DNA from: Flavobacteriales bacterium
Lineage (GTDB): Bacteria; Bacteroidota; Bacteroidia; JANQJC01
Reading direction: 5' to 3'
Assembly: GCA_028281825.1 (NCBI GenBank)
Contig: JANQJC010000076.1
Location: 1-64,000 of the forward strand
Length of the DNA: 64,000 bases
Shown here: piece by piece, positions 1 to 64,000 of the stretch
Position numbering within the stretch: position 1 is the stretch's first letter
How the letters are laid out: the number at the start of each line of letters is the position of its first letter
The notes under the pieces: model-generated
The model's database searches: none
What the model was told of the DNA's origin: nothing
The model's input: only the letters and a program-made list of their open reading frames with translations
Program-made: the position numbers and the translations under genes

Positions 1-25
1 AGTGCTAAAACCCTTTCTATTTAAG

Positions 26-99
26 CGGTCCGGACGGGACTCGAACCCGCGACCCCCTGCGTGACAGGCAGGTATTCTAACCAACTGAACTACCGGACC
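26..99 (-). tRNA. tRNA-Asp (anticodon GTC)
   Basis: The minus strand folds as a 74-nt cloverleaf. The 7-bp acceptor stem pairs GGTCCGG with CCGGACC, the discriminator base is G, the anticodon GTC lies at 63-65 in a CCTGC/GCAGG stem, and the T loop reads TTCGAGTC. The 3' CCA is not encoded and must be added after transcription. It closely resembles known bacterial tRNA-Asp. Confidence 0.97.
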
Positions 100-160
100 A
101 ATTCCTAAGAACGAGGCGCAAAAGTAATGCTCTTTTATAAATTACACAAGAATTTTTTGC

Positions 161-916
161 TTATCGTAGCTCCCATGAGATAGATTGTATTCCATTCACT
201 CTTCGAGAGTGATGTTCATGAGTCAATTGTACATAATAACTTCCTGGCTTGTCCATATGCAGGTCAGGAAATGTAACTTCAACTGTTTTGCCCTTGTATG
301 GGAGAAATGCTTCATTATTAACTTCAACTGTTTTGTTCAGCATTAGAATCCCTTGCATTGGGCTTATTATCTTGGCTCTTATAAAGAGCACATCAAACTC
401 ATAGTTTTCAGTTAAGCTAAACTTTAATACCAGTGATTTCTGTTCAGAATCTGTCTTACTTATTCTAAAAATGGGAGATTCATCTAACTTCCAAACTGAA
501 CCTACAAAATGGAAAGCGCCTTCATCACTAGAAACATCGGTATCCTCTTTTTTTTCAATATCAATACTTCCATTTAAGTCATTGATAAAGTCCATTCCAC
601 TATTATTAAGAAATAACGAAACGGTAACACTTTCTCCAGCATCAAGAAACAACTCTTTGATTATTCCATCATATTCCCCATCGGTATATATATAATCATT
701 AAGGGTATCGCTACCAATCTCATATTGCACTCTGATGAATAAATCTGATTTAAGTGGCTTATCAGGTGATATCTTCAATGCAAAACTTACGTAGGTTTTA
801 TTAGCTGTGGTGTATGAAATTTGCGTGGGTTTATACTTGGATAGCGTCGAAAACTCAAGGGCTAGCGTGTTACCGGTTAAGCTAATTGCACATAGAAATA
901 TAAAAAGTACTCTCAA
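161..916 (-). CDS. secreted protein of unknown function, possibly GldH-like at the C terminus
   Basis: This 251-residue protein has an N-terminal signal peptide with probable cleavage after the TLA at residues 17-19. There is a Cys at position 9 but no proper lipobox, so it is not obviously a lipoprotein. The rest is predicted beta-rich. The final 80 residues (a segment of the form FP..-KPGSYYVQLTHEH-..-NGIQSISWELR) recall the end of the gliding lipoprotein GldH, which is also a beta-sandwich; this is a visual resemblance only. It lies 22 bp after the DUF58 gene on the same strand and is probably co-transcribed with it. Function unknown. Confidence 0.7.
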   Translation of the reverse strand: MRVLFIFLCAISLTGNTLALEFSTLSKYKPTQISYTTANKTYVSFALKISPDKPLKSDLFIRVQYEIGSDTLNDYIYTDGEYDGIIKELFLDAGESVTVSLFLNNSGMDFINDLNGSIDIEKKEDTDVSSDEGAFHFVGSVWKLDESPIFRISKTDSEQKSLVLKFSLTENYEFDVLFIRAKIISPMQGILMLNKTVEVNNEAFLPYKGKTVEVTFPDLHMDKPGSYYVQLTHEHHSRRVNGIQSISWELR

Positions 917-938
917 GGATATTTGGTTTTTTAAGTAG

Positions 939-1874
939 TTAAAACATTTTTTGCCTCTTTAGTAAATAGGGTAGCAAAACCTGTCTAAACCCTTTATTTA
1001 TATCGGCCTCTACAAAGTCTATACGATATTGACCGCATTTTAGTTTTAGTTCATTTTCATAGCCTTTGGCTGATTTGACATAAGCCTCCTTTACTTCATT
1101 GGGGTTAATCTTCAATTCCTCACCTGTTTCAAGGTCTACAAAGCGGTAGGGGCGGTTCTCAAACTCGAAATCCAACTCCTTGCTCTTATCCACTACGTGA
1201 AATAGAACAACCTCGTGCTTGTTATGGCGCAAGTGTTGCAATGCTGAAAAAACTTCGTCTTGTGTTTTGCCGGAGTTATCCAGCATATCACTAAAGATAA
1301 TCACCAAGGAGCGCCTATGTATATTTTCTGCTATCTGATGCAATGCATCTGCTGTAAAAGACTTTCTTTTTTCTTCAAGAGAAGGAACCTTCAGCAGGTT
1401 TTCTAATTCACGATATAATACCTTCGAATGAAGATGGTTGGACTTGGCTGGCGTATGTACATCTACACTGTTGCCAAACACACTTAAGCCAAAGGCGTCT
1501 CTTTGTCCTCGTAAAAGGTGAATTAGCGCTGCTGCTGCATATACTGAGAAAGTCATCTTACTATGAATATCCTTGCCTTTTTCTTCATAGGGAAAGTACA
1601 TTGAGGAAGAATTGTCTAATACCAATTGGCAACGCAAGTTGGTTTCTTCCTCATAGCGTTTTACAAACAACTTTTCCGTTCTGGCATATAACTTCCAATC
1701 AATATGCCTGGTTGACTCACCAGTATTGTATAGCCTGTGCTCAGCAAATTCAACTGAAAACCCATGAAAGGGGCTCTTATGAAGGCCAGTAATGAATCCT
1801 TCTACTACTTCGCGAGCGAGTAGTTCAAGTTTGCTGAATTCCTGAAATGCATGTAGGTTATCTGCTAAGTTCAT
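939..1874 (-). CDS. DUF58 domain-containing protein (vWA-like fold)
   Basis: This 311-residue cytoplasmic protein carries the DUF58 signature: GEST at 52-55 followed by HIDWK at 57-61. It also has a MIDAS-like metal site, DNSSS, at 87-91, as in von Willebrand A domains. DUF58 proteins usually work with a MoxR-type AAA ATPase in envelope or stress-related assembly, but no MoxR gene is present in this window, so the partner must be encoded elsewhere. The gene sits between trxA, from which a terminator separates it, and the secreted protein downstream. The ATG at 1874 is the first plausible start and gives the normal family length. Confidence 0.88.
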   Translation of the reverse strand: MNLADNLHAFQEFSKLELLAREVVEGFITGLHKSPFHGFSVEFAEHRLYNTGESTRHIDWKLYARTEKLFVKRYEEETNLRCQLVLDNSSSMYFPYEEKGKDIHSKMTFSVYAAAALIHLLRGQRDAFGLSVFGNSVDVHTPAKSNHLHSKVLYRELENLLKVPSLEEKRKSFTADALHQIAENIHRRSLVIIFSDMLDNSGKTQDEVFSALQHLRHNKHEVVLFHVVDKSKELDFEFENRPYRFVDLETGEELKINPNEVKEAYVKSAKGYENELKLKCGQYRIDFVEADINKGFRQVLLPYLLKRQKMF

Positions 1875-1910
1875 TCACCTTCAATATTACTAATAAAAAG
1901 AAGTTGGGAG

Positions 1911-1952
1911 AAAAAAACAAATCGCTACCCATAATACTTTACGGATAACGAT
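1911..1952 (-). terminator. Rho-independent terminator of trxA
   Basis: On the minus strand ATCGTTATCC (1943-1952) pairs with GGGTAGCGAT (1921-1930), counting two G-U pairs, across a 12-nt loop. A T-rich run complementary to 1911-1920 follows. It lies 24 bp beyond the trxA stop codon and should separate trxA from the DUF58 gene. Confidence 0.7.
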
Positions 1953-1976
1953 TTATTTGTGAATTAATTGCAGCGA

Positions 1977-2294
1977 TTAAAGCTGAGCAGTCAATTTGCC
2001 TTCCAAAACTGATTTTGGAGCCGCTCCAACTTGTTTGTCTACAACTTCACCATTCTTGAATACTAAAAGGGTAGGTATATTTCTCACACCAAACTTCATG
2101 GTTATCTCAGGATTGCTGTCTACGTCAAGTTTGCCAATAACAGCCTTGCCTTCATATTCACCTGCTAGTTCTTCAACTATCGGCCCTACCATACGACAAG
2201 GACCGCACCATTCTGCCCAAAAGTCAACTAATACTGGTTTATCGGATTGTAGGACTGTCTCTTCAAAGTTTGCGTCTGTTAGTTCAACTGCCAT
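1977..2294 (-). CDS. trxA: thioredoxin
   Basis: This is a 105-residue single-domain thioredoxin, the standard length for the family. The redox-active WCGPC is at 29-33 within [11 protein letters not shown]. Asp24 is the buried acid and the cis-proline loop is NIPT. It reduces disulfides in cytoplasmic proteins using electrons from thioredoxin reductase, which is not in this window. There is no signal peptide. It has its own candidate promoter (TAATTTTG at 2329-2336) and a terminator downstream, so it is probably monocistronic although it follows dnaE by 79 bp. Confidence 0.97.
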
Positions 2295-2328
2295 TGCTGT
2301 AATATGTATTGATTAATAAAATGATTTA

Positions 2329-2336
2329 CAAAATTA
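2329..2336 (-). promoter_or_regulatory. candidate trxA promoter, -7 box
   Basis: TAATTTTG on the minus strand matches the Bacteroidota -7 consensus TAnnTTTG exactly and sits 34 bp before the trxA start codon. A TTTG lies 25 bp further upstream, which is longer than the usual 19-21 bp, so the -33 element is uncertain. Confidence 0.5.
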
Positions 2337-2373
2337 ACAATAAAGACTTTCTATTTTGTCTCAAATACGATGT

Positions 2374-5300
2374 CTAATTCAACTTGTAATTTAATTCAGG
2401 AACTCCCTCCAAAAAGTCTAAAAATTCATTGCTCAATTGTACTTTAAATTTCTTAGAAGGCATTCTTATCTTGAGCGTAACATCTTCAGGGTCAAAAATG
2501 TTCAAACTTAGTGTGCAATTTCCAGGGTTCTTGTTTACTCTGTCGGTAAAACCATCTACAAAATCAGGTGATATTTGATTGACTGGTAGAGAAAGTGTAA
2601 TGCTTTTTGCCATTTTGTCTCTTATCTCAGAAAGTAGTTGGATATTCATCACTTTGAATTCCAGGTCAACCCCATTAAATCGAGTTTGAACTTTGCCAGT
2701 TACATAGAGAAAAAAGCCTTCTATTAATAAGTGTTTAAATTTTAGGTAATCTTCACCGAAAAGCGCAATTTGGGCAGAATCATTAAATCCCTCAAGCTGC
2801 AATAAACCAAAAGGCTTACCCGTTTTAGTGGTGCGGTGCTGAATTCCAGTTACCATACCTGCAACGGTCAATACCCTGGCTTTAAACTCTTCTATTTGAT
2901 TAAGGTTAGCTACCCGATGGGAACAGAAATTAGTGACTTCTAACTTGTAATCGTTTAGTGGGTGTCCAGAAATATACATTCCTGTAACTTCTTTCTCCTT
3001 GTTCAATTGTACTATTTCTGACCAAGGCTCACAATCCATTATCTCAGGTTCGGGTATCTCAATATCATCAGCTTCACCGAAAAGAGAATGCTGCGTAGAT
3101 GTGGCTGATTCTTGAACTTTAGCACCAAATTTGAGGGCTTTCTCTAATAAATTTTGAGTTTCATTTGGTGCTTCAAAGAAGTATTGTGCTCTATGCACAC
3201 CTTCGAAAGAATCGAAAGCGCCAGCAAGAGCAAGGCTTTCAAAGCACTTTTTATTGGCGGCTCTCAGATTGATACGGCTTGTCATATCAAAAATGCTGGT
3301 GTAGGGACCGTTTTCCTGTCTTTCTTCAATTATGGCTTGCACAGCTCCTTCGCCAACACCCTTCACAGCCCCAAGTCCAAAACGTATTTGTCCATCCTTG
3401 TTTACTGCGAATTTATATTGACTTTCATTAACATCAGGTCCCAAAACCTTAGTGCCCATGCGGCGACACTCTTCCATGAAGAAGCCCACTTTTTTAATGT
3501 CATTTAGGTTACGGCTCAAAACTGCAGCCATAAATTCAGCTGGATAGTGTGCCTTGAGGTAAGCCATTCGATAGCTTACATAAGCATAGCAAGTAGAATG
3601 AGACTTATTGAAGGCATAAGAAGCAAATGCTTCCCAGTCTTTCCAAATCTTTTCCAGTGTTTCTTTAGGGTGCCCATTGTTCACCCCGCCTTCCATGAAC
3701 TTGGGCTTCAAGTCCTCAAGCATGGCAAATATCTTTTTGCCCATTGCTTTACGCAATGAGTCGGCTTGGCCTTTGGTAAAGCTCGCCAGCTTCTGAGAGA
3801 GAAGCATTACTTGCTCTTGGTAAACTGTAATTCCGTAGGTCTCCTGAAGGTACTCTTCACAGTCAGCCAAATCATACTCCACTTTTTCTTGCCCATGTTT
3901 ACGGGCAATAAAAGAAGGAATATATTCCATAGGGCCTGGACGATAAAGGGCATTCATGGCTATCAGGTCTTCAAAGCGATTGGGCTTCAATGCTTTGAGG
4001 TGTTTTTTCATCCCATCACTCTCAAACTGGAATACACCATTTGTCTCACCATTAGCATATAGTTCATAAGTTTTAGAGTCATCATAAGGTATGTTATCAA
4101 TATCAAAATCAACTCCACTGGCTTGCTTGATATTGTCTAGTGTATCATTAATGATAGCTAAGGTTTTCAAACCAAGAAAGTCCATCTTCAGCATACCAGC
4201 GTCTTCCACCTCACCGCCATCAAATTGGGTAACAGGTATGGCTGAATCACGAGCAGAACTGATTGGAATGTGTTCCGTTAATGGGTCTCGGCCTATAATT
4301 ACACCACAAGCATGCGTGCCAGTATTACGAATAGACCCTTCCAGTATTTCAGCCGTTTCTAGCGTTTCTTTCACTAGTTTATTGGGCGATTTCTTCTCGT
4401 TCTCTAGCTCAGGGACTTCTTTGTAAGCTTTTTTAAAGCTGGTTCCAGGCCTTTCAGGAATAAGTTTCGCAAGACGGTTGGCTTCACCCAAGTCAAGATC
4501 TTTTACACGGGCTACGTCGCGAATGGCCATCTTTGGTGCCATGGAACCAAATGTGATGATTTGCGCCACTTTATCAGCGCCGTATTTGTCAACTACCCAG
4601 GCCATCACTTTTTCGCGACCATCTTCATCGAAGTCAATGTCAATATCAGGAAGCGATATTCTGTCTGGGTTCAAGAAACGCTCAAACAGCAAATCAAAAG
4701 CTATGGGGTCTACATCTGTTATCTTTAAGCAATAAGCTACAACGCTTCCTGCCGCTGACCCACGACCAGGACCTACACGCACTCCCATATCCCTAGCCTG
4801 GTTCAGAAAGTCCTGCACTATCAAGAAGTAGCCAGGGTATCCCATTTTTTTTATGGTGGCCAACTCAAAGTCTATTCTTTCTCTTGTGGTGTCATCCATT
4901 TCAGGATATCGCTTTTTAGCTCCTTCGTAGGTGATGTGCCTCAAGTAATCATCAGCATCCTCAAATCCTTCTGGTAAAGGAAAGTTGGGCATGATGGGGT
5001 CTTGGGTGAGTTTGTAGGCTTCCACCTTCTCAACTATCTCTTTGGTGGTTTCAATCGCCTCAGGTAAGTCATGAAAAAGTTTTTTCATCTCATCCTGACT
5101 CTTGAAATAGAATTCCTGATTAGGGAATCCAAAACGGAAACCACGCCCACGCCCAATCGGTGTCTTTTGCAATTCACCATCTTTTACGCAAAGAAGAATA
5201 TCGTGGGCATCAGCATCGCTTTTGTCTATGTAGTAAGTATTATTAGCAGCAAAGTATTTTACATTATACTTCTTTGCAAACCCCAGTAGTACTTCATTTA

Positions 5301-6594
5301 CCCTTTCTTCTTCAGGCAAGCCGTGTCGCATTAATTGAATATAAAAGTCCTCACCAAATTGGTCCAACCACCATTGGAAGACGTCTTCAGCCTGAGTTTC
5401 ACCATAGTTGAGTATCAAGTTTGGTATCTCGCTATATAGCCCACCAGTAGTAGCAATTAAATGCTCCTTGTACTGAACAAGTGCTTCTTTGTCTATCCTT
5501 GGGTAACCAGCATAAGAGCCCTCTAAGTGCCCTATGGAACATAGCTTGATAAGATTTTTATAACCTGTTTTGTTCTTAGCCAGGAGAACCAGGTTATTTC
5601 TTCTGTCTGGGTTGTCTTTGGTAAACTTCTGCTTGGTGCGATCTTCCGTTACATAAAACTCACAACCAACAATGGGCTTGATATCAGCTTTTGTCGCTTC
5701 CTTCACAAATGAGAATGCTCCAAACATATTACCATGGTCCGTAAGTGCAACCGCCGGCATACTATACTCCTTGGCTTTGTTAACCAACACAGATATCTTG
5801 GAAGTGCTTTGTAAAACTGAAAACTGTGAGTGGCAGTGCAAGTGTGTAAATGGAGTGTCAATGTCTACCTTACCAGCTTCCTTTACTATTTCCTGAACAG
5901 TTTGGGTTTCCTCTTTTACCTCTGTGGTTTCTTCATGATATACCTCAAGGTTCAACCACTCTTTGCGGTAGTTTTTAATGAAGAACCAATTCTCATCTGT
6001 TAAATTGGCCTTCTCTTGGGGGATAACCTTTAGAAGCAAAAGCTCAAAGAAACAGCGAGCGGTGGCTTCTACATCGGCAGCAGCATTGTGGGCGCCATCA
6101 AAAGCTTCACCAAATAGTTTCTTATGAAGTTCGGAAAGAGTAGGAAACTTGAAACTGCCACCACGCCCGCCAGGTATCGCACAATAGTTTACAGACTCGT
6201 TCATAGTGTCAAGCACCTCCAACTCGGCTATGTTGTTCTCAATATCATTTCTGTAGAACTCACAGCCCAATACATTGATATCGAAGGTGACATTCTGCCC
6301 TACAATAAACTCAGCCTGACTAAGGCTTTCTAAGAACTCATCCAATACAAGTCTCAAATCCTTACCTTCATCCAATGCACGTTGGGTAGAGATGCCGTGT
6401 ATTTTTTCTGAGTTGTATGGAATTGTAAAACCATCTGGCTTTATAATATGGTTTGCTGCCTTTACCAGCTTGCCGTTCTTGTCATGCAATTGCCACGCTA
6501 GTTGAACCATTCGAGGCCAATTCTCGGTGTCACTAACAGGAGCTTTGAAGTCCTTAGGTAGTCCGGTTGTCTCGGTATCAAAAATCAAAAACAT
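2374..6594 (-). CDS. dnaE: DNA polymerase III alpha subunit with fused N-terminal 3'-5' exonuclease
   Basis: This 1406-residue replicative polymerase has a proofreading domain fused at its N terminus. Residues 1-190 are a DEDDh exonuclease: D6 and E8 in FDTETTG, D105 in NVTFD, H169 and D174 in GAHNAAADVEA. A linker of about 50 charged residues follows. The PHP domain starts at 249 (HLHCHSQF) and the polymerase catalytic motif PDIDIDF is at 649-655. Helix-hairpin-helix and OB-fold regions occupy the C-terminal third. DnaE without the exonuclease is about 1160 residues, so the added domain accounts for the extra length. It combines synthesis and editing in one chain, as in other Bacteroidota. 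A perfect -7 box lies upstream at 6628-6635. Confidence 0.97.
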   Translation of the reverse strand: MFLIFDTETTGLPKDFKAPVSDTENWPRMVQLAWQLHDKNGKLVKAANHIIKPDGFTIPYNSEKIHGISTQRALDEGKDLRLVLDEFLESLSQAEFIVGQNVTFDINVLGCEFYRNDIENNIAELEVLDTMNESVNYCAIPGGRGGSFKFPTLSELHKKLFGEAFDGAHNAAADVEATARCFFELLLLKVIPQEKANLTDENWFFIKNYRKEWLNLEVYHEETTEVKEETQTVQEIVKEAGKVDIDTPFTHLHCHSQFSVLQSTSKISVLVNKAKEYSMPAVALTDHGNMFGAFSFVKEATKADIKPIVGCEFYVTEDRTKQKFTKDNPDRRNNLVLLAKNKTGYKNLIKLCSIGHLEGSYAGYPRIDKEALVQYKEHLIATTGGLYSEIPNLILNYGETQAEDVFQWWLDQFGEDFYIQLMRHGLPEEERVNEVLLGFAKKYNVKYFAANNTYYIDKSDADAHDILLCVKDGELQKTPIGRGRGFRFGFPNQEFYFKSQDEMKKLFHDLPEAIETTKEIVEKVEAYKLTQDPIMPNFPLPEGFEDADDYLRHITYEGAKKRYPEMDDTTRERIDFELATIKKMGYPGYFLIVQDFLNQARDMGVRVGPGRGSAAGSVVAYCLKITDVDPIAFDLLFERFLNPDRISLPDIDIDFDEDGREKVMAWVVDKYGADKVAQIITFGSMAPKMAIRDVARVKDLDLGEANRLAKLIPERPGTSFKKAYKEVPELENEKKSPNKLVKETLETAEILEGSIRNTGTHACGVIIGRDPLTEHIPISSARDSAIPVTQFDGGEVEDAGMLKMDFLGLKTLAIINDTLDNIKQASGVDFDIDNIPYDDSKTYELYANGETNGVFQFESDGMKKHLKALKPNRFEDLIAMNALYRPGPMEYIPSFIARKHGQEKVEYDLADCEEYLQETYGITVYQEQVMLLSQKLASFTKGQADSLRKAMGKKIFAMLEDLKPKFMEGGVNNGHPKETLEKIWKDWEAFASYAFNKSHSTCYAYVSYRMAYLKAHYPAEFMAAVLSRNLNDIKKVGFFMEECRRMGTKVLGPDVNESQYKFAVNKDGQIRFGLGAVKGVGEGAVQAIIEERQENGPYTSIFDMTSRINLRAANKKCFESLALAGAFDSFEGVHRAQYFFEAPNETQNLLEKALKFGAKVQESATSTQHSLFGEADDIEIPEPEIMDCEPWSEIVQLNKEKEVTGMYISGHPLNDYKLEVTNFCSHRVANLNQIEEFKARVLTVAGMVTGIQHRTTKTGKPFGLLQLEGFNDSAQIALFGEDYLKFKHLLIEGFFLYVTGKVQTRFNGVDLEFKVMNIQLLSEIRDKMAKSITLSLPVNQISPDFVDGFTDRVNKNPGNCTLSLNIFDPEDVTLKIRMPSKKFKVQLSNEFLDFLEGVPELNYKLN

Positions 6595-6627
6595 GGCAAA
6601 AGCTAGCTTGGTGAGAATATTGACTTA

Positions 6628-6660
6628 CAAAGGTAGGAAAATAGGAGGGGTGTTTACCCC
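6628..6660 (-). promoter_or_regulatory. dnaE promoter -7 box with adjacent dyad
   Basis: TACCTTTG (6628-6635, minus strand) fits TAnnTTTG exactly and lies 34 bp before the dnaE ATG. Eleven bases upstream is the inverted repeat GGGGTAAACACCCC (6647-6660), placed between the -7 and -33 positions where a repressor could bind. No clear TTTG -33 element is visible. Confidence 0.55.
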
Positions 6661-6878
6661 ATGTTGAAAACTTTGGAAAAGTGTAGCGTGGTCAAGACTT
6701 ACCTTTACTTTTCACCATGTCTGCTGTGAAGATCAACAATACAACATTAAATATAATCAGCGCGAGAATCATAAGTATCCATTTATATTTACAACCCTGT
6801 TTAATACCAAATATTGCACTTGCTGTGAAAAATGGCAATAATTTGCTGTTAAGTATTTTATTTTAATAATAAATATTG

Positions 6879-6886
6879 CATCTTTG
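6879..6886 (+). promoter_or_regulatory. weak candidate rpsP promoter -7 box
   Basis: CATCTTTG differs from TAnnTTTG at one position and lies 39 bp before the rpsP start, downstream of a very AT-rich stretch. No proper TTTG -33 element is seen at the expected spacing. Confidence 0.35.
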
Positions 6887-6925
6887 CACCCCCAAATTTT
6901 AGGGACAGAATAAAATTAATAGAAG

Positions 6926-7804
6926 ATGCCTGCAAAAATCAGATTACAAAGACATGGAAAGAAAGGCTATGCCTATTTCCATATTGTAGTTGCGGACACA
7001 CGTGCACCACGAGATGGTAAGTATATTGAAAGAATAGGCACTTACAATCCGAACACCAATCCAGCGACTATTGACATTAATGTTGATAAAGCCGTTACAT
7101 GGCTTCACAACGGAGCACAACCTACAGATACTTGTCGTGCTATTTTGTCATATAAAGGAGTATTGTACAAAAAGCATCTTTTGGGCGGTGTAGCCAAAGG
7201 CGCTTTTGATGAAGCGGAAGCTGAAAAGAGATTTGCCAAGTGGATTGAGGAGAAAGAAGGTAAAGTACAAGCTAAAATAGACAGATTAGCTAATGAAAGC
7301 GCTGCTGAAAAGGCTGAAAGGCTGAAAGCAGAGGCTGCTAAAGCAGAGGAAATTGCTGCTAAAGTTGCTGCTAAGGCATCTGCCTTAGCGGGTGAAGTTG
7401 CAACCGAAGAAGAAGTAGCTACAGAAGAAGCAGAGGCAGCTGCTGTTGAAGCAGCAGAGGGTGAGGAAGTGCCAGTTGCAGAGGCTCCTGCAACTGAAGA
7501 AGTACCTGCTGCTGAAGCTGCCCCTGAGGCTGAGGCACCAGCAGTAGAGGAACCTGCTAAAGAGGAAGCGGCTGAGGAGGCTAAAGAAGAGAAGACGGAA
7601 GAACCTGCCGGGGAAGAGGCACCAGCAGAAGTTGCGGCAGAAGCAGAGGCTCCGGTGGAGGAAACCCCTGCAAAAGAAGAAGAAACTCCCATTGAAGAAG
7701 CCAAAGAAGAGGAGCCCGTAGCTGAAGCTGCGGCAGAGGAGGCGCCAGCTGCTGAAGAGAAAGTAGAAGAGGCTACTGAGGAAGAGAAAAAAGAAGATAA
7801 ATAA
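6926..7804 (+). CDS. rpsP: 30S ribosomal protein bS16 with long acidic C-terminal tail
   Basis: Residues 1 to about 85 are a normal bS16 ([20 protein letters not shown], then ERIGTYNP), which binds 16S rRNA in the 30S body and aids its assembly. The protein continues to 292 residues, about 200 more than the E. coli form. Residues 100-160 are a charged, probably helical stretch. The remainder is a low-complexity tail of Ala, Glu, Pro and Val, with KEE/APAEE-type repeats. Shorter tails are known in Bacteroidota bS16. The tail would lie outside the rRNA-binding core and its role is unknown. It heads an operon with rimM 12 bp downstream, then trmN6. Confidence 0.95.
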
Positions 7805-7816
7805 TCCTTAAGAAAT

Positions 7817-8353
7817 ATGAACAAGGAAGACACCCTTCTCCTTGGACACATTTCTAAAGTACATGGTAAAGACGGGGCGGTTGTTATTCACATCCGCCCC
7901 GGACTAATTGATACCATTGAGAAACAAAAAGCCATTTTTGTTGGTGTCAATGAATACGTAGTCCCTTATTTTATTAAATGGTTTCAGGAGTTTTCATCCA
8001 ACGAGGCTAAGGTGAAGTTTGAAGACATTGACAGCCCTGAAGAGGCAGCATGGTTCACTAATCGAGAGGTCTACATTCCAAAAGAGAAAAAGGCAGGAAA
8101 AGGCAAAAAGGACTTTTCCACCAGTGAGATAGTAGGGTTTGAAGTGATTGATGAAGTTTATGGAAGTATTGGAACTGTGGCTGAAATAATGGAATTGCCA
8201 CAGCAAGAGGTGCTGAAGGTAGCAAATACAACGGGAAAGGAAATCCTTATTCCACTTGTTGAGGAGTTGTTGTTAAGTTTTAATACCAAAGAAAAAGTGA
8301 TAGAAATAACTGCTCCCGAAGGCTTGATAGAATTGTATCTGGGGGAAAAGTAA
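7817..8353 (+). CDS. rimM: 16S rRNA processing protein RimM
   Basis: This 178-residue ribosome maturation factor binds uS19 during late assembly of the 30S head. The N-terminal RimM beta-barrel spans about residues 6-85 and has the typical GHISKVHGKDG start. The C-terminal PRC-barrel spans about 100-175 (VIDEVYGSIGTVAEI). Its position directly after rpsP matches the rpsP-rimM pair found in most bacteria. It starts at the ATG 12 bp after the rpsP stop and is followed 14 bp later by trmN6. Confidence 0.95.
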   Translation: MNKEDTLLLGHISKVHGKDGAVVIHIRPGLIDTIEKQKAIFVGVNEYVVPYFIKWFQEFSSNEAKVKFEDIDSPEEAAWFTNREVYIPKEKKAGKGKKDFSTSEIVGFEVIDEVYGSIGTVAEIMELPQQEVLKVANTTGKEILIPLVEELLLSFNTKEKVIEITAPEGLIELYLGEK

Positions 8354-8367
8354 CCTGCCTTTGTCCC

Positions 8368-9084
8368 ATGCCTAACCCTTACTTTCAATTTAAACAGTTT
8401 ACCGTTTATCATGACAAATGTGCCATGAAAGTGGGCACTGATGGTGTTCTGCTAGGTGCATGGGCAGATGTTGAAGGTGTAACACATGCACTGGATATTG
8501 GAACTGGTTCAGGATTGGTAGCATTGATGATTGCACAAAGAAGCAATGCATCGGTCACTGGTATTGATATTGATAAGGGGGCTTATACTCAAAGCAAGGA
8601 GAATTTTGAAAGAAGTGAGTGGACTAATAGGCTTCAGGTTTATCATAAATCATTACAGGAATTTGCAAATAATTATGTTGGGGAAAAGTTTGACTTGATA
8701 GTCAGCAACCCGCCATATTTTCAGAACTCCTACAAGCCACCTAGAAAAGATAGGTCCCTGGCAAGGCATTCAGACCAATTGACCTTAAAAGAGCTAATTG
8801 AAAATGCAGACAGGTTACTTTCAGAAGAAGGAAAACTTTCTTTAGTATTACCTTTTGAAACAAGAGATAATTTATGGGTTATTGCAAAAGAGCGTGGTTT
8901 GGTGGTAACTAAGTTTACAGCAGTTTATCCTAAACCCGGAAAACCCGCAAAAAGATGCTTGTTTCAGTTGGAGCGCCATGTTGATGCAAGAAAGGAAGAT
9001 GAGTTGTGGATAGAAGAAGGTGATAGACACGAATATTCAGAGGGCTTCAAGAGGTTACTGAAAGGCTTTTATCTTGCTTTTTAA
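8368..9084 (+). CDS. trmN6: tRNA1(Val) (adenine(37)-N6)-methyltransferase
   Basis: This 238-residue SAM-dependent methyltransferase has motif I DIGTGSGL at 43-50, an acidic motif II (GIDID at 65-69) and the amino-methylating NPPY at 114-117. The N-terminal PYFQFKQFTVYHDKCAMKVGTDG region is characteristic of the YfiC/TrmN6 family, which makes m6A37 in tRNA-Val. It is the third gene of the rpsP-rimM-trmN6 run. It converges with rsmD, with only two bases between the two stop codons and no terminator between them. Confidence 0.9.
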   Translation: MPNPYFQFKQFTVYHDKCAMKVGTDGVLLGAWADVEGVTHALDIGTGSGLVALMIAQRSNASVTGIDIDKGAYTQSKENFERSEWTNRLQVYHKSLQEFANNYVGEKFDLIVSNPPYFQNSYKPPRKDRSLARHSDQLTLKELIENADRLLSEEGKLSLVLPFETRDNLWVIAKERGLVVTKFTAVYPKPGKPAKRCLFQLERHVDARKEDELWIEEGDRHEYSEGFKRLLKGFYLAF

Positions 9085-9086
9085 GT

Positions 9087-9617
9087 CTACTTGAAAAAGC
9101 TAAAACCGACATTTCCGTAGCTCCTGAAGTCTACCAACCTGGGATGATTATTGTAATCCTTCTTAGAGGAGTGTTCGAATATAAGCAGTCCGCCTTCACT
9201 AAGCAGTTCGTTTTCAAATATAATATCGGGTAGTAACTCAGCCTTTGGCATATCATAGGGTGGGTCCGCAAAAATAAAATCGTATCTATCTGCTCTATTC
9301 TCGATGAAGCTAAAAACCTCTGATTTTATGGCTCCAACTGAATCTATTTCTAAAGTTTTAGCTGTTTCAGTTATGTATTTCACACATCTAAAGTTTACAT
9401 CGACAGAGGTTATACTTGGGCATCCGCGCGATGCCAATTCATAAGTGATGTTGCCTGTGCCAGCAAAAAGGTCTAATGCTTTTATTTCCCCAAAGTCAAT
9501 AAGATTATTGAGTATGTTGAATAGTCCCTCTTTCGCAAAATCTGTTGTTGGCCTGACAGGAAGGCTAGATGGAGGAGATAATCGTCTACCTTTATATTTA
9601 CCGCTGATTATACGCAA
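9087..9617 (-). CDS. rsmD: 16S rRNA (guanine(966)-N(2))-methyltransferase RsmD
   Basis: This 176-residue Rossmann methyltransferase acts on G966 of 16S rRNA in the 30S head. It opens with the family signature MRIISGKYKGRRL and VRPTTDFAKEGLFNIL. It has motif I LDLFAGTGN at 48-56 and the catalytic DPPY at 118-121. It overlaps the end of the DUF3822 gene by 10 bp, so the two are translationally coupled. This DUF3822-rsmD pairing is, to my knowledge, common in Bacteroidota. Confidence 0.94.
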   Translation of the reverse strand: MRIISGKYKGRRLSPPSSLPVRPTTDFAKEGLFNILNNLIDFGEIKALDLFAGTGNITYELASRGCPSITSVDVNFRCVKYITETAKTLEIDSVGAIKSEVFSFIENRADRYDFIFADPPYDMPKAELLPDIIFENELLSEGGLLIFEHSSKKDYNNHPRLVDFRSYGNVGFSFFK

Positions 9618-10459
9618 AGATACTGGCTAAATAGGTTGAAGAAAAAGTGGTCTTGAAGCTCGCTTAGCTGATAACCGTACTTGAATTTACTAATTCTCTT
9701 TCCAAATTTGATTTCGCCAATGTATTTATTAGTGGCTTCTATCAATGGAGAATTTTTTTCAACCCTTCCTAGAATTGTAATACTGGTTTGAGTTGTATCT
9801 AATTTTAATTGTTCGTATGTGTTCAACAAGAAATAAAGATAGTCTTCCTTGGTTTTAAACTTATAGGTATTGAATAAGAAAACACTCTTGTTTTTTGACA
9901 CGATTACATCAAAAAAATGGTCATGAATATTGACTATAACTGTAGTTTCTTGAGTCAGTAAGCTTTCTTGTTGCAAGGCATTCAGCAGTGTGCCTGAGTG
10001 ATGGAGAACTTTTGCGGAAGGAAAGTGTTTTTTAAGGATGGAGTTTTGTGTGGCTGCAATACCATAGACACACTGAAGCTCCATATTTTGGACTTTGTAT
10101 GATGAGATGTCTAAATCACTCTCCGCATTACTTATGTTAAAATAAGTGTCTCTATCTTCTTCCTGATAAACAGCAGCAGGCACTAGAGTTGAATGAGTAT
10201 TAGCATAACCTATTGATTGCGAAAAATAATTCAGCTTTAACCACGGATGTTCACTTAATAGCTCAGTTAATAGCTTTTGTGAATCACCAGCCTTTTTGGG
10301 TAAATCATACGACTCTAATGCAACGTATTGCTTTTCCTCTAGATCAAGTTTTGTCCATGAAAACGAAGAACGTGATATCTCAATAGAAAGATGCGATGAA
10401 TTTGTCTCGCTTTTGAAATGATTTTCGTCTAGGAAACTAAATGCCGGTTTGATAACCAG
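9608..10459 (-). CDS. DUF3822 family protein; start codon uncertain (no ATG/GTG/TTG for the full length)
   Basis: The protein appears to belong to DUF3822, a Bacteroidota family of about 260-280 residues with an actin-like look, next to rsmD. The first ordinary start is the GTG at 10183, which gives only 191 residues. The same frame stays open upstream to the stop codon TAA at 10475-10477. The extra 90 codons read like a real N terminus (for example SSHLSIEISRSSFSWTKLD, then EHPWLKLNYFSQSIGY). No ATG, GTG or TTG occurs in that stretch. Candidates are CTG at 10457-10459, used here, or ATA at 10466-10468 or ATC at 10451-10453. A sequence error is also possible. The upstream gene ends in the same frame. 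Confidence 0.72.
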   Translation of the reverse strand: MVIKPAFSFLDENHFKSETNSSHLSIEISRSSFSWTKLDLEEKQYVALESYDLPKKAGDSQKLLTELLSEHPWLKLNYFSQSIGYANTHSTLVPAAVYQEEDRDTYFNISNAESDLDISSYKVQNMELQCVYGIAATQNSILKKHFPSAKVLHHSGTLLNALQQESLLTQETTVIVNIHDHFFDVIVSKNKSVFLFNTYKFKTKEDYLYFLLNTYEQLKLDTTQTSITILGRVEKNSPLIEATNKYIGEIKFGKRISKFKYGYQLSELQDHFFFNLFSQYLCV

Positions 10460-10474
10460 AAAGTTTATAAGGTT

Positions 10475-11254
10475 TTACCAGTTGGCATTGGTAATGGGGT
10501 CCGATAAAGAACCTACCTGTAGGTTCTTCTCATCCTGATAAAAGTGCTTGTCCCAATCAGGAAATATGACATCATTATTCACAGATGCTTGAAACACAGG
10601 CACTTTTACTTTTCCTCTCTCAACTTCACCTGATTCAAGTGTAAATTTTTCCCCTTTGGTGAAAGGCACGTATTCCATAGAATCTAGCGTAGCTAGGTTA
10701 AGGTCTCTTTTGAATTTGCTAGATAGTGAATCATATACACTTACCATTATAGTATCCCTGGAGATAATGCCAAGCTCAAGAGCTTCAAGTTCGGTTAATG
10801 TATCTGGAACATTACCAATTGCTTTAACAACAGGGAACGAATCATTTTTGAAAAACATGTTCAGTGTATCAAAACTATTGGTGTACATGCCATATACATT
10901 CTTATAGGCAATCTGAGCTTCCTTAATAGCAAGAAGCTTTTGTTTAACCTTTTCGTATCGTTTATCCTTTATCACTTCAAACTCCAAAGGTTCTTGAATA
11001 GAGCGATAATTAAGGTAGGCAGTAACTAATGCAAATGGCAGCAATACGTAAAATACCACGTTAAGAACTGAGCCAGTGATTACTTCCTGAACCAACAGTA
11101 TGGAAAAAACTCCGATTAGGAAAATGAGTACCCCTCCGTATAGAAACAACGAATTTTGGCCACCAGCCAAGGCAGCTATCACTAATCCAAGTCCAAAAGC
11201 AGTTAGTAAAGCTGGGAAAGAAAACTTTCTGAAATACAGTCTTAATTGATCCAT
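10475..11254 (-). CDS. hypothetical membrane protein with pseudopilin-like soluble part
   Basis: This 259-residue protein has three predicted transmembrane helices at about 13-31, 34-55 and 62-81, then a soluble domain of about 175 residues. The stretch KQKLLAIKEAQIAYKNVYG near 105-123, followed by YTNSFDTL, resembles the helix and loop after the anchor of type IV pilins and pseudopilins, but there is no prepilin cleavage site. The family is not recognised and the function is unknown. It is first in an operon with the DUF3822 gene and rsmD. Its TAA stop is immediately followed, in the same frame, by the DUF3822 open frame. Confidence 0.7.
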   Translation of the reverse strand: MDQLRLYFRKFSFPALLTAFGLGLVIAALAGGQNSLFLYGGVLIFLIGVFSILLVQEVITGSVLNVVFYVLLPFALVTAYLNYRSIQEPLEFEVIKDKRYEKVKQKLLAIKEAQIAYKNVYGMYTNSFDTLNMFFKNDSFPVVKAIGNVPDTLTELEALELGIISRDTIMVSVYDSLSSKFKRDLNLATLDSMEYVPFTKGEKFTLESGEVERGKVKVPVFQASVNNDVIFPDWDKHFYQDEKNLQVGSLSDPITNANW

Positions 11255-11503
11255 TTTGTCTTTATATGTGTCTGTAATAGCTTGATTTCTAGGTGCGCAA
11301 ATCTACAATTTTTTTTAAAATGCTCACTTTCTCTATCGTCTATTATAAGAGATTGATATGCAGTTAATTAGCATGTAAATCTATTGCGATAACGTTCTAG
11401 GATGGTTAATATTTTAAATCCATCACCTTTTGAAAAGCAAGAATTAAACGACCAACTGTTTATAAGTGCTTACAGATGACACGCTAGAATAATAGAAATG
11501 GAA

Positions 11504-11511
11504 TAACTTTG
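11504..11511 (+). promoter_or_regulatory. candidate promoter -7 box of the TonB-dependent receptor gene
   Basis: TAACTTTG matches TAnnTTTG exactly and ends 32 bp before the receptor ATG at 11544. No good TTTG is present 19-21 bp further upstream. The rest of the 289-bp region from 11255 to 11543 is AT-rich and shows no gene. Confidence 0.5.
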
Positions 11512-11543
11512 GCTTCAATTAGTGTTAATATAAGGCTAATATT

Positions 11544-13856
11544 ATGAAAAGGTTATCACTTATATTAGCAACTTTTACAGTAAGTGTATGTTCACTTTTT
11601 GCACAAACAGGCACGGTAAGCGGTACTGTAAAGGATGCTAAGTCAGGCGAAACACTTATCGGAGTTAACATTACTTCTGGTGATTCTGGCGGAACAGTTA
11701 CCAATTTAGACGGTAATTATTCACTAGAATTATCCCAGGGCTCTCATAAGGTTAAGTTTAGTTTTATTGGATATCGAAAGCTAGAGAAGTCAATTGAACT
11801 GAAGGCTGGTGAGGTTTATGAGTTGAATGTAAGTTTGCTGGAAGCTTCCAAGGAGCTAGACATAGTTGTGGTTACTGGCAGTGCTTATGAAAAAAAGGCT
11901 GCTGAGGAGATTGTGAGTATTGATGTGATAAAACCCTATTTGGTTGAAAGCAACAATAATACTGATTTAGCACAAGCAGTAGAGAAGGTTCCCGGAGTTA
12001 ATATAATTGATGGTCAGGCGACAATAAGAGGTGGAGCGGGATATGCGTATGGGGCAGGTAGTAGGGTGCAAGTATTGGTTGATGAAATGCCATTGCTTAC
12101 TGGAGACTTGCAGGAAGTACGTTGGAACTTTGTACCAATGGAGCATGTGGAACAAATAGAGGTAATAAAAGGGGCAGCATCTTCATTATATGGCTCTTCA
12201 GCATTGAATGGTGTAATCAATATAAGAACCGGCTATGCTTATGATAAGCCTAAAACCAAGTTACAGATATACCAAGGGATATACAGTAACCCTAAGAGAA
12301 AAGAATTGCGTTGGTGGGATAAACCATACCATCCATTTTTCACTGGGGCTTTCTTTTCTCACAGAAGGCGTTTTGGTAATCTTGACTTAGTGGTAGGTGG
12401 GAACTTGAATTCAGAAAGCAGCTATTTGCAAGGTGGTGACGACCAACAGGTCCGCTTTAACTTTAAGACAAGGTATAGAAGTAAAAAAGTGGAAGGCTTG
12501 ACCTATGGTATTAACGCGAATGCCATGTATCAGCAATTTGGCCGTTTCTTTCTTTGGGAAAACAGTGATGAAGGTGCTTATAAGCCATTTGAGGGGACTG
12601 GTTCTAATGATTACTATTCATATGTTAACATCGACCCACATATCACTTACTATACAAAGGGTGGAACTAAGCATATGCTGCGAACAAGATATTATAACGT
12701 GATAAGATGGCAAGATGGGGAGTATAAGGGTTCATCAACTAACTTGTATTATGTAAACTATCAATACCAAAGATCATTTTCTGGGCATTGGACTGTTATT
12801 GCAGGTACTGTTTATAATTTTTCGAGGTCATTCAGTAATCTTTATAATGAGAAACTGTTTAATCAATTAGGTGCGGTATATACTCAGGTAGAGAAGAAAA
12901 TAAAGAGACTGACTCTTTTGGGAGGTTTAAGATATGAGATTAATGCCTTATACCAGACCACAGATACAGTATTAATTGAAGAGTCCAAACCTTTGGTGAG
13001 AGCTGGACTAAACTATCATATGGGTGCTGCTACTTATTTAAGGGCTTCATTTGGCCAGGGCTACCGCATACCAAGTATAGGTGAAAGGTACATACAAGAG
13101 AATATTACTCCAGCTATTAAGATATATAAGAATCCAGATCTTCATCCAGAGAAGGGTTGGACGGCTGAAGTGGGACTTAAGCAAGGGCTTAGCTTAGGTG
13201 AGTGGAAAGGGTATGCGGATTTGGCATTGTTCTGGACGGAGTTTGAGGATATGATTGAATTTACCTTTGGTCAATATGGAACTTCTGATAATATATTGGA
13301 GAATTTAGGTTTCAAAAGTCAAAACATCAATCAGGCGCGTGTGGCCGGATATGAAGTTTCTGCTTATGGAGAAGGCAAGATAGGGCCTATACCAGTACGA
13401 ATACTTGGAGGCTATACATTTAACTATCCTGCTGATATAGGAGTAGATACAACGCAGCAGAATGTGAACATTTACCTGCAAAATCTAATTCAAAGCTTTA
13501 CGGAGGTTGATTCTCTCATTAATACTGAAAGCATATTAAAGTATAGGCTGCGAAATGTGGTGCGTTTTGACCTTGAGTTTGACCTTGGTAGATTTACCTT
13601 GGGTGGTAGTATCAACTACAACAGTTTTATGGAAAGAATTGATGCCGTGTTTGACCTTATACCAGGTGTTACTCAATTTAGAGAGTTGAATAATAAAGGG
13701 GTTGCATTATATGATGCACGTATTGCCTGTAGGGTTTCAGAAAACAGTACTGTTAATCTTATAGCCCGGAATATCGAGAATTTAGAATATTCACTTCGAC
13801 CGGGTATGCTAGAGGCCCCAAGAAGCGTTGTGCTACAATACAAATTCAACTTCTAA
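11544..13856 (+). CDS. TonB-dependent receptor with N-terminal carboxypeptidase-regulatory-like domain
   Basis: This 770-residue outer-membrane receptor has a signal peptide (1-20) and a carboxypeptidase D regulatory-like beta domain at about 23-105 (GTVSGTVKDAKSGETLIGVN). The plug follows at about 110-230 (IRGGAGYAYGAGSRVQVLVD, then IEVIKGAASSLYG). A 22-strand type barrel ends in the terminal Phe of YKFNF. Such receptors import chelated iron, cobalamin or oligosaccharides using TonB-ExbBD energy. The substrate is not evident: no SusD partner, iron enzyme or polysaccharide gene adjoins it. It has its own -7 box upstream. Confidence 0.93.
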   Translation: MKRLSLILATFTVSVCSLFAQTGTVSGTVKDAKSGETLIGVNITSGDSGGTVTNLDGNYSLELSQGSHKVKFSFIGYRKLEKSIELKAGEVYELNVSLLEASKELDIVVVTGSAYEKKAAEEIVSIDVIKPYLVESNNNTDLAQAVEKVPGVNIIDGQATIRGGAGYAYGAGSRVQVLVDEMPLLTGDLQEVRWNFVPMEHVEQIEVIKGAASSLYGSSALNGVINIRTGYAYDKPKTKLQIYQGIYSNPKRKELRWWDKPYHPFFTGAFFSHRRRFGNLDLVVGGNLNSESSYLQGGDDQQVRFNFKTRYRSKKVEGLTYGINANAMYQQFGRFFLWENSDEGAYKPFEGTGSNDYYSYVNIDPHITYYTKGGTKHMLRTRYYNVIRWQDGEYKGSSTNLYYVNYQYQRSFSGHWTVIAGTVYNFSRSFSNLYNEKLFNQLGAVYTQVEKKIKRLTLLGGLRYEINALYQTTDTVLIEESKPLVRAGLNYHMGAATYLRASFGQGYRIPSIGERYIQENITPAIKIYKNPDLHPEKGWTAEVGLKQGLSLGEWKGYADLALFWTEFEDMIEFTFGQYGTSDNILENLGFKSQNINQARVAGYEVSAYGEGKIGPIPVRILGGYTFNYPADIGVDTTQQNVNIYLQNLIQSFTEVDSLINTESILKYRLRNVVRFDLEFDLGRFTLGGSINYNSFMERIDAVFDLIPGVTQFRELNNKGVALYDARIACRVSENSTVNLIARNIENLEYSLRPGMLEAPRSVVLQYKFNF

Positions 13857-13912
13857 TAATTTCTAAATGTAAACGTGTATTTTATGGCTTTATCACTAAT
13901 GCATGTTTCTAA

Positions 13913-15046
13913 ATGATAGGGCTCTACTTTGGGGCTTTAGCCGCGCTTTACCTTTCACTAAGGCTTTGGTATATAAATAGAAATACACCATCTGGAAAGT
14001 GGTTTATGACTATATCATCCGTGGTATTTACTCTTATACTTTTTGAGTTTACTGCTAATATCACTTTCTATGTGATGACGGGTAAATGGGTTTTTGCTGA
14101 ACTTGAATCTCATAATTCGAAATTATGGGAAGAGCATCCCCAACTGATTGGAGTGAATAAGAAGAATGTGAGTGTTTATTTGGATGGACACACTTATTCT
14201 CACAACTCAAAAGGGTGGAGAGGGGCTGAAAAGGATAATAAAGACGGTGAAATAGTAGTAGCAGCTATAGGTGGGTCTACTACTTATGGTGTAGGAGTGA
14301 GCGACAATGAAACATGGCCCCATTATCTAGATAGTTTATTACCAGAAGGTTATAAGGTGATAAACATGGGGGTGCCGGGGTATTCTACCATTGACAACAC
14401 AAAACAGGTGGGTTTGTATCTGGAAGGGATAAACCCTGGTTTGGTTCTGCTTCATGTTGGCTTAAATGACTTAAGAATAAGTCATTTGGAAAATATTGAG
14501 GATAGTTATGCTGATTTTCAGGCGGCAGGCTTATTTGCTTCTTTGGGGCTATGCTACAGGTATAAATTACCCAAAATAGCATCTTTGCGGGCAATAATAA
14601 TCGTGTTACAAGAATTGGGCTGGTATCCTACATGTTTGTTTCATCAGTTTCAATTTAATGGTTACATGCAATCTGGGGTTGACTCAATTGCATTGGATAT
14701 TTATGAAAACCATCTAAAAGATTTGGTCGGGCAACTCGCGGATAATGGTGCAGAAGTGTTTTTGGTGCCGCAAGTTATTAACTTGGAGCAATATCAAAAG
14801 TTTCCATACCAATGGTGGATACCTTACATAGAACCATCATCAATTGATAAGCACATTGAGGCTTTTAACAACACTTCAGAAAATGTGTTTGGTGAAGTTG
14901 GGTTGGGAGTTTATATCAATAGTGTGGATAGCGTAAAGTGGAAGGTTACTGACTTTTGTGATGCTGTTCATCTCAATAGAGATGGCAATCTTAAACTTGC
15001 ATCAATAGTATCAAGGACTATAACTGAAGCCCGCGGCTCAGAATAA
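13913..15046 (+). CDS. membrane-anchored SGNH/GDSL hydrolase family protein
   Basis: This 377-residue protein has two predicted N-terminal membrane segments (about 1-20 and 30-56) and then an extracytoplasmic SGNH domain. The nucleophile Ser122 lies in IGGSTTYG, block II includes GVPGYS near 153-158, block III is GLND at 183-186, and the Asp-His pair is DAVH at 350-353. The four blocks suggest an active esterase or O-acetyl hydrolase. The substrate is unknown. It follows the TonB receptor by 56 bp on the same strand. Its 3' end overlaps the convergent membrane protein gene by 29 bp. Confidence 0.85.
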   Translation: MIGLYFGALAALYLSLRLWYINRNTPSGKWFMTISSVVFTLILFEFTANITFYVMTGKWVFAELESHNSKLWEEHPQLIGVNKKNVSVYLDGHTYSHNSKGWRGAEKDNKDGEIVVAAIGGSTTYGVGVSDNETWPHYLDSLLPEGYKVINMGVPGYSTIDNTKQVGLYLEGINPGLVLLHVGLNDLRISHLENIEDSYADFQAAGLFASLGLCYRYKLPKIASLRAIIIVLQELGWYPTCLFHQFQFNGYMQSGVDSIALDIYENHLKDLVGQLADNGAEVFLVPQVINLEQYQKFPYQWWIPYIEPSSIDKHIEAFNNTSENVFGEVGLGVYINSVDSVKWKVTDFCDAVHLNRDGNLKLASIVSRTITEARGSE

Positions 15047-16235
15047 ATTTATAGAAGAAGATTACAGCCATCAGTATTGAGAGCGCTGCAATGGATACCC
15101 TACCTTTCTCATATATCTTTTGACGATAGATAAGAATTTCAAAGAAGGCACGTGCTCCCATAAAAGCCCATATTAATACAAACCCAAGTGCAACCATTAT
15201 AATAAAGTTAGCTCTTAAGTTGCCTGGGTAGTTTATCAGGAAGATTAAAATGGTGCCAATAATAAAAGGTATGATGCCCACTTGAAAAATTAGACGTGCC
15301 TTATCGGACTTTGTTTTAATAACCCTGCTTGACCAAGCTGTTTGTACAAATGGTTTCGCCATGAGTAGCCCAACTGGTATGGTTAAAACAAATCCCAGTA
15401 TTGCTAAAGCATTCTCAAAGGTGTTACTGTAATAAAGATATCCCGTAACTATACCCAAACTCATCTCGCTGGTTGGTTGCAGTCTGCCCTTGTAGTTAGG
15501 TATAGACATTAGTTTGGCAAGGAAATTCGCAAAGCCAATTAATGAAGTCCATATAAAGAATAAGCGAACGAAAACGTTTTTGTCCTTTAATAGGAGATAT
15601 ACTATATATGAGCCAAAACCTATGCCCAAAGTAAGGAAGGGCCCTGTGATAAAAATTCTTTTTACTGCATGTGGATACCATCCAGAATTGTTCAAATAAA
15701 CTATATAGGAGTAGTAAAGAATGGGCTTGAGCTTAAAGTATTTGGCAGCCATTGCCACAGCCAAATCATTAGCAAAGAATACCATCAAGTAGGTGGTAAC
15801 AAATATTATAGTGGAGTTAAAGAGGGCAAAGTTGTTTATCTCCCCAAAGAAGAAGTCATGGTAGGCATCCTTTAATTGCTGCCTTAGCATTATCACTCTC
15901 TCTTTAAAAGGTATTTTCTTCTTGGGAGCAGTTACAGATTTTTTGAACTTAGCCTTCATTTTGGCTTCAAGTTCACGTGCTTCACGAGCCTCCTTAATTC
16001 TCTCGGAAATACTTTTAGGTTTTGACTTGCGGTATACTTTTTTCCTAAACTCTTCCTGGAGCTTTTTATCCCTTTTATCGCGCGATACTAAGTACTTGAT
16101 GTACTCAGGTATGCTCATTCTTTTCCGTCCTTTTCTGACGGAACTTTTGAATTGTTGCTTGAGCTGGGCATCGCGGCGTTGTTCCGCAAAATATTCTTTA
16201 ATTATGTCGAGTAAGGTGCGTCTTTTTCTGGCCAT
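15018..16235 (-). CDS. hypothetical multi-pass membrane protein with 34-residue basic N-terminal repeats
   Basis: This 405-residue protein is not recognised. Residues 7-120 are very rich in Lys and Arg and form three 34-residue repeats and part of a fourth. Matching positions include K13/K47/K81, L25/L59/M93, F29/F63/F97, V33/V67/V101 and E44/E78/E112. The repeats look helical and should be cytoplasmic because they are strongly positive. Residues from about 128 onward hold six or seven hydrophobic membrane segments. No catalytic motif was seen. It lies 7 bp after the stop of the UvrD-family helicase gene on the same strand, so the two are probably co-transcribed. Confidence 0.7.
   Translation of the reverse strand: MARKRRTLLDIIKEYFAEQRRDAQLKQQFKSSVRKGRKRMSIPEYIKYLVSRDKRDKKLQEEFRKKVYRKSKPKSISERIKEAREARELEAKMKAKFKKSVTAPKKKIPFKERVIMLRQQLKDAYHDFFFGEINNFALFNSTIIFVTTYLMVFFANDLAVAMAAKYFKLKPILYYSYIVYLNNSGWYPHAVKRIFITGPFLTLGIGFGSYIVYLLLKDKNVFVRLFFIWTSLIGFANFLAKLMSIPNYKGRLQPTSEMSLGIVTGYLYYSNTFENALAILGFVLTIPVGLLMAKPFVQTAWSSRVIKTKSDKARLIFQVGIIPFIIGTILIFLINYPGNLRANFIIMVALGFVLIWAFMGARAFFEILIYRQKIYEKGRVSIAALSILMAVIFFYKFILSRGLQL
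15894..16217 (-). repeat. 102-bp-periodic coding repeat (34-residue units)
   Basis: It encodes residues 7-114 of the membrane protein. The period is 34 residues at every aligned position checked, with a pattern of SI.E.IK followed by basic helix, then F(R/K)K.V and a Lys-rich linker. The repeat is visible at protein level; the DNA has diverged. Confidence 0.7.
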
Positions 16236-16242
16236 ACCAGTG

Positions 16243-18612
16243 TCAGTTATTACTGATTATGCGCAATTTAGCAAACTTCAATAATAATTGTTTTTGTCCT
16301 ACATCAGGAAAAAATACTGTTGCTTTTGTATTCGGCATAATACCTTCTATCTGCAATACTTTACCGTTGCCAAATTTTTCGTGTTCCACTTGCATGCCCA
16401 CCTGTAACTTTTGAATCAACTCCAGTTGGTCAGCGCCAACGGGCTTTGATGTAATTTGACTTGTACTCGCTCTTGTCAGGTTTGGTTTTGTGGATGAATG
16501 TGTGTATGTCTTTTTTTCTTTGGCTTGATATCCTGTTGGTCTAGTCTCGGGAGTTTTTGGTTTCCAAACTGTCTTTTGTCTGGGCTCGAAACTGGTTTCC
16601 ACATTAGTCCTAGCTGTGCTTGCCCCACCAGAGAACTCTAAATACTTAGGTTCTATCTCTTCAAGAAAACGGCTCGGCTCACAGTGAATAAGGTTCCCCC
16701 ATTTGTACCTACTTACGGCAAAAGTGAGGTGGGCTTGTTTTTCAGCTCTGGTGAGAGCTACATAAAACAGCCGCCTTTCTTCCTCCAAATCTGCCCTAGA
16801 GTTAAGTGATAGTTGAGAGGGGAAAAGGTTTTCTTCCATACCACTCACAAATACATAGGGAAACTCTAGGCCTTTCGCAGCGTGAATGGTCATTAAGGAT
16901 ACCTTGTCTAAGTCATCCTTGTCCTTCTCATCAGCATCGGTAAGTAATGCAATATCTTGAATGAACTCATCTAATGTTCTCATACGTTCAATGAGTTCAC
17001 CATTCTCATCCACTGCTGGCGATTCATCAAACTCTTTGATAGCGTTGAGCAGTTCCTGGATGTTTTCGTACCTGCTTACTCCTTCGGTAGACTTATCGGA
17101 GTAGAGTTCTTTTAAGATACCCGAAGATTGAGCGATGTGCTCGGCTAATGAGTAAGCAGAGGTTTTTGGCAGGCCAATATTAAAGCTCTTAATCATAGTG
17201 ATGAAATTCCCCAGTTTTTCAGAAGTGCCTCCGTGAACAGGGAGGGGGTGATGTGCCGGGTTAGTCATTACATCCCACATGCTGGTATCTCTTTCACTGG
17301 CAATAACACTTATTTTCTCTATCGTGGTTTTGCCAATACCCCTAGTTGGGTAATTAATTACCCTTTTAAGTGCTTCTTCATCAGCTGGGTTAGCTGCCAA
17401 CCTGAAATATGCTATAAGATCTTTAATTTCTTTGCGTTGGTAGAAAGAAAGTCCACCGTATATCCTGTAAGAAATATTCAGCTTTCTTAATGCTTCTTCA
17501 ATGGCTCTGGATTGAGCGTTGGTTCTGTATAAAACAGCAAAATCTTTATCATGAACCTGCTCATTCATTTTGTATTCAAAGATGGCATGTGCAATCAAGG
17601 CACCTTCCTCATTATCGCTCATAGCCCTTGATACTTTTATTTTAGTGCCAGCATCATTATCTGTCCAGACCTCTTTTTTAAGCTGGTCGCGATTGTGTGC
17701 AATGATGTTATTAGCAGCATCAACAATTGTTTTGGTAGAGCGATAATTTTGCTCCAATTTAAAGGTCTTTAGGTCGGGATAGTCTTTTTCAAAGTTTAGG
17801 ATGTTTTGGATGTTGGCCCCTCGGAAGCCATAAATACTCTGGGCATCATCACCCACCACACATATATTCTCAAATACAGCGGCAAGTTTTTTTACAATTA
17901 CATATTGAGAGAAGTTGGTGTCTTGGTACTCATCTACCATTACATACCTGAACTTGTGCTGGTATTTGTGCAAAACATCAGGAAAGTCCCTCAAAAGGAT
18001 ATTAGTTTGATAGAGTAAATCATCAAAATCCATCGCGCCCGATTTAAAGCAACGAGAAGCATACTTTTGATAGACAATGCCCAACTTGGGTTTTGCAGAC
18101 ATTTTATCATCATTCTGTATCTCATTATTTTGAAGGTACGCCGTGGGTGATATCAAACTAGACTTGGCAGCGGATATCCTACTTAATACGGAGCCTGGTT
18201 TGTAAACCTTGTCATCAAGTTGCTCTTCTTTTAAAATGGTTTTGATGAGGCTTTTTGAATCGTCGGTATCGTATATGGTAAAGTTGCTGGGGTAGCCTAG
18301 CTTTTCAGCTTCAAAGCGCAGTATTTTAGCAAAAACCGAATGGAAGGTTCCCATCCAAAGGTTACGAGCTTCTGTACCGCCAACAATAGTTTCAATACGG
18401 CTTTTCATTTCTCTGGCAGCCTTATTGGTAAAAGTAAGAGCCAGAATATTAAATGGGTCAACTCCTTTTTCGAGCAAGTGGGCTATGCGGTAAGTCAAGA
18501 CCCTTGTTTTGCCAGAACCCGCGCCAGCGATAATCATTACTGGCCCTTCAGTGTGCTGCACAGCCAACCTCTGTACGTCATTCAACTCGTTTAAATAATC
18601 CCGCTCAGCCAT
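16243..18612 (-). CDS. uvrD: ATP-dependent DNA helicase, UvrD/PcrA family
   Basis: This 789-residue superfamily 1A helicase moves 3' to 5' on DNA in repair and replication restart. It has the Q motif LNDVQRLAV, Walker A AGAGSGKT at 29-36, motif Ia LTFTNKAAREM, Walker B DEYQDTN, motif III VGDDAQSIYGFRG, motif IV QNYRS, motif V LMTIHAAKGLEF and motif VI VALTRAE. The last 60 residues (LQVGMQVEHEKFGNGKVLQ) are the Tudor-like C-terminal domain that, in PcrA and UvrD, contacts RNA polymerase. Length and order are normal. A perfect -7 box lies 47 bp upstream. Confidence 0.96.
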   Translation of the reverse strand: MAERDYLNELNDVQRLAVQHTEGPVMIIAGAGSGKTRVLTYRIAHLLEKGVDPFNILALTFTNKAAREMKSRIETIVGGTEARNLWMGTFHSVFAKILRFEAEKLGYPSNFTIYDTDDSKSLIKTILKEEQLDDKVYKPGSVLSRISAAKSSLISPTAYLQNNEIQNDDKMSAKPKLGIVYQKYASRCFKSGAMDFDDLLYQTNILLRDFPDVLHKYQHKFRYVMVDEYQDTNFSQYVIVKKLAAVFENICVVGDDAQSIYGFRGANIQNILNFEKDYPDLKTFKLEQNYRSTKTIVDAANNIIAHNRDQLKKEVWTDNDAGTKIKVSRAMSDNEEGALIAHAIFEYKMNEQVHDKDFAVLYRTNAQSRAIEEALRKLNISYRIYGGLSFYQRKEIKDLIAYFRLAANPADEEALKRVINYPTRGIGKTTIEKISVIASERDTSMWDVMTNPAHHPLPVHGGTSEKLGNFITMIKSFNIGLPKTSAYSLAEHIAQSSGILKELYSDKSTEGVSRYENIQELLNAIKEFDESPAVDENGELIERMRTLDEFIQDIALLTDADEKDKDDLDKVSLMTIHAAKGLEFPYVFVSGMEENLFPSQLSLNSRADLEEERRLFYVALTRAEKQAHLTFAVSRYKWGNLIHCEPSRFLEEIEPKYLEFSGGASTARTNVETSFEPRQKTVWKPKTPETRPTGYQAKEKKTYTHSSTKPNLTRASTSQITSKPVGADQLELIQKLQVGMQVEHEKFGNGKVLQIEGIMPNTKATVFFPDVGQKQLLLKFAKLRIISNN

Positions 18613-18659
18613 TGAGAATCAATAATTTTTTGATAGAGAAACACCCAAAACTTAACTCG

Positions 18660-18667
18660 CAAAGTTA
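18660..18667 (-). promoter_or_regulatory. candidate uvrD promoter -7 box
   Basis: TAACTTTG on the minus strand is an exact TAnnTTTG match 47 bp before the uvrD ATG. A -33 TTTG is not evident. Confidence 0.5.
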
Positions 18668-18736
18668 GTATTTTTGGTACATCTGAATTGATGAAAGGAG
18701 CTAAAAATCAGAGAGTTTTAAGAAAATTATTAACGA

Positions 18737-18766
18737 TTGGTACACATATTTTTTTTCGTAAATTTG
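18737..18766 (+). promoter_or_regulatory. promoter of the SprB-repeat adhesin gene
   Basis: TTG (18737-18739), a 19-bp spacer and TAAATTTG (18759-18766) form a good Bacteroidota sigma-ABfr type promoter. It lies within an in-frame upstream extension of the adhesin reading frame, so translation should start at the ATG at 18803 rather than at the upstream GTG. Confidence 0.65.
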
Positions 18767-18802
18767 GACGATTTTTTAGGAATAACCTTTAATAAACCAC
18801 CT

Positions 18803-21800
18803 ATGACTTTAGCGTTACGTAAAGTCTTCCTTACCTTGTTGATAGTACTTGTTGGGTTTTTATTCTCAAATAATACCCAAGCACAGTGTGTTACTACACC
18901 TGTAACTGGAGATTTGATTATTACCAGTAATACTTCGCTTTCAGGAACGTACAACATTACAGGTACTTTCAGAGTAGACCCTGGAGTTACTGTTACCGTT
19001 ACTCCTTATAGCTCAAATAGTTGTGGTGAATTAATTATTAATGCAGCCGTAATTGATATTCAGGGTAACATCAATGCAGATAATGCTGGATATAATGGTG
19101 GTGCAGGTGGCGCAGGTTCAAACAATGGAGTCAATATAATATATCTTACCAATTGTGTTGACAAAGATAATTGCTTCAATGTACAGGTGTTTGGTGGCAC
19201 TGCAGGTGCCAATGGAAATGGAACAGGTGCAGGTAGTGCAGGCGGTAATGGGGGAACAGGCAGTGGGCCTAAACAGGAGTGCGGTTCCTTTGGTGACGAT
19301 TATGGAAGAGTAGGTGGAGCTGGAGGTGCAGGTGCGGGTGCAGGCGGGTCTTATGGTGCTGCAGCCAATGCTGGAGGTGCAGGGGGTGCTGGTAACTCAT
19401 CAGGTAGCTTTAACTCAATATCACAAGCAACTTGTTCATCTCCTGTAGCAGGAGTGGCAGGCACAGCTGGTACTATTGCAACAGCTTATGGGACTAACAC
19501 AGGAACTGACATAGACTTAGGTTCTGGTGGCGCTGGCGCTGGTGGTGGCGGCAAAAGCCATGGCGACGGTGGTAACGGTGGCAATGGCGGTAATGGTGGT
19601 GGAAAAGTGTCTTTAAACTCTGCTGGTGCATTAACTATAACTGGCAATATTACTGCAATGGGTGGTGTTGGAGGCAATGGTGGCAACGGCGGTAATGGTG
19701 GAATTACCAATGATAGGTGTTGCACGGACGGTTGTAATGGTTGTGATGAGAATACCTATTCCGGTGGCGCTGGCGGTGGAGGTGGCGCTGGTGGCGGTTC
19801 TGGCGGTGGTATTTTAATCAGCGCCCTTGGAGACATGGCTATTTCTGGAACTTTAAATGCCCAAGGTGGTTCAGGTGGCGCTGGAGGTGGTGCGGGAAGT
19901 GCTTCAGGCCAATGTGACTATGCTAGTTTTTTGTGTGCTTGTGGCTGTAATGATGGTATAATCAATGCAGGTAATCCTGGAGCTCAAGGCGGTGGAGGCA
20001 GTGGTGGTCGTATTAAGATATTTGAAAACCCATGTAGAACTAATAATATTAGCCCAACTATTCAAATAGCTGGAGGTTCGGGTAATAGTGGTGTGGCAGC
20101 AAGCGGTGTTTATCATTTGGGAGCCAATGGTAGTATAAACAGTCCGGGTGGAACTATCGCATCAACTGATGTTAGCTGTTTTGGTTTAACTGACGGACAG
20201 GCTACCGTAACTGCAACAGGCGGCACCACGCCGTATACTTATGCCTGGAATGACCTAGGTAATCAAACTACTCCAACTGCTTCAAACCTTGGAGCGAACA
20301 CCTATACGGTGATAGTAACAGATGCTAATGGTTGTGACACCTCATTAACAGTTACTATTAATGAGCCTTCTCAATTAACTGTTGGAACTGTAGTAACAGA
20401 TATATTATGTAATGGAGATACTACTGGTGATATCACTGCAAACCCCAATGGCGGAACGTCTCCTTATACTTATGCTTGGAGTGACCCCAATAACCAAACT
20501 ACACAAACAGCAAGTGGTTTAACTGCAGGAACTTATACTGTTACTGTAACTGATGATAATGGTTGTAATAGCACTGCAACAGCGATTGTGAATGAACCTG
20601 GTGCCCTTTTAGCGGTGACTTCTGTGGTTTCTGATGTAAGCTGTTTCGGATTGAGCAATGGGCAGGCAAGTGTGGCGCCATCTGGTGGTGGCGGTGGTTA
20701 TACTTACGTATGGAGTGACCCCAATGCCCAAGTAACCCAAATTGCGAGTGGATTGGCAGCGGGAACCTATACTGTTACGGTGACAGATTTGAATAATTGT
20801 ACAGCAACTGGCACAGTAACTATCAATGAACCTGCAGAATTGATAGCCTCGGCAACATCACTACCTACCTCATGTAATGGAGGCAATGACGGCATGGCTA
20901 TAGGCTCAGCTACTGGAGGAACTATGCCTTACACGTATTTATGGAGTGACCCTAATAGTACCTCAAATGATACCTTATTTAATCAAAGTGCTGGAACATA
21001 TACTGTAACTGTAACTGATGCGAATCTTTGTACTTCAACAGCTACTGTGGTAGTTGATGAGCCTGTTGCATTGACTGCAAGTGTTGCGGTGGATAGTAAT
21101 GTAAGTTGTAATGGTGGTAGTGATGGTGCTGTTACCGTGAATCCATCTGGAGGTACAAGCCCTTACAGTTATTTGTGGAATGACCCTGCCGGGCAAAGCA
21201 ACCAAACTGCTATCAATTTGGCAGCAGGCACCTACGAGGTGACTGTAACAGATGATAATAACTGTACTTATGTGGTGCAAAATGTGTTGATTACACAACC
21301 ACAGGCGTTAACGCTAAGCGTTGGCTCAACTGTAGAAGTTAGTTGTAACGGTGGCAACGATGGCGCAGGAACCGTTATTGCAAGCAACGGAACGGCCCCT
21401 TATGATTTCTTATGGGATGACCCCAATACGCAGGCTACAGCAACAGCAACCGGGTTAGCTGCAGGCACTTATCAAGTATTGGTAACAGATGATAACGGTT
21501 GCACAGAAACAATCACGGTAAATATTTTAGAACCAACGGCACTAACGGTTAATGTAACCGATGATATTGATGTAACCTGCAATGGAGGCAGTGATGGTGA
21601 GGCTGTTGCTCTTGCTTCAGGCGGTACTGGTCCTTATACCTATATATGGGTACCATCAGGGCAAACCGGAACTACGGCTGATAGTTTGCCAGCGGGTGAG
21701 TATGTAGTGACTGCAACGGATGATAATGGATGCACGGCTACTGATACTACAATTATCAGTCAACCGCCTAATATCCTTTTGGCTTCGTTTACTGCTTCAC

Positions 21801-22294
21801 CTGACACGGGATTACAACCTTTGGATGTGGTTTTTACCAACAATAGTATTGGTGCATCATCCTATGAGTGGATATTTGGTGACGGGGAAACCTCAATTGA
21901 TGTGGCTCCAGTTCATTTATATGAGGACTCAGGGTTGCAAGAAGTGGTTTTGGTAGCATTTGATTCAGTAACTGGTTGTACAGACTCTATGTACAACTAC
22001 ATTTATATAGAGCCCACATCCATATTTGAAGTGCCTAACGTATTTACACCAAATGGTGATGGAATAAACGATTTGTTTAATCCAAAGTCTCGCAACCTTA
22101 CTGAGTTACGGGGTGAGATATATAATCGCTGGGGCCAAAAGGTATATGATTGGAGAACGCCACAGGATGGGTGGGATGGATATAGCTTAAGTAGTGTTGA
22201 GGTCTCAGCTGGTGTATATTTCTATGTTTTGAAGGCAAAGGGTGTGGATGGTAAGGAATATGAACAAAAAGGCTCAGTTCACCTGTTGCGCTAG
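18803..22294 (+). CDS. SprB-repeat surface adhesin with T9SS type B (CHU_C) sorting domain
   Basis: This protein of 1163 residues has a signal peptide (to about residue 28, ending NTQAQ). Residues 93-403 form a glycine-rich region that includes two cysteine clusters. Seven tandem SprB repeats of about 77 residues follow at 455-991, then a PKD domain at 993-1073 (EWIFGDGE). The gliding-motility-associated C-terminal domain starts at 1075 (FTPNGDGINDLFNP, then EIYNRWGQKVYD). It should be exported by T9SS and held on the surface as an adhesin. SprB-repeat proteins serve in gliding or attachment. No PorP/SprF-like partner gene is adjacent. The ATG at 18803 is chosen because the promoter at 18737-18766 lies upstream of it. 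Confidence 0.9.
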   Translation: MTLALRKVFLTLLIVLVGFLFSNNTQAQCVTTPVTGDLIITSNTSLSGTYNITGTFRVDPGVTVTVTPYSSNSCGELIINAAVIDIQGNINADNAGYNGGAGGAGSNNGVNIIYLTNCVDKDNCFNVQVFGGTAGANGNGTGAGSAGGNGGTGSGPKQECGSFGDDYGRVGGAGGAGAGAGGSYGAAANAGGAGGAGNSSGSFNSISQATCSSPVAGVAGTAGTIATAYGTNTGTDIDLGSGGAGAGGGGKSHGDGGNGGNGGNGGGKVSLNSAGALTITGNITAMGGVGGNGGNGGNGGITNDRCCTDGCNGCDENTYSGGAGGGGGAGGGSGGGILISALGDMAISGTLNAQGGSGGAGGGAGSASGQCDYASFLCACGCNDGIINAGNPGAQGGGGSGGRIKIFENPCRTNNISPTIQIAGGSGNSGVAASGVYHLGANGSINSPGGTIASTDVSCFGLTDGQATVTATGGTTPYTYAWNDLGNQTTPTASNLGANTYTVIVTDANGCDTSLTVTINEPSQLTVGTVVTDILCNGDTTGDITANPNGGTSPYTYAWSDPNNQTTQTASGLTAGTYTVTVTDDNGCNSTATAIVNEPGALLAVTSVVSDVSCFGLSNGQASVAPSGGGGGYTYVWSDPNAQVTQIASGLAAGTYTVTVTDLNNCTATGTVTINEPAELIASATSLPTSCNGGNDGMAIGSATGGTMPYTYLWSDPNSTSNDTLFNQSAGTYTVTVTDANLCTSTATVVVDEPVALTASVAVDSNVSCNGGSDGAVTVNPSGGTSPYSYLWNDPAGQSNQTAINLAAGTYEVTVTDDNNCTYVVQNVLITQPQALTLSVGSTVEVSCNGGNDGAGTVIASNGTAPYDFLWDDPNTQATATATGLAAGTYQVLVTDDNGCTETITVNILEPTALTVNVTDDIDVTCNGGSDGEAVALASGGTGPYTYIWVPSGQTGTTADSLPAGEYVVTATDDNGCTATDTTIISQPPNILLASFTASPDTGLQPLDVVFTNNSIGASSYEWIFGDGETSIDVAPVHLYEDSGLQEVVLVAFDSVTGCTDSMYNYIYIEPTSIFEVPNVFTPNGDGINDLFNPKSRNLTELRGEIYNRWGQKVYDWRTPQDGWDGYSLSSVEVSAGVYFYVLKAKGVDGKEYEQKGSVHLLR
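20164..21775 (+). repeat. seven tandem SprB repeats
   Basis: There are seven units of about 230 bp. Each encodes S/T-C-(N/F)G-..-DG, then GGT.PY.Y.W.DP, then AGTY.VTVTD.NGC and a closing EP or QP. Units 2 to 6 are closest to each other. Each is about 75-80 residues and is predicted to be a beta-sandwich with a conserved Cys pair. Confidence 0.9.
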
Positions 22295-22312
22295 TAAATC
22301 AGTCCTGTGTAA

Positions 22313-22342
22313 AGGCTCTTTTTTTGAGACAGAAAAGAGCCT
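22313..22342 (+). terminator. hairpin downstream of the adhesin gene
   Basis: AGGCTCTTTT and AAAAGAGCCT form a 10-bp stem with a 10-nt loop, 19 bp after the adhesin stop. No T run follows the stem, so it may end transcription only partly or act by stabilising the mRNA end. Confidence 0.45.
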
Positions 22343-22398
22343 AAGAATCCCCCACAAAAAAACTTCTTAAAAAAAGGTGGAAAAATTTGAGGTAGGCG

Positions 22399-22429
22399 TT
22401 TGAATTTGTCAATATTCTTGCTACCTTTG
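22399..22429 (+). promoter_or_regulatory. promoter of the ribosomal superoperon (str-S10-spc-alpha)
   Basis: TTTG (22399-22402), a 19-bp spacer and TACCTTTG (22422-22429) match the Bacteroidota consensus at every defined position. The rpsL ATG is 53 bp further on. This is the best promoter match in the window, consistent with a highly expressed ribosomal operon. Confidence 0.8.
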
Positions 22430-22482
22430 CCGTCCCAAAATTTTTGGGGACTTGTATAATTAATTGTTAAGAACACAGAAAT

Positions 22483-22863
22483 ATGCCTACAATTCAGCAA
22501 TTAGTGCGGAAAGGAAGAAGTAGCAAGGTTGAAAAAAGTAAATCACCTGCGCTTGATTCATGCCCTCAAAGACGAGGTGTGTGCGTGAGAGTGTATACAA
22601 CAACGCCTAAGAAGCCAAACTCAGCGATGAGGAAAGTAGCCAGGGTGAGGTTAACCAATGGTAAAGAGGTGAACGCTTATATAGGTGGTGAAGGTCATAA
22701 CTTACAAGAGCACAGTATTGTATTAGTGCGCGGTGGCAGGGTAAAGGATTTGCCAGGTGTTAGGTATCACATTGTACGCGGTGCGTTAGATACAGCTGGT
22801 GTGAATGATAGAAAGCAAGGTAGGTCAAAATACGGAACAAAAAGAGCTAAGAAAAAAAATTAA
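22483..22863 (+). CDS. rpsL: 30S ribosomal protein uS12
   Basis: At 126 residues this is the decoding-centre protein of the 30S subunit, and the first gene of the superoperon. The conserved [12 protein letters not shown] loop (40-51) and GGRVKDLPG (84-92) carry Lys at the positions where substitutions give streptomycin resistance, so the wild-type sensitive residues are present. The motif [11 protein letters not shown] is intact. The ATG has no Shine-Dalgarno, as is usual here. rpsG follows after 4 bp. Confidence 0.98.
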
Positions 22864-22867
22864 GTAA

Positions 22868-23335
22868 ATGAGAAAGTCGAAGTCTAAAAAGCGCGAGCTA
22901 AAGCCAGATTCAAGATTCGGTGATACTATGGTAACTCGCTTTGTGAACAGTTTAATGTTCGACGGTAAGAAGAGTACTGCTTACGCTATTTTTTATGATT
23001 CTATAGACATAGTTAGTGAGCGCACTAGCGAAGATGGTTTAGCTATTTGGAAAAAAGCTTTGACAAATGTAATGCCGCAGGTAGAGGTGAAAAGCCGCAG
23101 AGTGGGTGGTGCTACATTCCAGATACCACAAGAGGTAAGGCCAGAGAGAAAGTTGGCGGTTGGTATCAAGTGGCTAATCATGTTTGCCAGAAAAAGAAAT
23201 GAAAAGTCAATGGCTGAGAAGCTGGCTGGCGAGATAATAGCTGCTTCAAAAGAAGAGGGTGCTGCTCATAAGAAGAAAGAAGATACTCACAGGATGGCTG
23301 AAGCAAACAAGGCATTCTCTCATTTTAGGTTTTAA
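22868..23335 (+). CDS. rpsG: 30S ribosomal protein uS7
   Basis: This 155-residue primary binding protein of the 30S head nucleates assembly of the 3' major domain of 16S rRNA and lines the E site. The typical [16 protein letters not shown] and [20 protein letters not shown] segments are present. It sits between rpsL and fusA in the standard str order, 44 bp before fusA. Length and composition are normal for the phylum. Confidence 0.98.
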
Positions 23336-23379
23336 TTAGGATATAAATAAAAGAAAAGAAACAAGGAGATACTAGGTCT

Positions 23380-25500
23380 ATGAACCCGAAACTGAAATAC
23401 ACGAGGAACATTGGTATCATGGCGCATATCGACGCTGGTAAAACAACAACTACAGAGCGTATTCTGTATTATACTGGTATCAATCACAAGATAGGTGAGG
23501 TGCATGATGGTGCGGCTACCATGGACTGGATGGAGCAAGAGCAGGAGCGTGGTATTACAATTACTTCGGCTGCTACTACTACCTTCTGGAATTATCGTGA
23601 CGACCAGTATAAGATGAACATCATCGATACTCCTGGACACGTTGACTTTACTGTTGAGGTAGAACGTTCTTTGCGTGTATTGGATGGTGCGGTTGCCCTT
23701 TTCTGTGCGGTTGGCGGTGTTGAGCCTCAATCAGAAACAGTTTGGAGGCAGGCCGATAAATACAAAGTGCCTAGAATTGCATTTGTAAACAAAATGGATA
23801 GGGCTGGGGCTGATTTCTTGAGCGTGGTTAAGCAAATCAAAGAAAGGTTGGCGGCTAACCCAGTTCCACTTCAAATTCCTATTGGTGCTGAAGATACTTT
23901 TCGTGGTGTAGTCGATTTGGTTAACTGGAGGGCTATTGAGTGGGATGATTCAACTCAAGGTATGACCTTTACTGAAATTGACATGCCTGCAGATGTTGAG
24001 CCGATTGCTCGTGAGTGGAGAGAGAAGCTAATTGAGTCAGTTGCTGAGTATGACGATGCATTGATGGAGAAGTTTTTTGAGGATGCAGACTCAATTACTG
24101 AAGAAGAAATGTTTGCAGCTATCCGCAAGGGTACATTGGAAATGAAACTTATACCTGTATTCTGTGGTTCTGCATTCAAAAACAAGGGTGTGCAAACCAT
24201 GTTGGATGGTGTAATGGAGTTCTTGCCTAGTCCTTTGGATATTGAAGCTATTGAGGGTACTAACCCAAATACTGGTGAGAAAGAAGAGAGACATCCTGAT
24301 AACGATGAGCCTTTCTCTGCATTGGCATTTAAGATTGCTACTGACCCTTACGTAGGTCGTTTGGCATTCTTCCGTGCTTACTCTGGTAAGTTGGATGCGG
24401 GCTCTTATGTATTAAACACAAGAAGTGATAAGAAAGAAAGGATTTCAAGGATATTCCAAATGCACTCAAACAAGCAAAACTCTATCGATAAGATTGAGGC
24501 TGGTGATATTGGTGCTGCTGTTGGTTTTAAAGAAATCCGCACGGGAGATACTTTGACTGACGAAAAGAACCCAATCGTTCTTGAGTCAATGACTTTCCCA
24601 GATCCTGTTATCGGTTTGGCAATTGAGCCAAAGACACAGGCTGATGTGGATAAACTAGGTGTTGCCTTGGGTAAGCTAGCTGAGGAAGACCCAACCTTTC
24701 GTGTGAATACCGACCACGAAACAGGTCAAACTGTAATTAGTGGTATGGGTGAGCTTCACTTGGAGATTATTGTTGATAGGTTGAAGAGAGAGTTTAAGGT
24801 TGAGTGTAACCAAGGAGCTCCTCAAGTTAACTATAAAGAGGCTATTGCAGGTTCAGTTGAGCACCGTGAAGTTTATAAGAAACAAACTGGTGGTCGTGGT
24901 AAATTCGCGGATATCGTGGTTACCATTTCACAAGTTGATTTGGATGAGAATGGAGTGCCTAAAGAAGGTCTTCAATTTGAGAATGAGATTGTAGGTGGTA
25001 ACATTCCAAGAGAATTTATTCCTGCGGTTGAGAAGGGCTTCAAAGAGGCTATGCGTAATGGTCCTCTGGCTGGTTACCAAATGGATAGCTTAAAAGTGAG
25101 GTTGACTGATGGTTCATTCCACCCGGTTGACTCTGATTCACTATCGTTTGAGATATGTGCCAAGTCAGCATTTAGGGAAGCTACTAAAAAAGCTAACCCA
25201 GTGTTGTTAGAGCCTATCATGAAACTTGAAGTGCTTACTCCAGAAGAGAATATGGGTGATGTTGTAGCTGACTTGAATAGGAGAAGAGGTCAGATGGAGG
25301 GTATGGACTCAAGAGGTGGTGCTAAGGTTATCAAGGCCAAAGTTCCATTGAGTGAGATGTTTGGTTATGTGACTTCACTAAGAACAATTAGTTCTGGTCG
25401 TGCTTCGTCAACTATGGAGTTCTCACACTATGCTGAGACACCAAAGAACATTGCCGACGAAGTAATTTCCAAAGCACAGGGTAAGGTAAGTGTATCTTAA
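23380..25500 (+). CDS. fusA: elongation factor G
   Basis: This 706-residue translocase moves tRNA and mRNA through the ribosome using GTP. The G domain has AHIDAGKTT at 15-23, DTPGHVDFT and NKMDR. Domains II to V follow, including [12 protein letters not shown] in domain IV and [15 protein letters not shown] near the C terminus. An unusually good AAGGAG sits at 23363-23368, 11 bp before the ATG, although most genes around it have no Shine-Dalgarno. tuf does not follow it; rpsJ comes next after 24 bp, as in other Bacteroidota. Confidence 0.98.
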
Positions 25501-25524
25501 TTAGAAGAAAGTATTAAAATAGAT

Positions 25525-25830
25525 ATGAGCCAAAAGATTAGAATAAAATTAAAGTCTTACGACCACAATTTGGTTGACAAGTCAGCTGAAAAAATCGTAA
25601 AGACAGTGAAGTCTACAGGAGCTGTAGTAAGTGGTCCAATTCCATTGCCAACTCATCAAAGAATATTCACAGTATTGAGGTCAACTCACGTGAATAAGAA
25701 AGCGAGGGAACAGTTCCAGGTAAGTTCATACAAGCGTTTGCTTGACATCTACAGCAGCACTGCTAAAACAGTTGATGCATTGATGAAGCTTGAATTGCCA
25801 AGTGGTGTTGAAGTAGAAATTAAGGTTTAA
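25525..25830 (+). CDS. rpsJ: 30S ribosomal protein uS10
   Basis: At 101 residues this is a normal-length uS10 of the 30S head, also called NusE for its part in antitermination with NusB. The conserved [15 protein letters not shown] start and GPIPLPT loop are present. It opens the S10 part of the superoperon and joins it to the str genes without an evident promoter or terminator. Confidence 0.98.
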
Positions 25831-25854
25831 CAGGATAGTTAAAAGATAAAAGAC

Positions 25855-26487
25855 ATGTCTGGATTAATAGGCAAAAAAGTAGGAATGACTAACATCTTCA
25901 ATGAAGAAGGCAAGAATATTGCTTGCACTATCATTGAGGCAGGCCCATGTGTGGTTACACAAGTGAAAAATGTGGATACCGATGGGTATAAGTCCATTCA
26001 GCTTGCATATGAGGATAAAAAAGAAAAACATACCACTAAGGCGGAGCAAGGTCATTTTGATAAAGCAAAAACTACTCCAAAGAAAAAAGTGGTTGAATTC
26101 CGTTACTTCCGTGAGGAGTATGAAGGTAAATTGGAGTTGGGCAGTGAGCTGAAAGTTGATGATATTTTCAACGAAGGTGAATTTGTGGATGTGATTGGAA
26201 CTTCAAAAGGTAAGGGTTTTCAAGGTGTTGTTAAAAGACATGGCTTTGGTGGTGTAGGTCAAAGTACTCATGGTCAGCACAACAGAAACAGGGCTCCTGG
26301 TTCTATTGGTGCAGCTTCGTATCCAGCTCGTGTATTGCCTGGATTGAGAATGGCTGGTCAGACTGGTAACAAAACAGTGAAAGTTCAAAACCTTGTAGTC
26401 GTAAAAGTATTTCCTGAGAAGAACATCTTATTGGTAAGTGGTGCTATTCCAGGTCCAAACGGTTCATACGTTAAAGTAGAGAAGTAA
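25855..26487 (+). CDS. rplC: 50S ribosomal protein uL3
   Basis: This 210-residue early-assembly protein of the 50S subunit reaches toward the peptidyl transferase centre. It begins [18 protein letters not shown]. The typical loop [18 protein letters not shown] and the [18 protein letters not shown] segment, whose Gln is the PrmB methylation target in Gammaproteobacteria, are present. One base separates it from rplD. Confidence 0.97.
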
Positions 26488-26488
26488 A

Positions 26489-27118
26489 ATGAAAGTAGCA
26501 GTAATAGATATAAAGGGCAAAGAGACCTCAAAGAAGGTTGACCTGAACGATAGCATTTTTGCTATTGAGCCTAACGACCATGCGATTTATTTGGATGTGA
26601 AGCAGTATCAAGCTGCACAACGTCAAGGTACTCACAAGGCTAAGGAGAGAAGTGAAGTGAAGGGTAGTACCAAAAAGATAAGAAAGCAAAAGGGAACAGG
26701 TGGTGCTCGCTTTGGGGATATCAAAAACCCATTGTTTAGAGGTGGTGGCCGTGTGTTTGGTCCAAGGCCACGCGATTACGACTTTAAGCTGAACAAGAAA
26801 GTGAAAAGGCTTGCCAGGAAATCAGCATTGAGCTACAAGGCTAAGGATAATGCTATTACTGTTTTGGAAGACTTCAATTTTGATGCTCCTAAAACAAGCC
26901 AATATGTTGAGTTATTGAACAACTTGAAGCTTGCTGATAAGAAGACATTATTGGTGTTGGCTGGTTATGATAAAAACATTCTTTTATCATCTCGCAACCT
27001 TCAATCAACTAGAGTAGTTTCAGTTGCTGAATTGAATACTTACGATATACTAAATGCAAACAACCTGGTGATGGTTGAGAGCTCAGTAAAAGAAGTAGAA
27101 AACATACTAAGCAAGTAA
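26489..27118 (+). CDS. rplD: 50S ribosomal protein uL4
   Basis: This 209-residue protein has an extended loop ([20 protein letters not shown]) that forms part of the constriction of the peptide exit tunnel. In E. coli this protein also represses its own S10 operon, but no matching leader was identified here. It begins one base after the uL3 stop and is followed by the uL23 gene, indicating coupled translation. Confidence 0.97.
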
Positions 27119-27124
27119 TAAGTG

Positions 27125-27418
27125 ATGAAAAATATATTGATAAAGCCCCTTTTAACCGAGAAAATGACTGAGATAAGCGAAAGCTTGAACCAATATGGTT
27201 TTGTGGTTGAGCCAAGTGCAAACAAGCTTGAGATAAAAGAAGCTGTGGAGCAACTTTATGGGGTGACTGTGGAAAGTGTAAATACAATGGTGTATCCGGG
27301 AAAGAAAAAGTCAAGGAGTACAAAAACACGCTACATCACAGGAAAGACAAGAAAGTTTAAAAAAGCTGTAGTAACAGTTGCTAGTGGTGAAACAATTGAT
27401 TTTTACAGCAATATTTAA
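27125..27418 (+). CDS. rplW: 50S ribosomal protein uL23
   Basis: This 97-residue protein sits at the exit of the nascent-chain tunnel and is the docking point for trigger factor and SRP. It has the IKPLLTEK start and a typical tail ending in the acidic-aromatic ETIDFYSNI. The ATG at 27125 is preferred over the overlapping in-frame GTG three bases earlier, since it gives the usual MKN start. Confidence 0.96.
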   Translation: MKNILIKPLLTEKMTEISESLNQYGFVVEPSANKLEIKEAVEQLYGVTVESVNTMVYPGKKKSRSTKTRYITGKTRKFKKAVVTVASGETIDFYSNI

Positions 27419-27424
27419 GAAATC

Positions 27425-28258
27425 ATGGGACTGAGAAAACTAAAACCAACAACACCGGGCCAGCGTTTTAAAGTAGTTAACGCATTTGATACTTTATCTG
27501 GTGACAAGCCTGAAAAGAGTTTGACCAAAGGTAAATCAAAAAGCGGCGGCCGTAACAACAGTGGTCGTATGACTATGCGCTATCTAGGTGGTGGACATAA
27601 GAAAAAGTATAGGGTTATTGACTTCAAGAGAGAGAAGAATGGTATTCCAGCAGTAGTTAAGACTGTTGAGTATGATCCAAACAGGACTGCTAATATTGCT
27701 TTACTTGTGTATGCTGACGGTGAGAAGAGATATATCATAGCTCCTAAAGGGCTTGAAGTAGGACAAACCGTAGTATCTGGTAAAGGTTCTTCACCTGACT
27801 TGGGTAATTCACTACCATTGATTGAAATACCTTTGGGTACTAATGTTCACTGTATTGAGTTGCAACCTGGTAAAGGTGCTGAGATGGCAAGAAGTGCTGG
27901 TGCTTATGCAGTATTGCAAGCTCGCGATGGTAAGTATGCCAACCTTAAGTTGCCTTCTGGCGAAATAAGAATGGTATTATCAACTTGTAAAGCTACAGTT
28001 GGTGTTGTTTCAAACACCGAGCACAACCTTGAAACTTCAGGTAAAGCTGGTAGAAGCAGATGGTTGGGTCGCAGACCAAGAGTACGTGGTGTTGTAATGA
28101 ACCCTGTAGATCACCCAATGGGTGGTGGTGAAGGTAGGGCTTCAGGTGGGCACCCAAGATCAAGGAATGGTATTCCTGCTAAAGGTTATAAGACAAGGAG
28201 GGGTAAAAACCTTTCTGACAAGTATATAGTTGAAAGAAGAAACGCTAAGAAAAAGTAA
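27425..28258 (+). CDS. rplB: 50S ribosomal protein uL2
   Basis: This 277-residue protein is required for 50S subunit association and peptidyl transferase activity. The conserved segments [19 protein letters not shown], the [12 protein letters not shown] motif with the important His, and a basic C-terminal tail are all present. The spacing of 6 bp to rplW and 7 bp to rpsS fits the compact S10 order. Confidence 0.98.
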
Positions 28259-28265
28259 TTAGGTA

Positions 28266-28535
28266 ATGTCAAGATCATTAAAAAAAGGGCCATTTATTGA
28301 CTTCAAGCTTGAAAAGCGTGTGCTTGAGTCTCAGCAATCAGGAAAGAAAAGTGTTATCAAGACTTGGTCAAGAAGGTCGATGATATCGCCAGACTTCGTT
28401 GGATTAACAATTGCTGTGCATAATGGTAAAACGTTTATTCCAGTGTATGTAACTGAAAACATGGTAGGTCATAAACTGGGTGAGTTTGCGCCAACCAGAA
28501 GTTTCAGGGGACACTCAGGTAACAAGAAAAAGTAA
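28266..28535 (+). CDS. rpsS: 30S ribosomal protein uS19
   Basis: This 89-residue protein of the 30S head lies next to uS13 and helps position the A-site tRNA; RimM, encoded at 7.8 kb, acts on it. The start [11 protein letters not shown] and the end [16 protein letters not shown] are the family signature. The gene falls between rplB and rplV as in most bacteria. Confidence 0.98.
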
Positions 28536-28567
28536 TTAGGCTCTGAATATTTTAAGATTTAAGAGAA

Positions 28568-28963
28568 ATGGGTAATAGAAAAAAGCAGGCAGCCGATACA
28601 AGGAAGGAGGAAATGAAAACCACCTACCTGGCAAAATTGAACAACTGTCCAACGTCGCCAAGAAAAATGCGTTTGGTAGCTGACATGGTGCGTGGTGCAG
28701 ATATTTTCAAGGCATTATCAATGCTGCAATACACAAATAAAGAGGCTGCTATCCGTATGGAAAAGCTGTTGCGTTCAGCAATTGCTAATTGGGAAGCTAA
28801 GAATGAAGGTGAGAGGGCTGATGAGGCTAACCTTTATATCAAAGAGGTGTTTGTTGATAGCGGTACTATGCTAAAGCGTATAAGAACTGCTCCACAAGGT
28901 AGGGCACATAGAATAAGAAAAAGGTCAAATCATGTAACCCTGGTTTTGGGAAGCAGAAACTAA
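28568..28963 (+). CDS. rplV: 50S ribosomal protein uL22
   Basis: This 131-residue protein lines the exit tunnel with its beta-hairpin loop (about residues 95-110, [20 protein letters not shown]). The first 15 residues, rich in charged residues, extend beyond the E. coli form. An internal ATG at residue 16 ([20 protein letters not shown]) could be an alternative start, since the family core begins there. Confidence 0.95.
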
Positions 28964-28978
28964 TAAGACAGAAAAGTA

Positions 28979-29701
28979 ATGGGACAAAAAACTAACCCGA
29001 TAGGTAATAGACTTGGTATCATCAGAGGATGGGACTCAAACTGGTATGGCGGCAAAAACTATGCTGACAAGCTAGTTGAGGATGACAAAATCAGAAGCTA
29101 CCTGAGAGCTCGTCTTGGTAAAGGTAGTATCTCAAAAATTGTGATTGAGCGCACTATGAAGCTCATCACTGTTACTATCCACACTGCAAGGCCAGGTATC
29201 ATCATCGGTAAAGGTGGTAAAGAGGTTGATAAGTTAAAGGAGGAGTTGAAGAAGTTCACCAAGAAAGAAGTTCAAATCAACATCTTTGAGATTAAGAGAC
29301 CAGAGCTTGATGCCAGACTGGTGGCAGATAGTATTGCACGCCAGATTGAAGGTCGTATTTCATACCGGAGAGCTGTGAAAATGGCTGTTGCTTCTACAAT
29401 GAGAATGGGTGCTGAGGGTATCAAGATATCTGTGTCAGGAAGGGTTGGTGGTGCTGAAATGGCACGTACTGAAATGTATAAAGAGGGAAGAACTCCATTG
29501 CACACTTTTAGGGCAGATATCGATTATGCATTGGCTGAAGCTCATACTACTTATGGCAGGATAGGTGTGAAAGTATGGATATGTAATGGTGAAGTTTACG
29601 GCAAGAGAGACCTTTCTCCAAATGTTGGAGGCAGCAAGCAGCAGAAGAAGTCTCCTCAAGGCGGTAAATTCCCAAGAAAAGATAGAAGAGAAAAGAGATA
29701 A
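28979..29701 (+). CDS. rpsC: 30S ribosomal protein uS3
   Basis: This 240-residue protein forms part of the mRNA entry channel and its helicase function. It starts [20 protein letters not shown] type II KH domain carries [14 protein letters not shown] near 75-88, and the C-terminal domain has [20 protein letters not shown]. The tail after about residue 215 is short and basic. rplP starts 29 bp later. Confidence 0.98.
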
Positions 29702-29730
29702 AATTGTAAACAGAGATTTAGTTAGAAGTC

Positions 29731-30150
29731 ATGTTATCACCAAAAAAGACAAAATACCGCAAGCAGCATAAAATGCCTATGAAGGGCAATGCTGGTAGAG
29801 GACATCAATTGGCATTTGGCTCATTTGGTATCAAGGCACTTGAGGGTGCTTGGTTAACCAGCCGCCAGATAGAAGCTGCAAGGATTGCCTTGACCAGGTA
29901 TATGAAAAGGGAAGGAAAAACGTGGATTATGGTTTTTCCTGATAAGCCAATTACCAAGAAGCCTGCTGAAGTAAGGATGGGTAAGGGCAAAGGTTCGCCT
30001 GAGTATTGGGTGGCCGTGGTAAAACCAGGTAGAGTAGTTTTTGAGTGCGATGGTGTGCCATTGGATATAGCAAAAGAGGCTATGAGGCTTGCTTCACAAA
30101 AATTGCCATGCAAAACGAAGTTTATAGTAAGAAGAGATTACACTGAATAA
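29731..30150 (+). CDS. rplP: 50S ribosomal protein uL16
   Basis: This 139-residue protein contacts the A-site tRNA elbow and is added late in 50S assembly. The start [13 protein letters not shown], the [20 protein letters not shown] segment and [19 protein letters not shown] are typical. The Arg in the latter stretch is the one hydroxylated in E. coli by YcfD; no such enzyme gene was seen nearby. Confidence 0.98.
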
Positions 30151-30158
30151 TATTAGCG

Positions 30159-30359
30159 ATGAAGAATCCAGTTATCAGGGAAACAGCAACCGAAGAGTTG
30201 AGAGAGAGTTTGAAAGAGCAACAGGCTTTATTGAATAAGCTTACGCTTAACCATGCTGTATCTCCAGTTGAGAACCCTCAAAAAATCAGAATAACCCGCA
30301 AAACAATTGCGAGAATTTTGACTGAGTTGAAAAAAAGAGAATTAGCAGAGACTAAATAA
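30159..30359 (+). CDS. rpmC: 50S ribosomal protein uL29
   Basis: This 66-residue two-helix protein near the tunnel exit cooperates with uL23. The pattern [20 protein letters not shown], then [19 protein letters not shown], is the family signature. It follows rplP by 8 bp and precedes rpsQ by one base. Its Glu/Lys-rich composition is normal. Confidence 0.95.
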
Positions 30360-30360
30360 C

Positions 30361-30624
30361 ATGACTACGACTACAAGAAATTTAAGAAAAGAGCGTCAAG
30401 GCTTGGTGACCAGCAATAAGATGGATAAGTCTATCGTGGTGACTGTTGAGCGTAAAGTGAAGCACCCTATCTATGGTAAATTCGTTAAGAAGTCAAAGAG
30501 ATTTGTGGCTCATGACGAGAAGAACGAGTGTAACATAGGTGACGTTGTAAAAATTATGGAAACCAGGCCTTTAAGTAAGAGAAAGTGCTGGAGATTGGTT
30601 GAAATTATTGAAAGAGCTAAGTAA
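30361..30624 (+). CDS. rpsQ: 30S ribosomal protein uS17
   Basis: At 87 residues this OB-fold protein binds 16S rRNA helix 11 in the 30S body and is a primary assembly protein. It has the typical [19 protein letters not shown] start, [15 protein letters not shown] and the final [19 protein letters not shown]. It closes the S10 section and rplN follows 2 bp later. Confidence 0.98.
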
Positions 30625-30626
30625 TT

Positions 30627-30995
30627 ATGATACAGCAAGAATCAAGGCTTAATGTAGCGGATAATAGCGGCGCCAAAGAAGTGCTTTGCATCCGTGTATT
30701 GGGAGGTACCAAAAGAAGGTATGCTTCTGTAGGAGACCAGATTGTGGTTTCTGTTAAAAATGCAATGCCAACCGGAAACGTGAAAAAAGGTCAGGTTTCT
30801 AAGGCAGTGATAGTAAGAACCAAGAAAGAGGTCCGTCGTGCGGATGGTTCATATATCCGTTTTGATGACAACGCTGTGGTGTTATTGAATGCTCAGGGTG
30901 AGATGAGAGGAACAAGGATTTTTGGACCTGTATCTCGTGAGTTGAGGGAAAAACAGTTTATGAAAATTGTATCGTTGGCGCCAGAGGTGCTTTAA
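30627..30995 (+). CDS. rplN: 50S ribosomal protein uL14
   Basis: This 122-residue beta-barrel protein at the 50S interface makes a bridge to the 30S subunit and is the docking site of the silencing factor RsfS. It begins [19 protein letters not shown]. The segment [19 protein letters not shown] and the ending [16 protein letters not shown] are canonical. It opens the spc section. Confidence 0.98.
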
Positions 30996-31009
30996 AATAA
31001 ATAAGAGAC

Positions 31010-31327
31010 ATGCAAAAGTTGCATATTAAGAAAGGAGATATCGTAAAAGTAATTGCCGGTGCAAACAAGGGCAAGGAAGGTAAGGTGCTTTCAGTAGTTA
31101 CTGACAAGAACCAAGCTTTTGTTGAAGGTGTGAATGTAGTTTCAAGGCACACCAAACCTAGCACAAGCAACCCACAAGGCGGTATCATTGAAAAAGAAGC
31201 TCCAATTCATCTATCAAACTTGATGTTGGTAGATCCGAAAACAGGAGAGCCTACAAGAGTAGGCCGTAAAGAAGATAACGGAAAGATTGTAAGATATTCT
31301 AAAAAATCAGGGGAGGTAATCCAGTAA
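31010..31327 (+). CDS. rplX: 50S ribosomal protein uL24
   Basis: This 105-residue KOW-domain protein is an assembly initiator for the 50S and sits by the tunnel exit. The KOW motif [20 protein letters not shown] is at about residues 5-24. The final base of its stop codon overlaps the ATG of rplE, which makes translational coupling likely. Confidence 0.97.
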
Positions 31328-31878
31328 TGAGCTACGTTCCAAGACTTAAAAAGACTTATGCTGAAGAGATAGTACCATCTCTACAGAAACAGTTTAACTA
31401 CAAGAGCCCAATGCAGGTTCCAAGGTTGGAGAAGATATGCCTTAACCAGGGTATTGGCGATGCAGTTGCTGATAAGCGATTGGTAGATAACGCTATCAAT
31501 GAAATGACTACTATCACTGGACAAAAGGCAGTGGCAACCAGGTCTAAGAAAGACATCTCTAACTTCAAATTGAGGAAGGGAATGCCTATCGGAGCCCGTG
31601 TTACCTTGAGAGGTGATAGGATGTATGAGTTTCTGGACAGGTTGATAGCTGTAGCTATGCCAAGGATTAGGGATTTCCGTGGTTTACCTGCCAAAAAAGG
31701 CTTTGATGGTAAAGGAAATTATACCATGGGTATTACAGAGCAGATTATTTTTCCTGAGATTAACATTGATAAAGTGGGTAAGATAATGGGAATGGATATC
31801 ACATTTGTTACTTCTGCCGAAAACGATGCAGAAAGCAAGGCACTTTTAAAAGAATTTGGGTTACCATTTAAAAACTGA
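31327..31878 (+). CDS. rplE: 50S ribosomal protein uL5
   Basis: This 183-residue protein anchors 5S rRNA and contacts P-site tRNA and uS13. It has the family stretches [36 protein letters not shown] and [18 protein letters not shown]. It overlaps rplX by one base and is followed by the uS14 gene, keeping the conserved order uL24-uL5-uS14-uS8. Confidence 0.98.
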
Positions 31879-31887
31879 TATTAAGAC

Positions 31888-32157
31888 ATGGCAAAAGAAT
31901 CAATGAAGGCCAGAGAGGTAAAAAGGCAAAAACTGGTCGCAAAATATGCCAAGAAAAGAGCGGAACTTAAAGCAGCTGGTGATTACGTTGGCTTGGCTAG
32001 GCTTCCGAGAAACTCTTCAAGAGTGAGATTACATAACAGGTGTAAACTTACAGGAAGGCCAAAAGGATACATGCGTCAGTTTGGTGTTTCGCGTATCACT
32101 TTTCGTGAGATGGCAAACAATGGTTTAATACCAGGGGTAACAAAAGCAAGTTGGTAA
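31888..32157 (+). CDS. rpsN: 30S ribosomal protein uS14 (long, zinc-free form)
   Basis: This 89-residue protein is the long form that lacks the paired CxxC zinc motifs; the only Cys is in [20 protein letters not shown]. It should therefore work without bound zinc, like the E. coli protein. It belongs to the 30S head. No short zinc-bound paralogue lies in this window. Confidence 0.97.
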
Positions 32158-32179
32158 TAAGATATAATAGATAAAAACG

Positions 32180-32581
32180 ATGTTTTCAGATCCAGTAGCT
32201 GATTATTTGACAAGAGTAAGGAATGCCATAAAGGCTAAGCACCGTGTGGTAGAAATTCCTGCGTCAAACTTAAAGAAAGAGATAACGAAAATCCTCTTTG
32301 ATAAAGGATACATCCTAAGCTATAAGTTTGAGGATGAGAATGGTCCGCAAGGCACTATCAAGATAGCTTTGAAATACCATCCGGTAACAAAAGTATCAGC
32401 GATAAAGTCATTGGAAAGGGCAAGTACACCAGGTTTAAGGAGATATGTTGGTGCCGATAATCTGCCAAGAGTATTGAACGGCTTGGGCGTGGCTATCATT
32501 TCTACTTCAAGAGGTGTAATGACTGATAAAGAAGCAAAGAAAGAGCACGTAGGTGGCGAAGTTGTTTGTTACGTAAGCTAA
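32180..32581 (+). CDS. rpsH: 30S ribosomal protein uS8
   Basis: This 133-residue protein binds helix 21 of 16S rRNA and helps fold the central domain. It begins with [20 protein letters not shown] and ends with [20 protein letters not shown], both family signatures. In E. coli this protein represses the spc operon; whether that holds here cannot be seen. Confidence 0.98.
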
Positions 32582-32594
32582 AAACGATAAAGAA

Positions 32595-33149
32595 ATGTCA
32601 AGGATAGGAAATGCAATAATTAAGCTCCCAGAGGGTGTCGAAGTAAATGTGGCTGCGGACAATGTGGTTACAGTAAAAGGCAAGTTGGGAAAGTTGCAAC
32701 AAAAAGTACACCCTGCTTTGAAGGTTGAAATCGCTGATGGCGAATTGACTGTAAGCAGAAACAGTGAGGAAAAAGAGGTAAAGGCTCAGCATGGGTTGAA
32801 CCGCGCACTACTTGCCAATATGGTAAAAGGTGTTTCAGAAGGTTATACTGTTGAGCAGGAATTTGTTGGTGTAGGTTATAGGGCTGATCTTAAGGGTCAA
32901 CAGTTAGAGCTTTCACTTGGATATTCACACAACGTGATTTTTGAGTTGCCCCAAGAGATTAAAGCTGAAACTGTAACTGAAAGAGGTAAGGCTCCATTGT
33001 TGAAAATGACTTGCCATGACAAGCAATTGATTGGTCAGGTAGCCGCTAAGATACGCTCATTGAGGAAGCCTGAGCCTTACAAAGGAAAAGGTATTAGGTT
33101 CAAAGGAGAACAAATTAGAAGAAAAGCTGGTAAAGCAGCAGGTAAATAA
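32595..33149 (+). CDS. rplF: 50S ribosomal protein uL6
   Basis: This 184-residue protein near the GTPase-associated centre consists of two similar domains. It begins SRIGNAIIKLPEGVEV and has the C-terminal signature RKPEPYKGKGIRFKGEQIRR, followed by a short basic tail. It keeps the standard position between uS8 and uL18. Confidence 0.98.
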   Translation: MSRIGNAIIKLPEGVEVNVAADNVVTVKGKLGKLQQKVHPALKVEIADGELTVSRNSEEKEVKAQHGLNRALLANMVKGVSEGYTVEQEFVGVGYRADLKGQQLELSLGYSHNVIFELPQEIKAETVTERGKAPLLKMTCHDKQLIGQVAAKIRSLRKPEPYKGKGIRFKGEQIRRKAGKAAGK

Positions 33150-33158
33150 TAAATAGCC

Positions 33159-33515
33159 ATGGCATTTAGTAAAGCAAAAAGAAGAAAAAGAATACAATAC
33201 AGAATCAGAAAGGTGGTTTCTGGTACTGCTGAGAGGCCAAGGTTGGCTGTATTCAGGAGCAATAAGGAGATTTATGCTCAATTGATTGATGATGTGAGTG
33301 GTAAGACACTATTATCAGCGTCATCACGCGAGAAAGGGTTGGCTGAGCAAAAAGCTACCAAAATCGAAGTGTCGAAAATGGTAGGCCAGCGTGTAGCTGA
33401 GAAAGCTAAAGAAGCTGGTATTGAGTCAGTAGTTTTTGATCGTGGAGGTTATTTGTATCATGGAAGAGTAAAATCTTTGGCTGAAGGTGCCAGAGAAGGA
33501 GGTTTAAAATTTTAA
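33159..33515 (+). CDS. rplR: 50S ribosomal protein uL18
   Basis: At 118 residues this protein joins 5S rRNA to the central protuberance. It has a basic N-terminal arm, the [20 protein letters not shown] segment and the end [20 protein letters not shown]. The length is normal, and rpsE starts 6 bp downstream. Confidence 0.98.
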
Positions 33516-33521
33516 AAGATA

Positions 33522-34040
33522 ATGGTAAACGCTAACGTTAAAAGGGTTAAATCAACCGAAATTGAACTTAAGGACCGCTTGGTAGGTATCCAAAGGGTTA
33601 CTAAAGTTACTAAGGGTGGTCGTACTTTCAGCTTTTCAGCTATTGTAGTAGTAGGTGATGAGCATGGAGTGGTAGGTCATGGTTTGGGTAAAGCCAAAGA
33701 GGTGACTGAGGCTATCTCAAAAGGTATTGATGATGCTAAGAAGAACCTTATCAAGGTGCCTCTTATCAAAGGTACTGTGCCACATGCTCAAACAGGTAAG
33801 TTTGGTGGTGCCCAGGTATTTTTGAAGCCAGCTTCGCATGGTACTGGTGTTATTGCCGGTGGTGCAATGCGTGCGGTATTGGAGAGTGTTGGTGTGACTG
33901 ATGTATTGGCAAAATCAAAAGGTTCATCAAACCCACACAACGTAGTAAAAGCTACTATGCAAGCTTTGATGGAGATGAGGGATGCCATTACCGTTGCTCA
34001 GCAAAGGGGTATCTCAATGGATAAAGTTTTTAACGGATAA
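33522..34040 (+). CDS. rpsE: 30S ribosomal protein uS5
   Basis: This 172-residue protein controls decoding accuracy and lines the mRNA entry site. The double-stranded RNA-binding type N-terminal domain has [20 protein letters not shown], and the C-terminal domain has [20 protein letters not shown] with the NPHNVVKA segment. The loop residues altered in spectinomycin resistance look intact. Confidence 0.98.
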
Positions 34041-34052
34041 GAAAGAGAAATA

Positions 34053-34232
34053 ATGGGAAAGATTAAGATTACCCAGGTAAAAAGCGGAATTAATAGGCCA
34101 GAGAACCAAAAAAGGACTCTAAAGGCCCTTGGTTTCTCAAAATTGAACCAAACCATTGAGCATGAGGCAAATCCTCAAATTCTTGGTATGGTGGATGTAG
34201 TTAAGCATTTGGTTAAAGTAGAAGAAGTTTAA
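34053..34232 (+). CDS. rpmD: 50S ribosomal protein uL30
   Basis: This is a short gene of 59 residues beginning MGKIKITQVKSGINRPENQK and ending with HLVKVEEV. It has the uL30 pattern LKALGFSKLNQT, then GMVDVVKHLV. It lies between rpsE and rplO, the conserved position, 12 bp after uS5. It belongs to the 50S subunit. Its small size makes it easy to overlook. Confidence 0.95.
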   Translation: MGKIKITQVKSGINRPENQKRTLKALGFSKLNQTIEHEANPQILGMVDVVKHLVKVEEV

Positions 34233-34244
34233 TACTCGAATAAA

Positions 34245-34727
34245 ATGGATTTAAGTAATCTAAAACCGGCCAAGGGCTCGGTAAAGACAAAGAAAAGACT
34301 AGGACGTGGTGAAGGTTCTGGAAGCGGTGGCACAGCTACACGTGGACATAAGGGACAAAAATCGCGCTCAGGATACAGTACCAAGAGAGGTTTTGAAGGT
34401 GGGCAGATGCCATTGCAGCGCAGGGTTCCTAAGTTTGGATTCAAAAACTTTAACCGTGTTGAGTATCGTGGTATTAATCTTGATGTATTACAAAACCTTG
34501 TTGATACTAAGGGATTGAAAGCTGTTGACTTTGCAGTGCTTATTGAAAATGGTTTGGCTTCAAAGAATGATTTGGTAAAAATCTTAGGCAGGGGTGAGCT
34601 TAAAGCTGCAGTTGAAGTAAAAGCGCATGCTTTTTCTAAGTCAGCTAAAGCTGCCATTGAAGCGGCAAAAGGTTCGGCAGAAGTTATTGAGAGCAAGAAA
34701 GTATCAGGTGAAGAAACTGAAGGATGA
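34245..34727 (+). CDS. rplO: 50S ribosomal protein uL15
   Basis: This 160-residue late-assembly protein of the 50S interior has a glycine-rich N-terminal arm (KRLGRGEGSGSGGTATRGHK) that threads through 23S rRNA, then GFEGGQMPLQRRVPKFGF. A short acidic tail follows the usual core. Its stop codon overlaps the start of secY by 4 bp (ATGA), so the two are coupled. Confidence 0.97.
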   Translation: MDLSNLKPAKGSVKTKKRLGRGEGSGSGGTATRGHKGQKSRSGYSTKRGFEGGQMPLQRRVPKFGFKNFNRVEYRGINLDVLQNLVDTKGLKAVDFAVLIENGLASKNDLVKILGRGELKAAVEVKAHAFSKSAKAAIEAAKGSAEVIESKKVSGEETEG

Positions 34728-36079
34728 AAAATTTTATAAATACACTTAGGAATATCTACAAGATTGAGGACCTCAGAAAGAGAATCCTTAATACCCTTGG
34801 CTTTATATTGATATATAGGGTAGGTTCTTTTGTGGTGCTTCCTGGTGTAGACCCAGCAAGTTTGGAATTATTGAAAGCTCAAACGGCCGATGGTCTTTTG
34901 GGTCTTTTGAACATGTTCTCAGGTGGAGCGTTTTCTAACGCATCAATCTTTGCGCTGGGTATCATGCCATATATCTCTGCCTCTATTGTGATGCAGTTGA
35001 TGGGCTTGGCAGTTCCTGCTATCCAGAAGCTGCAGAAAGAAGGGGAGAGTGGCAGAAGAAAAGTAAATCAGTGGACGAGGTACCTAACCGTACTTATCAC
35101 TGCTGGGCAGGCCCCAGGATATATTGCTAACCTGCAAAGCCAAATACAAGGTGCAGGAGGTAGTATATTAATGTCTGATACGTTCTTTTGGTTTTCATCA
35201 ATCATTATCCTGGTTTCAGGAACCATGTTTGTGATGTGGTTGGGTGAGAAGATAACTGATAAAGGTATTGGTAATGGTATTTCATTATTGATTATGATAG
35301 GTATCATTGCCGGGTTGCCATTCGGATTTATTGCTGAGTTTGCTTCTAAGTTTGAAGAGACTGGAGGTGGTTTGATTATCTTGTTGGTTGAGATGATAGT
35401 ATTGCTTGCTGTGATACTAGTAACTATTATGCTGGTGCAAGGTACAAGGCGTGTGCCCGTGCAGGTGGCAAGGGCAGCAGCTCCTGGCCGTTCGGGTATG
35501 CCACAGCAGGCGGGAAGACAATATTTACCGTTGAAGGTGAATGCTGCTGGTGTGATGCCAATCATCTTTGCTCAGGCAATTATGTTCTTGCCAATGACAT
35601 TTGCTGGCTTTGCAAGTGATGAGACATCAAACTGGTTGATGACCAATTTCTCAAGTTACACTAGTTTCTGGTATAACTTTACATTCGCGATTTTGATTAT
35701 TGCGTTTACATTCTTTTACACTGCTATTACTGTGAACCCACAGCAAATGGCAGATGATATGAAGCGCACGGGTGGCTTTATTCCTGGTATTAAGCCCGGA
35801 AAGAAAACCGCAGAATATTTAGATGGTGTAATGTCTCGCATTACCCTGCCTGGTTCTGTGTTCTTGGCGATTATTGCTATTCTTCCATCTTTTGCGATGT
35901 TGGCTGGCGTTAATCAACAGTTTGCACAGTTTTATGGTGGTACTTCACTATTGATTATGGTGGGTGTGGTATTGGATACGTTACAACAAATAGAAAGTCA
36001 TTTACTTATGCGTCATTATGATGGTCTGATGAAGTCTGGAAAGATTAAAGGCAGGTCGTCAATGAGTATGGCGGGATAA
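34724..36079 (+). CDS. secY: preprotein translocase subunit SecY
   Basis: This 451-residue protein has ten predicted membrane helices and forms the channel of the Sec translocon with SecE and SecG, which are not encoded here. It has the family stretches YRVGSFVVLPGVDP, GIMPYISASIVMQL, GEKITDKGIGNGISLLI and FFYTAITVNPQQMADDMKR. This channel handles the signal peptides of all the secreted proteins found in this window. It overlaps rplO by 4 bp. Confidence 0.98.
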   Translation: MKNFINTLRNIYKIEDLRKRILNTLGFILIYRVGSFVVLPGVDPASLELLKAQTADGLLGLLNMFSGGAFSNASIFALGIMPYISASIVMQLMGLAVPAIQKLQKEGESGRRKVNQWTRYLTVLITAGQAPGYIANLQSQIQGAGGSILMSDTFFWFSSIIILVSGTMFVMWLGEKITDKGIGNGISLLIMIGIIAGLPFGFIAEFASKFEETGGGLIILLVEMIVLLAVILVTIMLVQGTRRVPVQVARAAAPGRSGMPQQAGRQYLPLKVNAAGVMPIIFAQAIMFLPMTFAGFASDETSNWLMTNFSSYTSFWYNFTFAILIIAFTFFYTAITVNPQQMADDMKRTGGFIPGIKPGKKTAEYLDGVMSRITLPGSVFLAIIAILPSFAMLAGVNQQFAQFYGGTSLLIMVGVVLDTLQQIESHLLMRHYDGLMKSGKIKGRSSMSMAG

Positions 36080-36096
36080 GGAAATATGTTCTTTGA

Positions 36097-36879
36097 ATGA
36101 TTTATTTAAAAAGTGCTGAAGAAATTGAGTTAGTCAGGCAAAGCTCCTTGATAGTTGGCATGGCACATGCAGAAGTTGCCAAGATACTTGAGCCGGGAGT
36201 GAGTACTGAAAAACTCGACAAAATAGCCGAAGAATATATCCGAGACAATGGTGGTGTGCCAGCGTTTAAAGGGTATAATGGTTTTCCGGCCACGCTATGC
36301 ATCTCAATTAATGAGGCAGTAGTACACGGAATACCTTCTGCAAGAGTGATTGAGGATGGCGATGTTGTTTCAATTGATTGCGGGGTGAAGAAGAACGGCT
36401 TTTTTGGAGATTCGGCATATACCTATCCAGTAGGAAATGTGACTGACGAAGTTGTGAAGCTTCTGGAAGTTACAAAAGAGTCTCTTTATAAAGGAATAGA
36501 GGCAGCCAGAAGTGGAAAGAGAATAGGTGATATAGGCCACGCTGTGCAGAGTCATGCGGAAGCGCATGGTTTTGGAGTGGTGAGAGAATTGGTTGGTCAT
36601 GGTGTTGGTAAAGAGTTGCACGAGAGCCCTGAAGTACCAAATTATGGTAGAAGGGGAACAGGTGCAAAGCTAAAGCCGGGAATGGTTATAGCGATAGAGC
36701 CGATGATTAACATGGGAAGGAAGGAAGTAAAGCAGTTGGCTGACGGATGGACAATAGTGACAACAGATGGAAAACCATCGGCACATTATGAGCATACGGT
36801 AGCAATAACGGATAGAGGGGAAGCGGATATTCTATCAACTTTTGAGGCGATAGAAGAGGTATTAATGAATAAAGTTTAA
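36097..36879 (+). CDS. map: methionine aminopeptidase, type I
   Basis: This 260-residue enzyme removes the N-terminal Met from new proteins using two metal ions. The five ligands are visible: D94 and D105, H168 in LVGHGVG, E201 in AIEPMI and E232 in YEHTVAI, with H77 in the active site. It follows secY and precedes infA, the usual Bacteroidota order. No adenylate kinase gene lies between secY and map. Confidence 0.97.
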   Translation: MIYLKSAEEIELVRQSSLIVGMAHAEVAKILEPGVSTEKLDKIAEEYIRDNGGVPAFKGYNGFPATLCISINEAVVHGIPSARVIEDGDVVSIDCGVKKNGFFGDSAYTYPVGNVTDEVVKLLEVTKESLYKGIEAARSGKRIGDIGHAVQSHAEAHGFGVVRELVGHGVGKELHESPEVPNYGRRGTGAKLKPGMVIAIEPMINMGRKEVKQLADGWTIVTTDGKPSAHYEHTVAITDRGEADILSTFEAIEEVLMNKV

Positions 36880-36888
36880 AAAGTATTA

Positions 36889-37107
36889 ATGGCAAAACAG
36901 GCATCTATAGAACAAGACGGAGTGATAACGGAGGCATTGTCCAACGCTATGTTTCGTGTTGAACTCGAGAACGGACACATAATAACTGCCCATATATCGG
37001 GAAAAATGAGGATGCACTATATAAAGATTTTACCAGGAGATAAAGTAAAGGTTGAAATGTCTCCTTATGATTTAACAAAAGGAAGGATTACTTACAGGTA
37101 TAAATAA
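36889..37107 (+). CDS. infA: translation initiation factor IF-1
   Basis: This 72-residue OB-fold protein occupies the A site of the 30S subunit during initiation. It is almost canonical: the central [20 protein letters not shown] and the end [13 protein letters not shown] fit the family. It follows map by 9 bp and is 6 bp before rpmJ. Confidence 0.98.
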
Positions 37108-37113
37108 GAAGTC

Positions 37114-37230
37114 ATGAAAGTAAGAGCATCAATAAAAAAGAGAAGTGCTGAATGCAAGATTGTTCGCAGAAAAGGACGTTTGTACGTCATTAACAAGAAG
37201 AATCCTAAGTTCAAGCAAAGACAAGGTTAA
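37114..37230 (+). CDS. rpmJ: 50S ribosomal protein bL36 (zinc-free form)
   Basis: This gene of 38 residues starts [10 protein letters not shown] and ends KFKQRQG. Of the four zinc ligands in the classical form (Cys11, Cys14, Cys27, His33), only Cys14 remains; the others are Ser, Asn and Phe. It is therefore the zinc-independent type, which Bacteroidota commonly carry. It sits between infA and rpsM as expected. It is a 50S protein near the GTPase centre. Confidence 0.95.
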
Positions 37231-37252
37231 TAAAAGAATACAAGCATAAACT

Positions 37253-37630
37253 ATGGCAAGGATTGCAGGTATAGATTTACCAAAAAACAAAAGAGGCGTA
37301 ATAGGCCTAACTTATATTTTCGGTATTGGTAAGGTAACAGCTACCAAGATACTGAACGCTGCTGAAGTAGACATTGACAAAAGAGTTCAAGATTGGAATG
37401 ATGATGAATTGACTGTAATCAGGAAAATCATCAATGAGAACTACAAGGTAGAAGGTGCTTTGCGTTCAGAAGTGCAATTGAACATCAAGCGTTTGATGGA
37501 TATCGGTTGTTACCGGGGTGTTCGTCACAGAAGTGGTTTGCCAGTGCGTGGCCAAACTACTAAGAACAACGCCAGAACGAGAAAAGGAAAGAGAAAAACT
37601 GTTGCTAACAAGAAGATAGCAGCTAAGTAA
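37253..37630 (+). CDS. rpsM: 30S ribosomal protein uS13
   Basis: This 125-residue head protein bridges to the 50S subunit and contacts P-site tRNA through its C-terminal tail. The start [20 protein letters not shown] and the segment [20 protein letters not shown] are canonical. The last 15 residues are very basic. It begins the alpha section together with uS11 and uS4. Confidence 0.98.
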
Positions 37631-37660
37631 TAGAGATTAATTTATAATAGTATATAAGTA

Positions 37661-38053
37661 ATGGCTAAAACGGCTGGTAAAACAAGTAAGAAGAGGGTAG
37701 TTAAAGTTGATCCGAATGGTGAGGCTCATATCCAGGCTACTTTTAATAACATCATTATTTCACTTACTAATAAGAATGGAGAAGTGATTTCATGGTCGTC
37801 AGCAGGTAAGATGGGCTTTAGGGGTTCTAAGAAGAATACTCCTTATGCAGCTCAAATGGCTGCCACTGATTGTGCAAAAGTTGCTTACGATGCAGGCTTG
37901 AGAAGAGTGAAAGTGTATGTGAAGGGTCCTGGCTCAGGTAGAGAGTCTGCTATCAGGAGCATACATGGCTCAGGTATTGAAGTAACGGAGATAGTTGACG
38001 TTACACCATTGCCACACAATGGCTGCCGCCCGCCAAAACGCAGAAGAGTATAA
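37661..38053 (+). CDS. rpsK: 30S ribosomal protein uS11
   Basis: This 130-residue platform protein contacts mRNA near the E site. It contains [19 protein letters not shown], the signature [19 protein letters not shown], and a C-terminal [13 protein letters not shown] that is almost invariant among bacteria. The gene lies 30 bp after rpsM and 46 bp before rpsD. Confidence 0.98.
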
Positions 38054-38099
38054 TCCCTTAGGGATAGAAGATATTAATTAGTAAACACTTTAATTAAAA

Positions 38100-38705
38100 A
38101 TGGCAAGATATAAAGGACCAAAGTCCAAGATTGCAAGAAAGTTCGGTGAACCAATTTTCGGACCAGATAGAGCTTTTGAAAAGAAGAACTATCCTCCGGG
38201 GATGCACGGAATGATGAAGAAAAGAAGAAAGCAATCTGAATATGGTATTCAGTTGATGGAGAAGCAAAAAGCGAAGTATACTTATGGTATTCTTGAAAGA
38301 CAATTTGCCAACCTGTTTGATACTGCTTCAAGAAAGAAGGGTATTACCGGTGAGTTGCTTCTTCAGCTTTGTGAGGCCAGACTTGATAACGTAGTTTTCA
38401 GGTTGGGTATTTCTCCGTCAAGGAGAGGTGCAAGGCAATTGGTGAGCCACCGTCATATTACAGTGAATGGCAATGTGGTTAACATACCTTCATATTCAGT
38501 GAAAGAGGGTGACAAAATAGCTGTGAGAGAGAAATCAAAATCGTTAGAGGCTATTAATGACTCACTATCAGCTAACAGAAAAACGTATCCTTGGTTGGAG
38601 TGGGATGGTGCAAAAATGGAAGGTACTTTCATGCAATATCCTGAGAGGGAATTGATACCTGAGAACATCAAGGAACAACTAATCGTGGAATTGTACTCTA
38701 AATAA
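38100..38705 (+). CDS. rpsD: 30S ribosomal protein uS4
   Basis: This 201-residue primary assembly protein lines the mRNA entry pore with uS3 and uS5. It starts [17 protein letters not shown]. The S4 RNA-binding domain at about 94-155 has [18 protein letters not shown]. The zinc-binding Cys motif of some S4 proteins is absent. In E. coli it autoregulates the alpha operon; this cannot be judged here. Confidence 0.98.
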
Positions 38706-38729
38706 TCCTTAAAACAAGAGATAAGCAAA

Positions 38730-39722
38730 ATGGCAATATTAAATTTTCAAAAACCAGATAAAGTAATAATGCTTCAATCTAGCGAGGTTGAAGGCCAATT
38801 CGAGTTTCGCCCTTTAGAGCCAGGTTATGGTATCACTATAGGAAATGCTTTGAGAAGGATACTTCTAAACTCGTTGGAGGGGTTTGCTATCACTTCAGTA
38901 AGGATTGAGGGCGTTGAGCATGAGTTCTCTACAATTGAAGGTGTAGTTGAAGACGTAACTGAGATTATCCTTAACCTGAAGCAAATTAGGTTTAAAAGAC
39001 AAATAGATAATCTTGAGAACGAGAAAGTGAGTGTAACTGTATCTGGTCAAGATACTTTTACTGCTGGTGATATAGGTAAGTTTTTAACTGGTTTCCAGGT
39101 TTTGAATCCAGAGTTGGTTATTTGCCACATGGAACCAAAAGTGACTTTGAAAGCTGAACTTACTATTGACAAAGGTCGTGGTTATGTTCCTGCTGAAGAG
39201 AATAAGGTAGTAAACGCACCTATCGGTACCATTGCTATGGATTCAATATTCACACCAATTAAGAATGTGAAGTATAGTATTGAGAACTATAGGGTAGAGC
39301 AAAAGACTGACTATGAAAAGTTGGTTATTGACCTGATTACTGATGGCTCAATAGTACCAAAGGACGCTTTGAAAGAAGCTGCAAAAATTCTTATCCATCA
39401 CTTTATGTTGTTCTCTGATGAGAAGATTACTTTGGATGCTGAAGTTAAATCTTCAACGGAAGAGTTTGATGAGAACTCATTGCACATGAGGCAGTTGTTG
39501 AAGACTAAATTGGTTGACATGGACTTGTCAGTTCGTGCATTGAATTGCCTTAAAGCAGCTGACGTAGAAACTTTGGGTGACCTGGTTTCTTTTAATAAGA
39601 ACGACCTTTTGAAGTTCAGGAACTTTGGTAAGAAGTCATTAACTGAGTTGGAAGACTTGGTACTTGCCAAAAACCTAACTTTCGGTATGGATGTATCTAA
39701 GTACAAGCTTGATAAAGAATAA
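38730..39722 (+). CDS. rpoA: DNA-directed RNA polymerase subunit alpha
   Basis: This 330-residue subunit initiates assembly of RNA polymerase. The N-terminal domain (about 1-235) has [20 protein letters not shown] and the dimerisation segments. The C-terminal domain (about 255-325) has the helix-hairpin-helix [19 protein letters not shown] and [13 protein letters not shown], which binds DNA upstream elements and activators. It sits between rpsD and rplQ, the normal place. Confidence 0.98.
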
Positions 39723-39745
39723 ATTGACTGGTAAGGAATTTAGAA

Positions 39746-40543
39746 ATGAGACACAAGAAGAAATTTAATCATTTAAGCAGAACTGCTTCTCACAGAAAAG
39801 CAATGCTTTCAAACATGGCTAGTTCGCTTATCCTTCATAAGAGGATTAATACTACCGTAGCGAAGGCTAAAGCGCTGAGAGTATATGTAGAGCCTTTGAT
39901 TACAAAATCGAAGAATGACACTACACATTCTCGCAGGACAGTATTCGCTCAACTTCAAGATAAGCAAGCGGTGACTGAACTTTTTAGAGAAGTATCTCAA
40001 AAAGTAGCAGATCGTCCGGGTGGTTATACCAGGATTATCAAGACTGGTAACAGGCTTGGTGACAATGCCGAGATGTGTATGATTGAGTTGGTTGATTATA
40101 ATGAGCTTCTATTGAACACTGAGAAGAAGAAGACAAGAAGAAGCAGAAGGGGTGGCGGTAAGAAGTCTGAAACAACGGTTGCAGCTCCAGCTGCTCCTGC
40201 TAAAGAGGTGGAAGTAAAAGAAGAAGCAACCGAAGCGACTGCTACAACTGAAGAAGTTGTGGTAGAAGAACCAGCTAAGGAGGCTGAAGCAAAGACTGAA
40301 GCCACTGCTGAAGTGAAGGAAGAAGTTGCACCAGTTGCTGAAGAAGCACCTGTTGAGGAGGTGCCCGCAGAAGAGGTAGCTGAACCAGAAGCTAAGGTTG
40401 AAGAGCCAAAGTCTGAGGCAGATGTGGAAGAAACAGCTGAGGCGAAAATCGAGGAAGCTCCTGAAGCAAAAGCAGAGGAGGCTGCTGAGGAAAAAACAGA
40501 AGACAAGAACGAAGAAGGCGAGGAAGGGAAGAAATCGGAATAA
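39746..40543 (+). CDS. rplQ: 50S ribosomal protein bL17 with long acidic C-terminal tail
   Basis: Residues 1 to about 125 are a normal bL17 ([20 protein letters not shown], then [20 protein letters not shown]), located at the base of the 50S near the tunnel exit. A basic linker [10 protein letters not shown] and a tail of about 120 residues made almost only of Ala, Glu, Lys, Val, Pro and Thr extend it to 265. The tail resembles that of bS16 at 7.3-7.8 kb. It is the last gene of the superoperon, followed by a strong terminator. Confidence 0.95.
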
Positions 40544-40567
40544 TGCCTAAATTGTGTATAAAATGTG

Positions 40568-40604
40568 AAAAGGATAGAGCTAAAAAGTTCTATCCTTTTT
40601 TTTT
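40568..40604 (+). terminator. Rho-independent terminator of the ribosomal superoperon
   Basis: AAAAGGATAGA (40568-40578) pairs with TCTATCCTTTT (40589-40599) around a 10-nt loop and runs into nine Ts (40596-40604). It lies 24 bp after the rplQ stop codon. Confidence 0.9.
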
Positions 40605-40610
40605 ATGTTG

Positions 40611-40618
40611 TAGTTTTG
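40611..40618 (+). promoter_or_regulatory. candidate carA promoter -7 box
   Basis: TAGTTTTG fits TAnnTTTG exactly, seven bases after the terminator T run and 16 bp before the carA ATG. The leader would be very short. The -33 position falls inside the terminator hairpin, where no clear TTTG is present. Confidence 0.45.
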
Positions 40619-40634
40619 CAAAAACTCTTTTATA

Positions 40635-41756
40635 ATGAAATACGCACACAAATCACCTGCTGTTTTATTGCTTGAGGACGGAACTGTTTTTTGGGGTAAG
40701 GCTGCAGGAAAAATAGGAACTGCCACTGGGGAAATTTGCTTTAATACTGGTATGACTGGATACCAGGAAATATTTACTGACCCATCGTACTACAGACAAT
40801 TGATGGTAATGGCTAGTGTGCATATTGGTAATTACGGCACCCATCCTGAGGAGGTTGAAAGTGAAGGGATGAAAATAGCAGGACTTATTTGTAAGAGTTT
40901 CTCAGCAACTTATTCCAGGGCATCGGCTGATATGTCGCTTCAAGAATATTATGAGAGGCAGAATATGGTAGCAATATCTGATGTAGATACCAGGGCTATT
41001 GTGAGGCATATTCGCTCAAAAGGAGCGATGAATGCAATCATCTCATCAGATAATACTGATATTGAATCTTTAAAAGCTGAGTTGGCTAAGGTGCCGTCAA
41101 TGGCGGGACTTGAATTGTCCTCGCAGGTAACAACAAAGGAGTCTTACTACATCGGCGATGAGAATTCTCCGTATAGAGTGGCTGTTTTGGATATTGGTGT
41201 TAAGAAAAACATTTTAAGGAGTTTGGTAGAAAGGGGGTGCTACTTGAAAGTGTTCCCTATGAACTCCACTTTGCAGGAAATGGAGAGTTTTGAGCCAAAT
41301 GGATTCATGATTTCCAATGGCCCGGGGGACCCAGCTGCGATGCCTGATACCACTAAATTAGTTACAGAAATAATCAATACGGGAACCCCAGTTTTTGGTA
41401 TTTGTTTGGGACATCAAATAATAGCTCAAAGCCAAGGTATACGAACCTATAAGATGCACCATGGGCACAGAGGTATTAATCACCCTGTGAAAAATTTGAT
41501 TACTGGAAGTAGTGAGGTCACGTCGCAAAATCACGGTTTTGGATTGGTAGAAGAAGATGTGAATGACCATGCTGATATAGAAGTTACACATATCAACTTG
41601 AATGATAATACCATTGAGGGTATCAAACTAAAAAGCAAGAAAGTGTTCTCAGTACAGCACCATCCTGAAGCTTCACCAGGGCCTCATGATGCGAGATACT
41701 TATTCGATGACTTTATTCGAAATATGAAAGAAGTGGAAGTGCTTCAAGATAGTTGA
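40635..41756 (+). CDS. carA: carbamoyl-phosphate synthase, small (glutaminase) subunit
   Basis: This 373-residue subunit releases ammonia from glutamine for carbamoyl phosphate, feeding arginine and pyrimidine synthesis. The N-terminal CPSase domain has CFNTGMTGYQEIFTDPSY. The class I glutaminase domain has nucleophile Cys257 in FGICLGHQ, with H343 and E345 in HHPEASPGP. The large subunit carB is not adjacent and must be elsewhere. The rplQ-carA-eno order is, from memory, typical of Bacteroidota. Confidence 0.97.
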   Translation: MKYAHKSPAVLLLEDGTVFWGKAAGKIGTATGEICFNTGMTGYQEIFTDPSYYRQLMVMASVHIGNYGTHPEEVESEGMKIAGLICKSFSATYSRASADMSLQEYYERQNMVAISDVDTRAIVRHIRSKGAMNAIISSDNTDIESLKAELAKVPSMAGLELSSQVTTKESYYIGDENSPYRVAVLDIGVKKNILRSLVERGCYLKVFPMNSTLQEMESFEPNGFMISNGPGDPAAMPDTTKLVTEIINTGTPVFGICLGHQIIAQSQGIRTYKMHHGHRGINHPVKNLITGSSEVTSQNHGFGLVEEDVNDHADIEVTHINLNDNTIEGIKLKSKKVFSVQHHPEASPGPHDARYLFDDFIRNMKEVEVLQDS

Positions 41757-41774
41757 TACATTTAAACCCTATAA

Positions 41775-43088
<1,314 letters not shown>

Positions 43089-43140
43089 TCACACTATCTT
43101 ATTATTTAAGTTAGTTCGCTCAAGTTAGGTTTGGAATGCC

Positions 43141-43148
43141 TAATTTTG
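43141..43148 (+). promoter_or_regulatory. possible ubiD-family gene promoter -7 box
   Basis: TAATTTTG matches TAnnTTTG exactly but lies just inside the longest open frame of the decarboxylase gene (ATG at 43136). If it is real, translation must begin at the GTG at 43175. No clear -33 element is visible. Confidence 0.35.
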
Positions 43149-43174
43149 AGGCAATTTCCTATTACATATATTTG

Positions 43175-45016
43175 GTGGCTTATAAGAGTTTAAAAGATTG
43201 TATTACTGACCTTGAACATAAAGGCCTTTTAGTAAGGGTTAAAGAAGAAGTTGACCCTTATTTGGAAATGGCAGCAATACACCTTCGTGTTTTTGAGAGC
43301 GGTGGGCCAGCTATTTTTTACGAGAATGTAAAAGGGAGTAAGTTCCCTGCTGTATCTAATCTCTTTGGGACACTAGAGCGCAGTAAGTTTATTTTTAGGG
43401 ATACACTAGAAAAGGTACAAAAAATGGTGCTGTTGAAAGGAGACCCCATGCAAGTACTGAAAAGCCCATTAAGTTATCTGGACATGCCTTTTGCAGGTTT
43501 AAAAGCTTTGCCTAGAAAAGTGTCTGTTGGCCCAATCACGTTTGGTGAGGTGAGCATAGGTGATATACCTCAGATACAAAGCTGGCCAATGGATGGTGGT
43601 GCTTTTGTGACTTTACCGCAAGTTTATACCGAAGACCCAGATAAACCAGGGGTAATGGGTTCTAACATAGGTATGTACCGCATTCAGTTGAGTGGGAACG
43701 ATTATATAAAGGATGAAGAGATAGGCCTTCATTACCAATTGCACCGTGGTATTGGAGTGCACCAAACAAAGTACAATGCACTAGGTCAACCTATGAAGGT
43801 GAGTATATTTGTTGGTGGCCCGCCTGCACATTCGGTGGCAGCTGTGATGCCATTGCCTGAAGGATTGTCTGAAGTAGTGTTTGCGGGTGCTTTGGGTGGA
43901 AGGCGTTTCAGATATACCATTAAGGATGGATACGTATTATCTGCCGATGCTGATTTTGTGATATGTGGGGAAGTGTATCCGGGAGAGAATAAGCCTGAAG
44001 GACCATTTGGCGACCATTTAGGCTATTACAGTCTAAAACATGACTTTCCTTTGATGAAGGTGCATAAGGTGTTTCATAGGAAGGGAGCCATTTGGCCATT
44101 TACAGTGGTAGGACGCCCACCGCAAGAGGATACCAGTTTTGGTGCTTTGATACATGAAATTACGGGACCCATAATACCTAATGAGATACCAGGCTTGCAT
44201 GAGGTGCATGCTGTAGATGCGGCAGGAGTGCATCCATTGTTGTTGGCAATAGGCTCAGAGCGATATACTCCATATTATAATGAGAGAAGGCCACAAGAGA
44301 TACTCACTATAGCTAATCATATTCTGGGTTTCAATCAGATGTCTTTGGCTAAGTACCTGTTTATCATAGCCAGGGAAGATAATCCAACTATCAAGACACA
44401 TGAGGAAGAGGCATATCTGAAGCATGTATTAGAAAGAGTTGATTGGACTAGAGACTTACACTTTCAGACCAAAACTACGATTGATACCCTCGATTATAGC
44501 GGTACAGGATTGAATAGTGGTTCAAAAGTGGTTATTGCCGCCGCCGGGGAGAAGAAAAGGGAGTTAAGTGTGAGGCTACTCAGTGACTTTGACTTGCCTG
44601 AAGAATACCCACTAGTTAAGGTGGTAATGCCGGGTGTATTGGCTATCTCAGGGCCTAAATACGATAACGAAACCACAGAAACGGAAAGAATAGAGAAACT
44701 AGCAGACTACCTGAAGAATAAGTGGACGACTCAATTAGAAGGCTTTCCTTTGATAGTGATAGCAGATGATAGTGAGTTTGTTGCGGAGAGACTAGGCAAT
44801 TTTCTTTGGGTGACTTTTACCCGTAGTAATCCATCACATGATGTATATGGTGTGGACAGCTTTGTGGAGCATAAGCACTGGGGATGCAGAGGGTCTCTCA
44901 TAATTGATGCACGTATCAAGCCACATCATGCCCCACCATTAATTAAGGATGCAGAGGTTGAGAAGAAGGTAGACAAGCTAGGAATAAAGGGAGCATCATT
45001 ATATGGAATAATATAA
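43175..45016 (+). CDS. UbiD family decarboxylase (possibly menaquinone pathway)
   Basis: With the GTG at 43175 as start the protein is 613 residues and begins AYKSLKDCITDLEHKGLLVR, the usual UbiD-family opening. An ATG at 43136 would add 13 residues without family resemblance. UbiD enzymes use prenylated FMN made by UbiX to decarboxylate aromatic acids. The prFMN/Mn-binding regions show as GSNIGMYRIQLSGND, HRGIGVHQTKYNA, EVYPGENKPEGPFGDHLGYY and the HEVHAVDAAGVHPL segment. Bacteroidota lack ubiquinone, so a menaquinone (futalosine pathway) substrate is likely but inferred. UbiX is not in the window. Confidence 0.88.
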   Translation: MAYKSLKDCITDLEHKGLLVRVKEEVDPYLEMAAIHLRVFESGGPAIFYENVKGSKFPAVSNLFGTLERSKFIFRDTLEKVQKMVLLKGDPMQVLKSPLSYLDMPFAGLKALPRKVSVGPITFGEVSIGDIPQIQSWPMDGGAFVTLPQVYTEDPDKPGVMGSNIGMYRIQLSGNDYIKDEEIGLHYQLHRGIGVHQTKYNALGQPMKVSIFVGGPPAHSVAAVMPLPEGLSEVVFAGALGGRRFRYTIKDGYVLSADADFVICGEVYPGENKPEGPFGDHLGYYSLKHDFPLMKVHKVFHRKGAIWPFTVVGRPPQEDTSFGALIHEITGPIIPNEIPGLHEVHAVDAAGVHPLLLAIGSERYTPYYNERRPQEILTIANHILGFNQMSLAKYLFIIAREDNPTIKTHEEEAYLKHVLERVDWTRDLHFQTKTTIDTLDYSGTGLNSGSKVVIAAAGEKKRELSVRLLSDFDLPEEYPLVKVVMPGVLAISGPKYDNETTETERIEKLADYLKNKWTTQLEGFPLIVIADDSEFVAERLGNFLWVTFTRSNPSHDVYGVDSFVEHKHWGCRGSLIIDARIKPHHAPPLIKDAEVEKKVDKLGIKGASLYGII

Positions 45017-45039
45017 TTGGGGTATTAATTTCTGTGGAT

Positions 45040-45073
45040 TTTGGGGCTTTTTAGAGATAACTTTTTAGATTTG
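45040..45073 (+). promoter_or_regulatory. candidate promoter of the MORN-repeat gene
   Basis: TTTG (45040-45043), a 22-bp spacer and TAGATTTG (45066-45073) approximate the consensus, with a slightly long spacer. The position argues that translation starts at 45107 or 45116 and not at the upstream TTG at 45041. Confidence 0.5.
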
Positions 45074-45106
45074 GATTCGTATTACGGTCTGAACTTCATA
45101 AACACT

Positions 45107-45556
45107 ATGTTTCAAATGAGAAAAATTATTGGCTTTATCGTTTTTTTATGTGTGGTAGCTGCAAATCAGGTGTCTGCACAATGTATATCAGGAAATTGCT
45201 ATGAAGGCAGGGGAACCTTTAGGTTTGAGAATGGAGATGAATATGATGGACTGTGGTTGAATGGGCAGCCTGATGGTCAGGGAAAATACACTTGGAAGAA
45301 TGGTGATTTTTATCGTGGAAACTGGATAGCAGGAAAAATGGATGGTCGTGGGTTTTATAAATATGCTAATGGCGATAAGTATACTGGAGAGTTTAGAGAT
45401 AATAAAATGGATGGCCGTGGACATTTCTACTGGGATAACCCGGGTGATGTAATGAATAATGCCAAGTATGAAGGATATTGGCAAGATGGCAAACCAATGC
45501 AAATAGAAGTGCAACCTACTGGTGAACCAATGGACTCTAATCAAAAGAAGAGATAA
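45107..45556 (+). CDS. secreted MORN-repeat protein
   Basis: This protein of 149 residues has a signal peptide of about 27 residues (MRKIIGFIVFLCVV, then VSA cleavage before QC). Four MORN repeats follow, for example ENGDEYDGLWLNGQPDGQG and NGDKYTGEFRDNKMDGRG. A short polar tail ends the protein. MORN repeats form extended beta-hairpin sheets and often bind lipid or protein, but no function is known for this one. The start is at 45107 or at the ATG at 45116. A strong terminator follows. Confidence 0.85.
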   Translation: MFQMRKIIGFIVFLCVVAANQVSAQCISGNCYEGRGTFRFENGDEYDGLWLNGQPDGQGKYTWKNGDFYRGNWIAGKMDGRGFYKYANGDKYTGEFRDNKMDGRGHFYWDNPGDVMNNAKYEGYWQDGKPMQIEVQPTGEPMDSNQKKR

Positions 45557-45573
45557 GAAAACATATTACTGTT

Positions 45574-45600
45574 AAAAGGCCGCAATTTGCGGCCTTTTTT
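45574..45600 (+). terminator. Rho-independent terminator after the MORN-repeat gene
   Basis: AAAAGGCCGC pairs with GCGGCCTTTT around AATTT and continues to six Ts (45595-45600). It lies 17 bp after the stop codon. Confidence 0.9.
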
Positions 45601-45856
45601 GATTCTATCCATTGGGTTATTTAGCCTAAAAAATATGAATTAAGGTTCGTGAAATAGGTATTTCTCGCAAGAAATCGATAAAACCTTGTTTAAAATTCGT
45701 CGAAGAAAAACGGCGCTTCATTGTCAGCCAATAAAGATTTGACGAAAACGGTGTGTCGTTTACCGATAAAAAACAACCGAACGAATAAAGGCCTCGTTAC
45801 ACAAGACCAAGAAACATAATGAATTAAAAAAGAATTTTATTAAAACAATATCAATC
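45601..45856. other. 256-bp leader or intergenic region before the repeat protein gene
   Basis: No gene was found. It holds two overlapping inverted repeats, GAAATAGGTATTTC (45651-45664) and TTTCTCGCAAGAAA (about 45661-45674), then an AT-rich stretch with ACGA/TCGT-type partial dyads near 45730-45760. No exact TAnnTTTG box was seen. It could hold an untranslated leader with structure. Confidence 0.4.
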
Positions 45857-48688
45857 ATGAAAACTTTTACAAGAGGATTAGGATTGTTTCTATTAGTAGC
45901 AGGTTCGTTCAGTGTATATTCACAGAATATAGCCATTAATGATAATGGAACCGAAGCTAATGCAAAAGCGATTTTGGATATGACAGCTTCAGACAAAGGT
46001 GTTCTTATCCCACGCGTTGTGCTAAACAGTACTACCGACCCAATTAGCGGAACCAAGCCTGAAGGCTTAATGGTATTTAATAATGGAGGTAGTTTTGGTA
46101 GCAATGGCTTTTACTATTGGAATGGAAGTACCTGGTACCCAGTGCAAGGCCAGTCGCTGCCATCTGGAACAAGTGCACAGACTTTGAGGCACAACGGTAC
46201 AAGTTGGGTGGCTTCATCTAACGTATCTAACGATGGCTCAAATCTTGGTATAGGAACATCGGCACCAAAGGCAGTTTTGAATGTGTATGAAGGAAGTGAG
46301 TCAACAACTCAAACTGACTTTACACAGTCTTTGGACAATGCAGGTATATTGATTACTTCAGATTATACCAATGGTGCTTATACGCCTGGTATTTTCTGGT
46401 CGACTACTAATGATAGTCCCACAAAGCCTAAGGCTGGTATCTATCTGCAAGAGGCAGCAGCTGGTAGTAAGATGATATTTGGTACATCAACATTGTATTC
46501 TACAGGTATTACTAACGATGCAATGGTTATTGATGACCTTGGTTATATCGGTATCGGAACATCAACTCCAGCTACACAATTGCATACTACTGGTACAGTG
46601 AGATTTGAGAACCTAGCTGGTGGTGGTGATAGGTTTATCACGGCTGATAACTCAGGTAATATATCTTCAGTACCTATGGGGTCATCTGGTGAGATAATGA
46701 TGGCGAACGGTACTAGTGTACCTTTGAGTTCAAGTGCCATTGAGAACCAAACGGGTTCTAATCAGTCTGGTGGTTTCAGGATTAATGGTAATGGTATATT
46801 TAATGGTGGTAGAGTGGGTATTGGAACAACCAACCCAACTTATGACCTTGACGTAGCTGGTACAGCTGGTTTTGACCAATACATTTATCACAATGGTGAT
46901 GCTAATACATACATACGATTAGAGAATGATGAAATCCGTTTCTATGCTGGTGGCCGAGATTTTATGAGATTGGATGAGGGTAGTAATGATATATTAGTGG
47001 TAAATGAAAGTAATGCCGACCTTGACTTTAAGGTAAAAGGTGATAGTGATACAAGACTTTTTGTAGTGGAGGGTGGTAGCAATAGAGTAGGTATTGGAAC
47101 AGATAGCCCAGGGACAAAACTTTCAAATACTTCTACAGTAGAGTCTGATGGTTCAGAATCTGTAAGTACATCTGGATTTAGTTGGAGAATAGATGAGGAT
47201 AATAAGTACGCTGCATCGATTACTAATGAATCTTCAGCAAGTTCAGGGAATGGCCTACTTATTGAAGCAGGTAACAATGGAGGGAATAACGGTATCATAC
47301 TTAATTGTGTATCTAGCAATAGTTCAAAGTTTGCAGTATATGATGAAGGTTTGGTTAAGATATCAGATTTGGCTGGCAGTGGCACGAGAATGGTAGTTGC
47401 TGACAACAACGGTAATCTAAGCACGCAGTCTATACCTGGTGGAGGCAGCAGTGAGTGGGATGATAACGGTAGCCATATTTATAATGGCAACAGTGGTAAT
47501 GTGGGTATCGGCACTTCTTCACCATCATATAAGCTTGATGTGAATGGCGATGCAGGTTTTAATCGCTATATCTTCCATAACGGTGATGGAAACACTTACT
47601 TTCAACTAGAGAATGATGAGTTGCGCTTTTATGCAGGTGGCCATGACTTCATGAGAATGGTAGAGGGTAGTAACGACCTGCTTGTAATCAATGAGAGCAA
47701 TACTGACATGGTATTTAAGATGGAAGGTGATAATTCCAGTGACTTGTTCTATGTGGACGGTGGTAGTGAAAGAGTGGGTATTGGTACAAGCTCACCAAGT
47801 AAAAAGCTGCATGTGGATGGTGATATGAGAGTGAGTGACCTAGCAGGTAGTGGAACAAGAATGGTAGTTGTTGACTCTGATGGAGACTTTAGCACGCAAT
47901 CAATACCTGGTGGTGGCGGCAGCAGTGAGTGGGACTCAAACGGTAGCCATATCTACAATGGTAATAGCGGTAACGTAGGCATTGGTACCTCAAGCCCTAG
48001 TTATGAGTTAGATGTGGACGGTGACATAGGTATTAATGGATATATATATCATAACAGTGATGCTAACACATACTTCCAGATGATGACTGATGAGTTACGT
48101 TTCTATGCCGGTGGCCTTGAATTTATGAGGATGGACGAAGGTAGCCAAGATTGGTTTGTAATCAATGAAAACAACCATAACCTTAATTTCAAGATGGAAG
48201 GTTCGAGCGATACCAGGTTATTTATGGTAGAGAGTAGCACTAACAGGGTAGGTATAGGTACAGATGACCCTTCAGCTAAGCTGCATGTAGATGGTAGTGT
48301 GAGAATGGAAGACCTAGGTGGAAGTGGAACCAGAATGGTAGTAACTGACAACAATGGTAACTTGAGTACGCAAGCTATCCCTGGTGGTGGTGGCGGTGGC
48401 GGTAGTACCGTTACTTATAACATGAGCGGGGACGTAAACAACTACAATGTATCAGGAGTTTCTGTTTTAATGATTGATCCAGGTTCAAGTGATAGAGACA
48501 TTGACGGGCTTACTGGTGGTGTGGCAGGACAGATAATTTATCTGATGAACATTGACAATAACAAAAAAGTAACTTTTGAAAAAGAAACTGGCTCACAACA
48601 GTTTAGGGAGAAGTTGGATTTAGATAAAAAGGAAGGTGCTATTATTATGTACAATGGTTCTCATTGGTATATTCTATCTGAAAACTAG
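45857..48688 (+). CDS. secreted repeat protein with GIGTxxP motifs, tail-fibre-like
   Basis: This 943-residue protein has a signal peptide (ending VYSQ at about 24). Its opening (NIAINDNGTEANAKAILDM, then DKGVLIPRV) is common in Bacteroidota secreted repeat proteins. Repeated elements have the form VGIGTSSPSYKLDV-G, a FYAGG-FMRM-EGS block and DTRLF-VEGGSNRVGIGT, with linkers DLAGSGTRMVV and SIPGGG. These resemble trimeric phage tail-fibre and beta-helix stalks. No T9SS sorting domain is seen at the C terminus, which ends IIMYNGSHWYILSEN. The function is probably structural or adhesive, by inference only. Confidence 0.75.
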   Translation: MKTFTRGLGLFLLVAGSFSVYSQNIAINDNGTEANAKAILDMTASDKGVLIPRVVLNSTTDPISGTKPEGLMVFNNGGSFGSNGFYYWNGSTWYPVQGQSLPSGTSAQTLRHNGTSWVASSNVSNDGSNLGIGTSAPKAVLNVYEGSESTTQTDFTQSLDNAGILITSDYTNGAYTPGIFWSTTNDSPTKPKAGIYLQEAAAGSKMIFGTSTLYSTGITNDAMVIDDLGYIGIGTSTPATQLHTTGTVRFENLAGGGDRFITADNSGNISSVPMGSSGEIMMANGTSVPLSSSAIENQTGSNQSGGFRINGNGIFNGGRVGIGTTNPTYDLDVAGTAGFDQYIYHNGDANTYIRLENDEIRFYAGGRDFMRLDEGSNDILVVNESNADLDFKVKGDSDTRLFVVEGGSNRVGIGTDSPGTKLSNTSTVESDGSESVSTSGFSWRIDEDNKYAASITNESSASSGNGLLIEAGNNGGNNGIILNCVSSNSSKFAVYDEGLVKISDLAGSGTRMVVADNNGNLSTQSIPGGGSSEWDDNGSHIYNGNSGNVGIGTSSPSYKLDVNGDAGFNRYIFHNGDGNTYFQLENDELRFYAGGHDFMRMVEGSNDLLVINESNTDMVFKMEGDNSSDLFYVDGGSERVGIGTSSPSKKLHVDGDMRVSDLAGSGTRMVVVDSDGDFSTQSIPGGGGSSEWDSNGSHIYNGNSGNVGIGTSSPSYELDVDGDIGINGYIYHNSDANTYFQMMTDELRFYAGGLEFMRMDEGSQDWFVINENNHNLNFKMEGSSDTRLFMVESSTNRVGIGTDDPSAKLHVDGSVRMEDLGGSGTRMVVTDNNGNLSTQAIPGGGGGGGSTVTYNMSGDVNNYNVSGVSVLMIDPGSSDRDIDGLTGGVAGQIIYLMNIDNNKKVTFEKETGSQQFREKLDLDKKEGAIIMYNGSHWYILSEN
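46811..48390 (+). repeat. three long internal repeats in the secreted repeat protein
   Basis: Units begin near 46811, 47501 and 47975 and share the order GIGT..P..LDV-G, H-GD-NTY, LRFYAGG-FMRM-EGS, then a second VGIGT..P with LHVDG. A linker with SEWD-NGSHIYNGNSGNVG precedes units 2 and 3. Identity at the DNA level is high in places. Confidence 0.8.
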
Positions 48689-48719
48689 TAGTTTTATTAT
48701 AGTAATTGTTTTAATAAGC

Positions 48720-48749
48720 AAAAAAGGCGACCAATTGGTCGCCTTTTTT
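48720..48749. terminator. bidirectional terminator, perfect palindrome
   Basis: A perfect 30-bp palindrome, six As, then GGCGACCAATTGGTCGCC, then six Ts, lies between two convergent genes. It gives a 15-bp self-complementary stem with a T tail on either strand, so it should terminate both transcripts. Confidence 0.92.
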
Positions 48750-48764
48750 GCTGGTATTTGTTGG

Positions 48765-50090
48765 TTACTTGAAAATAAGTTTTTCTATATAGAAACTACC
48801 TTTCTCGTCCCTTATTACAAGATTATATAAACCGGCAGGTAGAGAGTTGCGATCAATGAATAGTTTGGTAGAAGTAGAAGTTTGTGAACTTACCATTCTA
48901 CCAGTAACATCAATAATTTCGAAGGTAAGAACTTCGCTATTTATATTACCTGGAATAGCTATTGTGAATGAGCCATCATTTACTGGATTTGGATATACTT
49001 TTACTTCGTAGTTAAAGTCATTTTCAGCAAAACCAGGGTTTTGATTATTTGATGTGTCAGCTATTACAATAGCAGAGTCAGGATGCGAAGGTTCAAAAGT
49101 AAGGTTGCCACAAATAAGATCCTTCATAAATGAGGTCGAGAAATTGATAGCTGTTTGTGCGGCTTGATTTTGGCTTAAACTACCTCCGGAGGTAAAATAA
49201 GATACGTGCCCATCATCATCCACAGTAATCAACCTGTTAGGTATTTGTAATTCGTTCATATGCCTGTGAATAGAACCAGTGCCATCAGCTTCAAGGCCAG
49301 TAGGGAACCCACCTAAGTCAACCATATCAGAATGGTAAGGCACTACACCATCACCAATATCATGTATACTTACTATTGGAACGTCACCCGCCTCAATCCA
49401 TGCAGTATCGCCAATAAGTCCGCTATAGTTGACAACAGCAGTTACCTTAGTTGAGTAGCCTGGATTACCGCTTAAACCCTCAATTCCACCCATGCCCGCA
49501 GTGTCGCCATATAGGTAAGCTGGTATTTCTGACGTATCATTTAAATAGGCAGTGTGAATTGCACCAATAGCACCTGCAGAAACACCACTCACAAAAATGA
49601 AGTTAGTATCAATCTTGTAGGTGTTTGAAGTTTGAGCGTCTTTGTAGAAGTACCTGATGGCTGCTTTCATATCATGCATTGCACGCACCACAGCTTGAGT
49701 AGATGTAACTTCATCAGGAACGAAAAAACCAACCCTGTAATCAATAGTAGCAGCTACATATCCCATTTTACTGTATACTTCGCACAGCTGTGTCAGGTCC
49801 TCACGTTGCCCAGCAACAAAACTACCGCCAAACTCCATTATAATCAATGGCCTCTTAGATAAAGTGTCACCTTGAGGTTGGTAGATATCCATTTTAAGAG
49901 TTTGAGTAGGAGGGTTAGGGCTCGGCGGGAATACTACTTGAGGCCCAGACCCGAATGTAACACCTAATTCAGAATCATAAGCACTGAAGTAATTCCAATC
50001 AGTGAAACGGCCATCACCACAGTCATACTGTGCTTGTGCTGTGAAGCTAATTACTAGTCCAGCTAGCAACAAGAAGTAAAGTTTCTTCAT
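48765..50090 (-). CDS. secreted carboxylesterase-like alpha/beta hydrolase with T9SS type A sorting domain
   Basis: This 441-residue protein has a signal peptide (to about 20, AQAQ). The hydrolase domain (to about 330) has the oxyanion FGGSF at 87-91 and nucleophile Ser171 in GVSAG. A likely acid lies in HDIGDGVVPY and a His in DDDGHVSY. Residues from about 360 form a T9SS type A domain (VYPNPVNDGSF, then GLYNLVIRDEKG). It should hydrolyse esters at the surface or outside the cell. It follows galK by 41 bp on the same strand, so it may be co-transcribed with galT-galK. Confidence 0.87.
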   Translation of the reverse strand: MKKLYFLLLAGLVISFTAQAQYDCGDGRFTDWNYFSAYDSELGVTFGSGPQVVFPPSPNPPTQTLKMDIYQPQGDTLSKRPLIIMEFGGSFVAGQREDLTQLCEVYSKMGYVAATIDYRVGFFVPDEVTSTQAVVRAMHDMKAAIRYFYKDAQTSNTYKIDTNFIFVSGVSAGAIGAIHTAYLNDTSEIPAYLYGDTAGMGGIEGLSGNPGYSTKVTAVVNYSGLIGDTAWIEAGDVPIVSIHDIGDGVVPYHSDMVDLGGFPTGLEADGTGSIHRHMNELQIPNRLITVDDDGHVSYFTSGGSLSQNQAAQTAINFSTSFMKDLICGNLTFEPSHPDSAIVIADTSNNQNPGFAENDFNYEVKVYPNPVNDGSFTIAIPGNINSEVLTFEIIDVTGRMVSSQTSTSTKLFIDRNSLPAGLYNLVIRDEKGSFYIEKLIFK

Positions 50091-50123
50091 CTTTTAAATT
50101 TTGGTTAAATAATTTTCAAGTGG

Positions 50124-50143
50124 ATGTAAATTTATGTAAATTT
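50124..50143. repeat. tandem 10-bp repeat in the galK-esterase junction
   Basis: ATGTAAATTT occurs twice in direct succession across the end of galK and the gap before the esterase gene. It may be a chance AT-rich repeat or a binding site. Confidence 0.5.
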
Positions 50144-51304
50144 TTGTTTTTGGAAAGTCCTGACTCCGCCATTCATTTCAAATTCATGGAAACTCAATGG
50201 TGTAGGGTGCTGTGAGAGATATCGCTGCCCCAATGTTTCCTTAAAGCTCTCAATATGGTCATTTTTTACAAGGGCGATGCAACATCCGCTAAAACCTGCA
50301 CCAGTCATTCTTGCCCCAATACAACCATCTATGCTCCAAGCATTTTCTGCGATGCTATCCAGTTCCGGGCCTGTCACTTCATAAAACTCTTTGAGTGATT
50401 GGTGTGATTCTTTCATCAATTGACCAAACCTAAGTATATCACCTTTTTCGAGTACATTTTTTGCCTCAATAACTCTTTTATTTTCACTTACAACATGTAT
50501 AGCCCTCTTACGGGGGCTGTCTTGCCCTACTGAGTTTACTTGCTCGAATGTGGCTTCAGCCAATGAGGTGATACCAAACTTTTTGTTTAGTTCTGCTAAG
50601 GCTTGCTCGCATTCCTGCCTTCTCGTGTTAAAGGCCGAGTTAGTCAAAGAGCGGGGTACGTTTGAATTGATTATGATGAACTTGTAATCGCCTGTGTCAA
50701 CTGGCACATAGCTCATATTGAGGTTGTCACAATTAAGTAAGATAGCTTGATTGGGTTTTGAAAGTGCCACAGTAAATTGGTCCATAATACCACACTTCAT
50801 GCCCACAAAGTCATTCTCCACATCCTTGCACAAGAGTGAAATTTTCTCCAAGTCGATGGGTTCATCAGTTTCAGATAGAATCAAAAAAGTAGTTAGCACT
50901 TCTATTGCTGCTGATGATGATAAACCTGCCCCATGTGGTAGGTTTGAGGCAAAATAAATATCTAAGCCAGGAATTTTTACTCCTGTGTTTTGCAGATAGC
51001 TTACAACACCTCTGATATAATTGCCCCAAGGGTCTTCATTTTTAGGAAATATATCCTCTGATAATTTGATAATGACCTCGTTTTCAAAGCTTTGGGATTT
51101 ACACCTGATGATGTTTCCGCTGTTTTTTGATACAGCAGCATAAATGCCCAATGAGACTGCAGTAGGTAATACGTGCCCACCATTATAATCCAAATGCTCT
51201 CCTATCAAGCATACCCTGCCCGGGCAGAAATAATAGTTGACATTAGAAGCCTTTCCGAATGTTGTTTCAAACAGGGAATGGAGTGAATCTTTACCAATAC
51301 TCAT
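50132..51304 (-). CDS. galK: galactokinase
   Basis: This 390-residue GHMP kinase phosphorylates alpha-galactose at C1, the first step of the Leloir pathway. The galactokinase signature GEHLDYNGGH is at 35-44, the ATP-binding PHGAGLSSSAA at 123-133, and motif 3 MTGAGFSGCC near the C terminus. The catalytic Asp is in KCGIMDQFTVAL. galT lies 8 bp upstream, so the two are one operon. No galE or mutarotase gene is present in the window. Confidence 0.97.
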   Translation of the reverse strand: MSIGKDSLHSLFETTFGKASNVNYYFCPGRVCLIGEHLDYNGGHVLPTAVSLGIYAAVSKNSGNIIRCKSQSFENEVIIKLSEDIFPKNEDPWGNYIRGVVSYLQNTGVKIPGLDIYFASNLPHGAGLSSSAAIEVLTTFLILSETDEPIDLEKISLLCKDVENDFVGMKCGIMDQFTVALSKPNQAILLNCDNLNMSYVPVDTGDYKFIIINSNVPRSLTNSAFNTRRQECEQALAELNKKFGITSLAEATFEQVNSVGQDSPRKRAIHVVSENKRVIEAKNVLEKGDILRFGQLMKESHQSLKEFYEVTGPELDSIAENAWSIDGCIGARMTGAGFSGCCIALVKNDHIESFKETLGQRYLSQHPTPLSFHEFEMNGGVRTFQKQKFT

Positions 51305-51312
51305 GATGGCCT

Positions 51313-52278
51313 TTAAAGATTATTAATAATGCTTTTCAATTCAGCGGCACAATCTTCTACTGTAAGAGGATTAAGTGCTGCCCACGCACCCATTTCAGAG
51401 GATGCATACCACTTGATTTTATCTTTTTCGCGGAGAGCCGGATAAAACTCGATATGAAAGCGATAGTAATTGTTTGTGTTTTCGTATTCCTCAGAGTTTG
51501 CAGGTGATTGGTGAAAGCACATCATGTAAGGCATCGGTTTATTAAATATACCATCTAAGCCCTGTGTTACTTTCTTAAGAATGTCGGAAAGGTCAGCTGT
51601 CTCCACATCGTTAAGCTCAGTGAGTTTGCCTCTATTATTTCTGGCAACAATAAATATACCATATGGGTAGTCTGTGAAGTAAGGAATGTAGCCCAAAAAG
51701 CTATCATTTTGATACACCATTCTTTTACCAAAGGCCAATTCTTCAGAATTCATGTCATCGAATAGATTGGCACCTTTTTCTGTATAGTAGGCCTTGCAGT
51801 TATCCAGTTCGGTTTTAATCTTCAATGGAATGAATGAATAGGCATACAATTGCCCATGAGGGTGATGCATGGTGACTCCCACCTCTTTGCCCCGGTTCTC
51901 AAACGGGAAAATGTATTTTATTTTTGGGTTTTGAGATAATGCCCGAGTACGTTCTGCCAGCAACTCGATGACTTTTTTAATTTTTTCTTCAGAGAGTTGA
52001 GACATACAACTGTTGTGGTCGGGTGTATAGAGTATTACTTCACACTTACCAAAGGCCTTTTTATTGGAGTAAAGCCCATCATGAGGCATAATATCAGGTG
52101 GTGATAATGAAAGTGCTGGAAAGTCATTGTCATAGGCTAAAACATCATAATTGTCAGGGACCTTTCCCGAACCGGGACAAAAAGGGCAATCACCTTTTGG
52201 GAGATGTGGCCTGGCTTGCCTGTTAGCGGCTACCATGGTGTAAGTGCCAAGCAGTGGATTCCAACGGAGTTCTTGCAT
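51313..52278 (-). CDS. galT: galactose-1-phosphate uridylyltransferase
   Basis: From the ATG at 52278 the protein has 321 residues and begins MQELRWNPLLGTYTMVAANR, typical of GalT. An in-frame start 75 bp earlier would add a tail without family resemblance. It has the zinc-type CPFC at 31-34 and the active-site HPHGQ at 139-143, with His141 as the nucleophile. It swaps UMP between UDP-glucose and galactose-1-phosphate. It forms an operon with galK and perhaps the esterase. Confidence 0.95.
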   Translation of the reverse strand: MQELRWNPLLGTYTMVAANRQARPHLPKGDCPFCPGSGKVPDNYDVLAYDNDFPALSLSPPDIMPHDGLYSNKKAFGKCEVILYTPDHNSCMSQLSEEKIKKVIELLAERTRALSQNPKIKYIFPFENRGKEVGVTMHHPHGQLYAYSFIPLKIKTELDNCKAYYTEKGANLFDDMNSEELAFGKRMVYQNDSFLGYIPYFTDYPYGIFIVARNNRGKLTELNDVETADLSDILKKVTQGLDGIFNKPMPYMMCFHQSPANSEEYENTNNYYRFHIEFYPALREKDKIKWYASSEMGAWAALNPLTVEDCAAELKSIINNL

Positions 52279-52439
52279 GGGGTAAATGTAAGAATAAGTA
52301 GAATGAATACTAAAACGTAAAAAGACGGGATATTCGGCTGATTCGTCCCGCAAACACGCTATATGGTCTAAAGAAAGACAAGATAATCCATGAAATTCCT
52401 TAAAATTACAGGGTTAAACACACATATTTGAAATTATTC

Positions 52440-55400
52440 ATGGGTAAATTATTTCGCTTGTTATCTGTTCTCTCTACGATTATGTGCTTTGGTATTAATG
52501 CCCAGGCACAAAACTATTCAGGAACAGCAGCAGATAAATTGGTTAACGGAGCCTTAACGGTAAAGGTGAATGAAACCACTGGAGCAATTGAGTTTGTACG
52601 TTTTCGCGAGGGTGCAAGCCTGAATCCAGGCTCATTCATGATTTGGGCAAAAAAAGTACTTAAACTTGGCGCAAACGAAGAGTTAAGGGAAGTAAATACT
52701 TTTAATGATAACCTGGGTGGGTATCATAAAAGGTATCAGCAATATTACAAAGGTGTTCCTGTGTTTGGTGCTACCTATACGGCTCATATATACAACGATA
52801 GGATAGTTTCTGTAAGTGGGAAGATAGCTAAGAACTTATCAGGGTCGTCACAAGTTGGCATGAGTGAGAGTGCTGCGTTGGGTGCGGCATTAAATAAAAT
52901 TGGTGCAGAACAGTACAAGTGGGAGCTTCCAGAAGAAGAAGAGCACCTGAAAATGGAATCGGGAGACGAGAATGCTACTTATTACCCAAAAGGAGAGTTG
53001 GTGTTTATTATACCAAGTCTTGATTTTGATGATACCAACTATCACTTAGCTTACCAGTTTGATATATACGCTAACAAGCCTTTATACAGGGCAGATGTAT
53101 TTGTTGATGCCAATACAGGTGAGGTATTGTTTGAGAATAACCATATACATATTGTTGATGCCAACGGAACAGCCGTTACAGGATACAGTGGGACGCGGAA
53201 TATAGTGACGGACAATACTGGTAGTACTTTCCGTTTGCGGGAGAGTGGCCGCGGAGGAGGTGTACAAACCTTTGATATGAATGAAGGCACTAACTATGGC
53301 AATGCGGTTGATTTTACAGATAATGATAATAACTGGAATAATGTAAATGCCAATTTGGACCAATACGCCACTGATGCACATTGGGGTACTGAGATGACCT
53401 ATGATTATTATTTGAACTTCTTCAATAGGAATAGTATTGATGGCAATGGTATGACATTGCGCAGCTATGTACATTATGATAATGGATATTTTAATGCTTT
53501 TTGGGACGGTTCCAGAATGACCTATGGTGATGGGAATAATACACCTTTAACGACCTTAGATGTTGTAGGCCATGAATTAACGCATGGGGTGACTGAGTTT
53601 ACGGCTGGATTGATTTATCAGAATGAGTCAGGGGCTTTGAATGAGTCTTTTAGTGATATTTTTGGAACTGCAGTTGAGTTTTATGCCAGGCCAAATGATG
53701 CCGACTGGTTGATGGCTGGTGACCTTGGAAATGCATTTCGTTCAATGTCAAACCCAGGAGCTTATGGAGACCCGGATACTTATTTTGGAGACGATTGGTA
53801 TACAGGAACAGGAGATAATGGTGGTGTGCACATAAATAGTGGTGTTCAAAACAAGTGGTTTTATATACTTACCGTGGGTGAGTCAGGTACCAATGATTTG
53901 GGAGACCAGTACAATGTAACTGGAATAGGGATGGATGACGCTGCGGCAATAGCTTACCGCAATCTTAGTGTTTATCTCAGTCAGTCCTCAGATTATGAGG
54001 ATGCCCGTTTTTACGCCATACAAGCAGCAACAGATTTATATGGCCCATGCTCACCCGAAGTGATTGCTACAGCTAATGCCTGGTATGCTGTGGGTGTAGG
54101 TGACTTATTCGACCCAACTGTTACCAGTGATTTTGAAACGGTATTGACTTCTTCATGTCAAGCACCATTTGCTGTTGCTTTTGATAATTTGAGTACTAAC
54201 GGAGGTAATTATACCTGGGACTTTGGCGATGGAACCACTAGCAATGTAACTAATCCAACGCATACTTACACTTCATTTGGGGATTATACAGTAACGCTTA
54301 TTGCAGATGGTGGAGTATGTGGCAGCGAGACTGAAGTGAAAAATTCTTACATCAGCGTAAACGGCAACAATCCTTGTATTACCTTCTTGCCCCCTTCTGG
54401 TTCAGGAACCATACAAACTTCATGTATTGGAACCCTTTATGATAATGGAGGACCGAATGAGAATTATACAGATAATGAAGATGTAAGCATTACTATTGCG
54501 CCTGTTGGGGCTTCAACGGTGACCCTAACATTCACAGAGTTTAACTTTGAAGAAGATTATGATTATTTGTATGTATATGATGGACCGACTACAAACAGTC
54601 CTCTGATTGGGCAATACACTGGCAATAACTTCCCTAATGGGGGAACTATTACATCAACAGGTGGTTCAATCACCATAAGACAAGATTCAGATCCAGCGGT
54701 TACTGAATTAGGCTTTGCCCTTGATTGGGAATGTGCTGCCATTAACTCGGCTCCTTCACCTAATTTTGTTGGTGACCCGATTATCAACTGTTCTGGCGAG
54801 ATTAATTTTACTGACTTATCAGTAAATGGACCAACATCATGGACTTGGGATTTTGGTGATGGGAATACCTCAGACCAACAAAACCCAACGCATATTTATC
54901 AAAACGAGGGTAGCTATACTGTTACTTTGACGGTGAGTAATGGTTTTGGAAGCACACAAAGTGTAAGAAACAATTATGTGGTGGTTGATAAACCTGATGG
55001 GCCAAGTGCTGGTGGCGGTTTGAGATGTGGACCAGGTACCCTGGACCTTACTGCCAATAGTTCAGGAACTTTGAATTGGTATGATGCTGCGACAGGTGGT
55101 AACCTTTTGACTACTGGAGGTAGTTATACAACGCCTTCTTTAAGTACGACGACCAGTTATTATGTTGAAGAGGTAATAAGCCAATTGCAGAATATTGGCC
55201 CAGTGGATAACAGCTTTGGCGGAGGTGGTTATTTTGCAGGAGACCAACACCTGATTTTTGACTGTTTTACACAGATAACTTTGATATCGGTTAAAGTATA
55301 TGCTGAAGATGCAGGCAACAGAACTATTGAATTGAGAAATAGCTCAGGTGCAGTTTTAGAAACCCTTACAACTAACATACCAGCGGGAGAGAGCAGGGTT

Positions 55401-56951
55401 AATCTTAACTGGACGGTACCTACTGGAAGCAATTATCAGCTGGGCACCTTGGCAGGTAGCCAACCAGGTTTGTATAGGAATAATTCAGGGCCTTCCTATC
55501 CTTATTCATTGCCAGGAGGAGTGACAATTGAGACCAGCAGCGCTGGTGATGGTTATTATTACTTCTTTTATGATTGGGAAGTAGAGGCAGGCGAATGTAT
55601 TTCTGAACGGACTGAAGTGGTTGCGGAGATAGTTAGTTCACCTTTGGGAACTGATGGAAACCGCTGTGGTGAAGGCACAGTTGACCTGAGTGCTGCTGGA
55701 GGTGGCTCATTGGTTTGGTTTGATGCAGCAAGTGGAGGAAACCAAGTAAATACAGGTTTAACCTTTACAACTCCATCAATTAGTAATACAACAACCTATT
55801 ATGTTGAAAGCCAAGTGCCCGCGCCTTCGCAGTATGGCGGTGCTACGAATAATAATTTTGGAACAGGCGGCTTTTTTAATGGAACACAGAGCCTTTTATT
55901 TGATGCTTTAAGTGACTTTACCCTGGTTTCGGCCAAAGTATATGCTAGCGGAAGTGGAAACAGGACATTTGAATTAAGAGATGGTGGTGGCACCGTGCTT
56001 GAAAGTGTTACCATTAACGTGCCGAATGGTGAGAGTAGAATTACACTTAATTTTGATGTTACTACCGGAACAGGCTATCAATTGGGGGTTACGGCAAATG
56101 CTGACTTATACAGGAATAATTCGGGGCCTTCCTATCCTTATACCTTGCCAGGGGTGTTTTCAATTACTTCCAGTACTGCAGGAACGGGTTACTATTATAC
56201 TTTCTATGATTGGGAGGTGAAGCAGGAAGGTTGCTCTACAGATAGGGTAGCCGTTACAGCTTACATTGAGGCTTTACCAGTTTTGAACTCAATAGCTGAT
56301 GCGGAAATATGTCCGGGGCAGAGTGTGACCATCAATGCTTCAGGAACAGATATTTCATTGTACAATTGGATGCCAGGTAATGTGAATGGGCAAGATTTGA
56401 CTGTATCACCAAATGGGAGCACTACCTATACTGTAACTGGAACAAATAACTGTGGATCAACTTCTGAGGATGTGAATGTAGTGGTATACACCACCAACCA
56501 GCCAGTAATTACCCAAAATGGCTTCACGCTCTCATCTACAACCGGTGCGAGTTATCAATGGTATTTGGATGGAAGCCCAATACAAGGGGCAACAGATTCG
56601 GTTTATGAGATTGAAGAGCCAGGTGAATACACAATTGAAGTAATTGATGAGAACGGTTGTGTATCAATTTCAGAGGTTGCCAACGTGATAACCATTGGTG
56701 TTAATGAGTCTCAACATGAGGATATTAAGATTTACCCTAACCCATCTACAGGTGTTTTTAACATTACACTGCCCGAAAATAGCAGGGTAGAACTTATGGT
56801 TTACAGTTCAGTTGGAGCATTGGTTTATTCTAATCAAGTTGTGGATAAGACATTCATATTGGATGCATCTACCTGGGCTAATGGGGTTTATTCCATTCAC
56901 ATTAATGGTGAGAATATCAACCTTGACAAAAAACTAGTGAAAACGCAGTAG
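52440..56951 (+). CDS. secreted M4 family (thermolysin-like) metalloprotease with CUB, PKD and T9SS domains
   Basis: From the ATG at 52440 the protein has 1503 residues. It has a signal peptide to about 24 (NAQAQ), an FTP/PepSY propeptide at about 60-240, and a thermolysin catalytic domain with HELTH at 378-382 and the third zinc ligand Glu402 in NESFSD, the exact HEXXH-19-E spacing. Then come PKD at 562-646, CUB at 646-767, PKD at 773-850, two tandem modules at 857-1277, and a T9SS type A domain at 1426-1503 (IYPNPSTGVFN). It should mature outside the cell as a broad-specificity protease. The TTG at 52428 is not favoured as a start. Confidence 0.93.
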   Translation: MGKLFRLLSVLSTIMCFGINAQAQNYSGTAADKLVNGALTVKVNETTGAIEFVRFREGASLNPGSFMIWAKKVLKLGANEELREVNTFNDNLGGYHKRYQQYYKGVPVFGATYTAHIYNDRIVSVSGKIAKNLSGSSQVGMSESAALGAALNKIGAEQYKWELPEEEEHLKMESGDENATYYPKGELVFIIPSLDFDDTNYHLAYQFDIYANKPLYRADVFVDANTGEVLFENNHIHIVDANGTAVTGYSGTRNIVTDNTGSTFRLRESGRGGGVQTFDMNEGTNYGNAVDFTDNDNNWNNVNANLDQYATDAHWGTEMTYDYYLNFFNRNSIDGNGMTLRSYVHYDNGYFNAFWDGSRMTYGDGNNTPLTTLDVVGHELTHGVTEFTAGLIYQNESGALNESFSDIFGTAVEFYARPNDADWLMAGDLGNAFRSMSNPGAYGDPDTYFGDDWYTGTGDNGGVHINSGVQNKWFYILTVGESGTNDLGDQYNVTGIGMDDAAAIAYRNLSVYLSQSSDYEDARFYAIQAATDLYGPCSPEVIATANAWYAVGVGDLFDPTVTSDFETVLTSSCQAPFAVAFDNLSTNGGNYTWDFGDGTTSNVTNPTHTYTSFGDYTVTLIADGGVCGSETEVKNSYISVNGNNPCITFLPPSGSGTIQTSCIGTLYDNGGPNENYTDNEDVSITIAPVGASTVTLTFTEFNFEEDYDYLYVYDGPTTNSPLIGQYTGNNFPNGGTITSTGGSITIRQDSDPAVTELGFALDWECAAINSAPSPNFVGDPIINCSGEINFTDLSVNGPTSWTWDFGDGNTSDQQNPTHIYQNEGSYTVTLTVSNGFGSTQSVRNNYVVVDKPDGPSAGGGLRCGPGTLDLTANSSGTLNWYDAATGGNLLTTGGSYTTPSLSTTTSYYVEEVISQLQNIGPVDNSFGGGGYFAGDQHLIFDCFTQITLISVKVYAEDAGNRTIELRNSSGAVLETLTTNIPAGESRVNLNWTVPTGSNYQLGTLAGSQPGLYRNNSGPSYPYSLPGGVTIETSSAGDGYYYFFYDWEVEAGECISERTEVVAEIVSSPLGTDGNRCGEGTVDLSAAGGGSLVWFDAASGGNQVNTGLTFTTPSISNTTTYYVESQVPAPSQYGGATNNNFGTGGFFNGTQSLLFDALSDFTLVSAKVYASGSGNRTFELRDGGGTVLESVTINVPNGESRITLNFDVTTGTGYQLGVTANADLYRNNSGPSYPYTLPGVFSITSSTAGTGYYYTFYDWEVKQEGCSTDRVAVTAYIEALPVLNSIADAEICPGQSVTINASGTDISLYNWMPGNVNGQDLTVSPNGSTTYTVTGTNNCGSTSEDVNVVVYTTNQPVITQNGFTLSSTTGASYQWYLDGSPIQGATDSVYEIEEPGEYTIEVIDENGCVSISEVANVITIGVNESQHEDIKIYPNPSTGVFNITLPENSRVELMVYSSVGALVYSNQVVDKTFILDASTWANGVYSIHINGENINLDKKLVKTQ
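55009..56270 (+). repeat. two tandem ~210-residue modules in the M4 protease
   Basis: Each module has an Ig-like part (RCG-GT-DL, then TTYYVE) and a beta-rich part with SVKVYA/SAKVYA, ESR-LN, RNNSGPSYPY-LPG and YYYFFYDWEV/YYYTFYDWEV. The two copies are clearly homologous, so they arose by duplication. The function is likely substrate or surface binding. Confidence 0.8.
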
Positions 56952-56997
56952 TAGAAGTGTTGGTGTTGCACCTATAGCACAAATCAAGATTTCGTGT

Positions 56998-57005
56998 TAA
57001 GTTTG
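56998..57005 (+). promoter_or_regulatory. candidate promoter -7 box of the glycine-rich protein gene
   Basis: TAAGTTTG matches TAnnTTTG exactly and lies 44 bp before the ATG at 57050. No TTTG is at the normal -33 distance. Confidence 0.45.
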
Positions 57006-57049
57006 TATGCTCAATGTTTTAACAGCATAAGGGGATTGAAATTTCTATC

Positions 57050-59473
57050 ATGAAAAAGCTTCTATTATTGTTTGTTTGTGTATTAGCTGCTGCGCTAACG
57101 CATGGACAGAGTGGAAAGAATGGTGATGTAACTATTTCATCGGCGAACGCACAAGTAAACGCTTACACTACATTAACGGCAAATGCATCTGCTGGAGATA
57201 CCAGAATAAAGGTTGCGAATAATGCACTGACCAATAATTTCTCGGGGCCACTGGAAGATGGCGACCTCATATTTATTTACCAAGCGCAAGGGGCTACAGT
57301 AAATGGTACACTGAATGGTAATGTAGGTAATCCAAATGATGTTTCGTGGGGCCAAATCATAGACTACAATAGCTGTGGTAATTATGAATTTGCAGAGGTA
57401 AGGAAATCGAATTCTTCTGATTCAATTGGTTTGTCGTGTCCATTGGCTAATGATTACAGCGTAGCTGGGATAACCCAGGTGGTAAGAGTGCCGAGATACA
57501 ATAGTTTAACGGTGAGTGGTGGAGCTTCTATCACTTGCCCCGCATGGAATGGCAGTTTAGGTGGCTTGGTAGTAGTTGAAGTGAAAGGGCAGACTACAAT
57601 AGATGGAAGCATAGACGTGAGTGCAAAAGGTTTTAAGGGAGGTTCATTGGTAGGGGATAATTCTACTACGTACTGGCCGGGATGGGCGAGCACAAGCAAG
57701 GAACTGGGCGCTGAAAAAGGCGAAGGAATTGCAGGCTATCAAGCTAGTTATGATGCAATAGGTGGCAGGTATGCCAGGGGTGCTGCTGCTAATGGTGGTG
57801 GCGGAGGCAATGCACACAATGCGGGTGGCGGCGGCGGTGCCAACGGGGGTAATCCTGAGAACTGGAGTGGTTTTGGAACGCCTGATGCCAGTTATAATAC
57901 CGCCTGGGCGCTAGAAAGCCCATCTATTGCGGGGCTAACTTCTTCAGGTGGTGGAAAGGGTGGATATACTTTTTCTAGCAACAATTGCGATGCGATGTCG
58001 CAGGGGCCGAATGATGTTTGCTGGGGTGGTGATAGCAGAAGACCGTATGGTGGAACTGGAGGGAGGCCTCTTGACTACTCAACTGGAAAGCTGTTTTTGG
58101 GCGGTGGTGGTGGTGCCGGTGACCAAAACAATGGCGATGGCGGAGACGGCGGTATTGGTGGTGGACTGATATTTATTGAAAGCCATGATAACGTGACTGG
58201 CTCTGGAAGCTTATTGGCTAACGGAGGTGAAGGTGAGAGTACTGACCCGAGCAGTCCTCCCTTTAATGGCTACTCTGGTTCTGACGGTGCAGGCGGCGGC
58301 GGGGCAGGTGGTACCGTGATTGTCAGCGCCAGAAATAGTATAGGTAATGGACTTAGTATTAGTGCCAATGGGGGAAAGGGTGGAGACCAGGTTTTTGGTA
58401 TATGGCCATTTATTAACGTGAGTGAGGCTGAAGGGCCTGGCGGCGGCGGTGGTGGTGGTTATGTATCACTTTCAACGGCAGGGCCGTCAATTTCAGTGCT
58501 AGGTGGAGCTAATGGTATTACCGAGTCGCCTCAATTGTCGGAGTTTCCTCCTAATGGAGCAACATCAGGCTCAGCTGGGGAAAGCAATACTTCTATTCCA
58601 ATATGGTATTTGGAGTCTGCCGGAGTTTCTATTCCGTGCAGCAGCACATCCGCTACTCTAACAGCTACTGTTGTAGGTGGCTTACCAGGGAATACAACCA
58701 TCACTTGGCATGATGCTGAAGTAGGTGGAAACTTGTTGGCAACAGGAGCTACCTATAACGCAACTAATGTTACTTCTTCTACCACGGTTTATCTGGGCAC
58801 TTGCCCAGGTCACACTAGGATACCTGTTGATATACAAACCAACACCCCAACATTAACTGTATTATTCCCGCCGTTCTCTATTTGTGAGGGTGATAGTATA
58901 GATGTTTTTGGAACCTACCAGTCTACGGGTGGGCAGTACTTTGATACCTTGCAGAGTGTGCAAGGATGTGATAGCGTTGTATCTCGCATAGTGTCTGTTG
59001 ATGTGGTTGATACTTCCGTGACAGAGGGTTTGGGTTTCTTAACAGCCAATGCCAACAATGCAGGCTATCAATGGATAGATTGTAACAGTGGAGAAATAGT
59101 GCAAGGTGAGACTTCGCAGATGTTTGAACCCATGTACAACGGTTCTTTCGCTGTGGAAGTTGCCCAGAATAGTTGTAAAGACACTTCTAACTGCCATACC
59201 ATGATAATAACTGGTATCAACATGGGATTTGATGATAAGTTGTTGGTGTATCCTAACCCGGTTAATGACTTGATAAAGGTTGATATTGGTGATATTTATG
59301 ATGATGTAGAGTTGTCTGTATTCAGCACATCAGGACAGCTATTTTACGATGAAAAGATGACCAGTTCTGCTAGAATCAATGAGATAAGCACTGCGCACCT
59401 GGCCCCGGGAATCTATATTCTACAAATACGAGCAGGTGAGCACTTTGCGGTAGTGAAGTTCCAAAAACTCTAG
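57050..59473 (+). CDS. secreted glycine-rich protein with T9SS type A sorting domain
   Basis: This 807-residue protein has a signal peptide (to about 19, THGQ), a domain at about 25-200 with DGDLIFIYQAQGA and the VEVKGQTTIDGSIDVSAKG segment, then a glycine-rich region at about 244-504 containing many GGGGG tracts, an Ig-like stretch at about 525-590 and a T9SS type A domain at about 724-807 (VYPNPVNDLIKVD). The middle resembles gliding-protein AgmC-like or polymorphic outer-membrane glycine-rich regions, with no enzymatic motif. The role is probably adhesion or matrix formation, by inference. Confidence 0.8.
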   Translation: MKKLLLLFVCVLAAALTHGQSGKNGDVTISSANAQVNAYTTLTANASAGDTRIKVANNALTNNFSGPLEDGDLIFIYQAQGATVNGTLNGNVGNPNDVSWGQIIDYNSCGNYEFAEVRKSNSSDSIGLSCPLANDYSVAGITQVVRVPRYNSLTVSGGASITCPAWNGSLGGLVVVEVKGQTTIDGSIDVSAKGFKGGSLVGDNSTTYWPGWASTSKELGAEKGEGIAGYQASYDAIGGRYARGAAANGGGGGNAHNAGGGGGANGGNPENWSGFGTPDASYNTAWALESPSIAGLTSSGGGKGGYTFSSNNCDAMSQGPNDVCWGGDSRRPYGGTGGRPLDYSTGKLFLGGGGGAGDQNNGDGGDGGIGGGLIFIESHDNVTGSGSLLANGGEGESTDPSSPPFNGYSGSDGAGGGGAGGTVIVSARNSIGNGLSISANGGKGGDQVFGIWPFINVSEAEGPGGGGGGGYVSLSTAGPSISVLGGANGITESPQLSEFPPNGATSGSAGESNTSIPIWYLESAGVSIPCSSTSATLTATVVGGLPGNTTITWHDAEVGGNLLATGATYNATNVTSSTTVYLGTCPGHTRIPVDIQTNTPTLTVLFPPFSICEGDSIDVFGTYQSTGGQYFDTLQSVQGCDSVVSRIVSVDVVDTSVTEGLGFLTANANNAGYQWIDCNSGEIVQGETSQMFEPMYNGSFAVEVAQNSCKDTSNCHTMIITGINMGFDDKLLVYPNPVNDLIKVDIGDIYDDVELSVFSTSGQLFYDEKMTSSARINEISTAHLAPGIYILQIRAGEHFAVVKFQKL

Positions 59474-59540
59474 GATAATTATCTGGGGGTAACTATCCTG
59501 ATAATCAAAGGTTTTGTCGAATTCTGGCTCTATAAAAGAG

Positions 59541-59556
59541 AAAATAACGTTATTTT
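59541..59556. promoter_or_regulatory. 16-bp perfect palindrome before the S8 protease gene
   Basis: AAAATAACGTTATTTT is self-complementary and lies 31 bp before the ATG at 59587. It could be an operator for a dimeric regulator or an AT-rich hairpin. No -7 box is visible near it. Confidence 0.4.
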
Positions 59557-59586
59557 TCGGCGACTAAAACCATATTTAACCAATTG

Positions 59587-62250
59587 ATGGATAGAATCAG
59601 ATTTTTATTAATTACCTCCTCACTCTTACTGGTAAGTTTATTTTCTCATGCAACAGAACCTCCATATGTGCCGGGGGAAATGCTGGTGCAAACCATGCCC
59701 GGCAAAAACATCATGGAGGTGGTGAGAAGCCTTGAGTATTTGGAAGGTGTAGCTACAGGTATTCATGTGAAAAAGAAAGTTTCAGGGCCTATACACGTGT
59801 GGTTGTTGGGATTTGATAATAACACAGTTTATGATGTAAAGATGCTCAACGCGGTGAAGATGCATCCGTTGGTGAGTATAGCCCAGTTTAACCATTACAT
59901 ACAGCAAAGGGCGGTACCTAATGATACTCAGTTCAACCAGCAGTGGCAATATGTGAACACAGGGCAGGGTGGAGGAACGCCAGGTGCAGATATTGATGCT
60001 GACCTTGCCTGGGATGTGACCACTGGAGGAGTGACTCCCCTTGGGGATACTATCGTGGTGTGTGTGGTGGATGATGGTATTGATACAGGACATAGCGATT
60101 TTGGAGATAACCTTTGGATTAATCACGCCGAGATACCTAATAACAGTATTGATGATGACAATAATGGTTATGTAGATGATTACTTAGGTTGGAATGCAGA
60201 CGATAATAACGGTGATATAACGGGTGGCTTTTTTGGTGGTGGGCACGGCACGCCCGTAGCAGGAATAGTAGGTGCCAAGGGCAATAATAGTAATGGTGTA
60301 ACTGGCGTGAGTTGGGATGTGAAGGTGATGGTTGTTGTGGGCGGTGGTAACGAGGCGCAAGCCGTTGAAGCCTATACTTATCCCTGGATAATGAGAAAAA
60401 AGTACAACGAAACAGGAGGTGCTGAAGGGGCTTTTGTGGTAGCAACGAATTCATCATGGGGTATTAACAATGGGCAACCGAGCAATGCACCGCTTTGGTG
60501 CGCCATGTATGACTCTATGGGTGTTGAAGGTATACTAAGTGCAGGAGCAACTGCTAACGCTAATTTTAATATAGATGTGACAGGTGACCTGCCAACGGCT
60601 TGCCCCAGTGATTGGCTGATATCGGTAACTAACACCAACAGGAACGATGTGAAGCTGACACAAGCGGGATATGGAATTACTACTATTGATTTGGGTGCAC
60701 CTGGAGAAGGAACTTATACTCCACAATCTGGCGGTGGATATGGTGGTTTTGGTGGAACGTCAGGGGCTACTCCTCACGTTGCCGGAACAATTGGGCTTTT
60801 GTATTCAGCACCCTGCAATTCATTTGCGGTGATGGCCCATGCAAACCCAGGAGATGCCGCCCTTGCCATGAAGGAATATATCATGGATGGCACTGACCCG
60901 AATACAAGTTTAGATGGCATAACGGTTTCAGGTGGGCGCCTGAATGTGAACGGGGCATTGATGGAGATGTTGGATGATTGTGGAAGCAGTGGCTGTACTG
61001 AGCCCTTTTCCCTCAATGCTAGTAGTATTGGGCTTGACTCGGCAATATTAAGCTGGAGTGGGGGATTGGGAACAAACACTTATATCTTAGAATATAGGCG
61101 AGTGGGAGTAAGCTTATGGACTACGGTGGATTCGGCTAGCAGTCCTTATTTATTGGATGGATTGTTGGGATGCGCTGATTATGAGTTCCAGGTTTTGGCG
61201 AAGTGTGATACTGATACCTCTATGTTTTCAGATGTGTTTGAGTTCACAACTACTGGTTGTTGTGAGATGCCTGAAGGTTTCTCAGCTGGTGTGAGTGGTG
61301 TTGACGGAGGAAGTGCAGCCTGGAACCAGGTTACAAATGCTGTGTCTTATAACGTAAGGATAAGGCCTGTTGTTTCAGGAACGTGGGATGTTGAGAATAC
61401 TACCGATGCTGTGATGGAGTACTTTGACCTGAACCATTGCACAGAGTATGAAATACAGGTTCAAACGGTGTGCGATACCAGTACATCAAATTATACAGAG
61501 AGTATTGTGTTTCAGACGGGTGATTGTGACTGTAATGAGGCCAATTATTGTGAGTCTGAAGGTGAAGATAGTGAAGATGAGTGGATAGCTTATGTAGGGC
61601 TGGGTAGTATTGACAATAGTAGCGGAAATGACGGAGGCTATGGTGACTATACTAACCTTTCAACCGATTTGAATAGGGAAGCTACTTATAGCATAAAGCT
61701 GGCTCCTGACTATTTAAGCCAATCTTACCAGGAGCGTTTTAGGGTGTGGATTGATTGGAATAGAAACGGAAGGTATGACGACCCATCAGAAAGGGTATAT
61801 ACCTCTGGTGCCGTAACGGATACTGTAACGGGTAACTTTATCATTCCTGATTCAGCTTCTTTGGGTACTACTGGTATGCGTGTGAGTATGAAGTATCAAT
61901 CACTGCCCAGCGTTTGTGCAACGGGGGGCGATTTCGATTTTGGTGAAGTAGAAGATTACTGCGTGAACATTAAGGGAAAAATAGATGGTGTGGATGAACT
62001 GGCCTGGGAAAGCAGCGTGAGTGTTTATCCTAATCCATTTACAGAGCAAACGACCATTGTATTTAATAACGATCACGGAGCGACCATTAGTTTAAAACTG
62101 ATTGATGCGTCAGGCAGGCTATTGAGGCAACAAAACACCAATGGGAGCCAAGTGATTGTGGAAAAAAGAGAATTGGGGGCTGGACTTTACATTTTTGAAC
62201 TTACATCAGAAAAAGGACATACACACAGAGGTAAGCTGCTTATCAGATAA
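59587..62250 (+). CDS. secreted S8 (subtilisin-like) serine protease with GEVED and T9SS domains
   Basis: This protein of 887 residues has a signal peptide to about 21 and a propeptide to about 110. The subtilisin triad is D162 (VVDDGID), H220 (GHGTPVAG) and S392 (GTSGATPHVAG, with Gly where Met is more usual). Two fibronectin III-like domains follow at about 470-650, a GEVED domain at about 658-795 ending GEVEDYC, and a T9SS type A domain at 805-887 (VYPNPFTEQTTI). It should be exported and active outside the cell. The ATG at 59587 is preferred to the TTG three bases earlier. Its stop shares a base with the start of the next gene. Confidence 0.93.
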   Translation: MDRIRFLLITSSLLLVSLFSHATEPPYVPGEMLVQTMPGKNIMEVVRSLEYLEGVATGIHVKKKVSGPIHVWLLGFDNNTVYDVKMLNAVKMHPLVSIAQFNHYIQQRAVPNDTQFNQQWQYVNTGQGGGTPGADIDADLAWDVTTGGVTPLGDTIVVCVVDDGIDTGHSDFGDNLWINHAEIPNNSIDDDNNGYVDDYLGWNADDNNGDITGGFFGGGHGTPVAGIVGAKGNNSNGVTGVSWDVKVMVVVGGGNEAQAVEAYTYPWIMRKKYNETGGAEGAFVVATNSSWGINNGQPSNAPLWCAMYDSMGVEGILSAGATANANFNIDVTGDLPTACPSDWLISVTNTNRNDVKLTQAGYGITTIDLGAPGEGTYTPQSGGGYGGFGGTSGATPHVAGTIGLLYSAPCNSFAVMAHANPGDAALAMKEYIMDGTDPNTSLDGITVSGGRLNVNGALMEMLDDCGSSGCTEPFSLNASSIGLDSAILSWSGGLGTNTYILEYRRVGVSLWTTVDSASSPYLLDGLLGCADYEFQVLAKCDTDTSMFSDVFEFTTTGCCEMPEGFSAGVSGVDGGSAAWNQVTNAVSYNVRIRPVVSGTWDVENTTDAVMEYFDLNHCTEYEIQVQTVCDTSTSNYTESIVFQTGDCDCNEANYCESEGEDSEDEWIAYVGLGSIDNSSGNDGGYGDYTNLSTDLNREATYSIKLAPDYLSQSYQERFRVWIDWNRNGRYDDPSERVYTSGAVTDTVTGNFIIPDSASLGTTGMRVSMKYQSLPSVCATGGDFDFGEVEDYCVNIKGKIDGVDELAWESSVSVYPNPFTEQTTIVFNNDHGATISLKLIDASGRLLRQQNTNGSQVIVEKRELGAGLYIFELTSEKGHTHRGKLLIR

Positions 62251-63158
62251 TGAAAATAATGTGGGGTAATGGGTGTGGAAGAAAGATATTGACGGTCTTT
62301 CTTGTATTGCTTGGTTTAGTATCTAAATCCCAGGATTTTCCCAATACGGATATTTTTCTACTCAATATTAGTTGCGAGGGTGATAATGTGTTGGTGCAAT
62401 CAAAACCTGTTAATATTACCAAGCGCTATGGATATGATAACCAGCCATCATTCACTCTTGATGGTAAGAAGATACTTTTCTCATCAGTAGGTGAAGATAA
62501 CCAGAGTGATATTTTTGTTTACCACCTTGAAAAGAAGAAGACCGAGCAATTAACCTATACGCCAGAGAGTGAGTTTTCGCCTGAAGTGATGGATGACAAG
62601 AAGAGTTTCTCGGTAGTAATGGTTGAGGAAGATTCTACGCAACGTATCTGGAAATACCCCTTATATGGCCATAATACTCCAATGACGATGATGCAGCATG
62701 TTGATTCCATAGGGTACTATTCGTGGTTCTATAAGGAGCTATTGGCTTATTTTAAAATAACTGACCCACCAACATTGGAGATAGTTGTCACTGACCGACA
62801 GAAACCCCAGGTAGTGGCTGAAAACATTGGGCGTTGCATCAGGAAGATACCTAATGAGCTTGCGGTTTCTTTTCTTGATAAATCCAGGGAAGGAGATTGG
62901 AGAATCAAGAAGGTAGATACTGGATTGCAAGTACATGAAATAGCTAGGAATTGGTCGACCAGTGAAGATCACTGTTGGACACCTAATGGTATTTTATTGG
63001 CTACCTATTACGATAGGATATATGCATTAAAGCCTGGCGGGGAGTGGAAGGTAATAGCCGAGTTGGACAAATATGAGATGTGTGAAATGACACGCATAGC
63101 CGTGAGCCCTGACGGAACCAAGCTGGCCGTAGTAAACCTTATGAGCGAAAATGAGTAA
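62250..63158 (+). CDS. secreted TolB-like beta-propeller (PD40) protein
   Basis: This 302-residue protein has a signal peptide (to about 27, VSKS). It contains WD40-like PD40 blades such as GYDNQPSFTLDGKKILFSS, SEFSPEVMDDKKSF and a final RIAVSPDGTKLAVVN. The number of blades looks to be five or six. It has no lipobox or T9SS domain, so it is probably periplasmic. Its ATG overlaps the stop codon of the S8 protease gene by one base, which implies coupled expression. The partner is unknown; such propellers often bind proteins or sugars. Confidence 0.8.
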   Translation: MKIMWGNGCGRKILTVFLVLLGLVSKSQDFPNTDIFLLNISCEGDNVLVQSKPVNITKRYGYDNQPSFTLDGKKILFSSVGEDNQSDIFVYHLEKKKTEQLTYTPESEFSPEVMDDKKSFSVVMVEEDSTQRIWKYPLYGHNTPMTMMQHVDSIGYYSWFYKELLAYFKITDPPTLEIVVTDRQKPQVVAENIGRCIRKIPNELAVSFLDKSREGDWRIKKVDTGLQVHEIARNWSTSEDHCWTPNGILLATYYDRIYALKPGGEWKVIAELDKYEMCEMTRIAVSPDGTKLAVVNLMSENE

Positions 63159-63179
63159 ATTAGGGCATAATCTCATTGA

Positions 63180-63884
63180 ATGTCACTAAACCTACTTGCA
63201 TTAGCACTTACGCCTGGTCTTGTAATAGCCATCTATATTTATCTGCAAGATAAGTATGAGAGAGAACCTATTCGACTGTTGCTTAGGTTTTTTGCATTTG
63301 GAATGCTGAGTACCATACCTGCCATAGTGATGGAAAACTATGGCATGAAGATATTTAATGACTCATCATCGGTGGTGTCACACCTTTTTCAGGCGTTTAT
63401 AATAGTGGGTTTTAGTGAGGAACTTTGTAAGTTTTATTTTGTACGTATAGCATATAAGCGGCCAGAATTCAACGAACCCTTTGATGGAATCGTATACTCG
63501 GTTATGGTAGCTTTAGGTTTTGCTACGTTGGAAAATATCATGTATGTATATCAGTATGGTGAAGCGACAGGTTGGGTAAGGATGTTTACCGCTGTTCCTG
63601 CCCATGCTGCAAATGGTGTAATCATGGGATACTTTTTTGGTTTAGCCAAGTTTAGGAAAGAACATAAAACAAGACTGTTACTTACCGGATTGTTTTGGGC
63701 AACATTTTTCCATGGGGCGTATGATTTTTGCCTTTTTGTGAATGAGTTAGTACCCTTAGCAGCAGGGGCAACAATTACATTAATTGTTGCCGTATTCTTA
63801 TCTCGTAAAGCCATTAGGTTGCATGCCAAGAATTCTCCTTTTCACCCTCAGAATTTCTTTAAACGCAATAAATTCAGGACATGA
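63180..63884 (+). CDS. PrsW family intramembrane metalloprotease
   Basis: This 234-residue protein has seven or eight hydrophobic segments and the PrsW motifs: EE at 80-81 in GFSEELCK, EN at 118-119 in GFATLEN, H142 in PAHAANG, and HGAYD with H178 and D182. PrsW proteases cut single-pass anti-sigma factors or similar membrane proteins. In B. subtilis the target is RsiW, but no anti-sigma factor gene is present here, so the target is unknown. The gene lies 21 bp after the propeller gene and overlaps the next gene by 4 bp. Confidence 0.9.
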   Translation: MSLNLLALALTPGLVIAIYIYLQDKYEREPIRLLLRFFAFGMLSTIPAIVMENYGMKIFNDSSSVVSHLFQAFIIVGFSEELCKFYFVRIAYKRPEFNEPFDGIVYSVMVALGFATLENIMYVYQYGEATGWVRMFTAVPAHAANGVIMGYFFGLAKFRKEHKTRLLLTGLFWATFFHGAYDFCLFVNELVPLAAGATITLIVAVFLSRKAIRLHAKNSPFHPQNFFKRNKFRT

Positions 63885-64000
63885 AAAAGGTTTTTTTACT
63901 CAGTTTTGTTCTTTTTACAATGGGCTCTATTCAGACCTATTCACAGACTTACAAGGTGTTGTTTTTAGGTAATAGTTACACAGGAGCTAATAACCTACCT
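63881..64000 (+). CDS. SGNH/GDSL hydrolase-like secreted protein (3' end beyond the window)
   Basis: Only the first 40 codons are inside the window. They hold a signal peptide (MKKVFLLSFVLFTMGS, ending YSQ) and then YKVLFLGNSYTGANNLP, in which GNSYT fits the nucleophile Ser block of SGNH hydrolases of the DUF4886 or related type. It starts at the ATG that overlaps the PrsW stop (ATGA). The remaining domain, and any T9SS tail, cannot be seen. Confidence 0.7.
   Translation, partial: MKKVFLLSFVLFTMGSIQTYSQTYKVLFLGNSYTGANNLP

Follow-up and report, generated by a model that had tools for sequence, protein, structure and literature searches.

A putative zinc-less relative of site-2 proteases with a basic tail of 34-residue helical repeats, encoded behind pcrA/uvrD in a Flavobacteriales bacterium

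The window analysed here is the whole stretch of 64,000 nucleotides at positions 1 to 64,000 of contig JANQJC010000076.1 of a Flavobacteriales bacterium. On its reverse strand it carries P0001, an open reading frame of 405 residues, the product of which combines a basic N-terminal tail with a membrane domain that we regard as a zinc-less relative of site-2 proteases (S2Ps). The gene upstream is pcrA/uvrD, as the first, sequence-only reading of this DNA had noted; it ends 7 nt away from P0001 and is likely co-transcribed with it. On the other side, a convergent GDSL-type gene overlaps the end of P0001 by 29 bp and separates it from a TonB-dependent receptor. A promoter and terminator scan of 14900-18800 gave scores near the shuffle mean. 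Positions 18737-22294 encode an 1185-aa protein with seven SprB repeats and a CHU_C type IX secretion signal. The genes around P0001 and the features within it are the following:

11544..13856, forward strand: TonB-dependent receptor, convergent neighbour retained in clade f10
13913..15046, forward strand: GDSL-type gene, convergent to P0001
15018..16235, reverse strand: P0001, basic helical-unit tail and zinc-less S2P-related membrane domain
16243..18612, reverse strand: pcrA/uvrD (UvrD/PcrA)
16119..16220, reverse strand: repeat unit 1, residues 6-39 (self-similarity; model helix 2-35)
16017..16118, reverse strand: repeat unit 2, residues 40-73 (self-similarity; model helix 42-67)
15915..16016, reverse strand: repeat unit 3, residues 74-107 (self-similarity; model helix 76-102)
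15837..15914, reverse strand: partial unit 4, first half only, residues 108-133 (model helix 110-130)
15021..15836, reverse strand: membrane domain, residues 134-405 (family alignment, model, structure match)
15756..15770, reverse strand: NDLAV, residues 156-160, opposite HExxH of relatives and of real S2Ps (alignments, BLASTP)
15696..15725, reverse strand: beta hairpin, residues 171-180, at the position of the S2P membrane-reentrant beta-loop (model)
15639..15644, reverse strand: GP, residues 198-199, opposite GP of S2Ps (alignment, profile-profile)
15453..15470, reverse strand: SEMSLG, residues 256-261, opposite GD(L/T/I)G of HExxH-bearing relatives (alignment)

When residues 1-126 are compared with themselves, the best offset is 34 (BLOSUM62 sum 88; 24 of 92 residues identical), followed by 68 (sum 43; 14 of 58 identical). 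The offset-34 score was reached by none of 5000 shuffles at offset 34 itself, nor by any of 5000 when the whole range of offsets 20-60 was allowed. This bears out the three full units and partial fourth that the sequence-only reading had marked at 15894-16217 (residues 7-114), together with their periodicity in F, V, K and L, to which I can be added: positions K4, I12, K13, F29, V33 and K38 are identical across the three full units, and one L/L/M position is likewise retained. The repeats were also called exact, which holds for their spacing and not for their sequence. At the DNA level, no repeats of at least 15 nt were found in 15800-16260, which speaks against exact repeats or a recent duplication. 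The units are strongly positive, as had been stated, with 43 K/R and 18 D/E in residues 1-133.

An AlphaFold2 model of P0001 computed with 36 relatives (pLDDT 83.8, pTM 0.72) agrees with the helical look of the units. Its tail consists of four predicted helices, one per unit (block pLDDT 54-85), which are 21-34 residues long and are connected by K/R-rich linkers. TPR/PPR-type repeats of 34-35 residues were rejected, as the model has one helix per unit rather than two antiparallel helices. No Pfam repeat family was found for P0001 at E <=1, and a match to AnkF was dismissed (E 0.37). Besides itself, the N-terminal region alone has only four matches in 395 genomes of the class (E 0.001-0.01); the best of them, L050, is a 72-residue frame with a stop, surrounded by unrelated ORFs. 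A plasmid search gave no match. The VIA and Foldseek matches to the tail, which was modelled as part of full-length P0001, are long-helix matches and were set aside.

The tail is followed by a multi-pass domain for which six or seven membrane segments had been proposed; the model contains seven long membrane-type helices and a short one, with pLDDT mostly above 90. The architecture had not been recognised from the sequence, and it is the membrane half that can now be placed. P0001 matches no model in Pfam or NCBIfam, PF02163 and PF13398 included, and PDB sequence searches with P0001, the 36-row family alignment A3 and P0003 returned no meaningful match. The connection comes instead from relatives that bear HExxH. 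In a genome search, P0001 finds L092 (GTDB family f9), which has the motifs HEVGH, AGP and GDIG, at E 4.5e-12. BLASTP aligns the two at 3e-12 (21% over residues 135-337), with NDLAV of P0001 falling on HEVGH, and phmmer gives 47.5 bits, compared to at most 9.1 bits for local shuffles of L092 (972 scored of 1000). When 395 genomes of the phylum were searched with a profile, seven of them matched at E 1e-5 (the window's own included), and L041, L042, L039 and L040 were reached. In A3, NDLAV aligns on HELGH of L041 and HECAH of L042, and this column also contains intermediates, namely NELGL (L039), QELFL (L040) and NEYST.

The link to S2Ps themselves was obtained by comparing a profile of the 34 members without HExxH with eight group-III-like S2Ps from Bacteroidia genomes. 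The two align with a score of 42.4 (P 4.3e-5), NDLAV on HEFGH and GP on GP. Control scores were 13.3 for the reversed profile, at most 20.9 for 200 local column shuffles and 13.1 for one decoy membrane-family profile. Without L039 and L040 the score drops to 34.6 (P 6e-4), and the same profile does not match ten RseP-type S2Ps (P 0.2). Single S2P sequences score 12.6-20.2 against the profile in hhalign, no better than 15 decoys (up to 18.8), so the S2P case is carried by the profile-profile comparison and by direct homology to the HExxH-bearing proteins.

L092, L041 and L042 form a group of their own (tree support 100/99), with GD in place of the LDG of S2Ps. They are possibly active proteases outside the Pfam M50 cut-offs: L042 scores 16.4 bits against PF02163 (cut-off 27.2) and L041 15.9 bits against PF13398 (cut-off 26). 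L042 also has a weak match, which P0001 does not share, to the daptide intramembrane metalloprotease model NF041824 (8.1e-5 over 44 residues; 21.9 bits, cut-off 300).

The predicted structure may point in the same direction. Among solved structures, VIA ranks mjS2P (3b4r) first for P0001 (Z 7.2, rmsd 4.0 over 132 residues) and SpoIVFB (8vjl) second (Z 6.6, rmsd 4.1 over 121), the next row having Z 5.6. For the separately modelled L007, SpoIVFB is the sole match with Z >=5 (6.0, rmsd 4.6 over 123); as all these Z values are below 8, they may, by the tool's own note, reflect a common arrangement only. In both models a beta hairpin directly follows the HExxH-equivalent helix (strands 171-173/178-180 in P0001 and 190-192/197-199 in L007). 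The zinc ligands of mjS2P, which we take to be at positions 54, 58 and 148, fit N156 and V160 of P0001 with a structural offset of about 100. S2Ps have a membrane-reentrant beta-loop, which in mjS2P enters from the cytoplasmic side, according to PMC4597795. Foldseek gave no match at E <=0.001 for either protein: mjS2P appears for P0001 at E 0.55 (probability 0.57); the 50 matches listed for L007 contain no S2P. The remaining VIA and Foldseek rows (GPCRs, transporters, TMEM16) are scattered.

Taken together, sequence homology, profile and structure matches make it very probable that the membrane domain of P0001 descends from the S2P (M50) fold. A seven-helix receptor-like protein of the 7TMR-DISM type, without kinship to S2Ps, is a far-fetched alternative. 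PF07695 (7TMR-DISM_7TM) does match three of 36 members at E <=0.01, with 29.1 bits for L005 and 27.5 bits for L006 (cut-off 29), but only the C-terminal half of these f4 proteins is matched and P0001 shows no match. Its direct homology to HExxH-bearing proteins also argues against this alternative, as do the structure matches, which S2Ps head. L005 and L006 themselves have an S2P-related N-terminal half and a C-terminal half near the PF07695 cut-off.

What P0001 lacks is the zinc site. NDLAV occupies the HExxH column, and at the third zinc ligand P0001 has SEMSLG, compared to GDLG and GDTG in L041 and L042 and GDIG in L092. Both histidines and the aspartate are retained only in L041 and L042 among the 35 A3 rows that cover the region. 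Since the site is lost (HExxH to NDLAV, GD to SE), P0001 should be unable to cut by the S2P mechanism; from alignment and model, the loss of canonical catalysis is almost certain, and P0001 is, as predicted from both, an S2P-type pseudoprotease. The least credible reading is that it still cuts, by means of a metal site that is displaced or of another kind. Some relatives do have polar or acidic residues at the site (NE, QE, ND), and P0001 retains D157 and E257, but neither of the two histidines nor the aspartate of the GD column remains, and in 23 of 36 rows the second histidine has given way to T.

A genome search with P0001 matches 36 of 395 genomes of the class at E <=1e-6, its own included. 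A contig search with P0001 gave no match, and one with the close alignment A2 gave five loci that encode proteins already in the set. With six proteins added to the 36 of A3, the family comparison comprises 42; seven identical copies and three near-copies (L022, L023, L032), none of them long-tailed, were left out before counting. Neither Pfam nor NCBIfam recognised this bacterial family in our searches.

The repeats singled out by the sequence-only reading are nearly absent from the homologues. Only P0001 and L007 of the 42 proteins have a helical-unit tail (the N terminus of L026 is cut off), so the tail must be dispensable for the core role of the family. The L007 tail has units of about 30 residues; its best offset, 61, was reached by two of 500 shuffles, and its alignment score with the P0001 tail, 73, by one of 500. 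Five helices are predicted in it (2-25, 44-69, 75-87, 101-121 and 129-142). A match of this tail to Sipho_Gp157 was dismissed (20.1 bits, cut-off 28.6). Four other proteins, L088-L091 (families f50 and f59), have K/R-rich N-terminal tails of about 45-85 residues in which no repeat units are seen by eye.

In the tree, P0001 is the sister of clade f10 (support 96/92), and L007 is placed elsewhere, on a long branch. The f10 tails are short and repeat-free, and acidic in five of the eight with a readable N terminus; the repeats were either gained in the P0001 line or lost in f10. The P0001 gene is the ortholog of the f10 gene. In f10 loci, pcrA lies on one side in eight of nine cases (the ninth, L026, ends before pcrA), with starts that overlap or lie close together, and a TonB receptor lies on the other side in all nine. 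The GDSL-type gene of the window was not found in these loci, where the TonB receptor comes directly next. The uvrD neighbourhood, the conservation of which had been singled out for checking, is thus retained in clade f10, but the flanks examined for L007, 1.5 kb long, yielded no uvrD. Because f10 keeps pcrA without repeats and the L007 flanks show no uvrD, the repeats are not linked to uvrD/pcrA.

The genome of the window encodes a second family member, L015, on another contig (C94); it is 294 aa long and has no tail. L015, with L013 and L014, groups with the second copies in f10 genomes (support 100/100), so the paralogy is older than the split between the P0001 line and f10. An ordinary RseP-type M50 protease (L069) is encoded in the same genome.

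The orientation of the domain was judged from loop charges. Loops 2, 4 and 6 are more positive than loops 1, 3 and 5 plus the C terminus in all 36 rows (two of them partial). In P0001 alone the charges are +7 and +6, which is barely decisive. Of loops 1 and 2, the second carries the higher positive charge in 33 of 35 rows; the two are equal in L007, and P0001 alone shows the reverse. In a control of real S2Ps, loop 1 is the more positive in five of the six that could be measured out of eight, with one tie. The positive-inside rule is well established, and export of a huge basic tail is unlikely under it, so an N-in P0001 agrees with its tail. The N terminus of P0001 is therefore likely cytoplasmic, and the family loop charges favour the cytoplasmic side to which the repeats had tentatively been assigned, despite the narrow difference in P0001 itself.

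The same charges suggest that the orientation of the family is inverted relative to canonical S2Ps. P0001 has no helix ahead of the HExxH-equivalent one; the HELGH motif of SpoIVFB lies in the second helix (PMC9042235). In a rather doubtful extension of this idea, the family would be an inverted S2P branch that lacks the first helix of mjS2P and SpoIVFB and has its former active-site face on the periplasmic side; the HExxH clade (L041, L042, L092) would be active inverted proteases, and P0001 a dead descendant that now acts as an adaptor in the membrane and carries the basic repeats as its tail. Some other groups of intramembrane proteases exist in both orientations, and if the inverted orientation is true, S2P cores would too. 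The phrases "site-2 protease" and "inverted topology" were not found together in any paper searched; a synonym of the latter stands beside the former in at least one paper among the matches listed, PMC2647162.

The probable role of P0001 is to hold or anchor partners at the membrane, not to cut them. We lean, by a modest degree, towards a scheme in which it is a membrane pseudoprotease that holds its partners and is anchored by its basic tail; the more specific role of an adaptor or chaperone is tentative. In this scheme, an S2P-fold domain without its zinc site, which would not cut by the S2P mechanism, is preceded on the presumed cytoplasmic side by an array of four basic units, repeated in sequence and helical by prediction. 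A transmembrane helix from a client or partner would be held uncut in the former substrate cleft. The basic array would dock the complex on an anionic cytoplasmic surface, with lipid head groups as the first preference, followed by ribosomal or other nucleic acid.

Two other explanations concern the tail. It may be a device of membrane surface and topology, its basic helices lying on the inner leaflet to keep the protein N-in, without any specific binding partner. This is rather unlikely, though it would suit the finding that, among 35 rows, the loop signal is weakest in just those two proteins that have big basic tails, and that the L007 helices are, by eye, rich in W and F. Against it, an ordered 34-residue repeat exceeds the needs of an anchor, and the hydrophobic moments of nine tail helices are not above those of shuffles (fractions 0.05-0.42), which leaves amphipathic membrane helices unsupported. 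Less probable still is that the basic units bind nucleic acid, be it DNA beside PcrA or RNA and ribosomes, and tether it to the membrane. The density of K/R in the 133 residues and the tight linkage to pcrA, both in the window and in the sister clade, would fit, but f10 keeps this linkage with its short, often acidic tails, L007 lacks uvrD in the flanks examined, and no known nucleic-acid-binding family was matched in Pfam or NCBIfam.

Of the known systems, the membrane domain is closest to group III S2Ps (mjS2P, SpoIVFB; M50, PF02163), which are the best VIA matches of P0001 and L007 and match the family profile. P0001 shares with them the order of HExxH-helix, beta hairpin and GP-helix. Unlike them, it has no zinc ligands and no helix before the HExxH-equivalent one, carries extra C-terminal helices and the basic tail, and belongs to a family with loop charges opposite to those of the S2P control. 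A family left unnamed by Pfam and NCBIfam in our searches thereby gains a place in the S2P fold, and its graded series from HExxH to complete loss within one bacterial phylum is a natural record of a protease becoming a pseudoprotease.

No bacterial family of S2P pseudoproteases is among the matches listed in the literature. A plant counterpart is EGY3 of chloroplasts, an S2P relative likewise devoid of HExxH that reportedly keeps other proteins stable and leaves them uncut (PMC10978774); it is a plastid protein and is likened to P0001 by these reported features. In its proposed mode of action, P0001 would resemble iRhoms, dead intramembrane proteases in which a long cytosolic N terminus governs partner binding (PMC10896983). 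The rhomboid fold of iRhoms is unrelated, so this is an analogy and not membership, and their tail is reported to be disordered, in contrast to the predicted helical units of P0001. These comparisons suggest that what is new here is an unnamed bacterial family with possibly inverted loop charges and, in two of its 42 members, a basic helical tail, whereas the S2P pseudoprotease as a kind is already known from plants.
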